Assembly: GCF_031082295.1 (NCBI RefSeq)
Contig: NZ_JAVHLD010000014.1
Span: forward strand, 1 to 64,000
Length of the DNA stretch: 64,000 nt
Source of the DNA: Humidesulfovibrio sp.
Lineage (GTDB): Bacteria > Desulfobacterota > Desulfovibrionia > Desulfovibrionales > Desulfovibrionaceae
Direction of reading: 5' to 3'
The notes under the pieces were generated by a model. It saw only the letters and a list, made by a program, of their open reading frames with translations. It searched no databases and was not told the DNA's origin. Positions within the stretch are counted from its first letter, which is position 1. Each line of letters starts with the position of its first letter. Positions 1 through 64,000 of the stretch are shown here, in pieces. The position numbers were made by a program, and so were the translations under genes.

Positions 1-53
1 GCGGTCTTCCGCGAATCTTACGGCTGTCGACAGCATAGATGGGCCTCAGGTCC

Positions 54-89
54 CCGGCGGGGTCCAGGGGCAGCGCCCCAGGCCGCCGG
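54..89 (-). repeat. GC-rich hairpin repeat downstream of asnB
   Basis: Read on the minus strand, this inverted repeat has an outer stem CCGGCG/CGCCGG and an inner stem GGGGC..GCCCC, followed by TGGACCCCGC. It lies just after the asnB stop codon and may end that transcript, but no T-tract follows. Related sequences lie near 30301-30324 and 31883-31906, so it looks like a dispersed element. Nothing coding is seen in bases 1-100. Confidence 0.5.
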
Positions 90-100
90 AGGCTTCCCGT

Positions 101-2014
101 CTACCTGGCCCGGCTCCACAGGGCGAGCACGAGCAGGCGCCAGAGCATGTTCTTGCGGTTTTTGCCTTCCGCGTGTTCGCGGGCGATGGCTTTTGCCGCG
201 TCCATGTTGAGGTGCTCGGCCAGGCCCGGGTCGGCGGAGGCCAGCGCGTCCATGACGAAGCCGTGCATGGGTCCGGCCATCCATTCGCGGATGGGCAGGT
301 CGAAGCCCTGCTTGCGGCGGTAGAGGACGTGTTTCGGCAGCACGCGCTCGGCCATTTTTTTCAGGAGGTGCTTGGTTTCGCCTCTGTGCACCTTGAGCCC
401 GACGGGCAGCGCGGCGAAGAGTTCGATGAGCTTGTGGTCGAGCAGGGGCGAGCGCACCTCCAGGCTGGCGGCCATGCTGGCGATGTCCATTTTGACCAGC
501 AGGTCGTCGGGCAGGCAGGTGGCGTTGTCGATGTAGAGCATGCGCTCCACGGGGTTGGCCGCGTGCTCGAAGGAGCGGTCCAGCCAGGGCAGGAACCAGT
601 CGGCGTAGGTTGCGGCCAGGCGTTGCCGGGCCTCTGGCGTGTAGAGGCGTGCCTTGAGGGGCCACAGGCGCGGCTCGGTGCGCAAGAGCGGCTTGGTCTC
701 GGGCCAGAGGTTGGCTGCCAGGAATTCCCGGCGGGCGCGGGCGATGTCGGTGTGTGTGGAGGCGAGCCTGCGCAGGCTCTCGTCCTTGGGGCGCGAAAGC
801 GGCAGCAGCGAGTGTATGGCCGAGGCCACCTTGGCGTGGCGGTAGGTGGGGTAGCCCAGGGCCAGCTCGTCGCCGCCGTCGCCGCCGAGGGCCACGGTGA
901 TGTGCTTTCTGGCCATGCGCGAGAGGAACAGCGAGGGCAGCGCCGAGTCGTCGGCGTAGGGTTCGCCGTAGCGCAGGGCCACCTCGGGCAGGGCCTCCAG
1001 GGTGGCGGCGGGCATGATCTCGTGGGTGAGGTTCAGCCCCAGGTGGCTGGCCACGGTCTGGGCGTGGGGCAGCTCGTTGTATTTCTTTTCGTCGAAGCCG
1101 ATGCTGAAGGCCCGGGCCTGCCCGGGGCTCAAGTCGGCCAGCACGGCGGCCACGAGGCTCGAGTCCACGCCGCCGGAGAGCAGCAGGCCCAGCGGCACGT
1201 CGGACTCCAGGCGCAGGCGCACGCTTTCGCGCAGGCAGTCCCAGGCCAGGTCGAGGGCCTCGGCCTCGCTCACGTCGAGCTTTTCGCGGTAGTCCACGTC
1301 CCACCAGCGCCAGACGCGCAGGCCGTCCTGGCCGTAGACCGCGCAGTGGGCGGGCGGCAGCTTGCGCACGCCCTTCAGGATGGTGCGCGGCGCGGGCACG
1401 TAGCCAAGGCTCAGGTACAGGTCCAGGGCTTCGGGGTCGAGGCCGTGGACGGAGCCCCCGGCGGGGCAGAGCGGGTGCGCGCGCAGGGCGCGCAGCTCGG
1501 AGGCGAAGACAAGCCCCCCCCCATTTGCTGAGGGCGGCCCGTCGAAGTAGACCAGCGGCTTCTTGCCCAGGCGGTCGCGCGCCAGGAACAGCTCGCGCCG
1601 GCCCGCGTCCCAGAGGGCGAAGGCGAACATGCCGCGCAGCAGGGGCAGGCAGTCGCGCCCGTGCAGGCGGTAGAGGGCCAGCAGCACCTCGGTGTCGCCG
1701 GTGGTGCGGAAGACCTCGCCCTGTTCTTCCAGGGCCGTGCGCAGGGCGCGGAAGTTGTAGATCTCGCCGTTGAAGACGATGACGTTGCCGGTGTGCGGGT
1801 CGTGCATGGGCTGGCCCGCGCGCGGGTCCAGGTCAAGGATGGACAGGCGCGTGTGCCCGAGCGCCACGGCTCCGCCCGGCTCAAGCCAGGAGTCGGTCTG
1901 GTCCGGGCCGCGGTGGGCCAAAAGGCCCAGCAGGGGCGCCAGGGCCGCGAGGTCGGCCTGGCCGGGGCCGCCGGAGGCCGGGGTCGGGCGGACGTGTCCG
2001 CAGATGCCGCACAT
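101..2014 (-). CDS. asnB: Asparagine synthase (glutamine-hydrolysing)
   Basis: Cytosolic enzyme that makes asparagine, or amidates a related substrate, from aspartate, glutamine and ATP. The start chosen gives the sequence MCGICG, so Cys2 is the nucleophile of the N-terminal class II glutamine amidotransferase domain (about residues 2-215). The C-terminal synthetase domain has the ATP pyrophosphatase loop SGGVDSS near residue 275 and the family motif GGDGGDEL. At 637 residues it has the length of the bacterial AsnB group often found in surface-polysaccharide loci. It lies 17 bp after a UDP-sugar decarboxylase-type gene, so the pair is probably co-transcribed. That context hints at a role in glycan or exopolysaccharide amidation rather than bulk asparagine supply; this is inference. 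Confidence 0.93.
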   Translation of the reverse strand: MCGICGHVRPTPASGGPGQADLAALAPLLGLLAHRGPDQTDSWLEPGGAVALGHTRLSILDLDPRAGQPMHDPHTGNVIVFNGEIYNFRALRTALEEQGEVFRTTGDTEVLLALYRLHGRDCLPLLRGMFAFALWDAGRRELFLARDRLGKKPLVYFDGPPSANGGGLVFASELRALRAHPLCPAGGSVHGLDPEALDLYLSLGYVPAPRTILKGVRKLPPAHCAVYGQDGLRVWRWWDVDYREKLDVSEAEALDLAWDCLRESVRLRLESDVPLGLLLSGGVDSSLVAAVLADLSPGQARAFSIGFDEKKYNELPHAQTVASHLGLNLTHEIMPAATLEALPEVALRYGEPYADDSALPSLFLSRMARKHITVALGGDGGDELALGYPTYRHAKVASAIHSLLPLSRPKDESLRRLASTHTDIARARREFLAANLWPETKPLLRTEPRLWPLKARLYTPEARQRLAATYADWFLPWLDRSFEHAANPVERMLYIDNATCLPDDLLVKMDIASMAASLEVRSPLLDHKLIELFAALPVGLKVHRGETKHLLKKMAERVLPKHVLYRRKQGFDLPIREWMAGPMHGFVMDALASADPGLAEHLNMDAAKAIAREHAEGKNRKNMLWRLLVLALWSRAR

Positions 2015-2031
2015 GCAGGGCCCTGCCGCGC

Positions 2032-2979
2032 CTAGAGCTCCAAAGCCTTGCGGAAGAAGTCGATGGTCTTGACCAGACCGTCCTCCAGCTTGGTCTTGGG
2101 CTCCCAGCCGATGACCTGCCGGGCCAGTGTGATGTCCGGCTGGCGCTGGGTGGGGTCGTCCTGGGGCAGGGGATTGTGCACGATGCGCGACTTGGACTTG
2201 GTCATGCGGATGACGGTCTCGGCCAGCTCGAGGATGGTGAACTCGCCGGGATTGCCCAGGTTCATGGGCCCGGTGAAGTCGTCCGGGGTGGCCATGAGCC
2301 GGATGAAGCCCTCCACCAGGTCGTCCACGTAGCAGAAGGAGCGGGTCTGGCTGCCCTCGCCGTAGACGGTGATGTCCTCGCCCTTCAGGGCCTGGACGAT
2401 GAAGTTGCTGACCACGCGGCCGTCGTTGATGGCCATGTTCGGGCCGTAGGTGTTGAAGATGCGCGCCACCTTGATGCGCAGCTTGTGCTGGCGGTGGTAG
2501 TCGAAGAACAGCGTCTCGGCGCAGCGCTTGCCCTCGTCGTAGCAGGCCCGCGGGCCGATGGGGTTGACGTTGCCCCAGTAGCTCTCCACCTGGGGGTGGA
2601 TGCTCGGGTCGCCGTAGACCTCGCTTGTGCTGGCCTGCATGATCTTGGCCTTGATGCGCTTGGCCAGGCCCAGCATGTTGATGGCGCCGTGCACGCTGGT
2701 CTTGGTGGTCTGCACCGGGTCGTGCTGGTAGTGGATGGGCGAGGCCGGGCAGGCCAGGTTGTAGATCTCGTCGACCTCCACGTAGAGCGGGAAGGTCACG
2801 TCGTGGCGCAGCACCTCGAAGCAGGGGTGGTGCAAAAGGTGGCGGATGTTCTCCTTGCGGCCGGTGAAGTAGTTGTCGACGCAGAGCACGTCGTGCCCGG
2901 CATCGAGCAGGCGCGCGCACAGGTGCGAGCCCAAAAAGCCGGATCCGCCGGTGATGAGGATGCGCTTGTTCTGGGCCAT
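2032..2979 (-). CDS. UDP-glucuronate decarboxylase-type SDR (extended short-chain dehydrogenase)
   Basis: NAD-dependent sugar-nucleotide enzyme of 315 residues. The Rossmann motif GGSGFLG lies at residues 11-17. The catalytic set is Ser/Thr at 117-119 (QASTSEVYG) with Tyr147 and Lys151 in YDEGK. The segments [10 protein letters not shown] and [14 protein letters not shown] are typical of UDP-glucuronate decarboxylase (UDP-xylose synthase) and related dTDP-glucose dehydratases. I chose the start at 2979 because AGGAGA lies a few bases upstream on the minus strand; a longer reading frame upstream has no such site. It is the first gene of a pair with asnB and probably supplies UDP-xylose or a related sugar for surface polysaccharide. 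The exact substrate cannot be told from sequence alone. Confidence 0.88.
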
Positions 2980-3300
2980 GGACTCTCCTGTGGCTAGAGG
3001 TGTCTGCATCACAGCGAAGATGTAAGCAAAAATCGGGCTCAGCACAAGGCCGCGCAGCGAGTATTCGGGGCTCCTCGGCCTGTTGGCGCGGGCTCGCAGG
3101 AAGCCAATTTGCGAAATAAAAAACACTATTATTCCAATGTTATATACCAATAATTGGGAGGCATTCCGGGGCAAGAAAGACTCGAAAATTCACAACAGGG
3201 GTTGACGTCGTTGGCAAGTCCGGGCAAAAGAGGGCATCATTTTCTAAAGTTTGGTCCAAGGCCCGGTTTTTCGGGCCGAATTTGTGGAAGGGGGAGGGCT
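2980..3300. promoter_or_regulatory. Divergent intergenic region between the decarboxylase and nuoA
   Basis: No gene is visible here. The part next to the minus-strand gene (3110-3160) is strongly AT-rich and probably holds that promoter. On the plus strand TTGACG at 3202-3207 could be a -35 element for nuoA, but no good -10 box sits at the right distance. A short hairpin (GGCCCG at 3260-3265, CGGGCC at 3272-3277) lies in the presumed nuoA leader, and GGGGGAGGG precedes the nuoA start. Confidence 0.45.
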
Positions 3301-3678
3301 ATGGTCTTTAGCTGGCTGCATTTGGCCATCATCCTGTTCCTGATCGGAGGCCTGCTGTTCGCAGGCGGTCCGCTCATCCTGTCGTACCTGGTGGCGCCCC
3401 GGGCGCGCGGGGGCGACATGGGCATGCCGTACGAGTGCGGCATGCGGCCGTATGGAGGCTCTTGGACAAGGTTTGGGATTAACTACTACGTTTACGCCTT
3501 GCTGTTCCTGGCGTTCGACGTGGACGTGCTCTACCTGTTCCCGGTGTCCACCGTGTACCGCGCAACCGAGGGTTGGCTGCCCTTCCTGGAGATGTTCATC
3601 TTCCTGTTTGTGCTGGTCTTAGCCATTATCTACTTCTGGGCGAAAGGGGTGTTCACATGGCCGCGCAAAATCTCCTAG
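3301..3678 (+). CDS. nuoA: NADH-quinone oxidoreductase subunit A
   Basis: Small membrane subunit of complex I, 125 residues with three predicted transmembrane helices (about residues 7-30, 62-82 and 92-115). The loop after helix 1 carries the conserved PYECG, and helix 2 has the acidic [10 protein letters not shown] motif typical of NuoA. The ATG at 3301 is preceded by GGGGGAGGG; the open frame upstream is intergenic. It is the first gene of a 14-gene operon and overlaps nuoB by 22 bp, which suggests translational coupling. Confidence 0.95.
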
Positions 3679-4205
3679 CGCAGAAACCCGATGTCGTCGT
3701 CGCCGACCCGATCCTGAACATAGGGCCCGCCAAGCAGATCGTCGACATCTGCCGCTCCATGTCCCTGTGGCCCATGACCTTCGGTCTGGCCTGCTGCGCC
3801 ATTGAGATGATGTCGGTCGGCATGGCCAGGTGGGACATCGCGCGCTTCGGCGCGGAGGTTTTCCGCCCCTCGCCGCGCCAGAGCGACATCATGATCGTGG
3901 CCGGAACGGTGACCAAGAAGATGGCTCCCGCCGTTGTCCGCCTCTACGAGCAGATGCCCGCCCCGCGCTGGGTCATCGCCATGGGCAACTGCGCCATCTC
4001 CGGCGGTCCCTTCAAGTTCAAGAACCAGTACGGCATCGTCGAGGGCGTGGACAACCTGATCCCCGTCGACGTGTTCGTGCCCGGCTGCCCGCCCCGCCCG
4101 GAGGCGCTCCTGGAAGGCTTGTTCAAGCTCCAGGAGAAGATCTCCGGAAAACGTTTCTGGCCCAATCCCCCGCTGGAGGGGCCGTTCGACGTGGAGGGCA
4201 AGTAG
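3657..4205 (+). CDS. nuoB: NADH-quinone oxidoreductase subunit B (N2 cluster)
   Basis: Peripheral-arm subunit that holds the terminal iron-sulfur cluster N2 next to the quinone site. The four ligands are visible: the Cys46-Cys47 pair in GLACCAIE, Cys112 in GNCAISG and Cys144 in VPGCPPRP. At 182 residues the length is normal. The start at 3657 lies inside the end of nuoA, after AAAGGGG. The stop is one base before nuoC. Confidence 0.96.
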
Positions 4206-4206
4206 C

Positions 4207-4755
4207 ATGGAAGCGCTCTTCAGCGGACTTTCCGCCCTGTATCTGGCCAAGTGCGACGCCGCCAAGACCGGGCAGGTCTTCCAGGCCTTCCTGCCGGCAA
4301 GCACCCTGGTGCGCGCGGCAGAACGGCTGCTCGCGGCCGACTACTATATTGAAGACATCTGCGCCGTGGACTGCGCCGAGGGGTACGTGGTGGTCTACCA
4401 CTTCGACCACTTCGAGGCTCCCGGCCGCGTGACCCTGCGGGTGCTGGCCCCCCACGCAAGCCCGGTCGTTCCGTCCATCGCGAACGTGTTCCACGGCGCC
4501 GAATGGCACGAGCGCGAGACCAGGGACTTCCACGGCGTTGTGTTCGAGGGCAACCCGAACCTGATTCCCCTGCTCATGGACCCCGACATGGCCGACTGCT
4601 TCCCCCTGCGCAAGGAGGACAAGGCCCGGGCCAAGGCCAAGGACATGCTGGAGGCGGGCGAGGTCGTGTACTGCCACCCGTCCTTCACCCTCATGACGCC
4701 TGACGCGCCAGCCGAGGCCAAAGAGTCTGGCGGCGACAAGCCGGCCACGGCATAA
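4207..4755 (+). CDS. nuoC: NADH-quinone oxidoreductase subunit C
   Basis: 30-kDa-type hydrophilic subunit of complex I, 182 residues. The family signature ERETRDFHGVVFEGNPNL lies around residues 101-118, followed by a conserved acidic-basic segment (FPLRKEDKA). The C-terminal tail is rich in Ala, Lys and Glu. It is a separate gene here, not fused to nuoD as in E. coli. It binds NuoB and NuoD in the connecting module. It starts one base after nuoB ends. Confidence 0.93.
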   Translation: MEALFSGLSALYLAKCDAAKTGQVFQAFLPASTLVRAAERLLAADYYIEDICAVDCAEGYVVVYHFDHFEAPGRVTLRVLAPHASPVVPSIANVFHGAEWHERETRDFHGVVFEGNPNLIPLLMDPDMADCFPLRKEDKARAKAKDMLEAGEVVYCHPSFTLMTPDAPAEAKESGGDKPATA

Positions 4756-4775
4756 ACCAGGACAGCGGCACGCCT

Positions 4776-5942
4776 ATGACAACCTATCAAAACAACGATC
4801 ACCTGGCGGGCGATTTCTACACCCAGAATTTCGCCAAGACGGCTGGCGAGGGCAACCTCATCCTGAACCTCGGGCCGCAGCACCCGTCCACCCACGGCGT
4901 TTTGCGCGTGGTGGTCGAGCTCGACGGCGAATACATCATGCGCGCGGAGCCGGTGCTCGGCTACCTGCACCGCATGCACGAGAAGATGGCCGAGGTGAAG
5001 ACCGCGGCGCAGTTCATCCCCAACATGGGCAGAGTCGACTACGGCCACGCCCTGGGCTGGAACTGGGCCTTCGTGGGCGCTGCGGAACTGGTGGGCGGCA
5101 TCGAGGTGCCGGAACGCGCCGAGTACATCCGCGTCATCACCTGCGAGCTGAACCGCATCGCCTCCCACCTGCTCTGGTGGGGCGCGTACCTGCTGGACCT
5201 CGGCGCCTTCACCCCCATCATGTACGCCTTCGACGACCGCGAAAAAATCCTCGACATCCTGCAGGACCCCACGGGTTCGCGCCTGACCTACAGCTACTAC
5301 CGCATCGGCGGCGTGGCCAAGGACCTGAGCGCCGACTGCATCCGCCGCATCCAGGAGTTCATCCCCTGGTTCCGCTCGCGCCTGCCCATGTACAAGGATC
5401 TCGTCTCCGACAACATCATCCTCAGAAAGCGCATCGAGGACATCGGCGTCATCGAGCAGGAAGTCTGCCGCCGCTTCGGCGCCACCGGCCCGGTGGCCAG
5501 GGGCTCCGGCATCAAGTACGACGTGCGCCGCGCCCAGCCCTACTCGGTCTACCCGAAGCTCGACTTCGAAATCCCCACCTCGAACCTCAAGTGCGCGCGC
5601 GGCCGCTACGACGTGCGCATGGCCGAGATGGAGCAGAGCCTGCGCATCATCGAGCAGGCCCTGGAGATGATGCCCGAGGGCGAGGTGCTGGTGAAGGGCG
5701 CGCCCAAGCCTTCGTGGAAGGTGCCCAAGGGCGAAGGCTACTTCGCCGTGGAGGGCGCGCGCGGCAAGATCGGCGCCTACGTGGTCAGCGACGGCGGGAA
5801 GAACATCTACCGCACCAAGCTCCGCGCGCCGGGCTACTGCAACTTAAGCCTCTTCGCCGAAGTCTCCCAGGGAACCATCCTGGCCGACGCGGTGGCCATC
5901 CTTGGCAGCCTTGACCTGATCATTCCGGAAATCGACAGGTAG
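4776..5942 (+). CDS. nuoD: NADH-quinone oxidoreductase subunit D
   Basis: 49-kDa-type subunit that with NuoB forms the quinone-reducing site; related to the large subunit of NiFe hydrogenases. Family landmarks are LNLGPQHPSTHGVLR near residue 30, GYLHRMHEKMAE near residue 62 and a C-terminal GSLDLIIPEIDR. The hydrogenase active-site cysteines are absent, as expected for a complex I subunit. Length is 388 residues. The start follows nuoC by 20 bp with a weak AGGA site. Confidence 0.96.
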   Translation: MTTYQNNDHLAGDFYTQNFAKTAGEGNLILNLGPQHPSTHGVLRVVVELDGEYIMRAEPVLGYLHRMHEKMAEVKTAAQFIPNMGRVDYGHALGWNWAFVGAAELVGGIEVPERAEYIRVITCELNRIASHLLWWGAYLLDLGAFTPIMYAFDDREKILDILQDPTGSRLTYSYYRIGGVAKDLSADCIRRIQEFIPWFRSRLPMYKDLVSDNIILRKRIEDIGVIEQEVCRRFGATGPVARGSGIKYDVRRAQPYSVYPKLDFEIPTSNLKCARGRYDVRMAEMEQSLRIIEQALEMMPEGEVLVKGAPKPSWKVPKGEGYFAVEGARGKIGAYVVSDGGKNIYRTKLRAPGYCNLSLFAEVSQGTILADAVAILGSLDLIIPEIDR

Positions 5943-5950
5943 GAGAAGTA

Positions 5951-6931
5951 ATGAACGCCATACCTGCAGAGTTGTTGAACATCCTTATCGGTTTGGTGGC
6001 CGTGGCCGCCAGCGTGGGATTGATCGGCCTGGTCATGGTCTGGGTGGAACGCAAAGTCGCGGGCCACATCCAGCGCCGTCCCGGCCCCTATGAGGTCGGC
6101 CCGAGCGGCGCGCTGCAGCCCCTGTGCGACGCGCTGAAGCTGGTGGGCAAGCAGCTGTTCATGCCCCTGGGCGCGGACCCCATCCTGTTCTGGCTGGCGC
6201 CGGTCCTGGCCTTCCTGCCCGTGCTGCTGCTGTTCCTGCCGCTGCCCGTGGGCGATGGCCTCCAGGCCCTCGACGTGAACCTCGGCGTGCTCTTGATCCT
6301 GGCCTTCTCCGGCCTGGCGGTGCTCTCGGTGCTGCTGGCGGGCTGGGCCTCCAACAACAAGTACGGCCTGCTCGGCGCCGCGCGCGGCGTGGCCCAGGCC
6401 GTGGCCTATGAGATCCCGCTGCTCCTGTCGGTGCTGGCGGTGAGCTTCGTGGCCGGCAGCCTGGATCTGGCCCAGGTGGTCAAGGGACAGGGCACCTGGC
6501 CCTGGAACTGGAACATCATGACCCAGCCCCTGGCCTTCCTCATCTATATTGTAAGCGCCCTGGGCGAGACCAACCGCGCCCCCTTCGACCTGCCCGAGGC
6601 AGAGAGCGAGCTCACCGCCGGTTTCCACACGGAATACTCGGGCATGGGCTTCGGCCTCTTCTTCCTGGCGGAATACGCCAACATGGTCGTGGTCTGCTCC
6701 GTGGCCACGGCGCTGTTCCTGGGCGGCTGGCACGGGCCGGTATTGCCCGGACCGGTGTGGTTCGTGCTCAAGGTTTCGGCTCTCATGCTGCTCATGGTCT
6801 TCGTGCGCTGGACGTATCCCCGCGTGCGCTTCGACCAGCTCCTGGTGATCAACTGGAAGTGGCTCTTGCCCCTGGCCGTGGCCAACCTGCTGCTGACGGC
6901 CTTCTTCGTGAAGCTGGCCCAGTTCGCCTAA
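5951..6931 (+). CDS. nuoH: NADH-quinone oxidoreductase subunit H
   Basis: Membrane subunit of 326 residues with about eight transmembrane helices, which anchors the peripheral arm and forms part of the quinone tunnel. The conserved loop ALGETNRAPFDLPEAESEL near residues 200-220 carries the acidic residues that link quinone reduction to proton pumping. A good AGGAGA site lies 5 bases before the ATG. The gene follows nuoD by 8 bp. Confidence 0.96.
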   Translation: MNAIPAELLNILIGLVAVAASVGLIGLVMVWVERKVAGHIQRRPGPYEVGPSGALQPLCDALKLVGKQLFMPLGADPILFWLAPVLAFLPVLLLFLPLPVGDGLQALDVNLGVLLILAFSGLAVLSVLLAGWASNNKYGLLGAARGVAQAVAYEIPLLLSVLAVSFVAGSLDLAQVVKGQGTWPWNWNIMTQPLAFLIYIVSALGETNRAPFDLPEAESELTAGFHTEYSGMGFGLFFLAEYANMVVVCSVATALFLGGWHGPVLPGPVWFVLKVSALMLLMVFVRWTYPRVRFDQLLVINWKWLLPLAVANLLLTAFFVKLAQFA

Positions 6932-6947
6932 GACGGTGGTGTAAGGT

Positions 6948-7502
6948 ATGATAAAAGAAGCCCTGAATACCGTGTCCGACCTGTGGAGCCTCATGGTCGG
7001 CCTGCGGGTCACCAAGGATTACTTCCGCGCTCCCCAGGTGACCGTGCGCTACCCGTGGAAGGCGGTGTCGAACATCGCCACCTACAAGGGACACCTGGAA
7101 CTCGTCGGCGGCAAGACCGGCAAGCCCAAGTGCATCTCCTGCGGCATGTGCGCCCTGGCCTGCCCCAGCAACTGCCTGACGGTGGTCAAGCGCAAGCCTC
7201 CCAAGCCCACTCCCGAAGAGGAGCAGGCCCTGGCCGAGGCCAAGGCCAAGGGCGAAAAGCCCAAGGACAAGACCCCCAAGGATCCTGAGAAGTTCATCTA
7301 CGACTTCACCTTGTGCAGCCTGTGCGGCACCTGCATGGAGAACTGCCCGGTGGGCGCGCTGGACTTCACCGGCAGCGCGTACCTGGCGGGCTACAGCCGC
7401 GAGGACTTCCACTTCGACCTGGTGCAGCTTTTGAAGAACCAGGCCGGGCTTGAGGGCATGGACGCGTCCGCCGCCCCCGAGACCGGGCAGAGCGAGGCCT
7501 AG
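6948..7502 (+). CDS. nuoI: NADH-quinone oxidoreductase subunit I (two 4Fe-4S clusters)
   Basis: Ferredoxin-like subunit with the two complex I clusters N6a and N6b. Cluster motifs are Cys62-65-68-72 (CISCGMCALACP) and Cys123-126-129-133 (CSLCGTCMENCP). Between them lies an unusual charged stretch (about residues 81-117) of Lys, Glu and Pro, roughly 20 residues longer than the E. coli spacer. Total length is 184 residues. With NuoE/F/G missing from the operon, these clusters are the likely entry point for electrons from a soluble donor such as ferredoxin; that is inference. Confidence 0.94.
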   Translation: MIKEALNTVSDLWSLMVGLRVTKDYFRAPQVTVRYPWKAVSNIATYKGHLELVGGKTGKPKCISCGMCALACPSNCLTVVKRKPPKPTPEEEQALAEAKAKGEKPKDKTPKDPEKFIYDFTLCSLCGTCMENCPVGALDFTGSAYLAGYSREDFHFDLVQLLKNQAGLEGMDASAAPETGQSEA

Positions 7503-7503
7503 C

Positions 7504-8013
7504 ATGGAAAACATCGCGAAAATCGTGTTCGGCTTCTACACGCTCATCATCCTGGGCGGCAGCCTCGTGGCCGTGGGGGCCAAGAGCCTGGTGCGGGCCA
7601 TGGTGGGCCTCATCGCCACGCTCATGGGCGTCGCGGGCATGTACATGCTCTTAAACGCCCAGTTCATGGCGCTGATGCAGATCCTCATCTACGTGGGCGC
7701 GGTCTGCGTGCTCATCTTCTTCGCCATCATGCTCACCCGCGCCGACGCCGGCGGCGAGGAGGCCGACAGCGCGCCCCTGCGCCAGAACCTCCTGGCCCTG
7801 ACGGCGGTGCTGTCCGTGGGCGGCATCCTGGGCTGGCTGGTGCTGACCCGGCCGCTGGCCACAACGGGCACGCCTGTCGAGGTGTCCATCGAAAATCTCG
7901 GCCTGGGCCTGCTTGGCCCCTACGGCCTTGCCTTTGAGCTGATCTCGGTGGTGCTTTTGGTGTCCATGGCCGGGGCTGTGCTCCTGGCCTGGGAGAGGAG
8001 GAACGGCAAATGA
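7504..8013 (+). CDS. nuoJ: NADH-quinone oxidoreductase subunit J
   Basis: Membrane subunit of 169 residues with about five helices. The conserved helix 3 segment MQILIYVGAVCVLIFF, with its glycine, matches the family region that forms a pi-bulge. I chose the ATG at 7504, one base after the nuoI stop; the frame extends further upstream but only inside nuoI. It overlaps nuoK by 4 bp (ATGA). Confidence 0.93.
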   Translation: MENIAKIVFGFYTLIILGGSLVAVGAKSLVRAMVGLIATLMGVAGMYMLLNAQFMALMQILIYVGAVCVLIFFAIMLTRADAGGEEADSAPLRQNLLALTAVLSVGGILGWLVLTRPLATTGTPVEVSIENLGLGLLGPYGLAFELISVVLLVSMAGAVLLAWERRNGK

Positions 8014-8318
8014 GCCCGCTTACGCTCTATCAACTGGTGGCCCTGATCCTGCTCATGGCGGGGCTTTTTGGAATCTCCCAGCGCAGAAGCCTGGTGGGCA
8101 TGCTCATCAGCGTGGAACTCATGCTCAACGGCGCCGGACTCTCCATCGTGGCGGCCAGCCAGCTCACCCCGGCCAACGCCATGCTGGGGCAGCTCGGCAC
8201 CCTGTTCGTCATGGGTCTTGCGGCAGCGGAGGCGACCCTGGTCCTGGCCATCATCGTGGTCATCGCCAGGCGTTTCGGCACCACCAAAACCAGCGTCGTT
8301 TCGACTCTGAAGGGATAG
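8010..8318 (+). CDS. nuoK: NADH-quinone oxidoreductase subunit K
   Basis: Small membrane subunit, 102 residues and three helices, homologous to MrpC. The two conserved intramembrane glutamates are visible in SVELMLNGAGL and AAEATLVLAI. The start overlaps the nuoJ stop by 4 bp. It is followed after 4 bp by an antiporter-like subunit gene. Confidence 0.95.
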   Translation: MSPLTLYQLVALILLMAGLFGISQRRSLVGMLISVELMLNGAGLSIVAASQLTPANAMLGQLGTLFVMGLAAAEATLVLAIIVVIARRFGTTKTSVVSTLKG

Positions 8319-8322
8319 CGCT

Positions 8323-9819
8323 ATGACGACCGGGATCATTGAAAGCGCACGCGTGCTCCTGCCCATCGCGATCACCCTGGTGGCGCCGCTGTTCATCTGG
8401 CTCTGCCGGAATGATCAGAACAAGCGCGAGGGCGTCTCCTTCGCGGCTGGCGGGCTCACCTTCATCTCCGTGTTGACCCTTGCGCCCCAGGTGCTGGCGG
8501 GCAACATCTGGAAGTACACCCTGTTCGACATCATGCCCGGCATCACGGTGACGTTCTGCGCCGACGGGCTCTCGCTCATCTTCGGCCTGGTCGCGAGCTT
8601 CCTGTGGATGTTCGCCACCAGCTACAACATCGGCTACATGCGCAGCCTGAACGAGCACGCCCAGACGCGCTACTACGTCTGCTTCGCGGTGGCCATCTTC
8701 GGCGCCGAGGGCGTGGCCCTTTCCGCCAACGTGTTCACCCTCTACCTCTTCTACGAGGTCATCACGGTGTTCACGTACCCGCTGGTCGCCCACCACCAGG
8801 ACGAGACCAGCTTCACCGGCGCGCGCAAGTACATCGTCTACCTCATGGGCACCTCGAAGCTGTTCCTGCTGCCCGCCATGGTCATGACCTACGTGCTGCT
8901 CGGCACGCTGGACTTCCACCTGGGCGACGTCGCCAAGGGCATGTTCCCGCCTGATGTGGTCGCCGCGCACCCGCTGGCCGTGACCATCACCTACGTGCTG
9001 TACATCGCGGGCATCGGCAAGGCGGCGCTCATGCCCTTCCACAACTGGCTGCCCTCGGCCATGGTCGCGCCCACGCCGGTCTCGGCCTTGCTGCACGCGG
9101 TGGCGGTCGTGAAGGCGGGCGTGTTCTGCGTCTGCCGCATCATCCTCTCCGGCTTCGGCGTGGACGTGATGCACCAGCTCGGCCTGGGCATCCCCACGGC
9201 GGCGGTGGCGGCCTTCACGCTCACTGTGGCCAGCTTCATCGCCCTGACCAAGGACGACCTGAAGGCGCGGCTGGCTTACTCCACCGTGGCCCAGCTCTCC
9301 TACGTCGTGTGCGGCGTGGCGCTGTTGACCCCCATGGCGGTGCAGGGCGGCATGGCCCACATCGCGCACCACGCCTTCTCCAAGATCACGCTGTTCTTCG
9401 CGGCAGGCGCCATCTACGTCGCCACGCACCTGAAACAGATCAGCAAGATGGACGGCCTGGGCCGCAAGATGCCCTGGACCTTCGGAGCCTTCGCCATCGC
9501 CTCCTTGTCCATGATCGGCATGCCGCCGGTCTGCGGCTTCGTCAGCAAATGGTACATCGTCAACGGCGCGCTGCAGGCAGGCCAGATCATCATCTTCCTG
9601 GCCTTCATGCTCTCCACCGCACTGAACGCGGGCTACTTCCTGCCGGTGATCTACCGGGCCTTCTTCAAGGAGCCGCTGCCTGATCCGCACTTCCACCACT
9701 TCAAGGAAGCGCCGCTGACCATGGTGATCCCGCTGTGCACCACCGGTGCCATCTCCGTGATCCTGGGCCTGTATCCCGCCCTGTTCATGGATTTCGTCAG
9801 AATCTTTGGCAAGTTCTAG
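8323..9819 (+). CDS. Antiporter-like proton-channel subunit of complex I (MrpD/NuoL-like), first copy
   Basis: Polytopic membrane protein of 498 residues with about 14 helices in the NuoL/M/N-MrpA/D superfamily. The signature GKAALMPFHNWLPSAM followed by APTPVSALLHAVAVVKAG contains the conserved lysines and histidine of the proton path. It sits where nuoL stands in ordinary operons. It lacks the long lateral helix of E. coli NuoL and looks closer to subunit D of multisubunit cation/proton antiporters. With the genes at 10074, 11886 and 13437 it makes four antiporter-like subunits in one operon, one more than standard complex I. The ion it carries, proton or sodium, cannot be read from sequence. 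Confidence 0.88.
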   Translation: MTTGIIESARVLLPIAITLVAPLFIWLCRNDQNKREGVSFAAGGLTFISVLTLAPQVLAGNIWKYTLFDIMPGITVTFCADGLSLIFGLVASFLWMFATSYNIGYMRSLNEHAQTRYYVCFAVAIFGAEGVALSANVFTLYLFYEVITVFTYPLVAHHQDETSFTGARKYIVYLMGTSKLFLLPAMVMTYVLLGTLDFHLGDVAKGMFPPDVVAAHPLAVTITYVLYIAGIGKAALMPFHNWLPSAMVAPTPVSALLHAVAVVKAGVFCVCRIILSGFGVDVMHQLGLGIPTAAVAAFTLTVASFIALTKDDLKARLAYSTVAQLSYVVCGVALLTPMAVQGGMAHIAHHAFSKITLFFAAGAIYVATHLKQISKMDGLGRKMPWTFGAFAIASLSMIGMPPVCGFVSKWYIVNGALQAGQIIIFLAFMLSTALNAGYFLPVIYRAFFKEPLPDPHFHHFKEAPLTMVIPLCTTGAISVILGLYPALFMDFVRIFGKF

Positions 9820-9829
9820 GGGGCCTGAT

Positions 9830-10090
9830 ATGAGCTTGTTCGGGATGTTGCTTACGGAACTGAGGGCCAGGCGCGGCGTGTTCGGCGTCCTGTTCTTCCT
9901 GGGCCTGGCTGTGCTGGTCGGGTTCAATGTGTTCATCCGCCCGCACGAGGCCGAGTTCGTCTACGACGCCTACGCCGGGTTCTGGCCCGTGTTCGGCCTG
10001 ATTGTGGGCCTGGCCCTGGTCATCGTCATGAAAAAGATCGTTCAGCCCATGATCAGCCGCGGAGATGACTATTATGAGCGAAACAGCTAA
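9830..10090 (+). CDS. Small two-helix membrane protein inside the nuo operon
   Basis: 86 residues with two predicted transmembrane segments (about 18-38 and 50-67), a basic N-terminus and a charged C-terminal tail. I do not recognise a named family. The start at 9830 has AGGGGG eight bases upstream. It lies between two antiporter-like subunit genes and overlaps the second by 17 bp, so it is probably an accessory or linking subunit of the membrane arm. That role is inferred from position only. Confidence 0.75.
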   Translation: MSLFGMLLTELRARRGVFGVLFFLGLAVLVGFNVFIRPHEAEFVYDAYAGFWPVFGLIVGLALVIVMKKIVQPMISRGDDYYERNS

Positions 10091-11858
10091 CTTCTTCGTC
10101 CACCCGAGCGTGGGCTTCTTCGCCCTGGCGCTGGTCTTGCCGTTCATCGGCGGCAAGGGCTGGAAATGGCTCCTGCTCGTGCCCTCGATCATCGCCATCT
10201 GGAGCGTCATGACCGTGGTCCCCGGGAACTACGGCGAGCTTTCGTACCTCGGCCAGACCCTGCAGTTCGGCCGCGTGGACAAGCTCTCGCTGGTCTTCGC
10301 CCAGGTCTTCGCCGTCATGAGCCTCATCGGCATGGTCTACGCCATGCACGTGGAGGACAAGCTCCAGCACATCATGGCCTGCGTGTATGTGGGCGGCGCC
10401 TTCGGCTGCACCTTCGCGGCGGACTTCCTGACGCTGTTCATCTTCTGGGAGTTCATGAGCATCGGCTCCACCTTCCTGATCTGGCTGGCCAGGAACCCGG
10501 TCTCGACCAAGGCGGGCTTCCGCTACTTCATGTACCACACCATCGGCGGCCTGTTCCTCCTGATCGGCCTGCTGCTGCGCTACAAGGCCGTGGGCAACTT
10601 CAGCTTCGACGCGGTCGCGCCGACGCACATGATGGCCTACGACTGGATGATCCTGCTCGGGTTCTGCGTCAACGCTGCGGTGGTGCCCATGCACGCCTGG
10701 CTGCCCGACGCCTACCCCGAGGGCACCGTCACCGGCTCGGTGTTCATGTGCGCCTTCACCACCAAGACGGCGGTGTACGTGCTCATGCGCGGCTTCGCCG
10801 GGGTGGAGCTCCTGGCCATCGCCGGAACGGTGATGTGCGTCTACGGTGTGCTCTACGCGTGCATCGAGAACAACGCCCGGCGCATCTTGTCCTACCACAT
10901 CGTCTCCCAGGTCGGTTACATGGTGGCCGGCATCGGCATCGGCACGGCCATGACGCTGAACGGCGCCACGGCCCACGCCTACGCGCACATCCTTTACAAG
11001 GGCCTGCTCTTCATGGGCACGGGCTGCCTCCTCTACGCCGCGGGCACCACCAAGCTCGACAAGCTGGGCGGCCTGGTGCACCGCATGCCTTGGGTCATGG
11101 TGTTCTACATGGTGGCGGCCCTCTCGATCTCGGGCATGCCCCTGTTCAACGGCTTCATCTCCAAGACCATGACCATCGTCGGCGCCGCCGAGGCGCACCG
11201 CACCTGGCTGGCCATCGGCATGGAAGTGGCGGCGGTCGGTACGTTCCTCTCTGTGGGCATCAAGCTGCCGTACTTCGCCTTCTGGGCCAAGCCGGCCAAC
11301 GACAAGCTCGAGCTGAAGCCCATCCCGGTGAACATGTACGTGGGCATGGCCATGGGCGCGGCGCTGTGCATCGCGCAGGGGCTCTATCCCGACATGCTCT
11401 ACCGCTACCTGCCCTTTGAAATGGAACACGCGTACCATCCGTGGACCGTATGGCATGTGTTGCAGGCGCTGATGCTTCTCGGCTTCTCCGGGCTGGCCTT
11501 CTACATCACGCGGGACATCATCACCCCGCACGCCAAGACCAACCTGGACTTCGACTTCTTCTATCGGCTCATCGGCCGGGGCATCTTTGCCCTGGTCTGC
11601 AAGCCCCTGGCCTGGATCGACGACCGCTGGACCGAGGCCTATCGCGCCGCCGGTCTGCGCGGCCTGCTGACCCTGGCACGCGGCACGGTCTGGTTCGACA
11701 CGAAGGGAATCGACACCGTGGTGGACGGCTCGGCGTACACGGTCCAGAACGTGGGCGTGCTTGGCGCCAAGGTGCAGACCGGCAGGCTCCAGGATTACCT
11801 GGGGCTGGCGGCAACTTTGGCCCTGTGCGTGTTCGCGGCGGTCTGGTATTTCGCCTAA
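10074..11858 (+). CDS. Antiporter-like proton-channel subunit of complex I (MrpD/NuoL-like), second copy
   Basis: 594-residue polytopic protein of the NuoL/M/N-MrpD superfamily. The core motif VPMHAWLPDAYPEGTVTGSV, then FTTKTAVYVLMR, marks the conserved channel helices. The C-terminal 120 residues hold an amphipathic stretch and a last helix (VQTGRLQDYLGLA) like the end of NuoL, so this copy may supply the lateral arm missing from the first. I chose the ATG at 10074, nine bases after GGAG; an in-frame ATG nine bases earlier is too close to that site. It overlaps the 86-residue gene. Confidence 0.87.
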   Translation: MSETANFFVHPSVGFFALALVLPFIGGKGWKWLLLVPSIIAIWSVMTVVPGNYGELSYLGQTLQFGRVDKLSLVFAQVFAVMSLIGMVYAMHVEDKLQHIMACVYVGGAFGCTFAADFLTLFIFWEFMSIGSTFLIWLARNPVSTKAGFRYFMYHTIGGLFLLIGLLLRYKAVGNFSFDAVAPTHMMAYDWMILLGFCVNAAVVPMHAWLPDAYPEGTVTGSVFMCAFTTKTAVYVLMRGFAGVELLAIAGTVMCVYGVLYACIENNARRILSYHIVSQVGYMVAGIGIGTAMTLNGATAHAYAHILYKGLLFMGTGCLLYAAGTTKLDKLGGLVHRMPWVMVFYMVAALSISGMPLFNGFISKTMTIVGAAEAHRTWLAIGMEVAAVGTFLSVGIKLPYFAFWAKPANDKLELKPIPVNMYVGMAMGAALCIAQGLYPDMLYRYLPFEMEHAYHPWTVWHVLQALMLLGFSGLAFYITRDIITPHAKTNLDFDFFYRLIGRGIFALVCKPLAWIDDRWTEAYRAAGLRGLLTLARGTVWFDTKGIDTVVDGSAYTVQNVGVLGAKVQTGRLQDYLGLAATLALCVFAAVWYFA

Positions 11859-11885
11859 ACCTCGCAACGAGACGGAGAGCGAGCC

Positions 11886-13424
11886 TTGGAATTCGGATAC
11901 CCAGTTTTAACGACACTGATCGTCTTTCCGCTTCTGGCCGCAGCGGGGCTTTTCCTCATCAAAAGCCCGCAGGTTGCCCGCGCCTATACCATGGGAGCGT
12001 CCATCCTGGAGCTGATCCTGGCCATCCCGCTCCTCACCTTCAAACACAACGCCGAATGGCAGTTTGTGGAGCGCGCGCATTGGGTGCCGCAGTGGGGGCT
12101 GGAATACCATCTCGCTGTGGACGGCATCAGCTACCTCATGGTCATGCTGACGCTCGCCATCCTGCCGCTGTGCGTCATGTGCTCGTGGACGTACATCTCC
12201 AAGCGCGTGAAGGAGTTCCACTTCTGCCTGCTGTTCATGACCGCGGCCTGCGTGGGCGTGTTCTCGGCGCTGGACTTCGTGCTCTTCTACGTGTTCTGGG
12301 AGGCCATGCTCATCCCCATGTACCTGCTCATCGCGGTCTGGGGCGGCGACCAGCGCCGGTACGCCTCGCTCAAGTTCTTCCTGTTCACGCTGGCGGGCTC
12401 CACGCTGCTTCTGGCGGCCATCGTGGCCTTCCGCATCACGGGCGGCACCTTCTCCATCCCGGAGCTGATGCTCTTCCCCTTCACCTTCAAGTTCCAGTTC
12501 TGGGCCTTCCTGGCAATGGCGCTCGCCTTCGCCATCAAGGTGCCCATGTTCCCGTTCCACACCTGGCTTCCGGCAGCCCACGTGCAGGCGCCGAGCGCCG
12601 GCTCGGTCATCCTGGCGGCGGTGCTGCTCAAGATGGGCACGTATGGTTTCCTGCGCTTCTGCCTGCCGCTGACGCCTGAGGCCAGCGTCTACTTCGCGCC
12701 CATGATGATCGCCATCTCCATCGCCAGCATCCTTTACGGCGGGGCCATCGCCCTCGGCCAGGAGGACATCAAGAAGCTGGTCGCCTACTCGTCCGTGGGC
12801 CACATGGGCTTCGTGACGCTGGGCATCTTCCTGTTCAACCTGCGCGGGATCGAGGGCGCCCTGTTCCAGATGCTCAATCACGGCATCATCACCGGCGCGC
12901 TGTTTATGATGATCGGCGCGGTGTATGAAAGAAGCCACAGTCGGCAGATCGCCGACAACATGGGCCTGGGCAAGTATCTGCCCGCGTTCATGGGCTTCTG
13001 GGGCCTGTATGCGCTGGCGAGCTTCGGCTTCCCCGGCACCAACGGGTTCGTGGGCGAGATGCTGGTGTTCACCGGCGCCTTCCAGGTCAGCCCGTACATC
13101 GGCGCCTGCCTTGTGCCCGGCGCGCTCCTCGGGGCGGCTTACATGTTCCGCGTTTCTCTCAAGATGGCCTGGGGCCAGCCCGCATGTGCCAAGACCTGGC
13201 GCGATCTGAACACCCGCGAGTGGACGTACCTTTTGATCCCCGCGGTCTTCGTGTTCTACATCGGCCTGGCCCCCGGGCTTTTCTTCAAGCTCATCGATCC
13301 TTCCGTTGAGAAGCTCGTGGGCGATTTGAAGCAGCGCAACACGGTGGAGCAGAAGGTGGCGGCAACGCCCGCGCCTGCTGCGGTGGCCGCCGTTGTTGTC
13401 CCTGCCGAACCGGTCAACAATTAG
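11886..13424 (+). CDS. nuoM: NADH-quinone oxidoreductase subunit M
   Basis: 512-residue antiporter-like subunit with about 14 helices. Family motifs are FYVFWEAMLIPMYLLI with the key glutamate, IKVPMFPFHTWLPAAHVQAP, and LLKMGTYGFLRF with the conserved lysine. The start appears to be TTG at 11886, with GGAG eight bases upstream; no ATG lies at the expected N-terminus. The C-terminus ends in an Ala/Val/Pro-rich tail. nuoN follows after a very short gap. Confidence 0.93.
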   Translation: MEFGYPVLTTLIVFPLLAAAGLFLIKSPQVARAYTMGASILELILAIPLLTFKHNAEWQFVERAHWVPQWGLEYHLAVDGISYLMVMLTLAILPLCVMCSWTYISKRVKEFHFCLLFMTAACVGVFSALDFVLFYVFWEAMLIPMYLLIAVWGGDQRRYASLKFFLFTLAGSTLLLAAIVAFRITGGTFSIPELMLFPFTFKFQFWAFLAMALAFAIKVPMFPFHTWLPAAHVQAPSAGSVILAAVLLKMGTYGFLRFCLPLTPEASVYFAPMMIAISIASILYGGAIALGQEDIKKLVAYSSVGHMGFVTLGIFLFNLRGIEGALFQMLNHGIITGALFMMIGAVYERSHSRQIADNMGLGKYLPAFMGFWGLYALASFGFPGTNGFVGEMLVFTGAFQVSPYIGACLVPGALLGAAYMFRVSLKMAWGQPACAKTWRDLNTREWTYLLIPAVFVFYIGLAPGLFFKLIDPSVEKLVGDLKQRNTVEQKVAATPAPAAVAAVVVPAEPVNN

Positions 13425-13436
13425 GGAGTGGCGGCC

Positions 13437-14873
13437 GTGGTTTTCAATCCCATCCAGATTGTCCCGGAATTATACCAACTGTTGCTGATTCTCGCCCTGT
13501 TCTTCCAGAGCCTGGGCGATGGCTCGGAGACCCCTCCCGCGGAGCGCTGGCTTCCGTTCTTCGCGGGCTTCGGCATCTTCGTGTGCATCGTGTCCTGGGG
13601 GGCGGAGGGGCTTATCTTCGGCGGGGCCTACAAGCTCGACGCGCTTTCGCAGTTCATGAAGCTCGCCATTTCCTTCGGCTTCTACGTGACCGTGCTGAAC
13701 GCCTCGCGCCAGCCCTCCCTTGAGGAGCGCAAGCGCCCGGACTACTTCATGTTCCTGGCCATCTCGGCCTGGGGCTTGATGATCCTGTCCTCCGCCGTTG
13801 AGCTCATCACCATCTACCTGGCGCTTGAGATCTCGTCGTACAGCCTGTACGCCGTCATCCCCCTGCGCAACACCGGCTCCAAGGGCGACCCCCGCGCGGC
13901 CGAGGCGGGCATCAAGTACATCCTCTTCGGAGCTGTCGCCACGGCCCTGGCGCTGTACGGCTTCTCCTACATCCTGGCCAGCCAGCACACGAGCTACATC
14001 TCGCAGTTGGCCCTGCGCACCTGGACCTGGGACGGCGCGCCCATGGCTGTTGTCGGCCTGTCGCTGTTCCTTGGCGGCATGTTCTACAAGCTGGCGCTCT
14101 TCCCCTTCCACTTCTGGTGCCCGGACGTCTACCAGGGCGCGAGCAACGAGACCGCCGGATTCGTGGCCACCCTGCCCAAGCTGGGCGCGGTTGTGGTGCT
14201 GGTGCGCCTGGCCACGCTGCTCAAGCCCGGCCTTGAGATCACCACCCTGCTGGCGATCCTTGGCGCCTGCTCCATGACCTACGGCAACCTGTGCGCCCTG
14301 GCCCAGAAGGACCTGAAGCGCCTGCTCGGCTTCTCCTCCGTCGCCCACGCGGGCTACATCATGGTCGGCCTGGTTTCCGGCACGGCCATGGGCCTGTCCG
14401 CCGCGGTGTTCTACGCCCTGGCCTACCTGGTCATGAACCTGCTCGTGTTCTGGGTCGTCAGCCGCATCGCCTCCGACGGCCGCAACCTGCAGATGGACGA
14501 CCTGAACGGCCTGTACAAGCGCGCCCCGGCCCTGGCCTTTGCGCTTGGCGTGGGCGCCTTCGCCCTGGTCGGCCTGCCGCCCACCATGGGCTTCATGGGC
14601 AAGTTCTTCCTCATCACCTCGGCCTGGGACCATGGCTACAACTGGCTGGTCATCACCCTGGTGCTGAACAGCGCCATCGCCATCTACTACTACCTGAGCC
14701 TGGTGCGCCACGCCTACACCCACGAGGCGGGCGAGGACGTGCCCACGCCCGACAACAGCGCCTTCAGCATCTGCGGCGCGAGCCTGCTGGCCCTGCTGGT
14801 GCTGGTGCTCGGCATGGTGCCCGGCCGCGTGTTCGACTTCGCCATCATGGCTGGCAAGCAGCTCATCCCGTAA
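13437..14873 (+). CDS. nuoN: NADH-quinone oxidoreductase subunit N
   Basis: About 478-residue antiporter-like subunit, the last gene of the operon. Motifs include LEISSYSLYAVIP, the channel segment KLALFPFHFWCPDVYQGA and QKDLKRLLGFSSVAHAGY. The start is probably GTG at 13437, which has GGGAG eight bases upstream. A GTG at 13428 in the same frame would overlap that ribosome binding site and give 481 residues. A strong terminator follows after about 25 bp. Confidence 0.93.
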   Translation: MVFNPIQIVPELYQLLLILALFFQSLGDGSETPPAERWLPFFAGFGIFVCIVSWGAEGLIFGGAYKLDALSQFMKLAISFGFYVTVLNASRQPSLEERKRPDYFMFLAISAWGLMILSSAVELITIYLALEISSYSLYAVIPLRNTGSKGDPRAAEAGIKYILFGAVATALALYGFSYILASQHTSYISQLALRTWTWDGAPMAVVGLSLFLGGMFYKLALFPFHFWCPDVYQGASNETAGFVATLPKLGAVVVLVRLATLLKPGLEITTLLAILGACSMTYGNLCALAQKDLKRLLGFSSVAHAGYIMVGLVSGTAMGLSAAVFYALAYLVMNLLVFWVVSRIASDGRNLQMDDLNGLYKRAPALAFALGVGAFALVGLPPTMGFMGKFFLITSAWDHGYNWLVITLVLNSAIAIYYYLSLVRHAYTHEAGEDVPTPDNSAFSICGASLLALLVLVLGMVPGRVFDFAIMAGKQLIP

Positions 14874-14899
14874 CCACGCATCGCTTCGACCAAACGAAA

Positions 14900-14923
14900 G
14901 GCCCGCACACGCGGGCCTTTTTT
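14900..14923 (+). terminator. Rho-independent terminator of the nuo operon
   Basis: Perfect 7-bp stem GGCCCGC/GCGGGCC with loop ACAC, followed directly by six T. It lies just after the nuoN stop on the coding strand and closes the complex I operon. Confidence 0.92.
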
Positions 14924-14933
14924 GTTGCGCCTC

Positions 14934-14961
14934 TTGACTTCCCGCCCCAAGCCGTTAGCGT
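14934..14961 (+). promoter_or_regulatory. Candidate sigma-70 promoter for the HsdR-N-like gene
   Basis: TTGACT at 14934-14939 and TAGCGT at 14956-14961 are separated by 16 bp. The pair lies directly after the nuo terminator and 23 bp before the next start codon. Confidence 0.5.
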
Positions 14962-14984
14962 GATTCAAGAACCCTGGAGGCGTT

Positions 14985-15569
14985 ATGCACGAAGTCAGCC
15001 TCGGCGGCATGCTTACCGACTACCTGAGCGGCGAGAGCATCGAGGAAACCACCTACGAGGAGTTTCGTCAGGCCCTGGCGAAGTTCCTTGTTGAGGAGAA
15101 GGGCTACCCGAAGCAGTCGCTGAAGGCCAAGGTCCCGCTGGTGTTCCAGATCGATGGCGAGGACACGGGCAGGCACATCGATTTGGTTGCGTATGATGAG
15201 GCCGGACGCCCGCTCCTGCTGGTGATCTTCTGCGCGGGCGACGTGGGCAGCTTCGAGCGCGAGACCGTGAGCTGCGCCAGGCTGTTTCCGGGCGGGCCGG
15301 TGCCCGTGGCCATCGCCTCGGACTCCATCGGCGCGAGCATCCTCGACACCGCCACCGGGGACTGCACCGCCACCGGCGTGCGCGCCATCCCCACCTGGGA
15401 CGCGGTGCGCGCCATCGACGCCGCCATCGAGGCCGCCACTGGCCGCGTCCCCCTGTCCGAGGAGCGCCGCCGCAAGGAGGAGCGCATCCTGCACGCTTAC
15501 AACGGCTTCCTCTACGGCACCTGCTGCAGCGAATCCTGCCGCGTTCCGCCCAAGGGCAGCGCGAAATAG
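14985..15569 (+). CDS. Type I restriction enzyme R N-terminal (HsdR_N-2)-like domain protein
   Basis: 194-residue cytosolic protein. The central part (about residues 25-115) resembles the HsdR_N-2 nuclease-type domain: FLVEEKGYPKQSLKAKVP, then an acidic IDLVAYDE and LLLVIFCAG in place of the usual D...ExK core. No helicase or other restriction subunit is nearby, so it is unlikely to be a restriction enzyme. The C-terminus has five cysteine or histidine residues, including GTCCSESC. The start has GGAGG six bases upstream. It is followed after 5 bp by the FapA-family gene, probably one transcript. The function is unknown. Confidence 0.75.
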   Translation: MHEVSLGGMLTDYLSGESIEETTYEEFRQALAKFLVEEKGYPKQSLKAKVPLVFQIDGEDTGRHIDLVAYDEAGRPLLLVIFCAGDVGSFERETVSCARLFPGGPVPVAIASDSIGASILDTATGDCTATGVRAIPTWDAVRAIDAAIEAATGRVPLSEERRRKEERILHAYNGFLYGTCCSESCRVPPKGSAK

Positions 15570-15574
15570 CCGCC

Positions 15575-17536
15575 ATGGCAAGCGAGAGTTTCCTCGACAA
15601 GCTACACCTCAGGACCGGCGACAAACCGGCCGAGGCCGACGCTGACGCAACCCTGCGCTTCGGTGGCTCGCCGGACCGCATGAAGGTGGGCGTGAGCCGT
15701 TACGTTCCCGCAAAAGGCGCGGGGCAGCCCCTGAGCGTCGAGCTGTTGCGCAAGGCCCTGCGCGACACGGGCATCACGGCCCCCCTGGACGTGGAGCACG
15801 CGGAGGAGGTGGTGAGGCTGCTCTTGTCCGGCAAGGACGCCAGCCACATCGTCATCGCGCGCGGTGAGCGCCCCCGCAACGCCCAGGACGCCTGGATCGA
15901 GCTTTCCGGCGCGCCGGGCCTGCCGACATTTCCCGGCCAGGTCATCGGCAGGCTGCACGAGGCCGTGCCCGCCAAGCGGGGCCTGGACGTGGCCGGCAAC
16001 GTGGTGCCGCCGCCCGACCCGCGTCCGCCGCGCGTGCTCGCCGTGTCGTCCGGCATGACCAAGGACCGCGAGGGCATGCTCATCGCGCAACTGGCTGGCG
16101 TGGTGCGCGTCACGGAAGACCGCATAGAGCTTTCGCCCCTGGTTCGCCTCTCCCCCGACAAGCTGGAGGCCACGGCCTCGCTGTACGCCAGGGACGCCCA
16201 GGGACGCACGGTCACGCCCGAGGCCATGGTCCAGGCCCTGGCCGGGCAGGGCGTGAACTTCGGCATCCTGATGGACGCGCTCACAGACGGGCTGGCCCAG
16301 GCACAGAAGGCCTACGCCCCGGTGCAGGACGTGGTGGTGGCGCGGGGCCAGGCCCCGGTCCACGGCAAGGACGCGCGCCTGGAGCTCACCTGCGGCGAGC
16401 GGGCCTGCGCAGAGCCCCCGGACGAGCACGCGCGCATCGACTATCGGCACCGCAGCCTGTTCCAGGTGGTGGAGCAGGGCCAGGACATCGGCCGCCTGCA
16501 CCAGCCCACCAAGGGCGTGCCTGGCCGGGATGTCACCGGCGCGGTGGTCCCGGCGCGCGATGGCGCGGCCCTGCGCATCCAGACCGGCAAGAACGTGGAG
16601 GCGCTGGAGAACGGCGCGCTATTCCGCGCCAAGATCCCCGGCGTTGTGCTGGCGGGCAAGGGCAGCCTGGACGTCTCCGAGCTGTTGAGCATCCCCGGCG
16701 ACGTGGACTACGGCACAGGCAACATCGAGCTGAAGCAGGGCTCCCTGTGCGTTGGCGGAACCGTGCGCACTGGCTTCACCGTCGAGGTGCCGGGCCAGGT
16801 GCTGGTGGAAGGCATGGTGGAAAGCGCGCGCGTCATCGCCGGGGGCGATGTCATCGTGCGCGGCGGCATCTTCATGTCCGGGGAGGAGGCCGCCTATGTG
16901 GAGGCCGGGGGCAACGTCAGCGCCGCCTTCACCCACAACGCCATGGTCCAGGCGGGCGGCGACGTCACCATCGCCCTGTCCATGGTGGGCAGCAAGACCA
17001 ACAAGGGCTCCCGCGTCACCGCTGGCGGGTTCCTCCGCGTGAGCGACCCCAAGGGCCGCATCATGGGTGGCACGGTGGTCAGCGCCAGGGGCGTGGAGGT
17101 GTTCGACGCCGGGAACGAGCGCGGCATGGTCACCACCCTGGCCTTAAGCCACGAGACCCCTGAAATATCGGCGCTCATCAAGGAGCTGCGCGAGCTTAAG
17201 GCGCTCAAGGACCGCGCCATGTTCGTGGTGGGCGAGGGCGACGGCGCCACGGCCCTGTCCCGGCTGCGCGCGGAGCGCCGGGCCGAGGCCGAAGACCTGC
17301 TGGCCCGACGCGACGGCATCGAGTCGCGCATCAAGCAGATCCAGCGCAGGCTGGCCGAACTGGCCCAGGAACATCTCGAGCGCGTGTCCTCGGCGCGCAT
17401 CATCGTGCACGGCACCGCCTACCCCGGCGTGGGCATCAAGATGGGCGGCCGCTCGCTCTACGTTGACAGGCCGCTGACCAACTGCGTCTTTTCCTGGGAC
17501 GTGCAAAACAAGGAAATCGTCACCACCACCCTGTAG
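15575..17536 (+). CDS. FapA family protein (DUF342, polymer-forming beta-helix)
   Basis: 653-residue cytosolic protein of the flagellar assembly protein A family. The N-terminal half has two FapA-like repeats (VIGRLHEAVPAKRGLDVAGN, and later DIGRLHQPTKGVPGRDVTGA). The middle (about 370-520) is a right-handed beta-helix with regular glycine repeats such as VEAGGNVSAAF and VQAGGDVTIAL. Residues about 540-610 form a charged coiled coil, and the end is a short beta domain. Relatives are linked to flagellar placement or cell-pole organisation in some bacteria; the role here is not shown by the sequence. Confidence 0.88.
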   Translation: MASESFLDKLHLRTGDKPAEADADATLRFGGSPDRMKVGVSRYVPAKGAGQPLSVELLRKALRDTGITAPLDVEHAEEVVRLLLSGKDASHIVIARGERPRNAQDAWIELSGAPGLPTFPGQVIGRLHEAVPAKRGLDVAGNVVPPPDPRPPRVLAVSSGMTKDREGMLIAQLAGVVRVTEDRIELSPLVRLSPDKLEATASLYARDAQGRTVTPEAMVQALAGQGVNFGILMDALTDGLAQAQKAYAPVQDVVVARGQAPVHGKDARLELTCGERACAEPPDEHARIDYRHRSLFQVVEQGQDIGRLHQPTKGVPGRDVTGAVVPARDGAALRIQTGKNVEALENGALFRAKIPGVVLAGKGSLDVSELLSIPGDVDYGTGNIELKQGSLCVGGTVRTGFTVEVPGQVLVEGMVESARVIAGGDVIVRGGIFMSGEEAAYVEAGGNVSAAFTHNAMVQAGGDVTIALSMVGSKTNKGSRVTAGGFLRVSDPKGRIMGGTVVSARGVEVFDAGNERGMVTTLALSHETPEISALIKELRELKALKDRAMFVVGEGDGATALSRLRAERRAEAEDLLARRDGIESRIKQIQRRLAELAQEHLERVSSARIIVHGTAYPGVGIKMGGRSLYVDRPLTNCVFSWDVQNKEIVTTTL

Positions 17537-17629
17537 AGGATCCCTCACGCCTGGGCGCGGTGGCCTCCTTTTGGGAAGAATTCAAGTGAGAGATGAAGAA
17601 GCGGGGCGATCTTACGTGGTCAGGCCAAA

Positions 17630-17674
17630 GCCGAACGGGCTGTTTCAGCGGAAAACTGAGACAGCCCGTTCGGC
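17630..17674. terminator. Long inverted repeat between convergent genes
   Basis: A near-perfect 19-bp stem: 17630-17648 pairs with 17656-17674 with one G-T wobble, around the 7-base loop CGGAAAA. It lies between the ends of the FapA gene (plus) and the ferredoxin gene (minus), so a bidirectional terminator is likely. Neither side carries a long T-tract. Confidence 0.6.
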
Positions 17675-17696
17675 GCTATGGGGGATCGGGGGGCAT

Positions 17697-17739
17697 GCGA
17701 CGGGCAGGCGAGGGGGCTTGGACATCGCCCGCCCGTCGC
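17697..17739. repeat. Second inverted repeat next to the ferredoxin 3' end
   Basis: GCGACGGGC (17697-17705) pairs with GCCCGTCGC (17731-17739), and an inner GGCGA/TCGCC extends the stem after a one-base mismatch. It sits 17 bp beyond the ferredoxin stop and may stabilise or end that transcript. The rest of 17537-17755 holds no gene. Confidence 0.5.
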
Positions 17740-17755
17740 AGACAAGGGGATCGAG

Positions 17756-18025
17756 CTAGTAGAACTCTTCGGTCCAGCCCTCGGCGGTGATGCAGCGGCG
17801 CGGGCACAGGCTGATGGCCTCACGGACCTCGTCGTGGGTGGCGAACTGGCGCTTCAGGCTGGGCCTGCCCATGTCGTCGTCCCACTCGAAGATGTCCGGG
17901 CAAATGTCGCAGCAACCGGAACAGGCGTTGCACTCCGAACGGTCCACAAGGACCTCGTGAAGCGTCGCGGCCTCATCGGTCGGAGTCTGCTGCGGGGCGT
18001 TTTGCTGTGTGGCTGACTGTTGCAT
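17756..18025 (-). CDS. Single-cluster 4Fe-4S ferredoxin (Desulfovibrio type)
   Basis: 89-residue electron carrier. The cluster motif CNACSGCCDICPDIF keeps the Cys-x2-Cys-x2-Cys spacing, and the distant fourth ligand lies in LCPRRCI, as in Desulfovibrio gigas ferredoxin. The N-terminal 25 residues are Gln/Ala/Thr-rich and unlike the compact family members. The C-terminal part is acidic. GGAGG lies eight bases before the ATG. It is a plausible partner for the NuoEFG-less complex I 3 kb away, but that link is inference. Confidence 0.88.
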   Translation of the reverse strand: MQQSATQQNAPQQTPTDEAATLHEVLVDRSECNACSGCCDICPDIFEWDDDMGRPSLKRQFATHDEVREAISLCPRRCITAEGWTEEFY

Positions 18026-18079
18026 GGCCTGGCCTCCGAAGGTCTTGCGACACTTCCGGGGCGGCGCAGGCCGGAAGCA

Positions 18080-19093
18080 TCAGACGTTGAAACGGAACTC
18101 TATGATGTCGCCGTCCTGCACATAGTAATCTTTACCCTCAAGTCTGGCAAGACCCAGCTCCTTGGCTTTCTTGAAATCGCCGGCCTTGAGGAAGTCCTCG
18201 TAGCCGATGACCTCGGCGCGGATGAAGCCTTTCTGGAAGTCGGTGTGGATGACGCCTGCCGCCTCGGGGGCGGTGGCGCCAACGCGCACCGGCCAGGAGC
18301 GGACCTCAGGCGGCCCGGCGGTGAGGAAGCTCATGAGGCCGAGGAGCTTGTAGGTGCGGGAGATGACCATGGACAGGGCGCTCTCGGTGAGGCCGAGGTC
18401 GGTCAGGAACATGGCGCGTTCCTCGGGGTCCTCGATGGCGGCGAGCTCGCGCTCCAGGCGGGCGCTGACGGCCATGTGCATCTGGCTCAGGCCGTCGGCG
18501 GGCAGGGGGTAGTTGCCCATGTCCTTCTCGGCGATGTTCCAGGTGTAGAGGATGGGCTTGGCGGAGAGGAAGCGGTAGCCGCGCATGCAGGGCTCGTTGC
18601 AGAGAGCCGGGTCCACGCGCAGGGGCTTCTCGTCCTCCAGAAGGGCGCGGGCCTTGGCCAGGCATTCCTCTTCCTTGGTGTCCACCAGGTCCTTGTTCTT
18701 CTTCTTGTCGCTGGCCATGCGGTCCATGCGCTTCTCGATGACCGCCAGATCGCTCACCAGCAGGTCGGCCTCCACCGCGCCGTACTGCTGCTTGGGGTCA
18801 GCCAGGCCGGAGTAGGCGTCGAGCACGCACAGCAGGCAGTCGTAGGGGCGGATGTCGTTCAGCACCTTTTCGCCGAGGCCGTGGCCCTTGCCGCCGCCGC
18901 CGGGCACGTCGAGATATTCGATCTCGCTCAAGGTGACCTTTTTCGGGTTGAAGAGCTTGATGAGCGGCTCCAGGCGCGGCTCCGGGACCTTGACCATGGC
19001 GCGGTTGCCAGCGGCTGCGGCCTTTTCGCCCGAGAGGGCGGCGAACATGTCGGTCTTTCCCGAGCCGGAAAAGCCGAAGATGGCGGTTTTCAT
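18080..19093 (-). CDS. ychF: YchF/OLA1-family P-loop ATPase (divergent)
   Basis: 337-residue cytosolic P-loop protein with a C-terminal DUF933/TGS-like domain (ending KDYYVQDGDIIEFRFNV). The usual YchF signature GLPNVGKS is replaced by GFSGSGKT at residues 7-14, and the G3 region reads DVPGGGGKG in place of the usual DIAGL. The family Asn-x-x-Glu motif that favours ATP is present as NIAEKD. The protein is about 25 residues shorter than E. coli YchF. It is therefore probably a paralogue; a standard YchF is likely elsewhere in the genome. AAGGA lies seven bases before the start. Confidence 0.83.
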   Translation of the reverse strand: MKTAIFGFSGSGKTDMFAALSGEKAAAAGNRAMVKVPEPRLEPLIKLFNPKKVTLSEIEYLDVPGGGGKGHGLGEKVLNDIRPYDCLLCVLDAYSGLADPKQQYGAVEADLLVSDLAVIEKRMDRMASDKKKNKDLVDTKEEECLAKARALLEDEKPLRVDPALCNEPCMRGYRFLSAKPILYTWNIAEKDMGNYPLPADGLSQMHMAVSARLERELAAIEDPEERAMFLTDLGLTESALSMVISRTYKLLGLMSFLTAGPPEVRSWPVRVGATAPEAAGVIHTDFQKGFIRAEVIGYEDFLKAGDFKKAKELGLARLEGKDYYVQDGDIIEFRFNV

Positions 19094-19233
19094 GAGTGAT
19101 CCTTGTGTTGTCGATGTTCGGCGCGATTTCTGGCGCGGTCTGCGGCGCGTTGCTTGGCGCTGGGGGCCGCAGGGGCGTCACTCTAGGCAGGAACCGGAAT
19201 GGATGCAAGCCCGGCCTGGGGGCGGCTGCGCGT

Positions 19234-19262
19234 TTGAATACCGGCGCGAATTGCCGTAGTAT
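19234..19262 (+). promoter_or_regulatory. Candidate sigma-70 promoter of aroL
   Basis: TTGAAT (19234-19239) and TAGTAT (19257-19262) are separated by exactly 17 bp, about 30 bp before the aroL start. Confidence 0.65.
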
Positions 19263-19291
19263 CCACCCACGAAACAGCGAGGGGGACACCC

Positions 19292-19825
19292 ATGTCGGGC
19301 GAGGCGAACATTTTTCTCATCGGGGCGCGGGCCAGCGGCAAGACCACCCTGGGCCGCAGGCTCTCGGCCAGGCTCAAGCGGCCCTTCGTGGACACGGACC
19401 AGCGAGTGCTCCTGCGCACGGGCAAGACCGTGGCCGAGATCGTGGCCGAGGGCGGCTGGGAGGCCTTCCGCGAGGCCGAGAGCCTCGTCCTGTCCGAGGT
19501 GGCGGTGTTCACGGGCCAGGTGGTGTCCTGCGGCGGCGGCATTGTGCTGCGCCAGGAGAACCGCGAGATGCTCCTCACGGGCCGCGCGTTCTACCTCCAG
19601 GCCCCGGCCGAGGTGCTGGCCGAGCGCCTGGAGCGCGCGCCGGGCCACGACCAGCGGCCCTCGCTCACCGGCGCGGGCATCGCGGCCGAGGTGCGCCAGG
19701 TGTTGGCCGAGCGCGAGCCCCTGTACCTGGGCTGCGCGCGGGTGGTGCTCCGGGCGGATCAGCCCCTGGAGGCACTGGTGACCGAGGCCCTGGCCGAGAT
19801 CGACAGGCTGGAGGGCCGGACCTAG
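19292..19825 (+). CDS. aroL: Shikimate kinase
   Basis: 177-residue enzyme that phosphorylates shikimate with ATP, the fifth step of the shikimate pathway. The Walker A loop GARASGKTT is at residues 11-19. The shikimate-binding acidic pair is in DTDQ (34-37), and CGGGIVLR near residue 80 is the substrate-binding glycine motif. The start follows AGGGGG after a short gap. Another shikimate-pathway gene, aroC, lies 6 kb downstream on the same strand with the GAK-type genes between them. Confidence 0.92.
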   Translation: MSGEANIFLIGARASGKTTLGRRLSARLKRPFVDTDQRVLLRTGKTVAEIVAEGGWEAFREAESLVLSEVAVFTGQVVSCGGGIVLRQENREMLLTGRAFYLQAPAEVLAERLERAPGHDQRPSLTGAGIAAEVRQVLAEREPLYLGCARVVLRADQPLEALVTEALAEIDRLEGRT

Positions 19826-19865
19826 GGCGGACCTGGGGCCGCGCGGACGAAACGCGCTAGCGCCG

Positions 19866-19894
19866 TTGCCAGGGCCGTGCGAATCCCGTAGCAT
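19866..19894 (+). promoter_or_regulatory. Candidate sigma-70 promoter of the GAK-type operon
   Basis: TTGCCA (19866-19871) and TAGCAT (19889-19894) are separated by 17 bp, just after the aroL stop and 57 bp before the next gene. It resembles the aroL promoter in spacing and -10 sequence. Confidence 0.6.
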
Positions 19895-19951
19895 GGCATC
19901 TGGTGGAGAGCGCCGCCAGGCCCGCAAGCCTGGCAGGGCGAAGGAGTCTCG

Positions 19952-20557
19952 ATGGGTTCATGGAAGAAGGGGCACGAGTTCGGCCCTGAGGACCTGACCG
20001 CAGGCCTGCCGGAATTCCTGCGCGAGCTGGCCCAGGCTCTTGAGACCGGCCAGGCCACCGGGGCTCTCGACGGCCTGCCCGTGGCCGAGCTGCGCAAGCT
20101 GGTGCTCGTGGCCGAGCGCCACGACAAGGGTCTCAGCCTGAAGCTCAAGGCCAAGCGCGCCCACGAGGTCCGCGTGCCCACCCGGCCCAAGGCCGCGCCC
20201 GCGCAGGAGCCCGCGGGCAGGGACAAGGCCAAGGTCTTGGCCTCGCGCGAGAAGTACCGCCAGCTCAAGAAGAGCATGCAGGCCGACTTCAAGGCCATGC
20301 AGGCGCTGGCGCGGGAGGGCCGCCTGCCGGGGCCGGAGGTCGTGGAGAGTTTTCTGAGCCTGGCCGAGCTCATGGCCCAGGGCGAGCAGCCGGTGAGCGG
20401 CGCTGTCCTGACCGAGCTGGCTCCGGCCAACGCGGCGTTCCTGGCCGATTGCCAGGCCCTGCGCAGGGCCATCTCCGCGCGCGACGCGGACGCCCTGGCC
20501 GCGGCCCTGGAGCGGCTGAGCCGGCGCAAGTCCGCCTGCCACGCCCAGTTCCGTTGA
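19952..20557 (+). CDS. GAK system XXXCH protein
   Basis: 201-residue, highly charged, mostly helical cytosolic protein. It ends in a Cys-His pair (Cys196-His197 in KSACHAQFR), the hallmark of the XXXCH domain defined for GAK loci. The middle has a Lys/Ala-rich linker (about residues 55-95) with possible coiled coil. The function is unknown; family naming rests on the tail motif and on the neighbours (amphi-Trp protein, ATP-grasp enzyme, HprK-like kinase). It is the first gene of the six-gene set. Confidence 0.8.
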   Translation: MGSWKKGHEFGPEDLTAGLPEFLRELAQALETGQATGALDGLPVAELRKLVLVAERHDKGLSLKLKAKRAHEVRVPTRPKAAPAQEPAGRDKAKVLASREKYRQLKKSMQADFKAMQALAREGRLPGPEVVESFLSLAELMAQGEQPVSGAVLTELAPANAAFLADCQALRRAISARDADALAAALERLSRRKSACHAQFR

Positions 20558-20592
20558 TTTCAAGCGGTTCCGTCAAAAAGGAGCGAGAGCAC

Positions 20593-21750
20593 ATGCAGCC
20601 AGACGACTGCGGACACGGCGCAAGCCCCGCTGCGGCGCACAGCCTGACCCCGGAGGTCACCGAGGCCGACGAGCGGCTGTTCGCGGCCATCACCTCCACC
20701 AGGATGGACGAGGCGGCGGTTGCCCGCATCGTCACGCCCGCAGTGGTGCAGCCCAATCAGGAGGCCGTGCTGGCCGTGCACTGGCACCCGGAGTTCGTGC
20801 CCATGGAGCTCATCCGCACGCGCATCGAGGCCACCTACCCGGCCATGCGCACCCAGCTCATCATCCCCACCCAGCACAACGAGCTCATGGAGTACGGCCA
20901 GTACACCGGGGTCGAGGCGGACTGCTACTCCCGCGGGTTCAACCAGAAGGTGCAGATCCTGCTGCACTTCCGCACCGAGCGCCTGAAGAACGCCGGGGTG
21001 CTCAAGAGCATGCTGGCGCACACCCTGGACTACCGCTCCACCCAGCTTCACGACTACCTGAAGGCCGTCACCGGCGAGGACGACGCCATCCTGGCCGCCA
21101 GCGCGCGCGAGACCGGCACCGAGGAGGAGATCGTGGCCCTGGCCCGGCTGCTCTGCCGCAAGCTCTCGGCCCTGGTGGAAAAGCATGGCGGCGCGCTGCC
21201 CAAGGACGCCTTCAAGAACAAGCTGGTGCGCAACTTCGTGGACGGCTACCGGACGCTTTTGGACGACCGCCTGGTGAACCGCGCCCAGGTCTTCCTCAAG
21301 GCCGTGAAGCAGCTCGTCAAGGCCCAGTTCCCGCTGACCTATTTCTATCGCACCACGGAGTTCATCGAGGAGGCGCGCGCGCTCGGCGGCGGGGTGGTCA
21401 TCCCGCACCCGGAGCAGTTCTGGCCCATCCTGCTGGCCGAATACGACGTGGACGGCTACGAGGTCTGGAATCCGCAGTCACAGCGCTACACCGAGTTCCT
21501 TATCAACGTGCTGCACGAGAAGAACCGGCGCCGCGGCCCGTCCGCCCGGCGCATGCTGGTGTTCATGGGCGACGACACCCACATGGGCGAGAAGACCCTG
21601 GCCCCGGGCAACGGCAATTCGTCCAAGACCAGGCGCGAGATCGGCCTGCAGCCCGCCTGGGACGACCTGTCCATCGGCAAGAAGCTTATCGTGGCCGACA
21701 TGGACAGGGTTCGCGTCATCGAAGAGTACACCGCGCGGCTCGACGGCTAG
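20593..21750 (+). CDS. Unknown conserved protein of the GAK-type locus
   Basis: 385-residue soluble protein that I do not recognise. A histidine cluster HWHPEF (His63, His65), then TQHNELMEYG (His95) and acidic GVEADC around 107-111, looks like a metal site and recalls PHP-type phosphoesterases, but the full PHP set is not visible. The middle is helical and the C-terminal third has the conserved-looking FMGDDTHMGEKTLAPG. I placed the start at 20593 because AAGGAG lies about nine bases before it; an open frame upstream overlaps the previous gene. It does not look like the CofD-like protein known from some GAK loci. Confidence 0.72.
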   Translation: MQPDDCGHGASPAAAHSLTPEVTEADERLFAAITSTRMDEAAVARIVTPAVVQPNQEAVLAVHWHPEFVPMELIRTRIEATYPAMRTQLIIPTQHNELMEYGQYTGVEADCYSRGFNQKVQILLHFRTERLKNAGVLKSMLAHTLDYRSTQLHDYLKAVTGEDDAILAASARETGTEEEIVALARLLCRKLSALVEKHGGALPKDAFKNKLVRNFVDGYRTLLDDRLVNRAQVFLKAVKQLVKAQFPLTYFYRTTEFIEEARALGGGVVIPHPEQFWPILLAEYDVDGYEVWNPQSQRYTEFLINVLHEKNRRRGPSARRMLVFMGDDTHMGEKTLAPGNGNSSKTRREIGLQPAWDDLSIGKKLIVADMDRVRVIEEYTARLDG

Positions 21751-21773
21751 CGCAGCCATATCGGGGGGACCAC

Positions 21774-22046
21774 ATGGGCCACGACCAGAGGTTTGTCTTT
21801 GAATCCGTGCAGGATGCTGCGAGCATCCGCAAATACCTTGAGGCCGTCATGGAGGGCCTGGACAAGGGCCGCCTGGTGGTGACCACCGGGGCCGAGGAGT
21901 TCGTGCTGGAGCCCGCCGGGCTTCTGAACTTCACGGTGAAGGCGCGTCGCCGGGGCGGCGAGGGGAGGCTTTCCCTGGCCATCACCTGGAAGTGCCCCGA
22001 AGACGAGGCGCCCAGGTCCGGCGAGACCCTGAGCATCAAGGCCTAG
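21774..22046 (+). CDS. Amphi-Trp domain protein
   Basis: 90-residue protein that matches the small amphi-Trp domain of GAK loci: an N-terminal helix (ASIRKYLEAVMEGLDKG), then amphipathic beta strands ending with the conserved tryptophan (Trp72 in LAITWKCPE). Biochemical role unknown. A run of G precedes the start. The next gene begins five bases after its stop. Confidence 0.82.
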   Translation: MGHDQRFVFESVQDAASIRKYLEAVMEGLDKGRLVVTTGAEEFVLEPAGLLNFTVKARRRGGEGRLSLAITWKCPEDEAPRSGETLSIKA

Positions 22047-22051
22047 CCGCC

Positions 22052-23701
22052 ATGTTCACGCTCGAGGGTATCGAGGAGAACTTCCGCTTCCTGGTGCTTG
22101 AGGTCACAAACCAGGTCAGCGAGACGCGCGCCTTTTTGCACGCCCCCAGCCACGAGGGCTACGACAAGGTCGTCTCCCGCGACGACTACATCGACAACCT
22201 GAAGAACATCGTGGAGGAGAAGTGCTTCTCCAAGATCCACCTTGAGCGCGGGCTGTCCAAGCGCGACATCGACCGCATCCGCGGCCTGCAGATCATCTCC
22301 GGCAACCTGGAGCGCATCGCCGACTACTGCGTGAACATCGCCGGGCAGGTGCGCTACCTGCACGACAAGAACCTGCTCGCCCGCCGCGATCCCGGCCCGC
22401 TGTTCGACATCATCGAGGAGAGCCTCTCGCGCATCCTCGAGGTGCGCTCCCGGGCCGAGGTGGCCGGGGCGCTCGGCATCTGCCGCGCGGAGTTCGAGCT
22501 GGACCGGCTCTACAAGGACGCCTTCGACCACTTCATGAACGAGCTGCGGCGCGGGCGCGAGGTGGAGAACAGCATCACCGCCATCTTCATCTTCCGCTAC
22601 CTGGAGCGCATCGGCGACTCGCTGCTGAACATCGGCGAGGCGCTGCTGTTCTCGGTCATCGGCGAGAAGATCAAGATCGAGCAGTTCCAGGCCCTGCAGC
22701 AGAACCTGTCCCAGTCCGGCTTCGAGGGCGACGTGGGCGACATCGACTTCCGGTCCATCTGGGGCACGCGCTCGGGCTGCCGCATCGGCCGGGTGAGCCC
22801 GCGTGACGCCGCCCCGGACCCTGCCCAGAGCGGCATCTTCAAGGAAGGCAACCTGAAGAAGATGCGGCGCGAGCGCGAGAACATCGAGTTCTGGGCCAAG
22901 GTTTCGCCCGGCACCGGGCCGCGCATCTTCAGCTACAACGAGGACGGCGACGGCGCCTCCATGCTGGTGGAGTTCCTGCCCGGCTGCACCTGGAACGAGG
23001 TGGTGCTCACGGCGGCCTGGGACGTGCTGGAGGACGCCATCTTCGTCTTCGAGCAGACCGTGGGCGACATCTGGCGCGCCACCCTGGAGCGCGGCCCGCA
23101 GCCCGTGGGCTTCATGAGCCAGCTGGACGGGCGGCTCGCGGCCGTGCGCCACGTGCACCCGGACTTCTTCCGCAAGCGGCAAGCCCTGGGCCAGGTCCGC
23201 CTGCCGTCCACGGAGGAGCTGTTCCAGGCCTGCCGGGACATCGAGCCCGCGCTCTCCGCGCCCATGACGGTGCTTCTGCACGGCGACTTCAACGCCAACA
23301 ACATCGTCTACGACCACTCGGCCCCGCGCGTGCACTACGTGGACCTGCACCGCTCCCACCGGGGCGACTGGGTGGAGGACGTGGCCGTGTTCCTGGTGTC
23401 CTTCTTCCGCATGCCCATCTTCGAACCGGCCCTGCGCGGGCGCATCAACCACATGATCTCCTCGTTCCACGCGCACGCGCACGTCTTCGCCGACGACATC
23501 GGCGACGGCACCTGGCAGGCCCGGCTGTCGCTTGGGCTGGTGCGCTCGCTGTTCACCAGCACGCGCTTCGAGCTCAACTACGACTTCGCCCGGGAGATGA
23601 ACCTGCGCGCCCACTACCTCATGGAGGGGCTGGCGGAGCACGCGCAAACGGGCAAGCCCTGGGAGGACTACCGTCTGCCCAGGCCGGTGCTGTTCGCCTA
23701 G
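22052..23701 (+). CDS. PhoU-like domain fused to an aminoglycoside-phosphotransferase-like kinase
   Basis: 549-residue two-domain protein. Residues about 1-215 form a PhoU-like helical bundle with two repeats of the ERIADYCVNIAG / ERIGDSLLNIGE type that bind metals in PhoU. Residues about 285-549 are a protein-kinase-like phosphotransferase. The catalytic loop HGDFNANNI starts at His410, and the metal-binding Asp431 is in YVDLHRSHRGDW. So both a phosphate-signalling fold and a small-molecule or protein kinase are on one chain. It is the fourth gene of the GAK-type set, with no clear ribosome binding site, which suggests coupling to the gene before. The substrate is unknown. Confidence 0.83.
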   Translation: MFTLEGIEENFRFLVLEVTNQVSETRAFLHAPSHEGYDKVVSRDDYIDNLKNIVEEKCFSKIHLERGLSKRDIDRIRGLQIISGNLERIADYCVNIAGQVRYLHDKNLLARRDPGPLFDIIEESLSRILEVRSRAEVAGALGICRAEFELDRLYKDAFDHFMNELRRGREVENSITAIFIFRYLERIGDSLLNIGEALLFSVIGEKIKIEQFQALQQNLSQSGFEGDVGDIDFRSIWGTRSGCRIGRVSPRDAAPDPAQSGIFKEGNLKKMRRERENIEFWAKVSPGTGPRIFSYNEDGDGASMLVEFLPGCTWNEVVLTAAWDVLEDAIFVFEQTVGDIWRATLERGPQPVGFMSQLDGRLAAVRHVHPDFFRKRQALGQVRLPSTEELFQACRDIEPALSAPMTVLLHGDFNANNIVYDHSAPRVHYVDLHRSHRGDWVEDVAVFLVSFFRMPIFEPALRGRINHMISSFHAHAHVFADDIGDGTWQARLSLGLVRSLFTSTRFELNYDFAREMNLRAHYLMEGLAEHAQTGKPWEDYRLPRPVLFA

Positions 23702-23711
23702 GGGGCCGGGG

Positions 23712-24641
23712 ATGCGCATCGCTGTCATCGGCATACCCGGAGGCTGGTCGTCGGAAGCGCTGGCCGACGCCGTGGCCCGCGCCACGGGCCGACGCCTGTT
23801 GCTGGACCTGGGCTCGGCCCGGCTGGATATGGCCTCGGGCAGCGTGTTCTGCGCCGGGCCCGGGCAGGAGCCCGTGGACCTCTGTCGGCTCGACGCCGTG
23901 TTCATCAAGAAGGCCGCGCCCCAGTATTCGCCGGACATGCTCGACCGCCTGGAGCTGCTGCGCTTCGTGGCCGGGCGCGGCGTGCCCTGCTTTTCCGATC
24001 CCTCGCTCATCCTGCGCCTGGTGGACCGCCTGTCCTGCTCCGTGACCCTGTCGCTGGCGGGGCTGCCCCTGCCGCCCACCACCATCGCCGAGGACGTGGA
24101 CTGCGCCCTGGACGCGGTGCTGGGCTATGGCCGCGCCGTGCTGAAGCCCTTGTTCACGTCCAAGGCGCGCGGCATGGTCCTGCTGGACGCCGCCGCCCAG
24201 GGCCGGGACGCGGCGCGGGTGGTGCTGGAGCGCTTCCACGCCTCCAACAGGGTCATGTACATCCAGCAGGCGCTGGACCTGCGCGGCCAGGACCTGGGCG
24301 TGTGCTTCCTGGGCGCGGAGTACCTGGGCACCTACGCCCGGCGCAAGCAGCCGGGGGCGGGGGAGTCGTGGAGCACCAGCACCGAGAGCGGCGGCCGCTA
24401 CGCCGCCTTCGACCCGCCAGCGGAGATCATCGCCCTGGCCGACCGCGCCCGGCAACCCTTCGGCCTGGACTTCACCTGCGTGGACGTGGCCCTGACCGAC
24501 AGCGGCCCCTACGTCTTCGAGGTGTCGGCCTTTGGCGGGTTCAAGGGACTCAAGGAGGCTTGCGGCATCGACGTGGCCGAGCTGTTCACCGCCCACGCGC
24601 TGCGCCGTCTGAAGCTGCTGGGCCAGGAGCGCCCGGCGTGA
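23712..24641 (+). CDS. GAK system ATP-grasp enzyme
   Basis: 309-residue ATP-grasp protein, the G of GAK. ATP-grasp enzymes join a carboxylate to an amine or thiol through an acyl phosphate. Visible are the phosphate-binding region AVLKPLFTSKARGM (about 138-151) and the C-terminal metal-binding segment FEVSAFGGFKGLKEA, where ATP-grasp ligases usually have E..N; here Asn is replaced by Ser-Ala. The layout resembles RimK-like ligases, which add amino acids. Its stop overlaps the next start by 4 bp (GTGA). The substrate is unknown. Confidence 0.83.
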   Translation: MRIAVIGIPGGWSSEALADAVARATGRRLLLDLGSARLDMASGSVFCAGPGQEPVDLCRLDAVFIKKAAPQYSPDMLDRLELLRFVAGRGVPCFSDPSLILRLVDRLSCSVTLSLAGLPLPPTTIAEDVDCALDAVLGYGRAVLKPLFTSKARGMVLLDAAAQGRDAARVVLERFHASNRVMYIQQALDLRGQDLGVCFLGAEYLGTYARRKQPGAGESWSTSTESGGRYAAFDPPAEIIALADRARQPFGLDFTCVDVALTDSGPYVFEVSAFGGFKGLKEACGIDVAELFTAHALRRLKLLGQERPA

Positions 24642-25795
24642 GCCTGCCGCCGGTTCAGAGGGACTTCGCGGAGCTGGCGAGGGGCTTTGCCGGGCGCTAT
24701 CCGGCGCGCCACGGCCTGCGCCTGCGCCTGGAGGAGCTGACCCTTGACGTGCGCAGCAACGACCAGGCCGTGGTGGACGACCTGCGCGGCTATTTCGGAG
24801 GCTTCGCCGAGGCCGCCCCGGCGGACGGCCCGGCAGACTTGGAGTTCCTGCTGCTGGAGGCCCCGGTGCAGGAGCCTCCCGTGGCCCTGGCCATCAAGCC
24901 CGCCGCGCCGGGCAAGCGCCCGGACAAGGAGCGCTTCGCCGACGTTCCGGGGGCCGGGGGCGGGGGCCGCGTGGTGCGCAAGCAGGCCACGGGCATGCTC
25001 TTTCTCTTTGGCGCAGTCGCGGACAACATCGCCGCCAATATCGCAGTCGGCCCTTGCGCGGCCAACCGCAACCAGCTGGTGAATTTCCTCTGCGCGCGGT
25101 ACATGGAGCGCCGGCTGGCCCAGGGCTGGATGCTCGGCCACGCGGCGGGCGTGGCGCAGCCGGGGGCGCTTGGCCGGGGGCTGGCCCTGTGCGGGTTCGC
25201 GGGCATGGGCAAGTCCACCCTGGCCCTGCACCTGGTGGCGCGCGGGCTGGATTTCGTCAGCAACGACCGGGCGCTCTTCCAGCCAGGCGGACAGCCCGCC
25301 GGTGAGGGCCGCGGGCCGGTGCTGCACGGCATCCCCAAGCACCCGCGCCTGAACCCCGGCACGGCGCTCGGCAACCCGGCCCTGGCGGCATCGTTGTCCT
25401 GTGCCCTGCCCGAGTCCGCCCGCACCGCCTACGCCGACCTCTCGCCCGAGGCCCTGCGCGCGGTGGAGGACAAGTACGACGCGAGCATCGACACGTGCTT
25501 CGGGCCGGGGAGGTTCCGGCTGGCCGCGCCCCTGGGCGGGGTGGTGGTGCTGAACTGGAGGCACGGCGGCGGGACTGTCCGCGCCCGGCGGGTGGACCTG
25601 GCCGAGCGGCTGGACCTGCTGGAGGCCCTGCGCAAGCCGCCGGGGGTGTTCTATCTGCCGCGGGCCATCGCCGCCGCCCCCCTGACCGGCGCCCAGTGCC
25701 TGGAAGCCCTTGGCGGGGTTCCCGCGCTGGAGCTCACCGGCGGGTCGGATTTCGAGGCGGCGGTAGTCGCCTGCGAGGAATTTCTGAGCGCCTGA
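24638..25795 (+). CDS. HprK-related kinase B
   Basis: 385-residue P-loop kinase related to the HPr serine kinase/phosphorylase, the K of GAK. The Walker A motif GFAGMGKST is at residues 186-194, followed by FVSNDRALF, the usual HprK-like acidic motif. The N-terminal 180 residues are specific to the GAK subgroup. The start is GTG at 24638, overlapping the ATP-grasp stop. No HPr or PTS gene is present here, so its target is probably another protein of the locus; that is inference. Confidence 0.83.
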   Translation: MSLPPVQRDFAELARGFAGRYPARHGLRLRLEELTLDVRSNDQAVVDDLRGYFGGFAEAAPADGPADLEFLLLEAPVQEPPVALAIKPAAPGKRPDKERFADVPGAGGGGRVVRKQATGMLFLFGAVADNIAANIAVGPCAANRNQLVNFLCARYMERRLAQGWMLGHAAGVAQPGALGRGLALCGFAGMGKSTLALHLVARGLDFVSNDRALFQPGGQPAGEGRGPVLHGIPKHPRLNPGTALGNPALAASLSCALPESARTAYADLSPEALRAVEDKYDASIDTCFGPGRFRLAAPLGGVVVLNWRHGGGTVRARRVDLAERLDLLEALRKPPGVFYLPRAIAAAPLTGAQCLEALGGVPALELTGGSDFEAAVVACEEFLSA

Positions 25796-25824
25796 GGCGC
25801 CAGCAAGCATAAGGACGGTACCAC

Positions 25825-26883
25825 ATGAGCGGCAACACCTTCGGCACCCTGTTTCAACTGACCACCTTCGGCGAATCCCACGGCCCGGCAGTGGGCGGCG
25901 TTGTGGACGGCTGTCCCCCCGGCATCCCGCTGTCCGAGGCCGTCATCCAGACCGAGCTGGACCGGCGCAAGCCCGGCCAGGGCGGCATCGCCGCCACCGC
26001 GCGCCAGGAGGACGACGCCGTGCGCCTGCTCTCCGGCGTGTTCGAGGGCGTCACCACCGGCACGCCCATCGGCTTTCTGGTGGAGAACCAGGACCAGCGC
26101 TCGCGCGACTACTCGAAAATCAAGGACGTGTACCGGCCCGGCCACGCGGACCTGACCTTCGACGCCAAGTTCGGCCTGCGCGACTACCGGGGCGGCGGGC
26201 GTTCCTCCGGGCGCGAGACGGTCTCCCGGGTCGCCGGCGGCGCCATCGCCCAGGAGCTGCTCGGGGCGCTCGGCATCCACGTCCAGGCTGCCACGGTGGA
26301 GCTGGGCGGCATTCCGGCCACCCTGCGCGACTTCGGCGGGGCGCTGTCGCGGCCCTTTTTCAGCGCGGACCAGCACGTGGTGGCGGCCTGGGAGGACCGG
26401 GTGCGCCTCGTCAAGGCCGAGGGCGACACGCTGGGCGGCGTGGTGGAGATCCGCGCCACGGGCGTGCCCGCGGGCCTGGGCGAGCCGGTGTTCGACAAGC
26501 TGGACGCGCGGCTGGCCTATGCGCTGATGGGCGTGGGCGCGGTGAAGTGCGTGGAGATCGGCGCGGGCGCGGACGCGGCCTGCCGCCTCGGCAGCGAGAA
26601 CAACGACCAGATCACGCCGGAGGGCTTCGTCTCCAACCACGCCGGGGGCATCCTGGGCGGCATCTCCAGCGGCCAGGACATCGTGGTGCGCGCCTACGTC
26701 AAGCCCATCCCGTCCATCGCCAAGGAGCAGCAGACCGTGAACCGCCAGGGCGAGGCCGTGCGCCTGAACGTCGGCGGACGTCACGACATCTGCGCCATTC
26801 CGCGCATCGTGCCGGTGCTGAAGGCCATGGCCATGCTGACCCTGGCGGATTTCGTGCTGCTGCAGAGGCGGCTGGGAAGGTAG
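25825..26883 (+). CDS. aroC: Chorismate synthase
   Basis: 352-residue FMN-dependent enzyme that converts EPSP to chorismate, the last shared step of aromatic synthesis. Family signatures are GESHGPAVGGVVDG near residue 13, the FMN-binding GGGRSSGRETVSRVAGG near residue 125 and HAGGILGGISSGQ near residue 272. AAGGACGG precedes the ATG. It follows the HprK-like gene by 29 bp on the same strand with no terminator between, so it may be read through from the GAK-type operon. Confidence 0.96.
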   Translation: MSGNTFGTLFQLTTFGESHGPAVGGVVDGCPPGIPLSEAVIQTELDRRKPGQGGIAATARQEDDAVRLLSGVFEGVTTGTPIGFLVENQDQRSRDYSKIKDVYRPGHADLTFDAKFGLRDYRGGGRSSGRETVSRVAGGAIAQELLGALGIHVQAATVELGGIPATLRDFGGALSRPFFSADQHVVAAWEDRVRLVKAEGDTLGGVVEIRATGVPAGLGEPVFDKLDARLAYALMGVGAVKCVEIGAGADAACRLGSENNDQITPEGFVSNHAGGILGGISSGQDIVVRAYVKPIPSIAKEQQTVNRQGEAVRLNVGGRHDICAIPRIVPVLKAMAMLTLADFVLLQRRLGR

Positions 26884-26891
26884 GGCTGGTT

Positions 26892-28352
26892 CTAGACCAC
26901 CGGCGGCAGGTCCGGGGTCATCACGTCCGGCTCCATGTGGATGGTCACGCGGACCAGTTCCGGCAGGCGGGCGCGCAGCGAGGCTTCCAGCTCCACGGTC
27001 AGGTCGTGGGCGCGGGTGATGGGCGTTTCCGGGTGCATGCGGCAGTGGAACGACGCCCCGAAGCGCGCGCCGGAGCGGTGCAGCGTCAGCTGGTGCATGT
27101 CGCACACCCCGTCCGTCTCCTCCACGATGTCCGCGATGGCCTGCCGCAGCTCCTGGGCCGCCTCGCCATGCTCCGGCATGGGCGCGGGGTGCGCGCCCTC
27201 GGGCTCGATGTGCGTGACCACGCTGAGCACGGGCCCGAGCTCGCGGCGCAGCGCCTTTTCCATGTCCGTGACGCGCGCGTGGGCCTGGGCCAGGCTCAAG
27301 CTGCCCGGCACCTCGGCGTGCAGGTCCAGGCTCAGCCCCTCGTCGAGCTGGCGCACCTGGATGTCGTGGGCGCCCAGGCCAGAGAGCCCTGCCACCGCCC
27401 GCACGCGTTCAAGCAGGCCGCTGGCCCCTTCCTCCTGCGGCTTCACCTCGACCATCACGTCCGCGCCGGGCAAAAGCTCGCGCACGGCCTCCCGCGCCTC
27501 CCGCGCCACCTGGTGGGCCTCGTCGGCGTCGAGCCCCGGCTGCACAAGCAGGCGCATGTCCACGAAGCTCGCCGGCCCGCTTGCGCGCACGCGCACCCGC
27601 CGCACACCGGTGACGCCGGGCAGGGCCAGCATGGCGCGCTCGATGCGGCCGGAGGCCTCGTGCACCCCGGCGTCGAGCAGCACGTCGATGGCCTGGGCGC
27701 CGAGCCTCCAGCTGACCCAGAGCACGATGCCGCTGACGGCCAGGGCGGCCAGGGAGTCGGACCGCAGCAGCCAGGGCTTGAGCGCGGAGTCCGGGGCCAC
27801 ATGGTCCGCCAGGGCCAGCGCGCCCAGCCCGGCAAGCACCACCAGGGACGACCAGATGTCGGTGGAGAAGTGCAGGGCGTCGGCCTCAAGGGCCTGGCTG
27901 TTGTGCTTTTTCGCCGCGGCCAGGAGCATGCGCGAGCGCGAGAAGTCCACCACGATGGACACCACCATGACGCCCACGGCCCAGAGCGAGGCGTCGACCT
28001 CGCGCGGGTGGAAGAACAGCCGGTCCACGGCTTCGTAGATGATCCAGACGCAGGTAAGCAGCAAAAGCGCCGTCTCGGCCAGGGCGGAGAGGTTCTCCAC
28101 CTTGCCGTGGCCGTAGGGGTGCTTGGCGTCGGGCGGCACGGCCGAGAGGCGCACCGCGAACAGCGTGACCCCGGCGGCCACAAGGTCGAGCCCGCTGTGC
28201 GCGGCCTCGGACAGGATGCCCAGGCTGCCGGTGTACAGGCCCGCGCCGAGCTTCATGCCCGTGAGCAATAGCGCGGCGAACACCGAGGACAGGGCGGCGC
28301 TGTTTTTTTCCTTCGCGGCCAGGGCGTCGTTTGCATGCGGCAGTTCAACCAT
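26892..28352 (-). CDS. Cation diffusion facilitator with extended double C-terminal domain
   Basis: 486-residue inner-membrane divalent-metal/proton antiporter. Residues about 20-215 hold six helices with the family metal sites: SEAAHSGLDL and, after it, HPYGHGKVEN; ADALHFSTDIW gives the second half. Typical members are about 300 residues. Here the cytosolic tail is about 260 residues and seems to contain two dimerisation-type domains plus a third related segment (SFHCRMHPETPITRAHDL). The tail has many His and Glu residues that could bind metal. It ends 8 bp from aroC (convergent). Substrate metal (Zn, Fe, Co or Ni) cannot be told. Confidence 0.88.
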   Translation of the reverse strand: MVELPHANDALAAKEKNSAALSSVFAALLLTGMKLGAGLYTGSLGILSEAAHSGLDLVAAGVTLFAVRLSAVPPDAKHPYGHGKVENLSALAETALLLLTCVWIIYEAVDRLFFHPREVDASLWAVGVMVVSIVVDFSRSRMLLAAAKKHNSQALEADALHFSTDIWSSLVVLAGLGALALADHVAPDSALKPWLLRSDSLAALAVSGIVLWVSWRLGAQAIDVLLDAGVHEASGRIERAMLALPGVTGVRRVRVRASGPASFVDMRLLVQPGLDADEAHQVAREAREAVRELLPGADVMVEVKPQEEGASGLLERVRAVAGLSGLGAHDIQVRQLDEGLSLDLHAEVPGSLSLAQAHARVTDMEKALRRELGPVLSVVTHIEPEGAHPAPMPEHGEAAQELRQAIADIVEETDGVCDMHQLTLHRSGARFGASFHCRMHPETPITRAHDLTVELEASLRARLPELVRVTIHMEPDVMTPDLPPVV

Positions 28353-28451
28353 TTATGGAGAATATGGCAAGGCGCTCCGGCCCGTCAATGCGTCTGGCCG
28401 GGCGCTCGCCCCGCGCCGTGCAGAATCTTTCCGGTACCAACACCTCCACCT

Positions 28452-28478
28452 TAAGCGTTGTCTGCTGATGGACGATAG
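28452..28478 (+). promoter_or_regulatory. Candidate sigma-28 (flagellar) promoter of the chemoreceptor gene
   Basis: TAAGCGTT and GACGATAG are separated by exactly 11 bp, close to the sigma-28 pattern TAAAGTTT-N11-GCCGATAA. A sigma-70 reading also overlaps it: TTGTCT at 28458 and TATGAT at 28481, 17 bp apart. The distance to the start codon is about 90 bp. Confidence 0.4.
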
Positions 28479-28568
28479 GATATGATAATCATGCGCGGGA
28501 TTCCGACCGTGCCTGCATCACTCGACCTCCACGGCGCGCGCCGCTACCATTATCGGCAAGGAGCCAAT

Positions 28569-30296
28569 ATGCCTCAGCAAAGTTCGTCCAGCATCAAGAC
28601 CAGGCTTGCCGTTTCCGGTTTGGTTCTCGTGGGCGCGGCCAGCGCCCTGTTCGTCACCGGCTTCTGGCCGGACAGCTCGTTTGCCCTGCGGTGCGGGCTG
28701 TTTGCTCTGGCCATGCTCGGCGCCGGGGCGCTGCTGCTGACCGTCCACAGCCAGCTGGTGCTGCCGCTCAATGCCTTGCGCGCTTACGCCCAGGGCATCG
28801 CCGTGGGCAAGCCCGCCGCCTGTCCGGTTCTGCCCATGCCCGCCGAGTTCGCCATCCTGCGCGAGGCCCTGTGCAACCTGGTGGAGAACCTGAATAAGGC
28901 CGCCGAGGTCGCGCGGGAGAAAGAGGCCCACGCCGAGCGCGAGGCCGCCGCCACCATGACCGCCCTGGCCGAGAGCCGTGAAAAAGAGACGGCCTTGGCC
29001 GAGCTGCTGGAAAACATGCGCGCCGCCTCGGCCAAGGCCAAGGAATCCGCCGACCGCATCTTCGGGGCCGTGCGCGAACTGAATTCGAACATGGAGCAGG
29101 TGGGCAGCGACGTGCACGTGCAGACCGAGCGCGTGGACGCCACCACCCTGGCCATGGAGCAGATGAACGAGGCCATTCTGGACATCGCCCGCAACACCGG
29201 CGACGCCGCCCAGAGCGCCGACCGCGCAAAAGGCAACGCCCAGACCGGCGCCAAGGGCGTGCGCGAGGCCGTGGGCTCCATCGAGCGCGTCAAGGACCGC
29301 ATCCTGGCCCTCAAGGAGACCATGACCACCCTGGGCAAACAGGCCGAGGGCATCGGCCAGGTGCTGGGGGTCATTTCCGACATCGCCGACCAGACCAACC
29401 TGCTGGCGCTGAACGCCGCCATTGAGGCCGCCCGCGCGGGCGACGCCGGGCGCGGCTTCGCCGTCGTGGCCGACGAGGTCCGCAAGCTCGCCGAGAAGAC
29501 CATGACCGCCACCAAGCAGGTGGGCGACTCCGTGCGCAGCATCCAGGAACGCGCGCGGGAGAACGTGGTGGCCGTGGACGCCGCCGCCTCCGACATCATC
29601 GAGAGCGCCCGCGTGGCCGAGGAATCCGGCCACTACATGGAGGAGATCGTCAACATCGTGCAGGAGACCGCCATGGAGGTGGCCTCCATCGCCACCGCCA
29701 GCGAGGAGCAGTCCGCCACCAGCGAGGAGATCAACCGCTCCGTGGCCGAGGTGAACCAGGTGGCCCGCCAGACCGCCGACAGCGTCGAGCGCTCCACCCG
29801 CGTGGTGGTCGAGATCTCCGGCCTCACCGAGGAGCTGGACTCCATCATCCAGGGCATGGCCAGCGGCAAGCTCGCCGCCGTGGCCTCGGACAAGCTCATG
29901 ACCTGGAGCGACGACCTGTCCGTGGGCATCCGCCTCATCGACGAGCAGCACAAGGTGCTCCTGGGCCTCATCAACGAGCTGCACGCGGCCATGCGCTCGC
30001 GCAAGTCCGACGCCGTCCTCGTGGGCGTGGTGGAACGCCTCAAGGAATACACCGTGAAGCACTTCGGCCAGGAAGAGGAATACTTCGACCGCTACGGCTA
30101 CCCGGAAACGGCTCAGCACAAGGAATACCACCGCAAGCTGGTGCAGCAGGTGCTGGAGTTCGAGGCTGGCTTGAAGAGCGGCAAGGCCAAGGTGACCATG
30201 GAGATCATGCGCTTCCTGAAGGACTGGCTCATCGGCCACATCCAGGGCACCGACAAGAAGTACAGCGCGTTCCTGAACAGCAAGGGCATCCGCTAA
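28569..30296 (+). CDS. Methyl-accepting chemotaxis protein with C-terminal hemerythrin domain (DcrH-like)
   Basis: 575-residue membrane chemoreceptor. Two close helices (about residues 13-32 and 38-57) leave almost no periplasmic domain. A HAMP-like and coiled-coil region follows, then the signalling domain with the tip motif [21 protein letters not shown] spread around residue 275-295. Residues about 444-575 are a bacteriohemerythrin domain with all seven di-iron ligands recognisable ([28 protein letters not shown]). Sensing of oxygen or redox state is thus likely to occur in the cytosol, as for DcrH of Desulfovibrio vulgaris. AAGGAG precedes the start chosen at 28569; an upstream in-frame start has no such site. 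Confidence 0.92.
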
Positions 30297-30300
30297 AACG

Positions 30301-30324
30301 TGCCCCCGGGGGCGCTGCCCCCTC
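30301..30324. repeat. GC-rich repeat, second copy
   Basis: CCCGGGGGCGCTGCCCCC-type sequence directly after the chemoreceptor stop. It shares the GGGGCGCTGCCCC core with the element at 54-89. Confidence 0.4.
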
Positions 30325-30337
30325 CCATCCTTCACGC

Positions 30338-30389
30338 CGAAAGGGCTGCTCCAGGAGAATCCTGGGGAAGCCCTTTCGCCTTATTTTTT
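30338..30389 (+). terminator. Rho-independent terminator after the chemoreceptor
   Basis: CGAAAGGGCT (30338-30347) pairs with AGCCCTTTCG (30369-30378), with an inner CCAGGA/TCCTGG stem, followed by CCTTATTTTTT. It ends the chemoreceptor transcript before the flagellin gene. Confidence 0.85.
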
Positions 30390-30426
30390 GTGAATTATGC
30401 CAGCATATTATTGGGCAAAGAAATTG

Positions 30427-30453
30427 TAAACGAAAAGCCTTCCCGACCTATAG
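30427..30453 (+). promoter_or_regulatory. Candidate sigma-28 promoter of flagellin
   Basis: TAAACGAA (30427-30434) and ACCTATAG (30446-30453) are 11 bp apart, a partial match to the sigma-28 consensus. A leader of about 165 bp without any gene follows before the flagellin start. Confidence 0.4.
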
Positions 30454-30626
30454 TCCTTTCCCGTATCTGCCGAAGAAATTCGTGAGGTCAGAGCCTGCTC
30501 CTGTGCGAAGCGTGAGCTTGCCAATAGGCTGCGGCAGCTGTGATCTGGGCGTATCTTCACCGCGCCGACTTGATGAATGGAAGCCGCTGCGGAATTAGCT
30601 CAACAGCATGAGGAGTGAGCGTCACC

Positions 30627-31865
30627 ATGCCGCTGACGATCAACCATAACTTGATGGCCACGAAGACGGCCCGCCTGTTGGCGGACTCCTACGGGAAGCT
30701 GGCCGTCTCGACCCGCCGTCTGTCATCCGGCTTGCGCATTCAGACCGCGGGCGACGACTCTGCGGGCTTGGCCGTTCGCGAAATCCTGCGCTCGGAGATC
30801 AGGAGCCTGCAGCAGGGCATCCGCAACGCCAACGACGCCATCTCCATGATCCAGACCGCTGACGGAGCGCTCGGCGTCATCGACGAGAAGCTCATCCGCA
30901 TGAAGGAACTGGCCATGCAGGCCGCCACCGGCACCTATTCGTCGGACCAGCGCCTCATCATCGACTCCGAGTACCAGGCCATGGCCTCGGAAATCACCCG
31001 AATCGCCAAGTCCACCGACTTCAACGGCATCCACCTGTTGAACGGCAACCTCTCCGGCGCCACCAGCACCCACAACGGCGCTGGCCTCCAGGCCACCGGT
31101 CCCATGAAGGTCCACTTCGGCACCGGCAACGACTCCGCCGAGGACTATTATTACGTTCAGATTGGGAACGTGACAGCCAGCGCGTTAGGGCTGAGTGGAA
31201 GTAGTGGTGGAAGTGGTGGCGGGAGTGTGGATAGTGCAACTTATTATGCGCAACAAACGACGCAATACGCTACGGCAAACAACCTGACTGCAAATGGTTT
31301 CAGCAACACAATATCTTTCTTGCAAAATAACCTATTAATTGCTGGCACTCAAATGCCTGCAAACGTATACAATGAATTTGACCCAACCGCTACGGTGACA
31401 GGGTACCGCACTCAGGATAATCTTACAGAGTATGACTTTGCCGTAGACAGGAGTGGGAATTTACGAGCCATAACATGGGGCACTACTTTAGTAAATTATG
31501 TTAGTAATATTACGGTGGCAGGGCCGCCAAGTTCAGGTTCAAGTTCAGGTTCGAGTTCAGGTCCTTCTATTTCCACACAGCAGCTGGCCCAGCAGGCGCT
31601 GGCCACCATCTCAAACGCCATCATCTCCAAGGACAAGATACGCGCCAACCTGGGAGCCATGCAGAACCGCCTGCAGAACACCATCACCAACCTGTCCATC
31701 CAGGCCGAGAACACCCAGGCCGCGGAGTCCCAGGTCTCGGATGTGGACGTGGCCACGGAAATGACAGAGTTCACCCGCCAGCAGATACTGACCCAGTCAG
31801 CTGTGGCCATGCTGTCCCAGGCCAACGGCCTCGGCCGGCTCGCCATGCAGCTCATCGGCGGCTAG
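30627..31865 (+). CDS. Flagellin with AT-rich variable insert
   Basis: 412-residue filament protein. The N-terminal D0/D1 (MPLTINHNLMATKTAR to about residue 165) and C-terminal D1/D0 (about 318-412, ending NGLGRLAMQLIGG) are typical and GC-rich. Between them, about 31155-31570 has clearly lower GC and different codons (tta, ata, aat). This block is flanked by Ser-Gly linkers: SGSSGGSGGGS on the left and a repeated SSGSSSGSSSG on the right. It thus looks like a surface-exposed D2/D3 domain that was exchanged or acquired. AGGAG lies 11 bases before the start chosen. No glycosylation or export gene is next to it. Confidence 0.93.
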   Translation: MPLTINHNLMATKTARLLADSYGKLAVSTRRLSSGLRIQTAGDDSAGLAVREILRSEIRSLQQGIRNANDAISMIQTADGALGVIDEKLIRMKELAMQAATGTYSSDQRLIIDSEYQAMASEITRIAKSTDFNGIHLLNGNLSGATSTHNGAGLQATGPMKVHFGTGNDSAEDYYYVQIGNVTASALGLSGSSGGSGGGSVDSATYYAQQTTQYATANNLTANGFSNTISFLQNNLLIAGTQMPANVYNEFDPTATVTGYRTQDNLTEYDFAVDRSGNLRAITWGTTLVNYVSNITVAGPPSSGSSSGSSSGPSISTQQLAQQALATISNAIISKDKIRANLGAMQNRLQNTITNLSIQAENTQAAESQVSDVDVATEMTEFTRQQILTQSAVAMLSQANGLGRLAMQLIGG

Positions 31866-32124
31866 GGGTTGTCGGCGTAAGCAGGGGCTCCGCCCCTGGA
31901 CCCCGCTTAGAGGATTTAATAAAAAGTCTGTAATTTTATGGTGAAGAAATATTATTGAGGTCACAAATTTTGCGACCACTCCGAGCGGCTCATCGTGGGG
32001 CGCCAGGGGTGTTCTTCATGCCATTTTCAGAACCATGTGGGTCTTAAGTCCTTGAACTCGGCAGTCGTAAACCGAAGCACGCTGCAGTTCTCCTTGAACA
32101 GGTAGGTTCCACTACGCCGCGACC
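31866..32124. other. Gene-free boundary between flagellin and the Qat island
   Basis: A third GC-rich repeat copy (AGGGGCTCCGCCCCT then GGACCCCGC, 31883-31906, framed by TAAGC/GCTTA) lies just after flagellin and may end its transcript. Base composition then drops. An imperfect palindrome GGTCACAAA/TTTTGCGACC covers 31959-31977. A short open stretch on the minus strand (about 32025-32125) has no start and no recognisable family. I see no tRNA or integrase. Confidence 0.5.
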
Positions 32125-32898
32125 TCAACTAACGTTGCTGCTGACTACCGCACGGAGGTTGTCAAGGATGGCCCTCCTCATTCCCTCCATCGGGATTGCT
32201 CGAAGGGCGGCAAGCTGCGAAACGGTGTCGGCGACTTCGCGCGGGCGGATTGGCTTTCCTTGAATGAGAACGAATGGACCATCAGTCTCGGTGAGAAGGC
32301 GGTCCTCTGGCAGCTCGGCGATGAGTTGACGGTGCTTTGGGGAGTTGAGCATTTCCTTGTTGATCGAGAAATAGCACCCCAGGGCAACGGCTCGTCTGGC
32401 CTCGGCTGTAGTGCCGGTGAACCAGTGCAGGACAACATGTCCCCTGCTTGCTGGCAGTGCGCGTTCGATGTGGCCGAGCACCTTCCCGACAGCTCGGATG
32501 CTATGCACGGAGAGAATCTTCCCCCCCTGTTCCGCACAGGCACGGAGGATTCTCTCGAAAACGCGCTCTTGTTCGGGCAAGCTACGATAGAACCGTGGGC
32601 CAGCATCAAGTCCGATCTCACCCACATACCGAGCATCTGCCAGGTAGTGCTCAAACAGAGCCACCTCGCTTGCACGTTCGGCAACGAGTTGCGGGTGGAG
32701 CCCCAGTGCGACACGAACATGTGTGGCATGTGCTGCCAGTTCGCGGTTCCGAGGCCATGCCTTCGGCGTGGTCGTGACAGCAAGCGTAGCCACTCGCTCT
32801 CGATCACATTCTGCAATTAAATCCACGTGGTCTCGATAAAGGTCGAGGTGACAGTGGAAATCAACCCAGTGAGGCGTTTGGTGGGCTCGTTCGTTCAC
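32125..32898 (-). CDS. qatD: QatD, TatD-like nuclease of the Qat defence system
   Basis: 257-residue metal-dependent hydrolase of the TatD family. The metal ligands are all visible: His15 and His17 in DFHCHLD, Glu94 in VGEIGLD, His132 in SVHS, His158 in VLHWFTG and Asp206 in TETDGP; GLHP is at 66-69. It is the last gene of the qatABCD operon and overlaps qatC by 4 bp. In the described Qat system all four proteins are needed for phage resistance. Its start and length agree with that family. Confidence 0.9.
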   Translation of the reverse strand: MNERAHQTPHWVDFHCHLDLYRDHVDLIAECDRERVATLAVTTTPKAWPRNRELAAHATHVRVALGLHPQLVAERASEVALFEHYLADARYVGEIGLDAGPRFYRSLPEQERVFERILRACAEQGGKILSVHSIRAVGKVLGHIERALPASRGHVVLHWFTGTTAEARRAVALGCYFSINKEMLNSPKHRQLIAELPEDRLLTETDGPFVLIQGKPIRPREVADTVSQLAALRAIPMEGMRRAILDNLRAVVSSNVS

Positions 32899-34265
32899 AG
32901 CGGTCTCGCTACTACACCTTCCAGCAGTCGACCAACCTCCTGCATTCCTGCAACGTAGACGGCTTCGTAGGCACCGAGTTTGTCAGGGTGATCTGTCAAA
33001 GGACCTGGCCGGTGAATGTCAAGACGAGCCAGCCCAGGTTTCCGAGAGAGCCTGGACAACATGAACTGGAAGGAGCGCACATGTTCCCCTTCGGCTTTTT
33101 TACTGTTGAGCGTTTGCCCCCGCAGGTCGGAAATGCGATAGGGAGTGTCGTCAGTTCTCCAGGCTTCAAGGATGGCAGCACGCCGGATCAGGCAAGGCAC
33201 ACAGCGACCGCAGTGCTTGGGGGCGCGCTGCTCAGGGTCTGGATCGTACCTGCGGCTACCTGGCGATGAGCAGGACATGGTGTGCCGGGCTTCTCTTTGA
33301 AGGAACGGAAGGTCGGCACAGGCCCTGGCCATTTGGCCCTTGGTGAGAAAAGCATATGGGTTCTCAAGGCGAACCTGGAGGCCAAGCCCATACAGAAGCT
33401 CGCCGAACCTGGCCATGTAATAGGGGTGGGTCGTGCGGGTGCTGAGGGCGCCAAGCCGCAAAGGGTCAAGCGGCACGTTGAGGGAAATCAGGCCATTCTC
33501 GGGTACGTATACGGTCATGTCGCCGCCGACGGCATCGGCAGTCAGCGAGGCGAGTGCGAAAAACAGAAACGAGCGGCCGCGTAAGGTGTCCTCAACAGAT
33601 CCAACTTCGACGGTGTTGGCTGGAAATGTGACCCTGGCTTGGATGTGGTGCAATGTTTTACTGGGGTGGTGCTGCCTCAAGACGTGTGCACAATGTTCCT
33701 GGTATCCAGGAGTAAGATTGTCCCCGTAGTGGCTCACCAAAATTGGGGTTTGTCTTTCGGCAAGGAGGTCGATTGCGCCTATGAAGCTGTCGAGTCCTCC
33801 AGAGAAGAGGCAGACCGAGGTCGGGTTTGCCAAAGGGAGTACGCTTGGGGCGGCTGCCAGCGTACCAATCCCAGATGGGCGTGGGCGAAAGTGGACGCTC
33901 CACTGATCCCCTGTCAGAAACTTAAGCATTTTGGCTATGAGCGGCGCCAACGCAATCCATCGGTCTGGGGTATGGACTGGCACATGGAGATCGATTTTTC
34001 TCGTCCACGCATCCTGCGCATCTGCCGACCGAGAGATGCGAGTGTCAGCGGCGGTGATGGCGGCAGCAAGCAACGCGAGATCCACGGATGTCTCGGAAGG
34101 CCGTAACCCAATCTCCCGGAGTTGGCTCAACACCTGGCCCAGCCCAAAACGCAGGCCCGAGTCATCGAGGAACTGAATCTCCGTCGTGTGCATGTCCGCA
34201 TTTGGCAGCTCAATTGTTTCCGTATCGCCTGCCCCGAGCCGAACTATGATGTTATGGTGTCTCAT
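32895..34265 (-). CDS. qatC: QatC, QueC-like protein of the Qat defence system
   Basis: 456-residue protein with an ATP pyrophosphatase loop SGGLDS at residues 155-160, as in QueC (7-cyano-7-deazaguanine synthase). A cysteine cluster near the C-terminus (MSCSSPG, then HCGRCVPCLIRR) matches the zinc site of QueC. The N-terminal 140 residues are specific to Qat proteins. No other queuosine-pathway gene lies nearby, which supports a defence role. It overlaps both neighbours by 4 bp. Confidence 0.9.
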   Translation of the reverse strand: MRHHNIIVRLGAGDTETIELPNADMHTTEIQFLDDSGLRFGLGQVLSQLREIGLRPSETSVDLALLAAAITAADTRISRSADAQDAWTRKIDLHVPVHTPDRWIALAPLIAKMLKFLTGDQWSVHFRPRPSGIGTLAAAPSVLPLANPTSVCLFSGGLDSFIGAIDLLAERQTPILVSHYGDNLTPGYQEHCAHVLRQHHPSKTLHHIQARVTFPANTVEVGSVEDTLRGRSFLFFALASLTADAVGGDMTVYVPENGLISLNVPLDPLRLGALSTRTTHPYYMARFGELLYGLGLQVRLENPYAFLTKGQMARACADLPFLQREARHTMSCSSPGSRRYDPDPEQRAPKHCGRCVPCLIRRAAILEAWRTDDTPYRISDLRGQTLNSKKAEGEHVRSFQFMLSRLSRKPGLARLDIHRPGPLTDHPDKLGAYEAVYVAGMQEVGRLLEGVVARPL

Positions 34266-35155
34266 GCCTGAGCCTCCCCAGCGGCGGCGACAAGTTCGAA
34301 CGCCACCACATAGATTTCATCAACGACGGCCGCTATGTCTCGGTCCGACAGCCGATCGAGGGAGTCGAGGCGTCCCGACAGTTGCCCCCTCGTTGCCCCG
34401 GTGACAAAGTCATGGAGCTGTTCTTGCGCATACTCCACCGCCGAGACATCATCGGGGAATGAAATCGCTCGACCGCCGATGTCGGCCATGACGCGTCCCT
34501 CAATCGACCGTGCAACGAAATCAAGGAAGAAATCCTTCAGTTGCTCCGGGGTGATGGTGTCAAAGCCCCCCACGCCCGCCTCGGCCATATCTCCAATGGC
34601 CTCTTGCATGGCCTCGCGTGTGATGGACTGATCAACAGTACCACCGGGAGGACAGAGAACCTCGAAAATCGCAAGAAACACATCCGCCGCGGGGCGTCCA
34701 ATGAGCTCAGGAATGTTGAGTTGGCGCAGCGTTTCCGCTGGTCCGTGACGCTCGAAATCCCGGACGACCTGAAGTATGGCCCGAGCGGTCGTGCGGGGTG
34801 ACGACATCCGATGAGCGGCATTTCGTGCGCCGCCAGTTCCTTTTCGAACATAACCCGAGAGGGCTCGCCCGAGTGTGTTCCGGTCGCCAGATCGGCAAAA
34901 GCGTGAAAAGACGCCGCGTGGCCCGCGCAGGCTGCCGGCGCCGACGGCATCCGGGCGTGGCGGCGAGGGCTGAGGATTCGTCTCTGGAGCTTGTGGCGGC
35001 TGCGGACGGGATGCAGGCAAGGCGGGCGCGCCGGGCAAGGTCGGCAGTTCAGGCGGAGCCTGGGGCGCCAGGGGAGACTGTTGGGGCTGCGGGTCATCGA
35101 CAAAGGGAGGCACAAGGCCATTCGATGGCCCGCCGTAGCATTTTGACGTTCCCAT
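34262..35155 (-). CDS. qatB: QatB of the Qat defence system
   Basis: 297-residue protein. It begins MGTSKCYGGPSNG, the typical Gly/Ser-rich QatB start, followed by a proline-rich low-complexity stretch of about 55 residues (about 16-70). The rest is helical with no known catalytic motif. Molecular role unknown; required for Qat defence in published work. It starts 3 bp after qatA ends and overlaps qatC by 4 bp. Confidence 0.85.
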   Translation of the reverse strand: MGTSKCYGGPSNGLVPPFVDDPQPQQSPLAPQAPPELPTLPGAPALPASRPQPPQAPETNPQPSPPRPDAVGAGSLRGPRGVFSRFCRSGDRNTLGRALSGYVRKGTGGARNAAHRMSSPRTTARAILQVVRDFERHGPAETLRQLNIPELIGRPAADVFLAIFEVLCPPGGTVDQSITREAMQEAIGDMAEAGVGGFDTITPEQLKDFFLDFVARSIEGRVMADIGGRAISFPDDVSAVEYAQEQLHDFVTGATRGQLSGRLDSLDRLSDRDIAAVVDEIYVVAFELVAAAGEAQA

Positions 35156-35158
35156 TGC

Positions 35159-37120
35159 TTACGTCCTCCCCTCGAACTTAAGTATCCCTTGTGCAGCAAT
35201 TTGAAGCGCCTTGTTGTCGCCCAGCTCACTCCATCCCTTTAGGATTGCCCGGTATTCAGCAACCATGCCGGGATCGGAGAAGCAACTTCCCCAGCTCGAT
35301 GCAGCCCAGGTCCCGGATTTGTCCGCCTGCAGTTCACGAATGAAAGTGAGGAGGCGTCGCTGAAGCGCCGGGTGCGTTTTTACCATCTGCACAAGGCCAT
35401 CGACTCCTCTGGGCTTCGTCCCGAAATTGTCTTCCTGGAGGATGCGGCCCCTGATCGCTTCGAACACTTCTTCCTGGTCGGGACCAGTGAGCTTTCCAAC
35501 CTCCTGGGCGGCCCCGCTGACGGCCATCTGTGGCCCCATCAGCACATCGACAAGCCTCTCCAGGTGGCTGCTCGCCACGAGCCCGCCAAGCGAAATGCGT
35601 TTGTCACGGGTGACAAAGACATACGGGCGCAGGTCAACATCACCGAGTGGCGGGTCGATCATCGCCCAGCCCCTCACCCAGTCACTTTTCTCCCATTCAA
35701 CCACCTCGGGCGGGAGCGATGGAGCGGGGGCTGCCACCGCCTTGCGCTCCCCCTTGGCAGCAGGCTTGTTGCTCTTGCCTTCCCCCGAGGGCGGGATGGG
35801 CCGCACATGCGCTTCGAACGCGCGCACAGTATCCGGCTTGCCCTCAGGGTGGCTTGCGGCAAGGCGGGCGACTTGCTCGTAGAACTCGGGCTTGAAGCGT
35901 TCCGCCAGCATGATTTTCGCGAGCACAGGCCGCTTGATCTCCGCACCGAACCCACGTGCGTCCGCGATGGCGTGCCGGAGCATCATCGAATTGAGGAAAC
36001 GCTTGATCTGGCGCGGGTTGCCGCGTGTCCCTTCGCTCAAGATGCCTGTGACATGCGCGCTCATCGTAAGCGCAAGCTTGATTTCTTGCGGCACTTCACC
36101 CTGCATCGCCGTCTCGACAGCCAGCCGGTCGAGCCCCCGGCTTTTCCAGGGCTGCTTCATGTCCTCGCGGGCTGCACGAAGGAGCCGGACAAAACGCTCA
36201 TCAGTTGGGCCCAAAACGCTCTCGGCAATCAGGAGCGTCACATAGACCCGCGTTTCGGCCGCCCCAAGAGCAGGTATACGGAACGGTACCTGGATCAACT
36301 TTTCAAGGTAGTTTCTTGCGTAACTGACTGGGCCAGAGCTGGGCGGCAAGTCAGGGAAATGCTCGCGTACCGCATACTCAATCATCATTTCGTCGGCACC
36401 GATTACAAAGGCGGTGTGGTCGACAAAGAGGAACAGGCGGATTGCTTCAAGCGTCGAGATGGCTGTTTTGGGGAGGCAGCGGTCAAGGTCGTCCACGATG
36501 ACCACGAGCTGGTCAATGTCAGCGGCGGCGAGAAGTTCCTTGAACTCACCACGAAAGGCATGGATGTGCTCGGAGAGATTGCCGCTGTCGCCCGGCGCCT
36601 CTTTGATGAACTCGCTGGCTTTCTTGGCTGCCTCCTCAAAATCGCTCGCAGTGGCGCCTGCCTGCGCTTTGGACACGAAGGACGTGACGAGGTCACAAAA
36701 TCCACTCATCTGGTCGAAGGTGGGGATGCCAGTGGCAACGGTGAACGCATACCCTCCAGCTTTCTGGACAAGCTTGAGCCAATCAATCCGCTTCAGCACC
36801 TTCTTGGCGGCTTCGGCGACCTTGGCGGTGGTCGGACGAGCGCGCTTGAGTTCTTCGACGATAGTTTCAATGACGACGATTTTCGCGTCCTCGAAGCCCT
36901 CGAATGCCCAGCCGTTGAACCAGAGGCACAAAACACGGTCCTTCCCCGCAAATGAGCCCTCAATCATTTTGAGGACGCTCGACTTGCCCGCTCCCCAGTC
37001 GCCGTGCACGCCAATGGTCATTGGAGCCTTGGGGGTATTGAGAATTAGGCTGACAATCGTTTGAGCAATCGCCTCATAGTGGAGAAGGTCCGTGGCAGTT
37101 TCCTGATCGTTCAGAAACAT
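35159..37120 (-). CDS. qatA: QatA, KAP-family P-loop ATPase of the Qat defence system
   Basis: 653-residue KAP-type NTPase. The Walker A motif GVHGDWGAGKSS is at residues 37-48 and the Walker B motif VVIVDDLDRCL near residue 212. KAP members often have membrane helices inserted between these; here the insert near residue 110-140 is only weakly hydrophobic. I chose the start at 37120, preceded on the minus strand by GGAG at 5 bp; an earlier in-frame ATG at 37156 has no ribosome binding site. It is the first gene of the four-gene operon. Codon use is less GC-biased than in the flanks, suggesting transfer. Confidence 0.88.
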   Translation of the reverse strand: MFLNDQETATDLLHYEAIAQTIVSLILNTPKAPMTIGVHGDWGAGKSSVLKMIEGSFAGKDRVLCLWFNGWAFEGFEDAKIVVIETIVEELKRARPTTAKVAEAAKKVLKRIDWLKLVQKAGGYAFTVATGIPTFDQMSGFCDLVTSFVSKAQAGATASDFEEAAKKASEFIKEAPGDSGNLSEHIHAFRGEFKELLAAADIDQLVVIVDDLDRCLPKTAISTLEAIRLFLFVDHTAFVIGADEMMIEYAVREHFPDLPPSSGPVSYARNYLEKLIQVPFRIPALGAAETRVYVTLLIAESVLGPTDERFVRLLRAAREDMKQPWKSRGLDRLAVETAMQGEVPQEIKLALTMSAHVTGILSEGTRGNPRQIKRFLNSMMLRHAIADARGFGAEIKRPVLAKIMLAERFKPEFYEQVARLAASHPEGKPDTVRAFEAHVRPIPPSGEGKSNKPAAKGERKAVAAPAPSLPPEVVEWEKSDWVRGWAMIDPPLGDVDLRPYVFVTRDKRISLGGLVASSHLERLVDVLMGPQMAVSGAAQEVGKLTGPDQEEVFEAIRGRILQEDNFGTKPRGVDGLVQMVKTHPALQRRLLTFIRELQADKSGTWAASSWGSCFSDPGMVAEYRAILKGWSELGDNKALQIAAQGILKFEGRT

Positions 37121-37191
37121 GGGGTCTCCGGCGGATGGTTGTACAGGTTGGAGCATTGTGGCGTATAAATGGAATTCTATAGCGTAAAATT

Positions 37192-37220
37192 TTGCTACGT
37201 GATTTCGGCCAGGGAATCAA
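37192..37220 (-). promoter_or_regulatory. Candidate promoter of the qat operon
   Basis: On the minus strand TTGATT (37220-37215) and TAGCAA (37197-37192) are 17 bp apart, about 70 bp before the qatA start. The region 37121-37544 holds no gene; it carries this site and the divergent promoter described next. Confidence 0.35.
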
Positions 37221-37355
37221 CACCGGCAACTTTTCGGAAGAACTCAACGTAGAACCGATTGGGACTATTACGCCAAGGTTCAAGGAAAGGCATTATGCAG
37301 GCCCACGAAAAATCTCTTGCTGTTTTTGATTTGATGAGGCATGTTAAAATATTAA

Positions 37356-37384
37356 TTGACATTCGTGAACGCTTTTGCTATACG
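37356..37384 (+). promoter_or_regulatory. Strong sigma-70 promoter facing away from qat
   Basis: A perfect TTGACA (37356-37361) and TATACG (37379-37384) lie 17 bp apart in an AT-rich stretch. This is the best consensus promoter in the window. It drives the unknown gene at 37545, leaving a leader of about 150 bases. Confidence 0.7.
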
Positions 37385-37544
37385 ATTTTTCATATGCGCA
37401 CACAAATTACCGTGAACACTCTCGTGGTCATCCATTCCAACATTAGAAGATGTTCTACTACCCGGGAAGGGTCTTCCGCGTGGCTGTGTTCTCAGCTGCC
37501 ACGTGATGTTGGTTGGACGGGTACAAACACCACGAGGAATGAGC

Positions 37545-38018
37545 ATGACCCCAGAAGAACGAGTTTTTTTCGCAGCAAAGGACGCATCGGACATCGAAGC
37601 CGTCAGGATCCGTCTGCTTAGGCAGATTGAGCTGGCGGGGGCTGACGGAATCCAGGCGGAACACATTGGCGGGCACTGGTGGAGGCTGGCCAGCAAGCAT
37701 GCTCCTGACGATGGGGTGATCCGGTCCGGTCTGGCGGACCTCTTTACGCCGGTGTTCTTGCGTGGGGACCTCCCGCTTGGCGCGCAGGACGTCTACCCGG
37801 CCCAAGACGAAGCAGACATCCACATCCTGCTGGCCGCTTGCTCCGAAGGGTTTGACAGCTTCAGCGCGCGTATTGAACTCGCGCGCAAGCTTCGCGCAGA
37901 AGCACAGCAAGCACGCTCTGGAGCGAAGCGCCTCCCGTTCCTGCTGTCCGCCCCCAGGGTGATTCCGGCTGACGAAGCGGAGCTCATCTTTTCCATGACC
38001 GGTGACCACCAGGACTAG
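37545..38018 (+). CDS. Unknown protein encoded divergently from the Qat operon
   Basis: 157-residue soluble protein with no family I recognise. It begins MTPEERVFFAAKDASDIEA and has a Trp pair (GGHWWRLASKH) near residue 45, an acidic centre and a Lys/Arg-rich segment near residue 125. No membrane segment, signal peptide or cysteine cluster. The start chosen has GAGGA six bases upstream. It has its own strong promoter and terminator, so it is an independent unit at the edge of the Qat island. It could be a regulator, an immunity factor or a passenger; there is no sequence proof of any. Confidence 0.7.
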   Translation: MTPEERVFFAAKDASDIEAVRIRLLRQIELAGADGIQAEHIGGHWWRLASKHAPDDGVIRSGLADLFTPVFLRGDLPLGAQDVYPAQDEADIHILLAACSEGFDSFSARIELARKLRAEAQQARSGAKRLPFLLSAPRVIPADEAELIFSMTGDHQD

Positions 38019-38049
38019 CCCAAGAAGGGCCAAAGAGGATGATGTCAGT

Positions 38050-38081
38050 GAGGCGGCTCTTTTGAGCCGCCTCTTCTTTTT
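38050..38081 (+). terminator. Rho-independent terminator after the unknown gene
   Basis: Perfect 10-bp stem GAGGCGGCTC/GAGCCGCCTC with a TTTT loop, followed by TTCTTTTT. Confidence 0.92.
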
Positions 38082-38398
38082 GCACATGAGTGCATGGGGA
38101 GAATGATTCCCCCCATGAATACTCGCAATGAACAGATAATTACTCTTTATTCTGTTGTGTTGCATTTATAATTGAGTTGTGCCTTCTGACATTTAGGGAT
38201 ACGTACGGGACACGCTGTACGTATTTGAGCTGCCATCATCTGGGACGAAATGGGAGAATCCATGTAAAGATATCTTTGCGCAAAAACACGGCTGGAAGCA
38301 TTTCTGTCCGCTACCCGCAAGGAGGCTAAAAGAAGATTATTCCGTCGACGCAAGGCGCGTCTAGTCACCTTTCCTCAAACTCGAAGCCAGGCCGATCT
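38082..38398. other. Gene-free AT-rich stretch between the Qat island and tonB
   Basis: About 320 bases without a convincing gene. A 73-codon minus-strand frame exists but has no ribosome binding site and an odd composition. A perfect inverted repeat ATACGTAC (38199-38206) / GTACGTAT (38217-38224) with a 10-bp spacer is present. This is probably the right-hand boundary of the island. Confidence 0.5.
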
Positions 38399-39136
38399 TC
38401 ATTGGTCATCCAATTCGAATCGTACCGGTAGGGCCACCCGTACCCCCACTGCAACGCCTTTGGACACGGCTGGCGTGAAGCGCCACTTCCGCACGGCCTC
38501 GACGGCCTGCGCCTCGAAGACGCCGACCGGCTCGGCGGACAGGACGAGCACTTCGCGCACGCTCCCAACCGCGTCGACATGGACCCGCAGGAGCACTCGC
38601 CCTGTGATGCCTCGCCGCCGGGCCTCCGCAGGGTAGACTGGCTTCTCGCACTTCACGGCCTCGGGCATGCGATCCACAGCCACGCCGCCTTGGCCCGCAC
38701 CGGTGCCCGAAGACCGTCCATCACCTGCATTTGTTCCACCTCCAGTTCCCGGTTCACCAACCGCCCCTCTTGCATTGCTTTCTGGCGTAACGGCGGCAAG
38801 CGTCGCGCGCAGATCCGTTTGGCTGGCTTCAAGAGCGCGCGGGGCGAGGTCAGGCCGGGCCGTCGGCTGAAGCGAAGACGTTGATGTGACCGCCTTGGCT
38901 CCCTGTCGAGAGTGTTGTGTGACAAAGGAGTTGCTTCCGCCACGCGCTCCGGGTCTTTCTCTGAGGTCCACCTCCATGAGCGGCGAAGGCAATGGCGAAG
39001 GTATAGCGGGAAGTGTCGCCGCAAGGGCGCAGCACAGCAGCAGATGCAACCCTGCGGAAATGAACAAGCCCATGCCGCCACCGCTTGAAGGCTGGCGATT
39101 GCTGACAGGCGGCGCTTCCGTTGACCGGCCGGGCAT
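38399..39136 (-). CDS. tonB: TonB-family energy transducer (first copy)
   Basis: 245-residue periplasm-spanning protein with one N-terminal membrane anchor (about residues 20-44), a Gly/Ser/Thr-rich linker and a C-terminal TonB domain (about 155-245). Typical segments are EKPVYPAEARRRGITG, VRVHV-like strands and VEAVRKWRFTPA. It passes energy from ExbB/ExbD, not present here, to TonB-dependent receptors such as BtuB. It is the last gene of the riboswitch-led corrinoid operon and begins 3 bp after the ATPase gene ends. A close paralogue is at 63004. Confidence 0.9.
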   Translation of the reverse strand: MPGRSTEAPPVSNRQPSSGGGMGLFISAGLHLLLCCALAATLPAIPSPLPSPLMEVDLRERPGARGGSNSFVTQHSRQGAKAVTSTSSLQPTARPDLAPRALEASQTDLRATLAAVTPESNARGAVGEPGTGGGTNAGDGRSSGTGAGQGGVAVDRMPEAVKCEKPVYPAEARRRGITGRVLLRVHVDAVGSVREVLVLSAEPVGVFEAQAVEAVRKWRFTPAVSKGVAVGVRVALPVRFELDDQ

Positions 39137-39139
39137 GGC

Positions 39140-39946
39140 TCATCCTTGCTGGGGCTTGGCGCCGCATGGAAATGGCAGGAGCACGCCTGGGCCAGCGCTG
39201 GATGGACAGCGCTCGAAGCCGCAGCCGTACACGGGTTCAAGTCGCTCCGGCGCGAACACCATTGAGGGGTTGCCCTGGCAGGCGACCCGCCCTCCCTGCA
39301 GCAGCGTGGCCTCGTCAGCGTAGCGGGCGGCGAGGTTCAAGTCGTGCGAGGCCATGACCGTGCAGACCGCTTGCGTGCTGCGCAGCCCGGCCAGCAGCTC
39401 CATGACCTGGAGACCGTGCGCCGGGTCCAGGCTGGCGGTGGGCTCGTCCAGGAGCAGGATGGACGGCTCCTGGCACAGTGCCTTGGCGATGAACGCGCGC
39501 TGCATCTCACCTCCGCTCAGGTGCTCCAGCCGGACGCCCGCTAGGTGGGCGACCCGCGCGAGGTCCAGGGCGCAGTCCACGGCCTCCTGGTCAGCGCGGG
39601 TTTCCAGACCCAGCAGGCCCTGGTGCGCGGTGCGTCCGAGGAGCACGAGTTCGCGCACCGTGAGGGACAACGGCTCTGGCAGGTTCTGGGGCAGATAGGC
39701 CATGGTCCTTGCCCGCTGGCGGTGGGAATACGCGGCGAGAGGGCGCCCGAGGAGTTCCACGGTTCCTGCGCTCGGCCGCAGGAGGCCGGCCAGCAGACGC
39801 AGCAATGTGGTCTTGCCTGAGCCGTTGGGACCGACGATGCCATGGATGGCGCCCTGCCGTGCAGTAAGGACTACCCCCTTCAAGACGGCAGTGCTGCCGC
39901 GAGTGAAATCCAGGCCGCGTGCTTCGACGGCATGGACGGCGTTCAT
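39140..39946 (-). CDS. btuD: Corrinoid ABC transporter ATPase (BtuD-like)
   Basis: 268-residue ATPase of the iron/B12 importer group. Walker A is GPNGSGKTT near residue 38, the signature LSGGEMQR near 140 and Walker B ILLLDEPT near 162, followed by the switch histidine in ASHDLNLA. The start overlaps the permease stop by 4 bp. Substrate assignment to corrinoids rests on the operon (cobalamin riboswitch, btuB, cbiZ), not on the ATPase itself. Confidence 0.92.
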   Translation of the reverse strand: MNAVHAVEARGLDFTRGSTAVLKGVVLTARQGAIHGIVGPNGSGKTTLLRLLAGLLRPSAGTVELLGRPLAAYSHRQRARTMAYLPQNLPEPLSLTVRELVLLGRTAHQGLLGLETRADQEAVDCALDLARVAHLAGVRLEHLSGGEMQRAFIAKALCQEPSILLLDEPTASLDPAHGLQVMELLAGLRSTQAVCTVMASHDLNLAARYADEATLLQGGRVACQGNPSMVFAPERLEPVYGCGFERCPSSAGPGVLLPFPCGAKPQQG

Positions 39947-40938
39947 GTGCGCCTCCCGGCAAGCAAAGCCACGAAGGCCGGTGCGCCGAGCATGGCTGTC
40001 ACCACGCCCACCGGCAGTTCGCCCGAAGCGGGCAGCGCGCGGGCAAGCGCGTCGCACAGGGCGAGGTATGCGCCGCCGCCGAGCACGCAGGCTGGCACAA
40101 GCAGGCGGTGGTCCGCGCCGATGAGACGGCGCAGGGCGTGCGGCGTAACCAGCCCGATGAAGCCAAGCGGGCCGCACACGGCCACAGTGGCGCTGACCAT
40201 GACGGTGGAAGACCAGAGCAGGGCGTTGCGCACGGTCCCAACCGGCATGCCCATGGTGGAGGCGGTCTCCTCGCCCAGTTGGAGCACGTTCATGCCGTGC
40301 GCCAGGACCAGGACCACGGCCAGGCAGGGCAGCACGGCGCAGGCCAGGAGCAGCGCGTCTGCGGGCGCGTGTGAGCCCAGGTCGCCCATGAGCCAGAACA
40401 CCACCGAGGCGATAAGATGGTGGGGCGACAGGGACACGAGAAAGAGAATCACCGCGCCGCAAAAGGCGTTGACCATCACCCCGGCGAGCAGCAGCGTGTC
40501 CCGCCCCGAGGCGCGCAGAGAGCGGCCCAAGGCCAGGACTATGCTCAGCGTGGCCAGCCCCCCGGCGAAAGCCGCAGGCAGCCGCAGGGCCAGACTCCCC
40601 AGGCCAAGCACTAGCGCGGCGATGGTGCCGATTGCCGCCCCACCGGACACGCCCAGGATGTACGGCTCGGCCAGGGGATTGCGCAGCAGCGCCTGGAACA
40701 CGAGCCCACCCACGGAAAGGCTGGCCCCGGCGGCGAGCGCCAGCAGCAGGCGCGGCAGGCGCAAGGAGCGCACCAGCGCCAGGGTCATGGGGTCGCCGTC
40801 GCCCCAGAGCGCATGCAGAACCTCGGCCGGGCCGAAGGTTGTCGAGCCCAGGCACAGGGCGGCCAGACAGCAGAGCGCCAGGGCCGGGAGCAGAACGGCC
40901 AGAAGAATCGCAAAACGGTAGGACAAACGCTGCCTCAT
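39943..40938 (-). CDS. btuC: Corrinoid ABC transporter permease (BtuC/FecCD family)
   Basis: 331-residue inner-membrane permease with about ten helices. FecCD-family motifs include RLPRLLLALAAGASLSVGG, NPLAEPYILGVSGGAA and the ATPase-contact region CGPLGFIGLVTPHALR. It starts in the 4-bp overlap with the binding-protein gene and ends overlapping the ATPase gene. Confidence 0.93.
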   Translation of the reverse strand: MRQRLSYRFAILLAVLLPALALCCLAALCLGSTTFGPAEVLHALWGDGDPMTLALVRSLRLPRLLLALAAGASLSVGGLVFQALLRNPLAEPYILGVSGGAAIGTIAALVLGLGSLALRLPAAFAGGLATLSIVLALGRSLRASGRDTLLLAGVMVNAFCGAVILFLVSLSPHHLIASVVFWLMGDLGSHAPADALLLACAVLPCLAVVLVLAHGMNVLQLGEETASTMGMPVGTVRNALLWSSTVMVSATVAVCGPLGFIGLVTPHALRRLIGADHRLLVPACVLGGGAYLALCDALARALPASGELPVGVVTAMLGAPAFVALLAGRRT

Positions 40939-41810
40939 GGCCGGTACGCTCCGAAAATCTCGGGGTGGATGATGCGCGCCAGGGCTTCCAAGGCCTCCGC
41001 CAGGCGCGGGCCGGGCCGGGCGAAGAGCGCCGGGTCTACTGTGTACAGGCGGCGCTGGCGCACGGCAGGGATGCGTGGGTCGGCTGGCCAGCCGGCCATG
41101 CCCTGGTCCTGGCCCAGCATGTCGAAGGCCACCACCACCTCCGGGGCCATTGCCAGCACCTGCTCGGCGGAGAGTTGCGGATAGGCGGGCTCCGCCGGGG
41201 CGGCACTGTCGCCCCCGGCGAGCGCGACGAGCTGCCCCAGCAGGCTTTGCGGACCGGCGGCCATGATGTGCGGCCCACTCACCTGGAACAGCACACGGGG
41301 ACGGCGCTGGGCCTGGGCAGCGCGCACGCGCACGGCCTCCATGCGCTCCCGCAGGCCCTTCACCAGCGCCTCGGCCTTGGCCTGCCGCCCCACTGCGCGG
41401 CCGACCACGAGCATGGAGCCCAGCAGCTCCTCAAGGTTTCCGGTGGCCATGAGCGCCACGGGAATGCTGAGTTCGCCGAGCCGGGCCAGGGTCTGGGGCG
41501 GCGTTCCGTCCTGTACCGCGATGCAGAGGTTCGGGCGCAGCACCAGGACTCGTTCCAGGTCCGGTCGGGCGTAAGACCCGACGCATGGCAGGCTGCGCAC
41601 CTCGGCCGGTTCATCGCTGTGCTCAGCCGTGCCCACCACAAGCCCGCCCGCGTCCAGGGCAAAGAGCAGCTCTGCGGCGCTGGGCGCCAGGCAGACCACG
41701 CGTTTGGGTAGCGCATTTGATGCCGCTGGGCGCTGGGCTGTGTCTGATGAGTCGGCGGACGAGCAGGCGGCCAGCAGCAAGGCCATGAGGAGCGCGAGGA
41801 GGTTGTTCAC
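40935..41810 (-). CDS. btuF: Corrinoid ABC transporter substrate-binding lipoprotein (BtuF-like)
   Basis: 291-residue lipoprotein. The N-terminus NNLLALLMALLLAACSS has a signal-II lipobox (LAAC). The mature part is a two-lobe class III binding protein (PKRVVCLAPSAAELLFAL ... WPADPRIPAVRQRRLYTVD). I chose the GTG at 41810, which forms a GTGA overlap with cbiZ; a longer start at 41837 would place charged residues before the signal peptide. Expected to deliver cobinamide or cobalamin to BtuC. Confidence 0.9.
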   Translation of the reverse strand: MNNLLALLMALLLAACSSADSSDTAQRPAASNALPKRVVCLAPSAAELLFALDAGGLVVGTAEHSDEPAEVRSLPCVGSYARPDLERVLVLRPNLCIAVQDGTPPQTLARLGELSIPVALMATGNLEELLGSMLVVGRAVGRQAKAEALVKGLRERMEAVRVRAAQAQRRPRVLFQVSGPHIMAAGPQSLLGQLVALAGGDSAAPAEPAYPQLSAEQVLAMAPEVVVAFDMLGQDQGMAGWPADPRIPAVRQRRLYTVDPALFARPGPRLAEALEALARIIHPEIFGAYRP

Positions 41811-42496
41811 GCCCACGGCCCTTCTTTGGCGTACCACTCCAGCGAGGCGGCCAGGGCCTGCATCACCGCCCGGGCGGCCAGTTCGCCCGCAAGCACGTGC
41901 TTGCCGCAGTACGCGGTCTCGCGCCCGCCCAGGGCCACCACAGCCACGGCGTCAGTACCGGTGCCCGTGGCCGGCAAGCCCGTGGTCCGGCTGGTTATGC
42001 CCAAGCCCTGCATCACCGCCGCCTTGGCCTCGGTGATGGTGATCACCGCCTCCACCATTGCCGCCGGAGGCAGACTCGCGCCCAGGGCCACGATGATGTT
42101 GATGGTGCCCGGCGGCGGCGTGGCCTCCGGGAAGCCGCGGCACTCGGCAGGGTCTCCGGCGCGGCGGGCGTTGGTCAGCCCGGCGGTGACGGCGGCCAGC
42201 ACGGCCAGGCCGTTTTCCTCAAGCCTTGCCGTGCGCAGGGACTTCATGGACGCGGCGGTCATCATGCCGACCACCGGGCCATCCCAGCCGCTGGCTGCGC
42301 AGTATGCGCGCAGGGTCGCCTCGGGTACGGGGAAGCGCAGGCTTGCGCCCGCGAGGTTGGCGTCCACGCGCAGGTTCAACACATGCCGCGCCAGGCCGAA
42401 GCCCCCGCCAAGCACGCAGGAGCCCAGCACCGGACAGGGGCGTCCCAGGTCCAGGTGCAGGCGTTGGTCCGTGGCGTCCAGTCGGATTCGATCCAT
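41807..42496 (-). CDS. cbiZ: Adenosylcobinamide amidohydrolase
   Basis: 229-residue CbiZ-type hydrolase that cuts the aminopropanol side chain of adenosylcobinamide or of pseudocobalamin to give adenosylcobyrate, allowing imported corrinoids to be remodelled. Family features include LGGGFGLARHVLNLRV, VGMMTAASMKSL and the C-terminal TGTGTDAVAVV. CbiZ is common in archaea and scattered in bacteria. Its place inside the import operon fits salvage. The start at 42496 is preceded by CGGAG; an upstream frame would overlap btuB. Confidence 0.9.
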   Translation of the reverse strand: MDRIRLDATDQRLHLDLGRPCPVLGSCVLGGGFGLARHVLNLRVDANLAGASLRFPVPEATLRAYCAASGWDGPVVGMMTAASMKSLRTARLEENGLAVLAAVTAGLTNARRAGDPAECRGFPEATPPPGTINIIVALGASLPPAAMVEAVITITEAKAAVMQGLGITSRTTGLPATGTGTDAVAVVALGGRETAYCGKHVLAGELAARAVMQALAASLEWYAKEGPWA

Positions 42497-42509
42497 GGAA
42501 ATGCTCCGG

Positions 42510-42533
42510 CGGGGGCCGAGAGTTCGGCCCCCG
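42510..42533 (-). promoter_or_regulatory. Intercistronic hairpin between btuB and cbiZ
   Basis: Perfect 10-bp stem CGGGGGCCGA/TCGGCCCCCG with a 4-base loop and no T-tract. It may protect the btuB message or lower expression of the downstream genes. Confidence 0.55.
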
Positions 42534-42546
42534 TGTGTTGGTTTGG

Positions 42547-44478
42547 CTAGAAGCTCCACTCCACGCCGCTGTAGAAGTTGCGCGTGGGCATGACGTAGTA
42601 GGACGTGTTGCCGAAGGCCATGGTGGTGTAGCAGGAGTCGAAGAGGTTGTTCACCCCGGCGTAGACCTTGAATGTGTCGATGGTCCAGGTGAGCTTGGTG
42701 TCCACCACAGTGTAGGACCAGATGGGCGGCAGGGTGTTGCCCGCGTTCACCTGCTTGGAGCTCACGTAGGTGCCGCTGACGTTGAACAAGAGCGAGGACA
42801 GGATGTCCCAGTCCGCGCTGAGCTTGGCCGTGTGCTTGGGCACCAGCGGCACAATGGTCCCGGTCTGGTCGAACTTGGCCTCGACGTACGCGTAGTTGGC
42901 CTTGAGCCCCAGCACTTTGAACGGGCGGTAGCGCAGCTCGGCTTCGATGCCCTTGCGGATGACATCGTTTTCGTAGTTCGAGTTCAGGCCCCAGGCGCCC
43001 TTGCTGCCGTCGTACCAGATCTCATCACTTGTCGCGGAGCGGAAGACGGAGAGGTTGCCCTCCAGATTGTCCAGCAGTCCGGCGCGCACCCCGGCCTCCA
43101 GGCTCTTGCTCGTCTGCGGCTTGAGGGTTCCGGTCTGGAAGTTCAGCTCGTCCACCGTGGGCGTGCGGAAGGTGCTGGCATAGCTGGCGTACAGGCTGGC
43201 CTTCTTTGTCAGGTCGTAGACTAGGCCCAGCTCGTAGGCGTTGTTGTTCCAGGTCTTGTCCGGGATGTCCTCGCCGTGGGCGTCGTAGCGGTTGTAGCGG
43301 TAGCCCAGCTGCAGGGTGAGGTCTGGCACCAGGGTGATGGCGTCATGCGCGAAGCCTCCGGCGCTCCACACGTCACTTGTGTTGCGGTTCGCCGCAATGG
43401 AACCGGAGGTGTAGTGCGAGGTCCAGCCGTCGCCGCCCAGGCGCAGCATATGCTTTAGGCCAAGCAGCTCGACGCCCACGGTATAGGTGAGGTCCGAGTT
43501 GGCGGTCTCGTCGTTGATTTTGTACTTGGTCGCGCCGTAGGCGTAGGGGTTCTCGCGCGTGCGGTAGCCCAGGTGGTAGTCCAGGCTGCCAAATGCATCG
43601 AGATCGAGCTTGGCCCCGCCTTGGATGCGGCCGTCGGTGGTCTGGCCCCAGTCGTTGGGGCTGCTGGTCATGCGCCTGGCGTCGCGCGAGAGCGCGGCCG
43701 CGCGTGAGACGCCTCCGGGCTGGCCGTAGCGGTCCTCGTGGTAGGCGCTGGAGAGTGAGAGCGTGAGCGCCTTGTTCGCCTCCCAGCCCACGCTGCCCAG
43801 GGCATCCTGCTGCCAGAGCGCGCCGTTGGCGCGGTAGCCTGTGGTGTCGCTGGTGGACGCCCCCACGCTGCCGTACACTGAGCCATCCCGCCCGCGCACA
43901 GCTGCATTGTACTTGGTGGAATCAAAGGAGCCGTAGCCCGCCCCCACGCTGCCAGAGAACCCGTTCACGGCGTCGCCCTTGCGGGTGATGATGTTGATGA
44001 CGCCGCCCACGGCGCGGTCGCCATAGATGACCCCGCCCGGGCCGCGCACGATCTCGATGCGCTCCACTTCGCTCAAGGGCACCGTGTTCAGCGGGGCGGC
44101 GGCCATGTCCACCGGGGTGATGCGCTGGCCGTCCACCATGACCAGCACGTTCTGGGCGGCGAGGTTGCCCTGGCCGCGCAAATCCACCAGCGAGTTGCGG
44201 TCCGTGCCGAAGTAGTTCTGCTGGCTCACGCCCACCTGGCGGGCGAGCAGATCCGTGATGCTGTTGCCGCCGGAGCGCTCGATTTCCTCACGGGTGATGA
44301 CCGTGACGTTGCGCGGCACCTGCCGGATTGGCTCCTGGGCGCGGCTGGCCGAGACCACCACCTCGTCCATGACGTAGCCGGGAGAAGTGGAGTTGGCTTG
44401 GCCACCGGAGTCATCCTTGGCCAGGGCCGCAAGGGGGAAGATGGTCAATAGGAGCAGAACGCAAAGGAAAATACGCAC
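42547..44478 (-). CDS. btuB: TonB-dependent cobalamin/corrinoid receptor
   Basis: 643-residue outer-membrane receptor. Signal peptide MRIFLCVLLLLTIFPLAALA, then a TonB box (DEVVVSASRA) near residue 37, a plug domain with VRGPGGVIYGDRAVGGVINI and a beta-barrel that ends in the outer-membrane signature VEWSF. Start is GTG at 44478 with AGGAGG seven bases upstream. The gene is first in its operon and lies about 120 bases after a cobalamin riboswitch, which supports a cobalamin or cobinamide substrate. Confidence 0.93.
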   Translation of the reverse strand: MRIFLCVLLLLTIFPLAALAKDDSGGQANSTSPGYVMDEVVVSASRAQEPIRQVPRNVTVITREEIERSGGNSITDLLARQVGVSQQNYFGTDRNSLVDLRGQGNLAAQNVLVMVDGQRITPVDMAAAPLNTVPLSEVERIEIVRGPGGVIYGDRAVGGVINIITRKGDAVNGFSGSVGAGYGSFDSTKYNAAVRGRDGSVYGSVGASTSDTTGYRANGALWQQDALGSVGWEANKALTLSLSSAYHEDRYGQPGGVSRAAALSRDARRMTSSPNDWGQTTDGRIQGGAKLDLDAFGSLDYHLGYRTRENPYAYGATKYKINDETANSDLTYTVGVELLGLKHMLRLGGDGWTSHYTSGSIAANRNTSDVWSAGGFAHDAITLVPDLTLQLGYRYNRYDAHGEDIPDKTWNNNAYELGLVYDLTKKASLYASYASTFRTPTVDELNFQTGTLKPQTSKSLEAGVRAGLLDNLEGNLSVFRSATSDEIWYDGSKGAWGLNSNYENDVIRKGIEAELRYRPFKVLGLKANYAYVEAKFDQTGTIVPLVPKHTAKLSADWDILSSLLFNVSGTYVSSKQVNAGNTLPPIWSYTVVDTKLTWTIDTFKVYAGVNNLFDSCYTTMAFGNTSYYVMPTRNFYSGVEWSF

Positions 44479-44485
44479 AAAAAAA

Positions 44486-44513
44486 CCTCCTGCTTCAAGA
44501 ATTGAAGTGGAGG
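44486..44513 (-). promoter_or_regulatory. Hairpin masking the btuB ribosome binding site
   Basis: In plus-strand letters CCTCC (44486-44490), CTTCAA (44493-44498), TTGAAG (44502-44507) and GGAGG (44509-44513) form a continuous stem with small bulges. It covers the AGGAGG site of btuB on the minus strand. This is the likely off-state element of the riboswitch, acting on translation. Confidence 0.65.
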
Positions 44514-44600
44514 CTTCGAGGAGGGAAATGGGCGCAAGCAAACGCGACAGGCGAAAGCATACCTACCCCGGCTTATACCTCGAAGCCGTAGCACAAGCTA

Positions 44601-44745
44601 TCAGGCAGGTCTCCCGGCTTGAGGATCGTCCTACTTGCCGCACCTTCCCAGCCCTTCACAGAGCCAGTGGCATTTGCGGGGTTCGTCCCCTCTCACGGTT
44701 GCGGGTCAGCGTCGGTCTTGCACCGAACTTCCCTTTTCACGTCCA
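44601..44745 (-). ncRNA. Cobalamin (adenosylcobalamin) riboswitch upstream of btuB
   Basis: On the minus strand the order of conserved elements is complete: AAAAGGGAA, GGTGCAAGACC, CCCGCAACCGTGA, GGGACGA, the B12-box GCCACTGG ... GGGAAGG, then AAGTAGGACGA and AAGCCGGGAGACCTGCC at the 3' end. High corrinoid should reduce btuB operon expression. Confidence 0.93.
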
Positions 44746-44823
44746 GCGATGGACGACCTGAAAGCAACAACACTGCACCTCTTTTGGGCACAGTCAAATT
44801 TGCTTGCCCGGTTGGGCGGTTGC

Positions 44824-44893
44824 TGTCAAGGACGGTGCCGTACGCGGTGGACTCAAGAAAATTTCTAGGAAATTTTCCTGCTGCGAGCAGCAG
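44824..44893. promoter_or_regulatory. Divergent control region with two abutting palindromes
   Basis: The 287-bp gap between the two riboswitches holds no gene. On the minus strand a perfect -35 box TTGACA lies at 44829-44824, but no good -10 follows. Just upstream of it is a perfect 9-3-9 palindrome (GAAAATTTC-TAG-GAAATTTTC, 44857-44877), directly followed by a 7-2-7 palindrome (CTGCTGC-GA-GCAGCAG, 44878-44893). The first looks like an operator, the second like a hairpin. Confidence 0.5.
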
Positions 44894-44991
44894 TGTGTTC
44901 TTCCGCAATTACGGCAGGTTGACGGGGGACGGCTCTAGCTCGCGGCATATATGGCCGAATAATATCAATGGGCTACCCTTGGCGCAAGGAT

Positions 44992-45020
44992 TTGACTTTG
45001 TGAGCCGTCAGCCTCATAGC
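44992..45020 (+). promoter_or_regulatory. Candidate promoter of the nrdDG riboswitch transcript
   Basis: TTGACT (44992-44997) and CATAGC (45015-45020) are 17 bp apart and lie just before the riboswitch begins. Confidence 0.5.
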
Positions 45021-45032
45021 TCTACGTGAGCT

Positions 45033-45205
45033 GGTGCCCGGTTTCGACCGGGTGAAAAGGGAATCTGGTGCAAGCCCAGAACTGCCCCGCAGCGGTGAAC
45101 GGGAACGAGCCCCCACAACGAGACACTGGCGTCAGCCGGGAAGTCCGGGGGCGAGGAAGACGGCGAATGCCGCAATGCCCGCAAGTCCGAAGACCTGCCT
45201 GCTCC
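45033..45205 (+). ncRNA. Cobalamin (adenosylcobalamin) riboswitch upstream of nrdD
   Basis: Complete set of conserved segments: GGTGCCCGG/CCGGGTG start, AAAAGGGAATC, GGTGCAAGCCC, GCCCCGCAGCGGTGA, ACGAGCCCCC, CACTGG with GGGAAG, then GCAAGTCCGAAGACCTGCC. It is nearly as long as the family average and oriented toward nrdD. Confidence 0.95.
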
Positions 45206-45287
45206 CGTCTGCGCACCATGCGCGGACGGTGTGACGCGTGCGCCTCGTGGGAGGGCGATGCGGCAGTTCTGACGGGCGTGTTCCCTT

Positions 45288-45336
45288 CGGCTGCTGGTTT
45301 CGGCCCCCGCGTCATCGAAACCCAATGCAGCCGGAG
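45288..45336 (+). promoter_or_regulatory. Hairpin overlapping the nrdD ribosome binding site
   Basis: CGGCTGC (45288-45294) pairs with GCAGCCG (45327-45333), and GGTTTCG (45296-45302) with CGAAACC (45316-45322). The stem reaches the first G of the GGAG site (45333-45336) of nrdD. It is the likely off-state element of the riboswitch. Confidence 0.6.
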
Positions 45337-45343
45337 ACCGCCA

Positions 45344-47548
45344 ATGCCCCAGACCGCCCAGCACCTCGCCGAACCCGTTCCCGCAGATTCCATCCCCAGC
45401 GTCCCAGCCGCCGTCCTTACTCCGTTGCGGCCCATTGCGCCGCCCGCCCAGGTTCGCAAAAGAAGCGGAGAAACCATCGCCTTCGACGCGGGCAAGATCC
45501 GCTCGGCCATCCAGCGCGCAGGGGCCGCCACGGGAGAGTTCGACGGCGATGAGGCGCGGCTCATCACTGCGCAGGTGGTCAAGGTGCTGTCCCACCGCTT
45601 CGGCGGGCGCCTGCCGGACATCGAGAACATCCAGGATGCGGTGGAGCAGGCCCTCATCTCGGCCAACCACTTTCAGACCATGCGCGCCTACAGCGTGTAC
45701 CGCGAGCAGCGCGCCAAGCTGCGCCAGGACAGAAAAACCGTGGTGGACGTGGCGGCCAGCGTCAACGAGTATCTGGACCGCCAAGACTGGCGCGTGAATG
45801 CCAACGCCAACCAGGGCTATTCCCTCGGCGGGCTCATCCTGAACGTCTCCGGCAAGGTGACGGCCAACTACTGGCTGAACCACGTGTACCCGCCCGAGGT
45901 GGGCCGGGCGCACCGCGAGGGCGATCTGCACGTCCACGACCTGGACATGCTTTCCGGTTACTGCGCGGGCTGGTCCCTGCGCATGCTGCTCACCGAGGGC
46001 CTGAACGGCGTGCCCGGCAAGGTGGAGGCCAAGCCGCCCAGGCATCTCTCCAGCGCCGTGGGCCAGATCGTGAACTTCCTGGGCACGCTGCAGAACGAGT
46101 GGGCGGGCGCGCAGGCCTTCAGCTCGTTCGACACCTACATGGCCCCCTTCCTGCGCAAGGACAGCCTCGGCTACGACGAGGTGCGCCAGTGCATCCAGGA
46201 GCTCATCTACAACCTGAACGTGCCCTCGCGCTGGGGCACCCAGACTCCCTTCACCAATCTGACCTTCGACTGGACCTGCCCGGAGGACCTGCGCGGCCAG
46301 CATCCGGTCATCGGCGGGGAGGAAATGGCCTTCACCTACGGCGAGCTGCAGGCTGAAATGGACATGATCAACCGGGCCTACATCGAGGTCATGACCGCAG
46401 GCGACGCCAAGGGCCGGGTGTTCACCTTCCCCATCCCCACGTACAACATCACCAAGGACTTTCCCTGGGACGGCCCCAACGTGGACCTGCTCTTCGAGAT
46501 GACCGCCAAGTACGGTCTGCCGTACTTCCAGAACTTCCTGAACTCCGACCTCACCCCGAACATGGCGCGCTCCATGTGCTGCCGCTTGCAGCTGGACCTG
46601 CGCGAACTGCTCAAGCGCGGCAACGGGCTTTTCGGCAGCGCGGAGCAGACCGGGTCGCTGGGCGTGGTCACCATCAACTGCGCCCGCCTGGGCTACCTGG
46701 CCAAGGGCGACGAGCGCGACCTCTTGGCCCGGCTGGACGCCCTGCTGGAAGTCTCGCGCACCAGCCTGGAGATCAAGCGCAAGGAAATCCAGGCGCGCAT
46801 GGACGGCGGGCTGTTCCCCTACACCAAGCGTTATCTGGGCAGCCTGCGCAACCACTTCTCCACCATCGGCGTCAACGGCATCAATGAGATGCTCCGCAAC
46901 TTCACAGGCGGGACCGAGGACGTGACCACAGAGGCCGGGTATGCCCTGGCTGTGCGCTTTCTGGACCATGTGCGCGCGCGCATGACCGGGTTCCAGGAAG
47001 AGACCGGGCACCTGTACAACCTGGAGGCCACCCCGGCAGAGGGCACCACGTACCGCTTCGCCAAGGAGGACCGCAAGCGCTTCCCGGACATCCTCCAGGC
47101 CGGCACCGACGAGCAGCCCTACTACACCAATTCCAGCCAGCTGCCCGTGGGCTTCACCGACGACCCCTTCGAGGCCCTCTCCCGGCAGGAGGAACTCCAG
47201 CGCAAGTACACCGGCGGCACGGTGCTGCACCTGTACATGGGCGAACGCGTGTCCGACGCCCGCGCCTGCCGCGAGCTGGTGCGCCGGGCGCTGACGCGTT
47301 TCGCCCTGCCGTACATCACCATCACGCCCACCTTCTCCGTGTGCCCATCCCACGGCTACCTGGAGGGCGAGCACAAGCAGTGCCCCACCTGCGCAGGCGA
47401 AGGCCGCCAGCAGGACTGCGAGATCTGGACCCGGGTCATGGGCTACTACCGCCCGCGCTCGGCCTTCAACATCGGCAAGAAGGGCGAGTATGACGAGCGC
47501 CTGTGCTTCCGCGAGCCCATGCGCAGCTCGGGCGAGCTCACCGCGTGA
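45344..47548 (+). CDS. nrdD: Anaerobic (class III) ribonucleoside-triphosphate reductase
   Basis: 734-residue glycyl-radical enzyme that reduces NTPs to dNTPs without B12 or oxygen. Residues about 40-130 are an ATP-cone that senses dATP/ATP (RKRSGETIAFDAGKIRSAIQ). The C-terminal zinc cysteines lie in CPSHGYLEG, QCPTCAGEG and QQDCEIW, and the radical glycine is Gly700 in RVMGYY. I placed the start at 45344, seven bases after GGAG. The longer frame upstream would translate the riboswitch. Control by a B12 riboswitch makes sense if the genome also has a B12-dependent class II reductase. Confidence 0.93.
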   Translation: MPQTAQHLAEPVPADSIPSVPAAVLTPLRPIAPPAQVRKRSGETIAFDAGKIRSAIQRAGAATGEFDGDEARLITAQVVKVLSHRFGGRLPDIENIQDAVEQALISANHFQTMRAYSVYREQRAKLRQDRKTVVDVAASVNEYLDRQDWRVNANANQGYSLGGLILNVSGKVTANYWLNHVYPPEVGRAHREGDLHVHDLDMLSGYCAGWSLRMLLTEGLNGVPGKVEAKPPRHLSSAVGQIVNFLGTLQNEWAGAQAFSSFDTYMAPFLRKDSLGYDEVRQCIQELIYNLNVPSRWGTQTPFTNLTFDWTCPEDLRGQHPVIGGEEMAFTYGELQAEMDMINRAYIEVMTAGDAKGRVFTFPIPTYNITKDFPWDGPNVDLLFEMTAKYGLPYFQNFLNSDLTPNMARSMCCRLQLDLRELLKRGNGLFGSAEQTGSLGVVTINCARLGYLAKGDERDLLARLDALLEVSRTSLEIKRKEIQARMDGGLFPYTKRYLGSLRNHFSTIGVNGINEMLRNFTGGTEDVTTEAGYALAVRFLDHVRARMTGFQEETGHLYNLEATPAEGTTYRFAKEDRKRFPDILQAGTDEQPYYTNSSQLPVGFTDDPFEALSRQEELQRKYTGGTVLHLYMGERVSDARACRELVRRALTRFALPYITITPTFSVCPSHGYLEGEHKQCPTCAGEGRQQDCEIWTRVMGYYRPRSAFNIGKKGEYDERLCFREPMRSSGELTA

Positions 47549-48270
47549 GACCCTTCGCGCATGAGGATGGGGCCGCCGCCATCGTGGTGGGCGGCCTCAC
47601 ACCCTTGAGCACCACGGACTGGCCGGGAATGCTGGCGGCCACGGTGTTTTGCCAGGGCTGCGCCTGGAACTGCCCGTATTGCCACAACGCGGCCCTGCGC
47701 CCCTTTGGTGCCGGGGAGAGGCCCTGGGCCGAGGTTCTGGCCTGGCTCGAAACGCGGCAAGGGCTCCTGGAGGCCGTGGTGTTCTCCGGCGGGGAGCCCT
47801 TGCTTCAGCCAGGGCTGAATGGCGCCATGCGGCACGTGCGCGGCCTGGGCTTCGAGATAGGCCTGCACACCAGCGGCATGGACCCGCAGGCCCTGGCGCG
47901 CGTGCTGCCCCTGTGCAACTGGGTAGGGCTGGACCTGAAGGCGCCGCGCGCTGCCTACGAGCGCATCACCGGCGTTGCGGCCGCGGGGCACGCCGCCTGG
48001 GAGAGCCTCGGGATGCTCCGGGAATCCGGCGTGGTCTTCGAGCTGCGCACCACCTGGCATCCGTCGCTGTTGTCCGAGGCCGAGATCCTGGAGTTGGCCG
48101 AAGAGATTGCCGCCGCAGGGCCCCCCTCTTGGGCGTTCCAGGCCTTCCAGCCAGAGGGCTGCGCCAATGCTGAGCTGGCGGCCAAGGAGTGCCTGCCTGT
48201 GCCGGAGAGGTTGGTGGTCTCGTTGCGAAGGGTCTTCGGGAGGAACGGGAAGCTGGTCGTACGAAACTAG
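47545..48270 (+). CDS. nrdG: Anaerobic ribonucleotide reductase activating enzyme (radical SAM)
   Basis: 241-residue radical SAM protein that makes the glycyl radical on NrdD. The cluster motif is Cys39-x3-Cys43-x2-Cys46 (CAWNCPYC), and the SAM-binding FSGGEPLLQP follows. It begins with GTG overlapping the nrdD stop (GTGA), a sign of coupling. It belongs to the longer NrdG group with a complete partial barrel. Confidence 0.92.
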   Translation: MRPFAHEDGAAAIVVGGLTPLSTTDWPGMLAATVFCQGCAWNCPYCHNAALRPFGAGERPWAEVLAWLETRQGLLEAVVFSGGEPLLQPGLNGAMRHVRGLGFEIGLHTSGMDPQALARVLPLCNWVGLDLKAPRAAYERITGVAAAGHAAWESLGMLRESGVVFELRTTWHPSLLSEAEILELAEEIAAAGPPSWAFQAFQPEGCANAELAAKECLPVPERLVVSLRRVFGRNGKLVVRN

Positions 48271-48416
48271 GCGGGCGGTGCACAGCATGTGACGCTTGGC
48301 GGAATCCGACGATGCCGCGCACACGAAGAAAATTTGCGTGCGGGATGTACCAGGGCCACGCTCGGCATTATATGGAAGCCAGTAGCGGTAAACCTCGACA
48401 CTACAAGGAGGCGGCC

Positions 48417-48677
48417 ATGAAGGGCGACCACGAGCATTCCCACGACCACGCGCACGAGCACACCCACAGCCACGAGCATCCGCACACGCATCCGGGCCAG
48501 GGCGAGCATTCCCACCCGCACGAGCACGCCCATGCCCACGGGCACAAGCATGAGCACAAGCACCCGCACGAGCACGGGGACAGCGCTGGCCACGGGCATG
48601 ACCATGCCCATGAGCACGGCCCGCATGACCACGAGCACACGGGCCACGACCACGAGTTGCACGAGCACGAGCACTAG
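48417..48677 (+). CDS. Histidine-rich metal-binding protein
   Basis: 86 residues, of which 36 are histidine (42%), mostly as alternating His-x pairs with Glu, Asp, Ala or Pro; no cysteine, no signal peptide. It starts MKGDHEHSHDH with AGGAGG six bases upstream. An upstream in-frame extension lacks such a site. Low-complexity His-rich proteins of this type store or buffer Ni, Co or Zn. Its place between nrdDG and the chelatase operon points to Co or Ni handling, but this is inference. The convergent gene ends 67 bp away. Confidence 0.85.
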   Translation: MKGDHEHSHDHAHEHTHSHEHPHTHPGQGEHSHPHEHAHAHGHKHEHKHPHEHGDSAGHGHDHAHEHGPHDHEHTGHDHELHEHEH

Positions 48678-48744
48678 GCCCAACGCGTCAAAGGAAAGGG
48701 CGTCTCCCTGTGACGGGGCCGCCCAAGCTGTCATGTCGTTCCTG

Positions 48745-49158
48745 TTACCAGGACAGGGTCTTTGTGTTGTCCTTGAAGAGCGCCGGCCCGGTGATGTCCG
48801 GGCTGGTGAGCTTGGCCCCGGTGATGAAGTCCGCCTCGGCCACGCCGAACTTCTTGCTGCACATGGGGCAGACCAGCACGGTGCCGCCCTTGGCGGCGAT
48901 GCCGGACAGGAGCTTCTGCTCCTCTGCGAACTGCGCGGCGTTCTTCTTGCTCGCCACCAGCACGGCCTTGTCGTTCAGGTACACAGTGAGGGGGTGGCCC
49001 CGCTCCATTTGCCCCTGGCCGAAGCTGATGGCCATGAGCGCCCGGTGCGAGTCGTCGCTGGTGAGATTGATGAACAGGGGGTCTTTGGCCCCGGCAAAGG
49101 CCGGGCACGCCAGGAGCACGAGGGCCACGACGAGGAGAAGACGGTTGAGAATGCGCAT
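48745..49158 (-). CDS. Periplasmic DsrE-family protein
   Basis: 137-residue secreted protein. Signal peptide MRILNRLLLVVALVLLACPAFA. The rest has the DsrE/DsrF-like alpha/beta fold (LFINLTSDDSHRALMAISFGQG ... VYLNDKAVLVA). A CxxC pair lies in VCPMCSKKFG. DsrE relatives carry sulfur on cysteine, usually in the cytosol; an exported one with CxxC may handle sulfide, persulfide or metal outside the inner membrane. The start at 49158 has GGAGG upstream. Confidence 0.82.
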   Translation of the reverse strand: MRILNRLLLVVALVLLACPAFAGAKDPLFINLTSDDSHRALMAISFGQGQMERGHPLTVYLNDKAVLVASKKNAAQFAEEQKLLSGIAAKGGTVLVCPMCSKKFGVAEADFITGAKLTSPDITGPALFKDNTKTLSW

Positions 49159-49218
49159 GGAAAGCCTCCATTGGATTTGTGTCATTCTCTACCGGCAATG
49201 TGATCCTTACGCAAGAGT

Positions 49219-51309
49219 TCATCCGCCTGGATTCAGCACCTCGCGCCGCAGCACGTCCACCAGGTCGCGGGCCTTCAAGTCCTCGATGCGGAAGTACTGC
49301 GCGCCCATTTCGGCAGCCAGACCCTCGGCTAGGCCGAAGCGGATGAGCCCGGCCTTTTCCACGTCCACCACGAGCGTTCGAATGCGCGGGTCTTCGGCGA
49401 TGGTTCGGGCCGCCAGCTTCGCCTCGGCCAGCGGCTTTCCTCCCGCCAGGCTCACGTTGGCCTTGCCGTCGGAAATAAGCACCAACACTGGGAAGCTGGC
49501 CGGGTCGCGGCGAAGCTGGCGTTCCAGCAGTTCGTGGGCCAGGGACAGGCCGTGCACCAGCGGGGTCTTGCCGCCCGTGGGTAGCTCCTCCAGCAGCTTG
49601 TAGGCCAGGTCCACGCTTGAGGTGGGAGGCAGCAGCACGGATGCGCCCTGGCCCCGGAAGGCCACCAGCCCCACCTTGTCGCGCTTCTGATAGGCGTCGA
49701 GCAGGAGGGAGAGCACGGCGCCCTTGGTTTCCACCATGCGTTTGCCCGCGCCCATGCTGCCGCTGGCGTCCACCACGAAGACGATGAAGTGCCCCATGCG
49801 CTTCTCGCGCACGCGCTGGCGCAGGTCCGAAGCGCGTACGAGCACGGCGATGTCCTGCGGCGAGGAGAGTTCTTGCCTACGCCGGAACTGGTGCGGGGCG
49901 GCAGCGCGCAGGGTGGCGTCCAGGGCCAGGTCCGTGGGCGCCGGGTTGTGGCGCGCCTTGACGTAGCGCCCGGACTTCTGGCTGGTGCGCGAGCGCGTGC
50001 GTCGGCCAGAGCCGGTGCGCACCACGCGGTCCTTCTTGTACACGATGGGTTTGACGCGAAACGCCGCACCCACGGGGAAGATGGTCTCCAGGGCTGCGGG
50101 GCTGCCCTTGGCCTCGGATTCGCCGTCTCCCGGCTCGTCTTTTGTCTCGTCTTTCGGCGGCGACTCCTCCATCTCGCCTTCGTCCTCGTTGGTGCGGGCG
50201 TCCTCTGGCTGCTGTTCCGCTTGTTTCGGCTCGGGCTGCTGCTCCTGTTGCTGCTCTGGCTCATGCTCGTGCTGGTGTTCGTGGTCCTCCTGCTTCTGCT
50301 CCTTCTCCTGCTCTGGCGGAGCGGGGGGCGGCGGCATGCGCCGGCGGTGCAGCAGCACCAGGCCGGCGGCCTCGTCCAGGTCGGCGGCGCGCACGTCCTC
50401 GCGTCCGGCAAGGGCGGCAAGGGTGCGGGCTGTCAGGCGCAGGGCGATGTCCGCCCGGTGCCCGGCCACGCAGGCCTCCAGGCAGCGCTCCGTGGCTTGC
50501 CGCAGAAGCGTAGCCGGGATGCGCACCTGCGGCAGTGCGCGACGGGCCTCCACGATGGCGCGCGCCATTCGGCGTTCCTCTTCAGCCCATTGCGCAGCGA
50601 AGCTGGCTGGATCGGCGTCGAAAGCCTCGCGGCGGCGCAGCACTTCCATGCGCTCGTCCAGGTCCAGCGGGGCTGCCACCTCCACGCACAGGCCGAAGCG
50701 GTCCAGAAGCTGGGGCCTGAGTTCGCCCTCCTCCGGGTTCATGGTCCCGACCAGGATGACCTGGGCCGGGTGCCGGAAGCTGATGCCCTCGCGCTCCACC
50801 ACGTTCTCTCCCATGCTGGCGGCGTCGAGCAAAATGTCCACCAAGTGGTCCGAGAGCAGGTTCACCTCGTCCACGTAGAGCACGCCTTGGTGGGCGCGGG
50901 CCAAGAGACCCGGTTCAAGCTGCTTGCGGCCGAAGCGGATGGCCGTTTCCAGGTCCAGGGAACCGGACACGCGGTCCTCGGTGGCTCCAAGGGGCAGATC
51001 CACCAGCCGGGCGGGCCGCCAGTTCGTGGCGGGCGTCTCGCCCTCTGCGATGCGCGTCGCACAGGCCGGGCAGTGCGGGCCTTCGGGCGCGCAGGAAAAC
51101 GGGCAGCCGCGCATCACCTCGATGTGCGGTAGGAGTGCGGCTAGGGCGCGCACAGCCGTGGACTTGGCCGTGCCTTTCTGCCCGCGCGCCAACACGCCGC
51201 CGATTTGCGGGCACACGGCGCAGGCGGTCAAAGCGCGCTTGAGCCGCTCCTGCCCCACCAGGGCAGTGAACGGATAGAAGACACCACGGGCGAGCGGGTC
51301 AGCGGGCAA
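49219..51309 (-). CDS. Chelatase subunit D (ChlD/CobT-like, AAA+ plus VWA)
   Basis: 696-residue protein. The N-terminal AAA+ domain (about 10-320) has Walker A GQKGTAKST and, right after, a four-cysteine stretch (CPFSCAPEGPHCPACA). A low-complexity linker (about 325-420) rich in Glu, Gln, Pro and His (DHEHQHEHE) joins it to a von Willebrand A domain with the MIDAS motif DASGSMG near residue 515. With ChlI it forms the ATP-driven part of a CobN-type chelatase. It overlaps chlI by 11 bp. Unlike many ChlD proteins its Walker A looks intact. Confidence 0.9.
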   Translation of the reverse strand: MPADPLARGVFYPFTALVGQERLKRALTACAVCPQIGGVLARGQKGTAKSTAVRALAALLPHIEVMRGCPFSCAPEGPHCPACATRIAEGETPATNWRPARLVDLPLGATEDRVSGSLDLETAIRFGRKQLEPGLLARAHQGVLYVDEVNLLSDHLVDILLDAASMGENVVEREGISFRHPAQVILVGTMNPEEGELRPQLLDRFGLCVEVAAPLDLDERMEVLRRREAFDADPASFAAQWAEEERRMARAIVEARRALPQVRIPATLLRQATERCLEACVAGHRADIALRLTARTLAALAGREDVRAADLDEAAGLVLLHRRRMPPPPAPPEQEKEQKQEDHEHQHEHEPEQQQEQQPEPKQAEQQPEDARTNEDEGEMEESPPKDETKDEPGDGESEAKGSPAALETIFPVGAAFRVKPIVYKKDRVVRTGSGRRTRSRTSQKSGRYVKARHNPAPTDLALDATLRAAAPHQFRRRQELSSPQDIAVLVRASDLRQRVREKRMGHFIVFVVDASGSMGAGKRMVETKGAVLSLLLDAYQKRDKVGLVAFRGQGASVLLPPTSSVDLAYKLLEELPTGGKTPLVHGLSLAHELLERQLRRDPASFPVLVLISDGKANVSLAGGKPLAEAKLAARTIAEDPRIRTLVVDVEKAGLIRFGLAEGLAAEMGAQYFRIEDLKARDLVDVLRREVLNPGG

Positions 51310-52333
51310 GGCCCTTCTCCATGCTGCCCGCCAGTGCCTCCTTGTCCAGGCCGATGTCTTGAAAGGGTTTCTTGCGCATGCGGTGTGGCAGGGCCAACTC
51401 GGCGGCGCGGCCCACGTCCTCGCGGGTGGCTATGTCGCGTCCGTCCAGCGCGGCCAGGGTCTTGGCGGTCTTCATCATCACCAGGTCCGCCCTGTGGCCG
51501 TCCACGCCCATGTCCACGGCTATCTGGGCCACCAGGCGCAAGAGCTCGTCCGAGAAGCCCACGCGGGGCAGAAGGGCACGGGCGCGCTCCACACGCTGGG
51601 CCACGACCAACTCCTTGTCCGCCCAGGCTTCGGCGAAGCCAGCCGGGTTTTCCTCATAGGCTGCGCGGCGCTTGACCACCTCCACGCGGCTGTCGATGTC
51701 CAGGATGCCCTCCACCTGCACGCACAGGCCGAAGCGGTCGAGCAATTGGGGCCGCAGCTCGCCTTCCTCCGGGTTCATGGTGCCCACGAGCACGAAGCGC
51801 GCCGGGTGGCTAAAGCTCACCCCCTCGCGCTCCACGGTGTTGACCCCCATGGCCGCAGCGTCCAGCAGTACGTCCACGATGTGGTCGTCCAGCAGGTTCA
51901 CCTCGTCCACGTACAGGATGCCCCGGTGCGCCTCGGCCAGGATGCCCGGCTCGAAGTGCTTCTCGCCCTTCTTGATGGCGGCCTCAAGGTCCAGGGTGCC
52001 GAGCACGCGGTCTTCCGTCGCGCCCACGGGCAGGTCCACCACGCGGGTGCGGCGGCGCGTGGGAATGAGCGTCCCGGCCTGGGCCTTGGCCATACAGGCT
52101 GCACACAAATCGGTTCCATCCGGTTTGCAGGCAAAGGGGCAGCCCTCGGCCACATCGATTTCCGGCAGCAAGCTGGCCAGGGCGCGCACCGCCGTGGACT
52201 TGGCCGTGCCCTTTTCGCCGCGGATGAGCACGCCGCCGAGCTTCGGGTTCACCACGTTGAGCAGCAGGGCCTCTTTCATGAGGTCCTGGCCCACGATGGC
52301 CGAGAAGGGGTAGGCGAAGGTATGGTTCTTCAA
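51299..52333 (-). CDS. Chelatase AAA+ subunit I (ChlI/BchI-like)
   Basis: 344-residue AAA+ ATPase. Walker A is GEKGTAKST near residue 38, the Walker B segment ILYVDEVNLL near residue 140, and sensor-type GTMNPEEGELRPQLLDRFGL follows. A four-cysteine insert (CPFACKPDGTDLCAACM, about residues 66-82) suggests a bound metal or Fe-S cluster. Partner of ChlD and CobN in the same operon. It resembles I subunits of CobN-associated chelatases more than those of chlorophyll synthesis, and no chlorophyll gene is present. Confidence 0.92.
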   Translation of the reverse strand: MKNHTFAYPFSAIVGQDLMKEALLLNVVNPKLGGVLIRGEKGTAKSTAVRALASLLPEIDVAEGCPFACKPDGTDLCAACMAKAQAGTLIPTRRRTRVVDLPVGATEDRVLGTLDLEAAIKKGEKHFEPGILAEAHRGILYVDEVNLLDDHIVDVLLDAAAMGVNTVEREGVSFSHPARFVLVGTMNPEEGELRPQLLDRFGLCVQVEGILDIDSRVEVVKRRAAYEENPAGFAEAWADKELVVAQRVERARALLPRVGFSDELLRLVAQIAVDMGVDGHRADLVMMKTAKTLAALDGRDIATREDVGRAAELALPHRMRKKPFQDIGLDKEALAGSMEKGLAR

Positions 52334-52352
52334 GGTCTCTCGCTCCGGTATG

Positions 52353-55300
52353 TTAGGCGGGCTTGGCCTTCATGGCCCGCATCATTTCCTGCCACTGCTC
52401 CACATCCTCGGGCCGCATGATGTCCACGCTGCCGCCCTGGAAGTCGCCCGTGACTTCGCCCATGTTCTCCTCCAGCCAGCCTTCCATCTCCAGGTAGGAC
52501 TCCTTGAGGGCGTCCAGCACTTCGGGGTCGGCCTGCCAGAGGCCGCGCGACTGCGCCTCCAGCAGCCTGCGGCCGATTTCCTCCAGCGCCCAGGGATTGT
52601 GCTGGCGGAAGAACTCGCGGTTCTCCTCGTCCATGACAAAGGTCTTGGCGATGTCGTCGAAGATCCAGTCGTCCACCTCGCGGGTGGTGGCCTCCCAGCC
52701 ATACACGCGGCCCACGCGTTTGCTGATGTCGCCCGCGCCCTTGTAGCCGTGGCGCTTCATGCCTTCGACCCAGGCTGGGTTCAGCAGGCGGGTGCGCACC
52801 ACGCGGCGTATTTCGTCGGCCAGGTCGCGCACCTGGACCCGGCCCGGCTCGCGGGTGTCGCCGTAGTAGCCCTTCACCTCGCCGCCGCCGAACTGGCGGG
52901 CCGCCGCCGTCATGCCGCCGTGGGTGCCGTAGTAGCCGCAGCAGTTGAACAGGTCGTGCTCGTCGCTCACCACCTTGTTGTAGCTCACGTCCACGGTGGA
53001 AAGCGCCGCCTCAAGCTGCCGGGGCCGCTGTTCGCCGAACACGTCTTTGCCGTAGGCGTAGGAGTTCCAGTAGACGAAGATGTCCGCCAGGTCGGCTTCC
53101 GTCTGCCAGGCCGAGGCGTACACGGCCAGGTTGACCCCGGCCTGGTAGGTGCCGGGCTTGGAGGAGAACAGGCGCAGGGTCGATTTGCGCCAGGCCGCGT
53201 CGCCGCTCTCGCCGAACTTCTCCAAGGTGGAGCGGGCGTGCTTGCGCACAAAGTTGTCCTCGTCGGCCTCATCCAGGGAGGCCACGTGATGGATGGCCTC
53301 GTCCACCAGCGCCATCTGCTCCGGGAAGCTGTCGCGCAGCAGGCCCGAGACCCGAATGGTCACGTCCACGCGGGCGCGGCCCAGTTCTGCGATGGGGATG
53401 ACCTCGAAGCCCTTCACGTGGCCGCCCGCCTTCCAAAGGGGCCGCACGCCGATGAGGTGGAATATCTGGCCCATGCCCTCGCCGTCGGCCCACATCATGT
53501 CGTTGCACATCCAGAACATGGCCACGTTCTCGGGCACGCGGCTCTCCTCGGCCTGGTGCTTGGCGATGATGGCGTCCGCCAGACGCATGCCCACCATGTG
53601 CGCGGCCCGTGTGGGCAACCGCCTGGGGTCCAGGGAGTAGAAGTTTCGGCCCGTGGGCAGGATGTCCTCGCGCCCCCGGGTGATGATGCCCGACGGCCCC
53701 GGCTCGATGTAGCGCCCCGCACAGCCGCCGAGCAGCGCGTCGATCTCCTTTGAATCGTCCACGCGGCGTTTCACGTCCCGGATGCGGCGATGGATGCCGG
53801 GCAGGTTGGTGGTGGCGGAGCCATCCACCAGGCGTTCGCCCGCCAGAACCAGAACGGCCTGTGCGAAGCCCTCCGCGTCTGAATTGGCCAACGCCGTGCC
53901 GCAGGCTTCCCGGCCCAGGCGCTCCACGTCCGCCAACAACTCAGAGTTGCTGACTTTCAGGCGCTGGTCCACGGCCCCCGGCTCGGCCAGCAGGGTGTCC
54001 AGGTCCAGCCCCATGAGGCCGCAGAGGGTGCGGCGCAGGGAGCGCGGGTCGTCCGCGTCGTAGCGCAGGATGGACCAGAGGAAGGCGTTCAGGCGCTCGC
54101 CCTCCGGCGCGCTGCCGAACACGTGCATGCCGTCGTCGTGCTGGGTTCCGCGGATGAGGTCCAGGGACTCGTGCAGGGCCGTGGCCAGCCGGGGGAAGTC
54201 CATGTCCGCCGCGCCCTTGCCCCCTTCTCCCTTGATGGAGCCGAGCAGGTTGGCCTTCTCGGCCACGTCGCGCACCAGGTGCTCCAGCATGTGCGCGCGG
54301 GTCTTGTCGGAGTCCTTGGCCTGTTCCCATTCGGCCAAGTGCCTGCCCAGCTCGTCCAGTTCCTCGTACAGCTCGGTGTGCGTCAGCGCCGTGGTCATGT
54401 GGTCCACCAGGGCCGCGTAGCTGCGGCGCTTGGCGATGGTGCCCTCGGGCGGGTTGTCGGCGTTGTAGATGTACAGGTGCGGCACCTCGAAGAGGGCCAG
54501 GTCCGGCAGGCAGGAGGCGGACAGGCCCACGCTCTTGCCAGGCAGGAACTCCAGGTTGCCGTGGGTGCCCACATGGATGAGCACATCGGCCCCGAACCCT
54601 TCGGCCTCGTCCTGCAGCCAGCGGTAGGTGGCCAGGTACTGGTGCGGTGGCGGGATGTCCGGGTCGTGGAGAATCTTGCACACTCGGCCGTCGCAGCGCG
54701 GCCCGGCGCATCCGCGCTTGGGCTGCACGCAGATGGCCGCGTTGCCGTAGGTGACGCCGGTAATGACGATCTTGCCCTCGTGCAGCATGGCCGGGGGCAC
54801 GCCGTCCACCTCGGCCCCCGGAGGCTCGCCCCAGGCCTCGGCTATGCGCGCACGCACCTTCTCCGGGTAGTGCCGCCACCAGCCAAGGTACGTGCCCAGC
54901 GAGAGCCGGGCCAGCGCCCCGCCCTTCTTCACGATCTCGTCCACCGTGGTCCAGCGGAATTCGCTGATGGCCTTGCGCTCCATGATGGTCTCGATGAGTT
55001 CGGCCCCGCTTTCCGGCGGCTCCACGCTGTAGCCTTGCGCTTTCATGGCGGCGAGAATCCGCGCCACGCTCTCCAGGCTGTCCAGCTTAGCCGCGCCGCC
55101 CACGGTGGCCTCCACCGAGGCGCAGGGGTCGTTGTGCAGGATGAAGGCGACCTTGCGTTCGGCAACGGGTTTCTCGGCCAGGCGGATGTACGCCGCCACG
55201 CGCCGGGCCAAACGCTGACTGCGCTCGGCCACAGGCACGCGGCGCTCCAGGCTGGCCCCGGTGGAGGCGCTCTCGTACCTGCTGCCGCCGCCCAGGTAGA

Positions 55301-56297
55301 TGGGCTCGATGACGCCCTCGAATTCCGGCATGGCCACGCTCCAGGCTACCTCGCTGCCCAGGCCCTGGGGGTCGTCCCGCCACTGCTCCACGGATTTGCT
55401 CGACGAAAACACGGGCTGGAACACCGGCACGCCAAGCTCCTTGAGCGCTGCCACGCCACTAGCTGCGGCGTCTTCCTGATTGCCAGCGCCGCTACGCGTG
55501 TGGCCCAGGAAAAAGCTCACCAGCTTGACCACGGCGGACAGTCTGGGCGCGTCCGGAGCCAGGAACACCTCGCGCAGCCAGGCCAGCGCGCCCTTGTTGC
55601 CCAGGCCGTCGTCCTTGATGGTGTTGGTGAAGATGGGAATGGCGCGCAGGCCCAGTTCCTCCAGGTCGCTGATGAGCAGTTCCTCCACCTCAAGCGTCTC
55701 GCCCACCCAGTAGTGGCGGCCCACCACCAGCCCCACCCAGGGACCGTCGGCCATGGGCCGTCCGGCACAGTGGGTGGAGTACCAGGCCAGGTATTCCGGC
55801 AGGCTGGAGAAGTGCCTGCGCGTGCCGCCGGAGGTGGGCATGGCCGGGTGCCACAGGCCTTCCCACGGCACCGGGGCCGGAGGGGGGGCGTCCAGGGTGG
55901 CGTGCTCCGGTCCGCCGAACTCCCGTGCCAAGGCCTTGAGCATGTTCGCCACATTATGCAAGCCGCCGAAGGTCATGTACCGGTGCGCGTCCTGCACCAG
56001 CTCCGGCCGGGCGGTGGAGAGGCCCCAGAGCGAGGGGTCGTAGCTCAGGCAGACCGTGGGCACGCTCTTGCCCACTTCCTTCAGTCCCGCCTCCATCTCG
56101 TCCCAGAACGGCTCCGTGGCCCGGTACAGGAAGGCCGCATCCGAGCTGCGCAGGTCGGCCATGGCCTGGGCCTGGCGCTCCGGGCTGTCCTCCAGGCTCT
56201 TGGCCGGGTACAGGCGCAGGGTGAGCCAGGGCAGGCTCTCGGCGGCTCTGGCCAGCCCCTCTGCGTGGCTGTTCCAGACAATGGCGGTGATTTTCAT
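52353..56297 (-). CDS. cobN: CobN-type cobaltochelatase large subunit
   Basis: 1314-residue catalytic chelatase subunit related to BchH/ChlH. Hallmarks include the conserved middle GVTYGNAAICVQPKRGC, the metal/porphyrin region HVGTHGNLEFLPGKSVGLS, and FWMCNDMMWADGEG toward the C-terminus. CobN inserts cobalt into hydrogenobyrinate diamide in the aerobic B12 route. An anaerobe of this kind would normally insert cobalt early with CbiK, so this copy may have another substrate or act on imported tetrapyrroles. It follows a TonB-dependent receptor by 26 bp and precedes chlI by 19 bp. Confidence 0.92.
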   Translation of the reverse strand: MKITAIVWNSHAEGLARAAESLPWLTLRLYPAKSLEDSPERQAQAMADLRSSDAAFLYRATEPFWDEMEAGLKEVGKSVPTVCLSYDPSLWGLSTARPELVQDAHRYMTFGGLHNVANMLKALAREFGGPEHATLDAPPPAPVPWEGLWHPAMPTSGGTRRHFSSLPEYLAWYSTHCAGRPMADGPWVGLVVGRHYWVGETLEVEELLISDLEELGLRAIPIFTNTIKDDGLGNKGALAWLREVFLAPDAPRLSAVVKLVSFFLGHTRSGAGNQEDAAASGVAALKELGVPVFQPVFSSSKSVEQWRDDPQGLGSEVAWSVAMPEFEGVIEPIYLGGGSRYESASTGASLERRVPVAERSQRLARRVAAYIRLAEKPVAERKVAFILHNDPCASVEATVGGAAKLDSLESVARILAAMKAQGYSVEPPESGAELIETIMERKAISEFRWTTVDEIVKKGGALARLSLGTYLGWWRHYPEKVRARIAEAWGEPPGAEVDGVPPAMLHEGKIVITGVTYGNAAICVQPKRGCAGPRCDGRVCKILHDPDIPPPHQYLATYRWLQDEAEGFGADVLIHVGTHGNLEFLPGKSVGLSASCLPDLALFEVPHLYIYNADNPPEGTIAKRRSYAALVDHMTTALTHTELYEELDELGRHLAEWEQAKDSDKTRAHMLEHLVRDVAEKANLLGSIKGEGGKGAADMDFPRLATALHESLDLIRGTQHDDGMHVFGSAPEGERLNAFLWSILRYDADDPRSLRRTLCGLMGLDLDTLLAEPGAVDQRLKVSNSELLADVERLGREACGTALANSDAEGFAQAVLVLAGERLVDGSATTNLPGIHRRIRDVKRRVDDSKEIDALLGGCAGRYIEPGPSGIITRGREDILPTGRNFYSLDPRRLPTRAAHMVGMRLADAIIAKHQAEESRVPENVAMFWMCNDMMWADGEGMGQIFHLIGVRPLWKAGGHVKGFEVIPIAELGRARVDVTIRVSGLLRDSFPEQMALVDEAIHHVASLDEADEDNFVRKHARSTLEKFGESGDAAWRKSTLRLFSSKPGTYQAGVNLAVYASAWQTEADLADIFVYWNSYAYGKDVFGEQRPRQLEAALSTVDVSYNKVVSDEHDLFNCCGYYGTHGGMTAAARQFGGGEVKGYYGDTREPGRVQVRDLADEIRRVVRTRLLNPAWVEGMKRHGYKGAGDISKRVGRVYGWEATTREVDDWIFDDIAKTFVMDEENREFFRQHNPWALEEIGRRLLEAQSRGLWQADPEVLDALKESYLEMEGWLEENMGEVTGDFQGGSVDIMRPEDVEQWQEMMRAMKAKPA

Positions 56298-56323
56298 GGT
56301 CCGGGCCTCCCCCTCTCGGGCTG

Positions 56324-58396
56324 TTAGAATATCCAGGCAACGCCAGCGGTGTAGAGGCTGCCGGGGGCCTGGGTGCCGGAGGTCTCGCGCACGCGCACGT
56401 CGAACAGGTTGGACACCTCAAGCGAGAGTTCCAGCTTTGAGGCTTCAAGCGCAAAGGCTTTGGACAGCTTGGCATCCACCACGTCGTAGTTGCCGTAGAC
56501 TTGGCTGTTGGCCGAGTTGTTGTAGATGCGTCCCACGCGGCGGTTCACCACGGAGGCGTTGAACAGCTTGGGGTCGCTGAAGGCCAGCCCGATGGAGGTT
56601 GTCATGGTGGGCGTGCCGGTGATGCGCTGGCCCACGTAGGTTCCGGTCATGAGCTTGGGGTCGCACTGCTGGTGATTCAGGAAACTGCGCCAGTGCTCCA
56701 GGAAGGTATAGGATATCTCGCCCTCGAAGCCGCCGGTGTCCACGGTGCCGATGTTCTTCTTGTTGTAAGTGCCCGCCGCCACCAGCACGTTGTCGATGTA
56801 GTCCACCGCGTGGTTCCGGTAGACCGTGAGCGAGATGCGCAGGTCGTCCAGCGGGGTGATGTCCACGCCGCCTTCAATGGAGCGCAAACGTTCGGGCTTG
56901 AGGTCGGTGTTGCCGTAGTAGGTGCTGGTGCCAATGCGGCTGGCGCCGTAGAGCTCGTTCAAGGTGGGCGCGCGGAAGGCCTCGCCGAAGGCCGAGCGGA
57001 AGGACAGCCAATCCACGACGTTCAGCCGCGCCCCCACGCGTCCGGTGAAGGAGCGCAGCAGCGAGCGGGCCATCTCGCGCCGGGTCACCGTGGGCAGCTG
57101 CTCGGCGTAACCGTTGAACAGGCTGGTGTTCTCGTAGCGCACGCCCGGGGTGATCAGGAGGCGGCCGTCAAACAGGTTCAGCTCGTCCTGCAGGAACGCG
57201 CCCCAGACCTGGGCGTCGCCTCCGGCTGAGCCGTAGTTGCTGCCCGCCATGCCGTAGTTGTCGTAGCGGCGGTCGTAGCTGGTGCGCTTGAGGTCCAGGC
57301 CAGCGCTCAAGGTGTTGCCCAGGCCCACGTCCATGGTGGCCTTGAGGCCGCCCTGGTAGTCGCGCTGGTAGGCCGATGATTCGCCCGTCTTGGCCATGTT
57401 GTTGTACGGGGCGCTGCTGCTGCTGCCGTCGTAGGTGGAATACTGGTAGGCGGCGGAGGCGTAGGCCAGAACTTCGCCTCCCGTGAATTTCTTGGCGTAG
57501 CTCAGGTCGGCCTGTTTCTTGGCCATTTCGAACGCCGTGAACTCATGCATGAAATTGTACATGCCCTGGTTCAGGAAGTGCCCGTGCATCATGTTCAGGG
57601 TCAGGCCTGAAGTCTTGTCGATGTCGTAGGTCACCACGCCGCGGCCCCAGTCGTTGGTGCTGCGAAGCTTGCCGGAGTTGGTGGCCTTGCCGCTCCTGTA
57701 GACCACCTGGTCGCCGGGAACCACCTGGTAGCCGTCAGTGCCGCCCACCGTGGCCGAGCCGTAGAAGCCCCAGTCGCCCTCCTTGCGGGAGTGGGAGGCT
57801 GAGGCGCTCATGGTGTCCAGCGAGCCGTACTTGGTTTCCAGCACAGTCTTGCCGTCGGCCTCGGTGGGCTTGCGGGTAATGATGTTGATGACGCCGCCCA
57901 TGGCCTGGGAGCCGTAAAGCGCCGAGCCGGGGCCGCGCACTATCTCGATGCGCTCCACGTCGCGCGGGTTGATGAAGCTCCACTCGAAGTCGCCGTTCTG
58001 GCCGCCCGCCTGGGGGATGCCGTTGAGCATCACCAGTATGCGCGCGGGGTTGCTGCCCTGGCCGCGCATGATGACGCGGTTGTAGGTGCTCGACGAGAGC
58101 GGCCCACGGGCGTTGTAGACCTCGACGCCAGCGGCGTTCTTCAGGATGTCGATGGTGGTGGGGGCCACCATCTGGTCGATCTGCTCGCGGGTGATGACCG
58201 TCACCGCGTTGGGCACGGCGTCTACGCGGCTCTCGTGGCTGGTGGCGGTGACCAGCACCTCGTCCAGACGGCCGGACTTCGGGGCCTGCTTCTGCGCGGG
58301 TTCTTCCGCAAGGGCGGGGAGGGCCAGGCAAACGGTAAGGCCAAACGTCAGTCCCAAGGTCAGGCCAAGGGCAGCAAAGGGGGCGTTCCAACTCAT
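56324..58396 (-). CDS. TonB-dependent outer-membrane receptor of the chelatase operon
   Basis: 690-residue outer-membrane receptor. Signal peptide to about residue 30 (ending LALPALAEE), TonB box DEVLVTATSHES near residue 44, plug domain with VRGPGSALYGSQAMGGVINI, and a beta-barrel ending VAWIF. It resembles BtuB/heme-type receptors in length and plug motifs. GGAGGAGA precedes the start. No riboswitch stands before its operon. Substrate is unknown; a corrinoid, heme or metal complex is most likely from the context. Confidence 0.9.
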   Translation of the reverse strand: MSWNAPFAALGLTLGLTFGLTVCLALPALAEEPAQKQAPKSGRLDEVLVTATSHESRVDAVPNAVTVITREQIDQMVAPTTIDILKNAAGVEVYNARGPLSSSTYNRVIMRGQGSNPARILVMLNGIPQAGGQNGDFEWSFINPRDVERIEIVRGPGSALYGSQAMGGVINIITRKPTEADGKTVLETKYGSLDTMSASASHSRKEGDWGFYGSATVGGTDGYQVVPGDQVVYRSGKATNSGKLRSTNDWGRGVVTYDIDKTSGLTLNMMHGHFLNQGMYNFMHEFTAFEMAKKQADLSYAKKFTGGEVLAYASAAYQYSTYDGSSSSAPYNNMAKTGESSAYQRDYQGGLKATMDVGLGNTLSAGLDLKRTSYDRRYDNYGMAGSNYGSAGGDAQVWGAFLQDELNLFDGRLLITPGVRYENTSLFNGYAEQLPTVTRREMARSLLRSFTGRVGARLNVVDWLSFRSAFGEAFRAPTLNELYGASRIGTSTYYGNTDLKPERLRSIEGGVDITPLDDLRISLTVYRNHAVDYIDNVLVAAGTYNKKNIGTVDTGGFEGEISYTFLEHWRSFLNHQQCDPKLMTGTYVGQRITGTPTMTTSIGLAFSDPKLFNASVVNRRVGRIYNNSANSQVYGNYDVVDAKLSKAFALEASKLELSLEVSNLFDVRVRETSGTQAPGSLYTAGVAWIF

Positions 58397-58426
58397 ATCT
58401 CGTCTCCTCCAAAAGGATATTCGTGT

Positions 58427-59200
58427 TCAGGCTGTCCCGCTTGCTGCGGACATGGGGAAAAACATGGTTCCGGGCCCGGCCTCCATGCGCAACACCTCCA
58501 CGCCGTAGACCCGGCGGATGCTCTCCTCGGTGAGCGCCTCGGACGGGGGGGCGTCAGCCTCCACACGCCCGTCGTGCAGCAGGATGACCCGGTGGGCGAA
58601 GCGCGCGGCCAGGTTCAGGTCGTGCACGGCCAGAATCACCCCGGTGTCGCGCTCCTCGGCCAGGGCGCACAGCACGGTCATGACTTGCAGCTGGTGCTTG
58701 AGGTCCAGACTGCTCGTTGGCTCGTCCATGACCAGCAGGCGGCTCTCCTGTGCCAGGGCGCGGGCCAGGGCGGCCTTCTGGCGCTGGCCGCCGGAAATTT
58801 CCGAGAACTCTCGGTGCGCCAGTTCCCCCAGGCCCATGAGCGACAGAGCCTCCCAAGCCGCCTCCAGGTCTTGCTGCCTGGGCCGCCAGGACAGGTAGGG
58901 CCTGCGCCCGAGCAGCACAGCCTCGAACACGGTCATGGGCAGGCGCGGCGGTACGTGCTGCGGCACAAAGGCCAAGAGCCGGGCGCGCTCCGCAGGCGGC
59001 ACGGATTCCAAGGCGCGGCCATCCAACTCCACCTGACCCTTTGGCGAAAGCGCACCGGCCAGGCAGCGCAAAAGCGTGGACTTGCCCGCGCCGTTGGGGC
59101 CGAGCACGGCCAGCACCTCGCCCGGGGCAAGGGACAGGGACACCCCGCGCAGCACCTGCCGCTCCGGGTAGTCGTAGAAGATGTTTCGGGCAGTGAGCAT
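58427..59200 (-). CDS. ABC importer ATPase of the chelatase operon
   Basis: 257-residue ATPase of the iron-siderophore/heme/B12 importer type. Walker A GPNGAGKST near residue 34, signature ISGGQRQK near 135, Walker B LLVMDEPTSS near 157. Its start shares one base with the permease stop (TAATG). It is paralogous to the ATPase at 39140. Confidence 0.92.
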   Translation of the reverse strand: MLTARNIFYDYPERQVLRGVSLSLAPGEVLAVLGPNGAGKSTLLRCLAGALSPKGQVELDGRALESVPPAERARLLAFVPQHVPPRLPMTVFEAVLLGRRPYLSWRPRQQDLEAAWEALSLMGLGELAHREFSEISGGQRQKAALARALAQESRLLVMDEPTSSLDLKHQLQVMTVLCALAEERDTGVILAVHDLNLAARFAHRVILLHDGRVEADAPPSEALTEESIRRVYGVEVLRMEAGPGTMFFPMSAASGTA

Positions 59201-60240
59201 TACCAGAACTCCCGTTTGCGGCGCATGAGGAGTCCGAAGAAGAAGGGCACGCCCAGGAAGGCCGTGACGATGCCGATGGGCACCATGTGCGGGGCGAAGA
59301 GCGTGCGGCCAAGGCAGTCGGACACCAGCACCAGGAGCGCGCCGGACAGCGCCGAGGCCGGGAGCAGGAAGCGGTGGTCGCCGCCGACCATGAGCCGCGC
59401 CACGTGCGGCCCCACCAGCCCGATGAAGCCGATGACCCCGGTGAAACAGATGGCCCCGGCGGTCATGAGCGCCGCCAGCAACAGGGCGGTGAGGCGCAGA
59501 CGCTCCACGCGCACGCCGAGGCTGGCGGCCATCTCGTCCCCGGCGAGCAGCAGGTTCAGGTCCCAGGCGCGCAGGAACAGCGCGGGAAGGGCTGGCAGAA
59601 TCATGCCTGCGGCGATGAGAATGTCCGTCCAGGAGGCCCGCGAGAGGTTGCCGAAGCTCCAGAACACGATGGACTGGATCTGCTGTTCCGTGCCCAGGAA
59701 CTGCAAAAGCGAGGTTCCGGCGGAGAACAGGAACATGATGGCCACGCCCGCGAGCACCAAGGTCTCCGGGGTGGCGCTCTTCATGCGCGCCACGCCCAGG
59801 ATGAAAAGCGCCGTGATGAGCGCGAAGCTGAAGGCCCCGCCCGCCACGGCCCATTTGGCGATGGCCCCGGCCAGCACGATGCCAAGGGCCGCGCCGAAGC
59901 CCGCGCCCGAGGCCACGCCCAGGGTGAAGGGCGAGGCCAGCGGATTGCGGAGCACGGCCTGGGTCACGGCGCCGCCCACGGCCAAACCGGAGCCGACGAG
60001 CAGGCCCATGATGACGCGCGGCACCCGAAGCTCCCAGAAGATGACCCCGTCCAGGCCCACGCGAAGCACGTCCATGATGCCGGTCGAGCTGCTGCCCACC
60101 ACCAGCGAGAACAGCGCCGCAAGACTCAAAAGCGCCCCCAGCGCCGCGATGCGCGCCGAGCGCCTGCCCGTGAGCGCGCCATAGGCCTCGATGCCCGCCT
60201 TGGCCTCCGATGCCTCCACCCTACCGCTCCGGGTGGACAT
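59200..60240 (-). CDS. ABC importer permease (FecCD family) of the chelatase operon
   Basis: 346-residue permease with about ten helices and an N-terminal cytosolic extension of about 30 residues. FecCD motifs are LRVPRVIMGLLVGSGLAVGG, NPLASPFTLGVASGAG and FTGVIGFIGLVGPHVARL. It overlaps the binding-protein gene by 20 bp. Paralogue of the permease at 39943. Confidence 0.93.
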   Translation of the reverse strand: MSTRSGRVEASEAKAGIEAYGALTGRRSARIAALGALLSLAALFSLVVGSSSTGIMDVLRVGLDGVIFWELRVPRVIMGLLVGSGLAVGGAVTQAVLRNPLASPFTLGVASGAGFGAALGIVLAGAIAKWAVAGGAFSFALITALFILGVARMKSATPETLVLAGVAIMFLFSAGTSLLQFLGTEQQIQSIVFWSFGNLSRASWTDILIAAGMILPALPALFLRAWDLNLLLAGDEMAASLGVRVERLRLTALLLAALMTAGAICFTGVIGFIGLVGPHVARLMVGGDHRFLLPASALSGALLVLVSDCLGRTLFAPHMVPIGIVTAFLGVPFFFGLLMRRKREFW

Positions 60241-61291
60241 ACACGCCGCGCCAGGGCCTGCCCTGGAAGCGCTCGATGAATTCGCGGTGCCAGAGGTTGG
60301 GGTCCAGGTCCGCGCAGGTGTCCGGGTGCAGCCACTTGGCCAGCCAGGCGATGCCCACCACGCTGGCCGCGCCGCTGGTGACGTCCGTGGTCATGAGGAA
60401 CACGCGCCCGGCCTTGCCAGCCGGGGTCTTGTTCCAGCCTGTGCGGGCGAGCAGGGCCGCGCGCTGGTCCACCATGCCCTCGGGGCCTTCGTGGGTGTAG
60501 CAGCCGTTCTGGGAGCTCATCTTGACCACGGCGAAGGGCTGGCGCTCCAGCACCCACTCCGGCGACACAGGAGTGTTGGCGGGCTGCAGAGCTTCGGAAA
60601 TGTTTCGTCCGCCCGCGAACTCCAGGCGCTCGTGCATGCCGGAGCTGTTGCCGCAGGCGGCGAAGTCGGAATAGCCCTCGATGTACACGTCCGGGCGGCT
60701 TTTGCTGGCGGCCACGCGCCGCGCCACCTCGTCCATGCGCACCTTGAGCCAGTCCAGATACTCGCGGGCCTTGTCCTCGCGTCCGAAGATGCGCCCCAGG
60801 CCCTCCACGTCGCGCGGCAACGCGCCGATGCGGTACAGCTCCAGCCGCAGCACCTGGATTCCGGCTGCGCGCATCTTTTCGTCAAATCCGGGTCCGGGCG
60901 AGTTCTGGTAGCACAGCACCAGGTCAGGCTTGAGCGCGGCGATGGCCTCCTCGTCGGGGGCGTTGAATTTGCCCACGTTGCGGGCGTTCACAAGCTCTGG
61001 CCAGTAGTCCGGATTCTTTGGAATCCAGTCGGAAACCCCCACGATGCGGTCCGTGACGCCCATGAGCCGCAACAACTCGGCGGCGTTCTTGTTCAGCGTC
61101 ACCACGCGCATGGGGTTGCGCTTGACCAGCACCTCCCGACCCGTGGCGTCGGTGACACGCACCCCCTGGCCTTTGTCCACGCCTCCATCCCCCTTGCTGC
61201 AGCCGCAGAGCACCAGCAGCACAAGGAAAGAGGCGGCAAATATTCTGCCGTTCCAGCCCATTATGGTCAAATGTTTCGTCGTGTTGAGCAT
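60221..61291 (-). CDS. ABC importer substrate-binding lipoprotein of the chelatase operon
   Basis: 356-residue class III binding protein, first gene of the operon. The N-terminus has a hydrophobic stretch ending LLVLCGCSK, read as a lipobox. The body has the family start VTDATGREVLVKRNPMRVV and later PDLVLCYQNSPGPG. I chose the start at 61291, six bases after AGGAGG; another frame upstream adds 22 residues without support. It is more like iron-complex or heme binding proteins than the BtuF at 40935. Confidence 0.9.
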   Translation of the reverse strand: MLNTTKHLTIMGWNGRIFAASFLVLLVLCGCSKGDGGVDKGQGVRVTDATGREVLVKRNPMRVVTLNKNAAELLRLMGVTDRIVGVSDWIPKNPDYWPELVNARNVGKFNAPDEEAIAALKPDLVLCYQNSPGPGFDEKMRAAGIQVLRLELYRIGALPRDVEGLGRIFGREDKAREYLDWLKVRMDEVARRVAASKSRPDVYIEGYSDFAACGNSSGMHERLEFAGGRNISEALQPANTPVSPEWVLERQPFAVVKMSSQNGCYTHEGPEGMVDQRAALLARTGWNKTPAGKAGRVFLMTTDVTSGAASVVGIAWLAKWLHPDTCADLDPNLWHREFIERFQGRPWRGVYVHPER

Positions 61292-61366
61292 GCTTGCCTC
61301 CTGGGGCGCACCGTGCGGAGACATGCATACCAAAACACAATTCGTAGCACAAGACACTTTTCAATA

Positions 61367-61401
61367 TTAAATTCATATGCTAGTCACGTATTTGAATTTA
61401 A
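61367..61401. promoter_or_regulatory. Inverted repeat in the divergent promoter region
   Basis: Perfect arms TTAAATTC (61367-61374) and GAATTTAA (61394-61401) with a 19-bp spacer in an AT-rich gap between the binding-protein gene (minus) and the ABC-2 ATPase gene (plus). The centre is midway between the two starts, a place suited to a shared regulator. Confidence 0.5.
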
Positions 61402-61419
61402 CAAACCAGAGAGGTTCGT

Positions 61420-62256
61420 GTGATAGTTCTTGATGGCATAGCCAAGAGCTACGGCCCAAGGAAAGCGCTTGCGGGTGTGGACCTGCACGTGCGCGCCGGG
61501 GAGCTGTTCGCCTACCTGGGGCCAAACGGCGCGGGCAAGACCACCACCATCCGCATCCTCACCGGCCTTACCCTGCCGGATGGCGGTCGGGCGCTGGTGG
61601 GCGGCGTGGACGTGGCGCAGGAGCCGACGCGCACCAAGGCCCTGTGCGGCGTGGTGGCCCAGGCCGTGAACCTGGACCAGGACCTGACGGTGGCCGAAAA
61701 CCTGGAGGTGCACGGGCGGCTCTTCGGCATGCCTGCGCCGCTGCGCGCCAGCCGGGCCGGGGAGGCTCTGGAGCGGCTGGAGATGGCCGACCGGGCTTCC
61801 TCCTTTGTGCGCGAGCTGTCCGGAGGACAGCGGCGACGGGTCATGATCGCGCGCGCCCTGATGCACGAGCCGCGCGTGCTGTTTCTGGACGAGCCCACCG
61901 TGGGCCTGGACCCCTCCATCCGGCGCACGCTCTGGGCGGCCATGAAGCGCATCCGCGAGGGCGGCACCACCATCCTGCTCACCACCCATTACATCGAGGA
62001 GGCCGAGTTCCTGGCCGACCGCGTGGCCTTCCTGCACGGGGGCCAGGTGGCGGCGCTGGGAACCCCGCAGGAGCTCATGGCCGGGCTCGGGGCCTGGGCC
62101 ATTGACGCGCTCAATGGCGAGGGCATGCGCACGGACTACTTTCAGGGGCGTGAGGAGGCGCAGGCTTTCGGTTCTTCCCTGCCGGGACCGTTCACCCTGC
62201 GCCGCGTGAACCTGGAGGACGTGTTCCACAAGGTGACCGGGAGGAAGCTGGCATGA
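61420..62256 (+). CDS. ABC-2 type transporter ATPase
   Basis: 278-residue ATPase of the exporter (DrrA/NodI-like) group. Walker A GPNGAGKTTT near residue 34, signature LSGGQRRR near 132 and Walker B VLFLDEPTVGLDP near 152. GTG start with GAGAGG six bases upstream. It overlaps the permease start by 4 bp. It is transcribed away from the chelatase operon, possibly under the same operator. Confidence 0.92.
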   Translation: MIVLDGIAKSYGPRKALAGVDLHVRAGELFAYLGPNGAGKTTTIRILTGLTLPDGGRALVGGVDVAQEPTRTKALCGVVAQAVNLDQDLTVAENLEVHGRLFGMPAPLRASRAGEALERLEMADRASSFVRELSGGQRRRVMIARALMHEPRVLFLDEPTVGLDPSIRRTLWAAMKRIREGGTTILLTTHYIEEAEFLADRVAFLHGGQVAALGTPQELMAGLGAWAIDALNGEGMRTDYFQGREEAQAFGSSLPGPFTLRRVNLEDVFHKVTGRKLA

Positions 62257-62990
62257 TTCAGGGCTGGAGCGCGGTCTACTACCGCGAGGCGCTGCTCATG
62301 CGCCGCCGTGGCCTCAAAATGCTGGCCACCATGTGCGTTTCACCCCTGTTGTACCTGCTGGCCTTCGGCTGGGGCCTGGGCGACCTGGCCAGCCACGCAG
62401 GCGTGCCCTACCTCCAATTCCTGGTGCCGGGTCTGGCGGCCATGTCGAGCATGACCCAGGCCTGGTCCGTGGCCGGGGAAATCAACGTGGCGCGCTTCTA
62501 CTGGCGCATCTTCGACGAGATCCAGAGCGCGCCCGTGGCCCCCGGCGGCTATGTGCTTGGCGAGGTGCTGGCGGGCATGACGCGCGGGCTTCTGGCCTCC
62601 GCGCTCACGGTGCTGCTGGGCGCGCTGTTCGGGGTGCACCCCTGGTGCGGCCCGGCGTTCTGGCTGGCGCTCATGCTCAACAGCTTCTTCTTCGCGTCCC
62701 TGGCGGTGGGCCTGGCCATGCTCATCAAGTCCCACGCCGACCAGGCCATGCTCACCAGCTTCGTCATCACGCCCATGGCCTTCCTGGGCGGCACCTTCTT
62801 TCCCGTGGAGCGCCTGCCGGACTGGGCGCAGGGGCTGCTGCTCTGCCTGCCGCTGACCCACGCCTCACGCGCGGCCAGGGCTGCGGCCACGGGCGCGGAG
62901 CTGCCGCTCACGTCCCTTGCCCTGCTCGCAGCGGCGGGAATCGGGGCCTTCCTGCTCGCCATGCGCAATGTGGCCAGGGCCAGGGACTGA
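62253..62990 (+). CDS. ABC-2 type transporter permease
   Basis: 245-residue permease with six predicted helices and the ABC-2 motif MAFLGGTFFPVERLPDW near residues 180-196. Forms an exporter or membrane-modifying transporter with the ATPase before it. The start overlaps that gene (ATGA). Substrate unknown; the context suggests traffic of a metal chelate or tetrapyrrole, which is inference. Confidence 0.92.
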   Translation: MIQGWSAVYYREALLMRRRGLKMLATMCVSPLLYLLAFGWGLGDLASHAGVPYLQFLVPGLAAMSSMTQAWSVAGEINVARFYWRIFDEIQSAPVAPGGYVLGEVLAGMTRGLLASALTVLLGALFGVHPWCGPAFWLALMLNSFFFASLAVGLAMLIKSHADQAMLTSFVITPMAFLGGTFFPVERLPDWAQGLLLCLPLTHASRAARAAATGAELPLTSLALLAAAGIGAFLLAMRNVARARD

Positions 62991-63003
62991 CCGGGAGGCC
63001 GTC

Positions 63004-63819
63004 ATGAGCGAGTCGCTGACGCTTTCCCCTGCCACGGAACCCTTCCCCGATTCCCGTCCCGCTCAGCACCCGCGCGCGCGGCTGCGTCTTCCCTTCACGG
63101 GCCGGAGCATCCGGGTGCGCAGTCTGGCCCTGGGCGTCTCCGTCGCGCTGCACGCCGTGTTCCTGGGCGGGCTGCTGCTGACCAGGCTGACCGCGCCCCT
63201 GCCCGTCCTGCAGCCGCTGGTGGAGGTGGATTTCGTGGAGATCGCTGGCCCCAAGGGAGGCGGAGGCTCGCCAAGTCCCGCTGCCCCGGCGGCGGCTGCG
63301 GCCCCCGCGCCAAAAGCACCGCAGGCCGTGGCCTTGGCCGATCCGGCGGCGCGGCGCGTTGAGGCTCCCCCAGCCCCTTCCGTGCCGCAGGCAGCTCCCG
63401 TCACGGCGGCGGTACTAGGCGCGGGAACGGGAGCGGGTGCCGCTTCAGGGGGAGGTTCGGGCGGCGGCACGGGCGGCTGGTCCGGCACGGGCTCCGGCCA
63501 GTCCGTCGGCAGCGGCACGGGCCAGGGCGGCATCGCCGTGGACCGCATGCCCGTGGCGGTGAAGCGCGTGAAGCCGTTCTACCCCATGGATGCGCGGCGG
63601 CGCGGCATATCCGGCCAGGTGACGTTGCGGCTTTTCGTCGACGCCGAGGGCAGCGTGCGCGAGGTGCAGGTGCAGGCGGCGGAGCCTGCGGGCGTGTTCG
63701 AGGAAAAGGCCGTGGAGGCCGCCCGCAAGTGGCGCTTCGAGCCTGCAGTGTTCAAAGGCGCGCCGGTGGGCGTCTGGATGACCCTGCCGGTCCGCTTCGC
63801 CCTGGATGGGCGGGAATAG
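63004..63819 (+). CDS. tonB: TonB-family energy transducer (second copy)
   Basis: 271-residue protein with a 40-residue cytosolic N-terminus, one membrane helix (about 44-62), an Ala/Pro then Gly/Ser-rich spacer and a C-terminal TonB domain (about 180-271). The last 95 residues are closely similar to the TonB at 38399, including GQGGIAVDRMP and VEAARKWRFEPA. GGAGG precedes the start, and it begins 13 bp after the ABC-2 permease. It probably energises the receptor at 56324. Confidence 0.9.
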   Translation: MSESLTLSPATEPFPDSRPAQHPRARLRLPFTGRSIRVRSLALGVSVALHAVFLGGLLLTRLTAPLPVLQPLVEVDFVEIAGPKGGGGSPSPAAPAAAAAPAPKAPQAVALADPAARRVEAPPAPSVPQAAPVTAAVLGAGTGAGAASGGGSGGGTGGWSGTGSGQSVGSGTGQGGIAVDRMPVAVKRVKPFYPMDARRRGISGQVTLRLFVDAEGSVREVQVQAAEPAGVFEEKAVEAARKWRFEPAVFKGAPVGVWMTLPVRFALDGRE

Positions 63820-63866
63820 CAGCGCCGATTGCTCCTCTTGCGCCATTCTTTGCGCGAGCCGCGGGG

Positions 63867-64000
63867 CTACCGGCTCATCATCCACCCCTCCCGCAATAGC
63901 GGGCTGTAGTAACGCATGACGACGCTGGTGGAGGAAAACACCAGATCGTCGATGAACTCCACCCGTCCGCCCGCCGCATGGCAGGCCAGCGCCTCCGCGT
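63867..64000 (-). CDS. Unidentified protein, C-terminal part only
   Basis: The last 43 residues of a minus-strand gene that runs out of the window; it ends VMRYYSPLLREGWMMSR. The frame uses normal high-GC codons and is convergent with tonB, so it looks real. The fragment is too short to name. Confidence 0.55.
   Translation of the reverse strand, partial: AEALACHAAGGRVEFIDDLVFSSTSVVMRYYSPLLREGWMMSR

Follow-up and report, generated by a model that had tools for sequence, protein, structure and literature searches.

The closest described system to the locus analysed here is the GAK set of NCBIfam (TIGR04354–TIGR04358), which is common in sulfate-reducing bacteria and whose family names give no function; a literature search for work on GAK, amphi-Trp or XXXCH proteins found none. 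The other system that concerns us is the Pho regulon of Desulfovibrio vulgaris, whose validated PhoB box is a (c/t)GTnAC repeat with an 11-nt period (PMC3333781). The window (the whole stretch of 64,000 nucleotides of Humidesulfovibrio sp. that was analysed) holds six GAK genes, all on the + strand between positions 19952 and 25795, and these are flanked by aroL and aroC:

19292..19825, + strand: aroL, shikimate kinase (NF002988, 187.6 bits, cut-off 161); upstream host gene, outside GAK
19866..19894, + strand: promoter-like element TTGCCA-N17-TAGCAT, putative own promoter of the aro-type operon
19952..20557, + strand: XXXCH protein, 201 aa (TIGR04358), with a predicted N-terminal amphi-Trp-like and C-terminal cytochrome c'-fold domain, ending KSACHAQFR
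20222..20554, + strand: residues 91-201 of the XXXCH protein, a predicted cytochrome c'-fold domain whose C196-H197 lies at the proximal-ligand end
20593..21750, + strand: predicted PHP-family metal-dependent phosphoesterase, 385 aa (fold and motifs)
21774..22046, + strand: amphi-Trp protein, 90 aa (TIGR04354 and PF20068, both above cut-off)
22052..23701, + strand: PhoU (residues ~4-206, PF01895) fused to an APH-type kinase (~266-461, PF01636), 549 aa
23712..24641, + strand: GAK ATP-grasp enzyme, RimK/MptN-like, 309 aa (TIGR04356, 384 bits)
24638..25795, + strand: HprK-related kinase B (HprK-B), 385 aa (TIGR04355, 353 bits), GTG start inside the ATP-grasp stop overlap
25825..26883, + strand: aroC, chorismate synthase (TIGR00033, 391 bits); downstream host gene

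A preliminary description had proposed a six-gene GAK-type locus between aroL and aroC, compact, co-directional and partly overlapping, and both the coordinates and the HMM matches bear this out. The successive intergenic gaps measure 35, 23, 5 and 10 nt, the ATP-grasp and HprK-B genes share a 4-nt overlap (GTGA), and 29 nt separate HprK-B from aroC. Four of the six proteins fall within NCBIfam GAK families, each above the curated cut-off, namely the XXXCH protein (TIGR04358, 54.3 bits against 40), the amphi-Trp protein (TIGR04354, 63.4 against 31), the ATP-grasp enzyme (TIGR04356, 384.4 against 300) and HprK-B (TIGR04355, 353.2 against 200); AroL and AroC likewise exceed their NCBIfam cut-offs. 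In a distribution sampled inside the phylum, 131 of the order's 297 genomes have a GAK ATP-grasp enzyme that scores above the family cut-off, and relatives usually carry the genes in the sequence XXXCH, PHP, amphi-Trp, PhoU-kinase, ATP-grasp, HprK-B, CofD and amphi-Trp-2. Because dozens of genomes repeat the same arrangement, the locus is not a product of chance.

The window copy lacks CofD and amphi-Trp-2, and CofD is missing from every locus of the aro-type, a clade of 11 loci confined to one genus (tree support 1.0) and sister to the CofD-type copies of that same genus (support 0.963). The preliminary description had seen no CofD-like gene in the locus, and the absence proves to be wider: a search of the entire window genome (99.99% complete) with TIGR04357 finds nothing even at E 1e-3, and CofD is missing from the complete or near-complete genomes that have an aro-type copy only (G000, G040 and G597, all 99–100% complete). 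The window locus is therefore filed as a CofD-less variant, and CofD absence is a lineage trait of the aro-type. The CofD-like family was taken as a common accessory and not as defining for GAK, since it is also not adjacent to the core in L010, L093 and L112. PHP, XXXCH or CofD is missing near some GAK loci, these three among them, and the core chemistry may therefore be smaller than that proposed below.

Our preferred reading, to which we give a probability of roughly 0.45, is that the window locus is a GAK core, namely a divergent duplicate without CofD, inserted between aroL and aroC and uncoupled from phosphate control, and that it works by the mechanism set out below. Its most likely role would be that of a phosphate-status-linked phosphorylation and ligation module that acts on its own small proteins and is constitutive in the window.

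The enzymes of the locus suggest what such a module might do. The 385-residue protein had been left as unknown; it matches no Pfam or NCBIfam family, and sequence searches, including those against the PDB, gave nothing useful. Its AF2 model, built from 8 sequences (pLDDT 77, pTM 0.74), resembles four PHP entries at VIA Z 15.0, 14.7, 13.3 and 12.6 (15.0 to 3o0f, 13.3 to 2yb1 and 12.6 to RNase AM, 9etk), while the next unrelated structures reach 4.9–5.4; pLDDT is lower, at 50–72, in the PHP catalytic region between residues 261 and 330. The metal-ligand motifs HxH, H, E, H, HP and DxH are present, and HWH, TQHN, GVE, PHPE and GDDxH are almost or wholly invariant among 53 homologues. H63/H65, H95, E108, H125, H272 and D328/H330, ligands assigned by motif and not by residue-level structural alignment, are invariant in 8 aligned homologues and invariant or at least 90% conserved in the 53. 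By fold and motifs, this protein is predicted to be a PHP-type metal phosphoesterase.

The PhoU-kinase fusion named in the preliminary description is upheld by Pfam (PF01895, 86.6 bits; PF01636, 34.6 bits; both above cut-off) and by PDB matches to PhoU (1t72) and APH (6fuc), and the kinase motifs HGDxNxNN and D/GD are kept in its homologues. A profile search links HprK-B to HPr kinase/phosphorylase 1jb1 (E 1e-5), and the protein has the P-loop GFAGMGKST and the motif SNDR; at 22.9 bits against a TIGR00679 cut-off of 240 it is a relative only. The ATP-grasp enzyme, with the conserved motifs KPLxSKARGM and EVSAFGGF, scores below the NCBIfam cut-offs of both RimK (80.2 against 143.4 bits) and MptN (109.3 against 350). 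These families make the phosphorylation and ligation theme of the preliminary description plausible, and from them the following chemistry may be sketched.

In an ordinary GAK locus, phosphate starvation would act through PhoB to induce the operon, and the PhoU domain would sense phosphate or metal status and gate the APH-type kinase to which it is fused. The HprK-like kinase would phosphorylate a small partner protein and might undo this with inorganic phosphate, as HPr kinase/phosphorylase does; the RimK-like ATP-grasp enzyme would ligate an amino acid or peptide by way of an acyl phosphate, and the PHP enzyme would take phosphate off. The acceptors would be the module's own amphi-Trp and XXXCH proteins, a role suggested by linkage and C-terminal conservation. 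The fixed C-terminus of the XXXCH protein is also expected from a cytochrome c' fold, which counts against reading it as an acceptor. In the window, the same core would run without the CofD-like transferase and be expressed constitutively, from a transcript that probably carries aroC too.

The strongest alternative, possible although we consider it unlikely, is that GAK makes a small phosphorylated cofactor or signal by a logic like that of F420, in which a kinase would yield a phospho-hydroxy acid, a CofD-like enzyme would transfer this acid, a RimK/MptN-like ATP-grasp enzyme would add an amino acid and the PHP enzyme would hydrolyse intermediates, with amphi-Trp and XXXCH proteins as carriers or sensors of the product and the aro-type as the maker of a CofD-less variant. 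The CofD-like family does adjoin most GAK loci, MptN is the nearest relative of the ATP-grasp enzyme (109 bits), and the structurally solved PHP relatives include nucleotide-binding enzymes (2yb1 with AMP). However, a nucleotidyltransferase of the CofC kind is not seen in the locus, the aro-type is maintained without CofD in three complete genomes, and the three amphi-Trp-type proteins of each full locus are hard to regard as bystanders.

These small proteins also bear on a second alternative. The N-terminal domain of the XXXCH protein aligns with amphi-Trp in hhalign (probability 95.8, E 7e-9; reversed control, E 0.012), and the amphi-Trp profile found nothing convincing in the PDB. In the AF2 model (pLDDT 82), of which the fold search barely probed the first 90 residues, the C-terminal domain superposes on cytochrome c' 1cgn over 110 residues (VIA Z 12.4, rmsd 2.5), and the HMM match to cytochrome c' has E about 3e-4. 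De novo and engineered helical bundles reach nearly equal Z (11–12), so the fold by itself is weak evidence for cytochrome c', and it is the match of the CH-containing C-terminal sequence that carries weight. K106, K107, C196 and H197 are invariant among 18 diverse homologues, and the C-terminus is fixed at four residues past the Cys-His. The protein is thus modelled as an amphi-Trp-like domain joined to a cytosolic cytochrome c'-fold domain. A true cytochrome c' was considered and rejected, as the motif is XXXCH, with the first Cys of CXXCH missing, and in place of a signal peptide the N-terminus has the amphi-Trp-like domain. On this second alternative, the domain would bind a cytosolic ligand, be it heme or some other, and the enzymes would pass on redox, NO or ligand status. 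The fold match, the Cys-His at the proximal-ligand end and an invariant Lys pair that lies, by sequence register, near the distal position of the Alcaligenes cytochrome c' all favour such a sensor; even so, it seems improbable, since a protein without a signal peptide and a first Cys is not expected to attach heme in the normal c-type manner, several GAK loci have no XXXCH gene nearby, and the Pho association is not suggestive of heme.

That association is seen in the regions upstream of ordinary GAK loci. In three lineages phoB-phoR-pstB-phoU lies directly upstream, and the three-repeat Pho-box score is 18.3 at period 11 against 13.9–14.5 at other periods (p 2e-8). Since comparison with shuffled sequence could mirror base composition, wrong repeat periods and 414 real gene upstreams were used as controls. 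The exact D. vulgaris box occurs in 12 of 44 ordinary upstreams against 15 of the 414, and a box with up to one mismatch in 23 of 44 against 44 of 414; when the genus-g1 copies are left out, the exact-box enrichment is modest (5/37 against 15/414, p 0.018) and that at up to one mismatch is strong (16/37 against 44/414, p 2e-6). The exact box is present in all seven CofD-type copies of the window's genus, and about half of ordinary GAK loci are without a clear Pho box. These sites suggest that the regulator of phosphate starvation activates the ordinary copy. By contrast, none of the 11 aro-type upstreams, including that of the window, has a box at up to one mismatch, in sequence that is GC-richer (71% against 57%) and where fewer chance matches are expected; the window copy thus appears to have lost the Pho switch. 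The element TTGCCA-N17-TAGCAT is the sole match on either strand between 19100 and 27000 (0.3 expected). It is kept in 6 of 6 intergenic regions compared while their flanks diverge, recurs in both aro-type sub-clades, where most loci have it as TTGCC(A/G)..TAGCAT, and in its exact TTGCCA-N17 form was not found upstream of CofD-type loci. It is probably a sigma70-like promoter of the aro-type operon's own, which replaces the Pho box.

The place of the locus is conserved within the genus: aroL precedes all 11 aro-type loci and aroC follows 10 (in the remaining one the contig ends first). Within the genus, neither of the findings that the preliminary description had named as refuting it, unrelated positions in close relatives or a failure of HMMs to place the proteins in GAK families, was obtained. 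In other genera aroL and aroC adjoin without GAK. Outside the window's genus, GAK lies between them in a single further genus only, and there in two of the three genomes sampled: G460 and G645 have a full GAK locus at this place, and in G526 the pair is empty. The aro link is therefore secondary, a GAK module having been inserted into an older aroL-aroC pair. Of the co-regulation with aromatic synthesis that the preliminary description suggested, what stands is that co-transcription with aroC is plausible in the genus, because the locus ends just 29 nt ahead of it; the link is not a general property of GAK. That the locus serves aromatic amino-acid synthesis is very improbable and was rejected as the main reading, for beyond its position, conserved in the genus, and the 29-nt gap to aroC nothing supports it, the aroL-aroC pair occurs without GAK, GAK loci in other places have no aro genes close by, and the ordinary copy has Pho boxes, even where it sits at aroL in G460.

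Frameshifted reading frames occur in one draft relative (L006/L084). With dN/dS of 0.11–0.51 across its six genes, the aro-type copy is under purifying selection. That it is a decaying duplicate hitch-hiking in the aroC transcript, as those frameshifts and the loss of CofD, amphi-Trp-2 and the XXXCH motif YPGxGDxYY might suggest, is hardly credible for genes whose catalytic motifs are intact and which are kept in 11 genomes of the genus, as the sole copy in at least three complete ones. Nothing supports a role in defence, which was also weighed: the window locus gave no PADLOC family match, and no GAK loci were found on plasmid or viral contigs.

A broader proposal, tentative and on balance unlikely to hold in full, is that GAK serves phosphate-starved sulfate reducers and their relatives as a protein-modification system under PhoB control. 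It would place a phosphate-dependent modification on the amphi-Trp and cytosolic cytochrome c'-fold proteins that it encodes itself, and one genus would have domesticated a CofD-free, always-on copy in its aro operon. The association with the phosphate regulator offers a growth condition in which to seek a GAK phenotype, so that the question is now testable, and the PHP and cytochrome c' assignments are two biochemical handles that were previously missing. The window's genus is a natural experiment, with species that have both the full phosphate-linked and the short copies and others that have the short copy only; CofD is dispensable for the core's task, given these latter species.

Compared with known enzymes, the predicted PHP protein shares the fold (Z 12.6–15) and all metal motifs of the TrpH/RNase AM group (BAD_1165, 3o0f; Cv1693, 2yb1; V. 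cholerae RNase AM, 9etk), but at 14–16% identity only and outside any Pfam or NCBIfam family. The ATP-grasp enzyme belongs to the same fold family as the RimK/MptN ligases, from which it differs in that EVS, invariant across GAK, replaces the usual ExN metal motif. HprK-B has the P-loop, (N/D)DR region and kinase core of HPr kinase/phosphorylase and of the HPr-kinase-like lasso-peptide kinases, but with an additional N-terminal domain and no HPr in the locus. The XXXCH protein shares with the cytochrome c' of Alcaligenes xylosoxidans (1cgn) the four-helix fold and the terminal CHxxY/F(K/R) segment, and differs from it in its incomplete CXXCH, its lack of a signal peptide and its fused amphi-Trp-like domain, any heme being putative. 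Ordinary GAK loci have the repeat and period of the D. vulgaris Pho regulon (PMC3333781), and some abut phoBR-pstB-phoU, whereas the window copy is without such a site. With the NCBIfam GAK system the window locus shares the ATP-grasp, HprK-B, amphi-Trp and XXXCH proteins in the order of its relatives; it differs in having neither the CofD-like nor the second amphi-Trp gene, in lying between aroL and aroC and in lacking a Pho box. What is new here is a CofD-less, aro-located form of an already known GAK set.

The locus in the window is a genuine, maintained GAK core, of a variant that lacks CofD and is uncoupled from Pho. The block of six genes lies where the preliminary description had placed it:

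19952-25795, + strand: XXXCH protein, PHP protein, amphi-Trp protein, PhoU-kinase, ATP-grasp enzyme and HprK-B, flanked by aroL and aroC

Its assignment to GAK is supported by four of the six proteins, which score above the curated NCBIfam GAK cut-offs; the proposed PhoU-kinase fusion is borne out by gene 4 (PhoU-APH), and the CofD-like gene reported as not visible is present neither in the locus nor anywhere else in the genome. The GTG start codon of HprK-B overlaps the stop codon of the ATP-grasp gene, and because aroC begins only 29 nt past HprK-B, it is probably carried on the same transcript as the GAK genes. Elsewhere in the window, a methyl-accepting chemotaxis protein (28482-30296) has a C-terminal hemerythrin-like stretch (HxxxE...HxxxH pattern, by eye).

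Two kinds of locus occur in this genus: 7 carry CofD (CofD-type) and 11, including that of the window, are aro-type, with aroL immediately 5' in all and aroC 3' in 10 (the remaining one meets a contig end), and lack both CofD and a second amphi-Trp gene. All of these aro-type loci fall into a single clade (support 1.0) whose sister group is made up of the genus's own CofD-type loci (support 0.963), which makes a duplication within this lineage the most likely origin of the two kinds. Three genomes, each 99-100% complete and including that of the window, have the aro-type alone and zero CofD; all six aro-type genes retain dN/dS well under 1 (0.11-0.51), and the catalytic motifs are kept. CofD is dispensable for the GAK core, as the aro-type shows. 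In a draft relative (G628; loci L006 and L084), the XXXCH, PHP and HprK-B frames appear shifted, through sequencing error or decay.

The GAK ATP-grasp family exceeds its cut-off in 131/297 sampled genomes of the order and in 24/395 of the phylum. Across 57 regions, annotated with profiles made from the window proteins, the order XXXCH, PHP, amphi-Trp, PhoU-kinase, ATP-grasp, HprK-B, CofD, amphi-Trp-2 is very stable. Four Solidesulfovibrio-like loci (L010, L011, L093, L112) have just amphi-Trp, PhoU-kinase, ATP-grasp and HprK-B, which suggests a smaller minimal core. The amphi-Trp family was also matched in the haloarchaeal control genome, Haloferax volcanii, so this domain occurs far beyond GAK-bearing deltaproteobacteria. 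GAK loci are repeatedly adjoined by a large protein that is PHP-like at its N-terminus and a family-4 glycosyltransferase at its C-terminus:

L081:3792-6368
L118:4825-7287, immediately preceding PhoU-kinase; PHP and XXXCH are absent there
similar proteins in L098, L114, L117 and L122

Other genera within the family have aroL next to aroC, or separated from it by about one gene, without GAK. Within another genus (g250), G460 and G645 have a full CofD-bearing GAK between the two genes, and in G526 no GAK interrupts the aroL-aroC stretch. Since the pair is found without GAK in other genera and in G526, GAK was inserted into an already existing aro pair; GAK loci elsewhere in the compared regions have no aro genes nearby.

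What surprises is that ordinary GAK loci are linked to phosphate, which makes an unexplained family testable. In three ordinary loci, each from a different lineage (L099, L109, L120), GAK runs straight on from phoB, phoR, pstB and phoU with gaps of a few nucleotides; L118 adjoins pst genes and phoU, and in genome G333 phoU lies ~11 kb from GAK. Chance adjacency is unlikely, because the genomes checked have just a few separate phoU genes each. PHO4-type phosphate transporters adjoin L093 (Pfam) and L106 (sequence inspection). Direct repeats at the PhoB period are found upstream of CofD-type loci, the best three-repeat score averaging 18.3 at period 11 vs 13.9-14.5 at all others (n=44, p 2e-8). 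The PhoB box of D. vulgaris is a repeated (c/t)GTnAC (PMC3333781; example site in PMC6456213); it occurs exactly in 12/44 CofD-type upstreams vs 15/414 control upstreams, and with at most one mismatch in 23/44 vs 44/414. Within the window's genus, each of the seven CofD-type loci has an exact copy. The G460 locus, though at aroL, retains an exact box. None of the 11 aro-type upstreams has the box; they share TTGCC(A/G)-N17-TAGCAT, conserved amid divergence of the remaining gap, and aro-type expression may be constitutive. Several CofD-type loci of the genus have an acyltransferase and a GNAT-domain protein immediately upstream (L085:8397-10358 and relatives), which may point to a link with lipids when phosphate is limiting.

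Families, folds, motifs, order, history and regulation signals were established computationally, and from them a mechanism can be proposed in which the PhoU domain would gate the attached kinase, HprK-B and the ATP-grasp enzyme would act upon the small proteins of the module itself, and PHP would reverse the phosphorylation. A serious rival is that GAK is a small-molecule pathway, which is favored by the presence of CofD in GAK loci and by the MptN-like ATP-grasp enzyme. As for the PHP protein (385 residues, described at first as unknown), it has no family match; its AlphaFold2 model, for which the window sequence was combined with those of close relatives (pLDDT 77, pTM 0.74), resembles PHP phosphoesterases, with Z 15.0 (3o0f), 14.7 (3e0f), 13.3 (2yb1) and 12.6 (RNase AM, 9etk), the best row beyond the PHP/polymerase group reaching 5.4. 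The motifs HWH, TQHN, GVE, LLH, PHPE and GDDTH are conserved over 53 homologues, and the model points to what is most likely a metal-dependent phosphoesterase.

The N-terminal part of the XXXCH protein is related to amphi-Trp proteins, to judge by profile alignment (hhalign probability 95.8, E 7e-9; reversed control E 0.012). Its C-terminal part has a cytochrome c' fold (Z 12.4 across 110 residues; HMM E about 3e-4), where high Z scores by chance are common for helical bundles and the sequence match over the CH-containing C-terminus carries more weight. Nearly all homologues have Cys-His followed by four residues to the C-terminal end. The protein is not classed as a cytochrome c', because it has neither a signal peptide nor the first cysteine. 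A lysine pair invariant across 18 homologues may fall, by sequence register and as a lead only, near residue 16, the distal position in Alcaligenes cytochrome c'.
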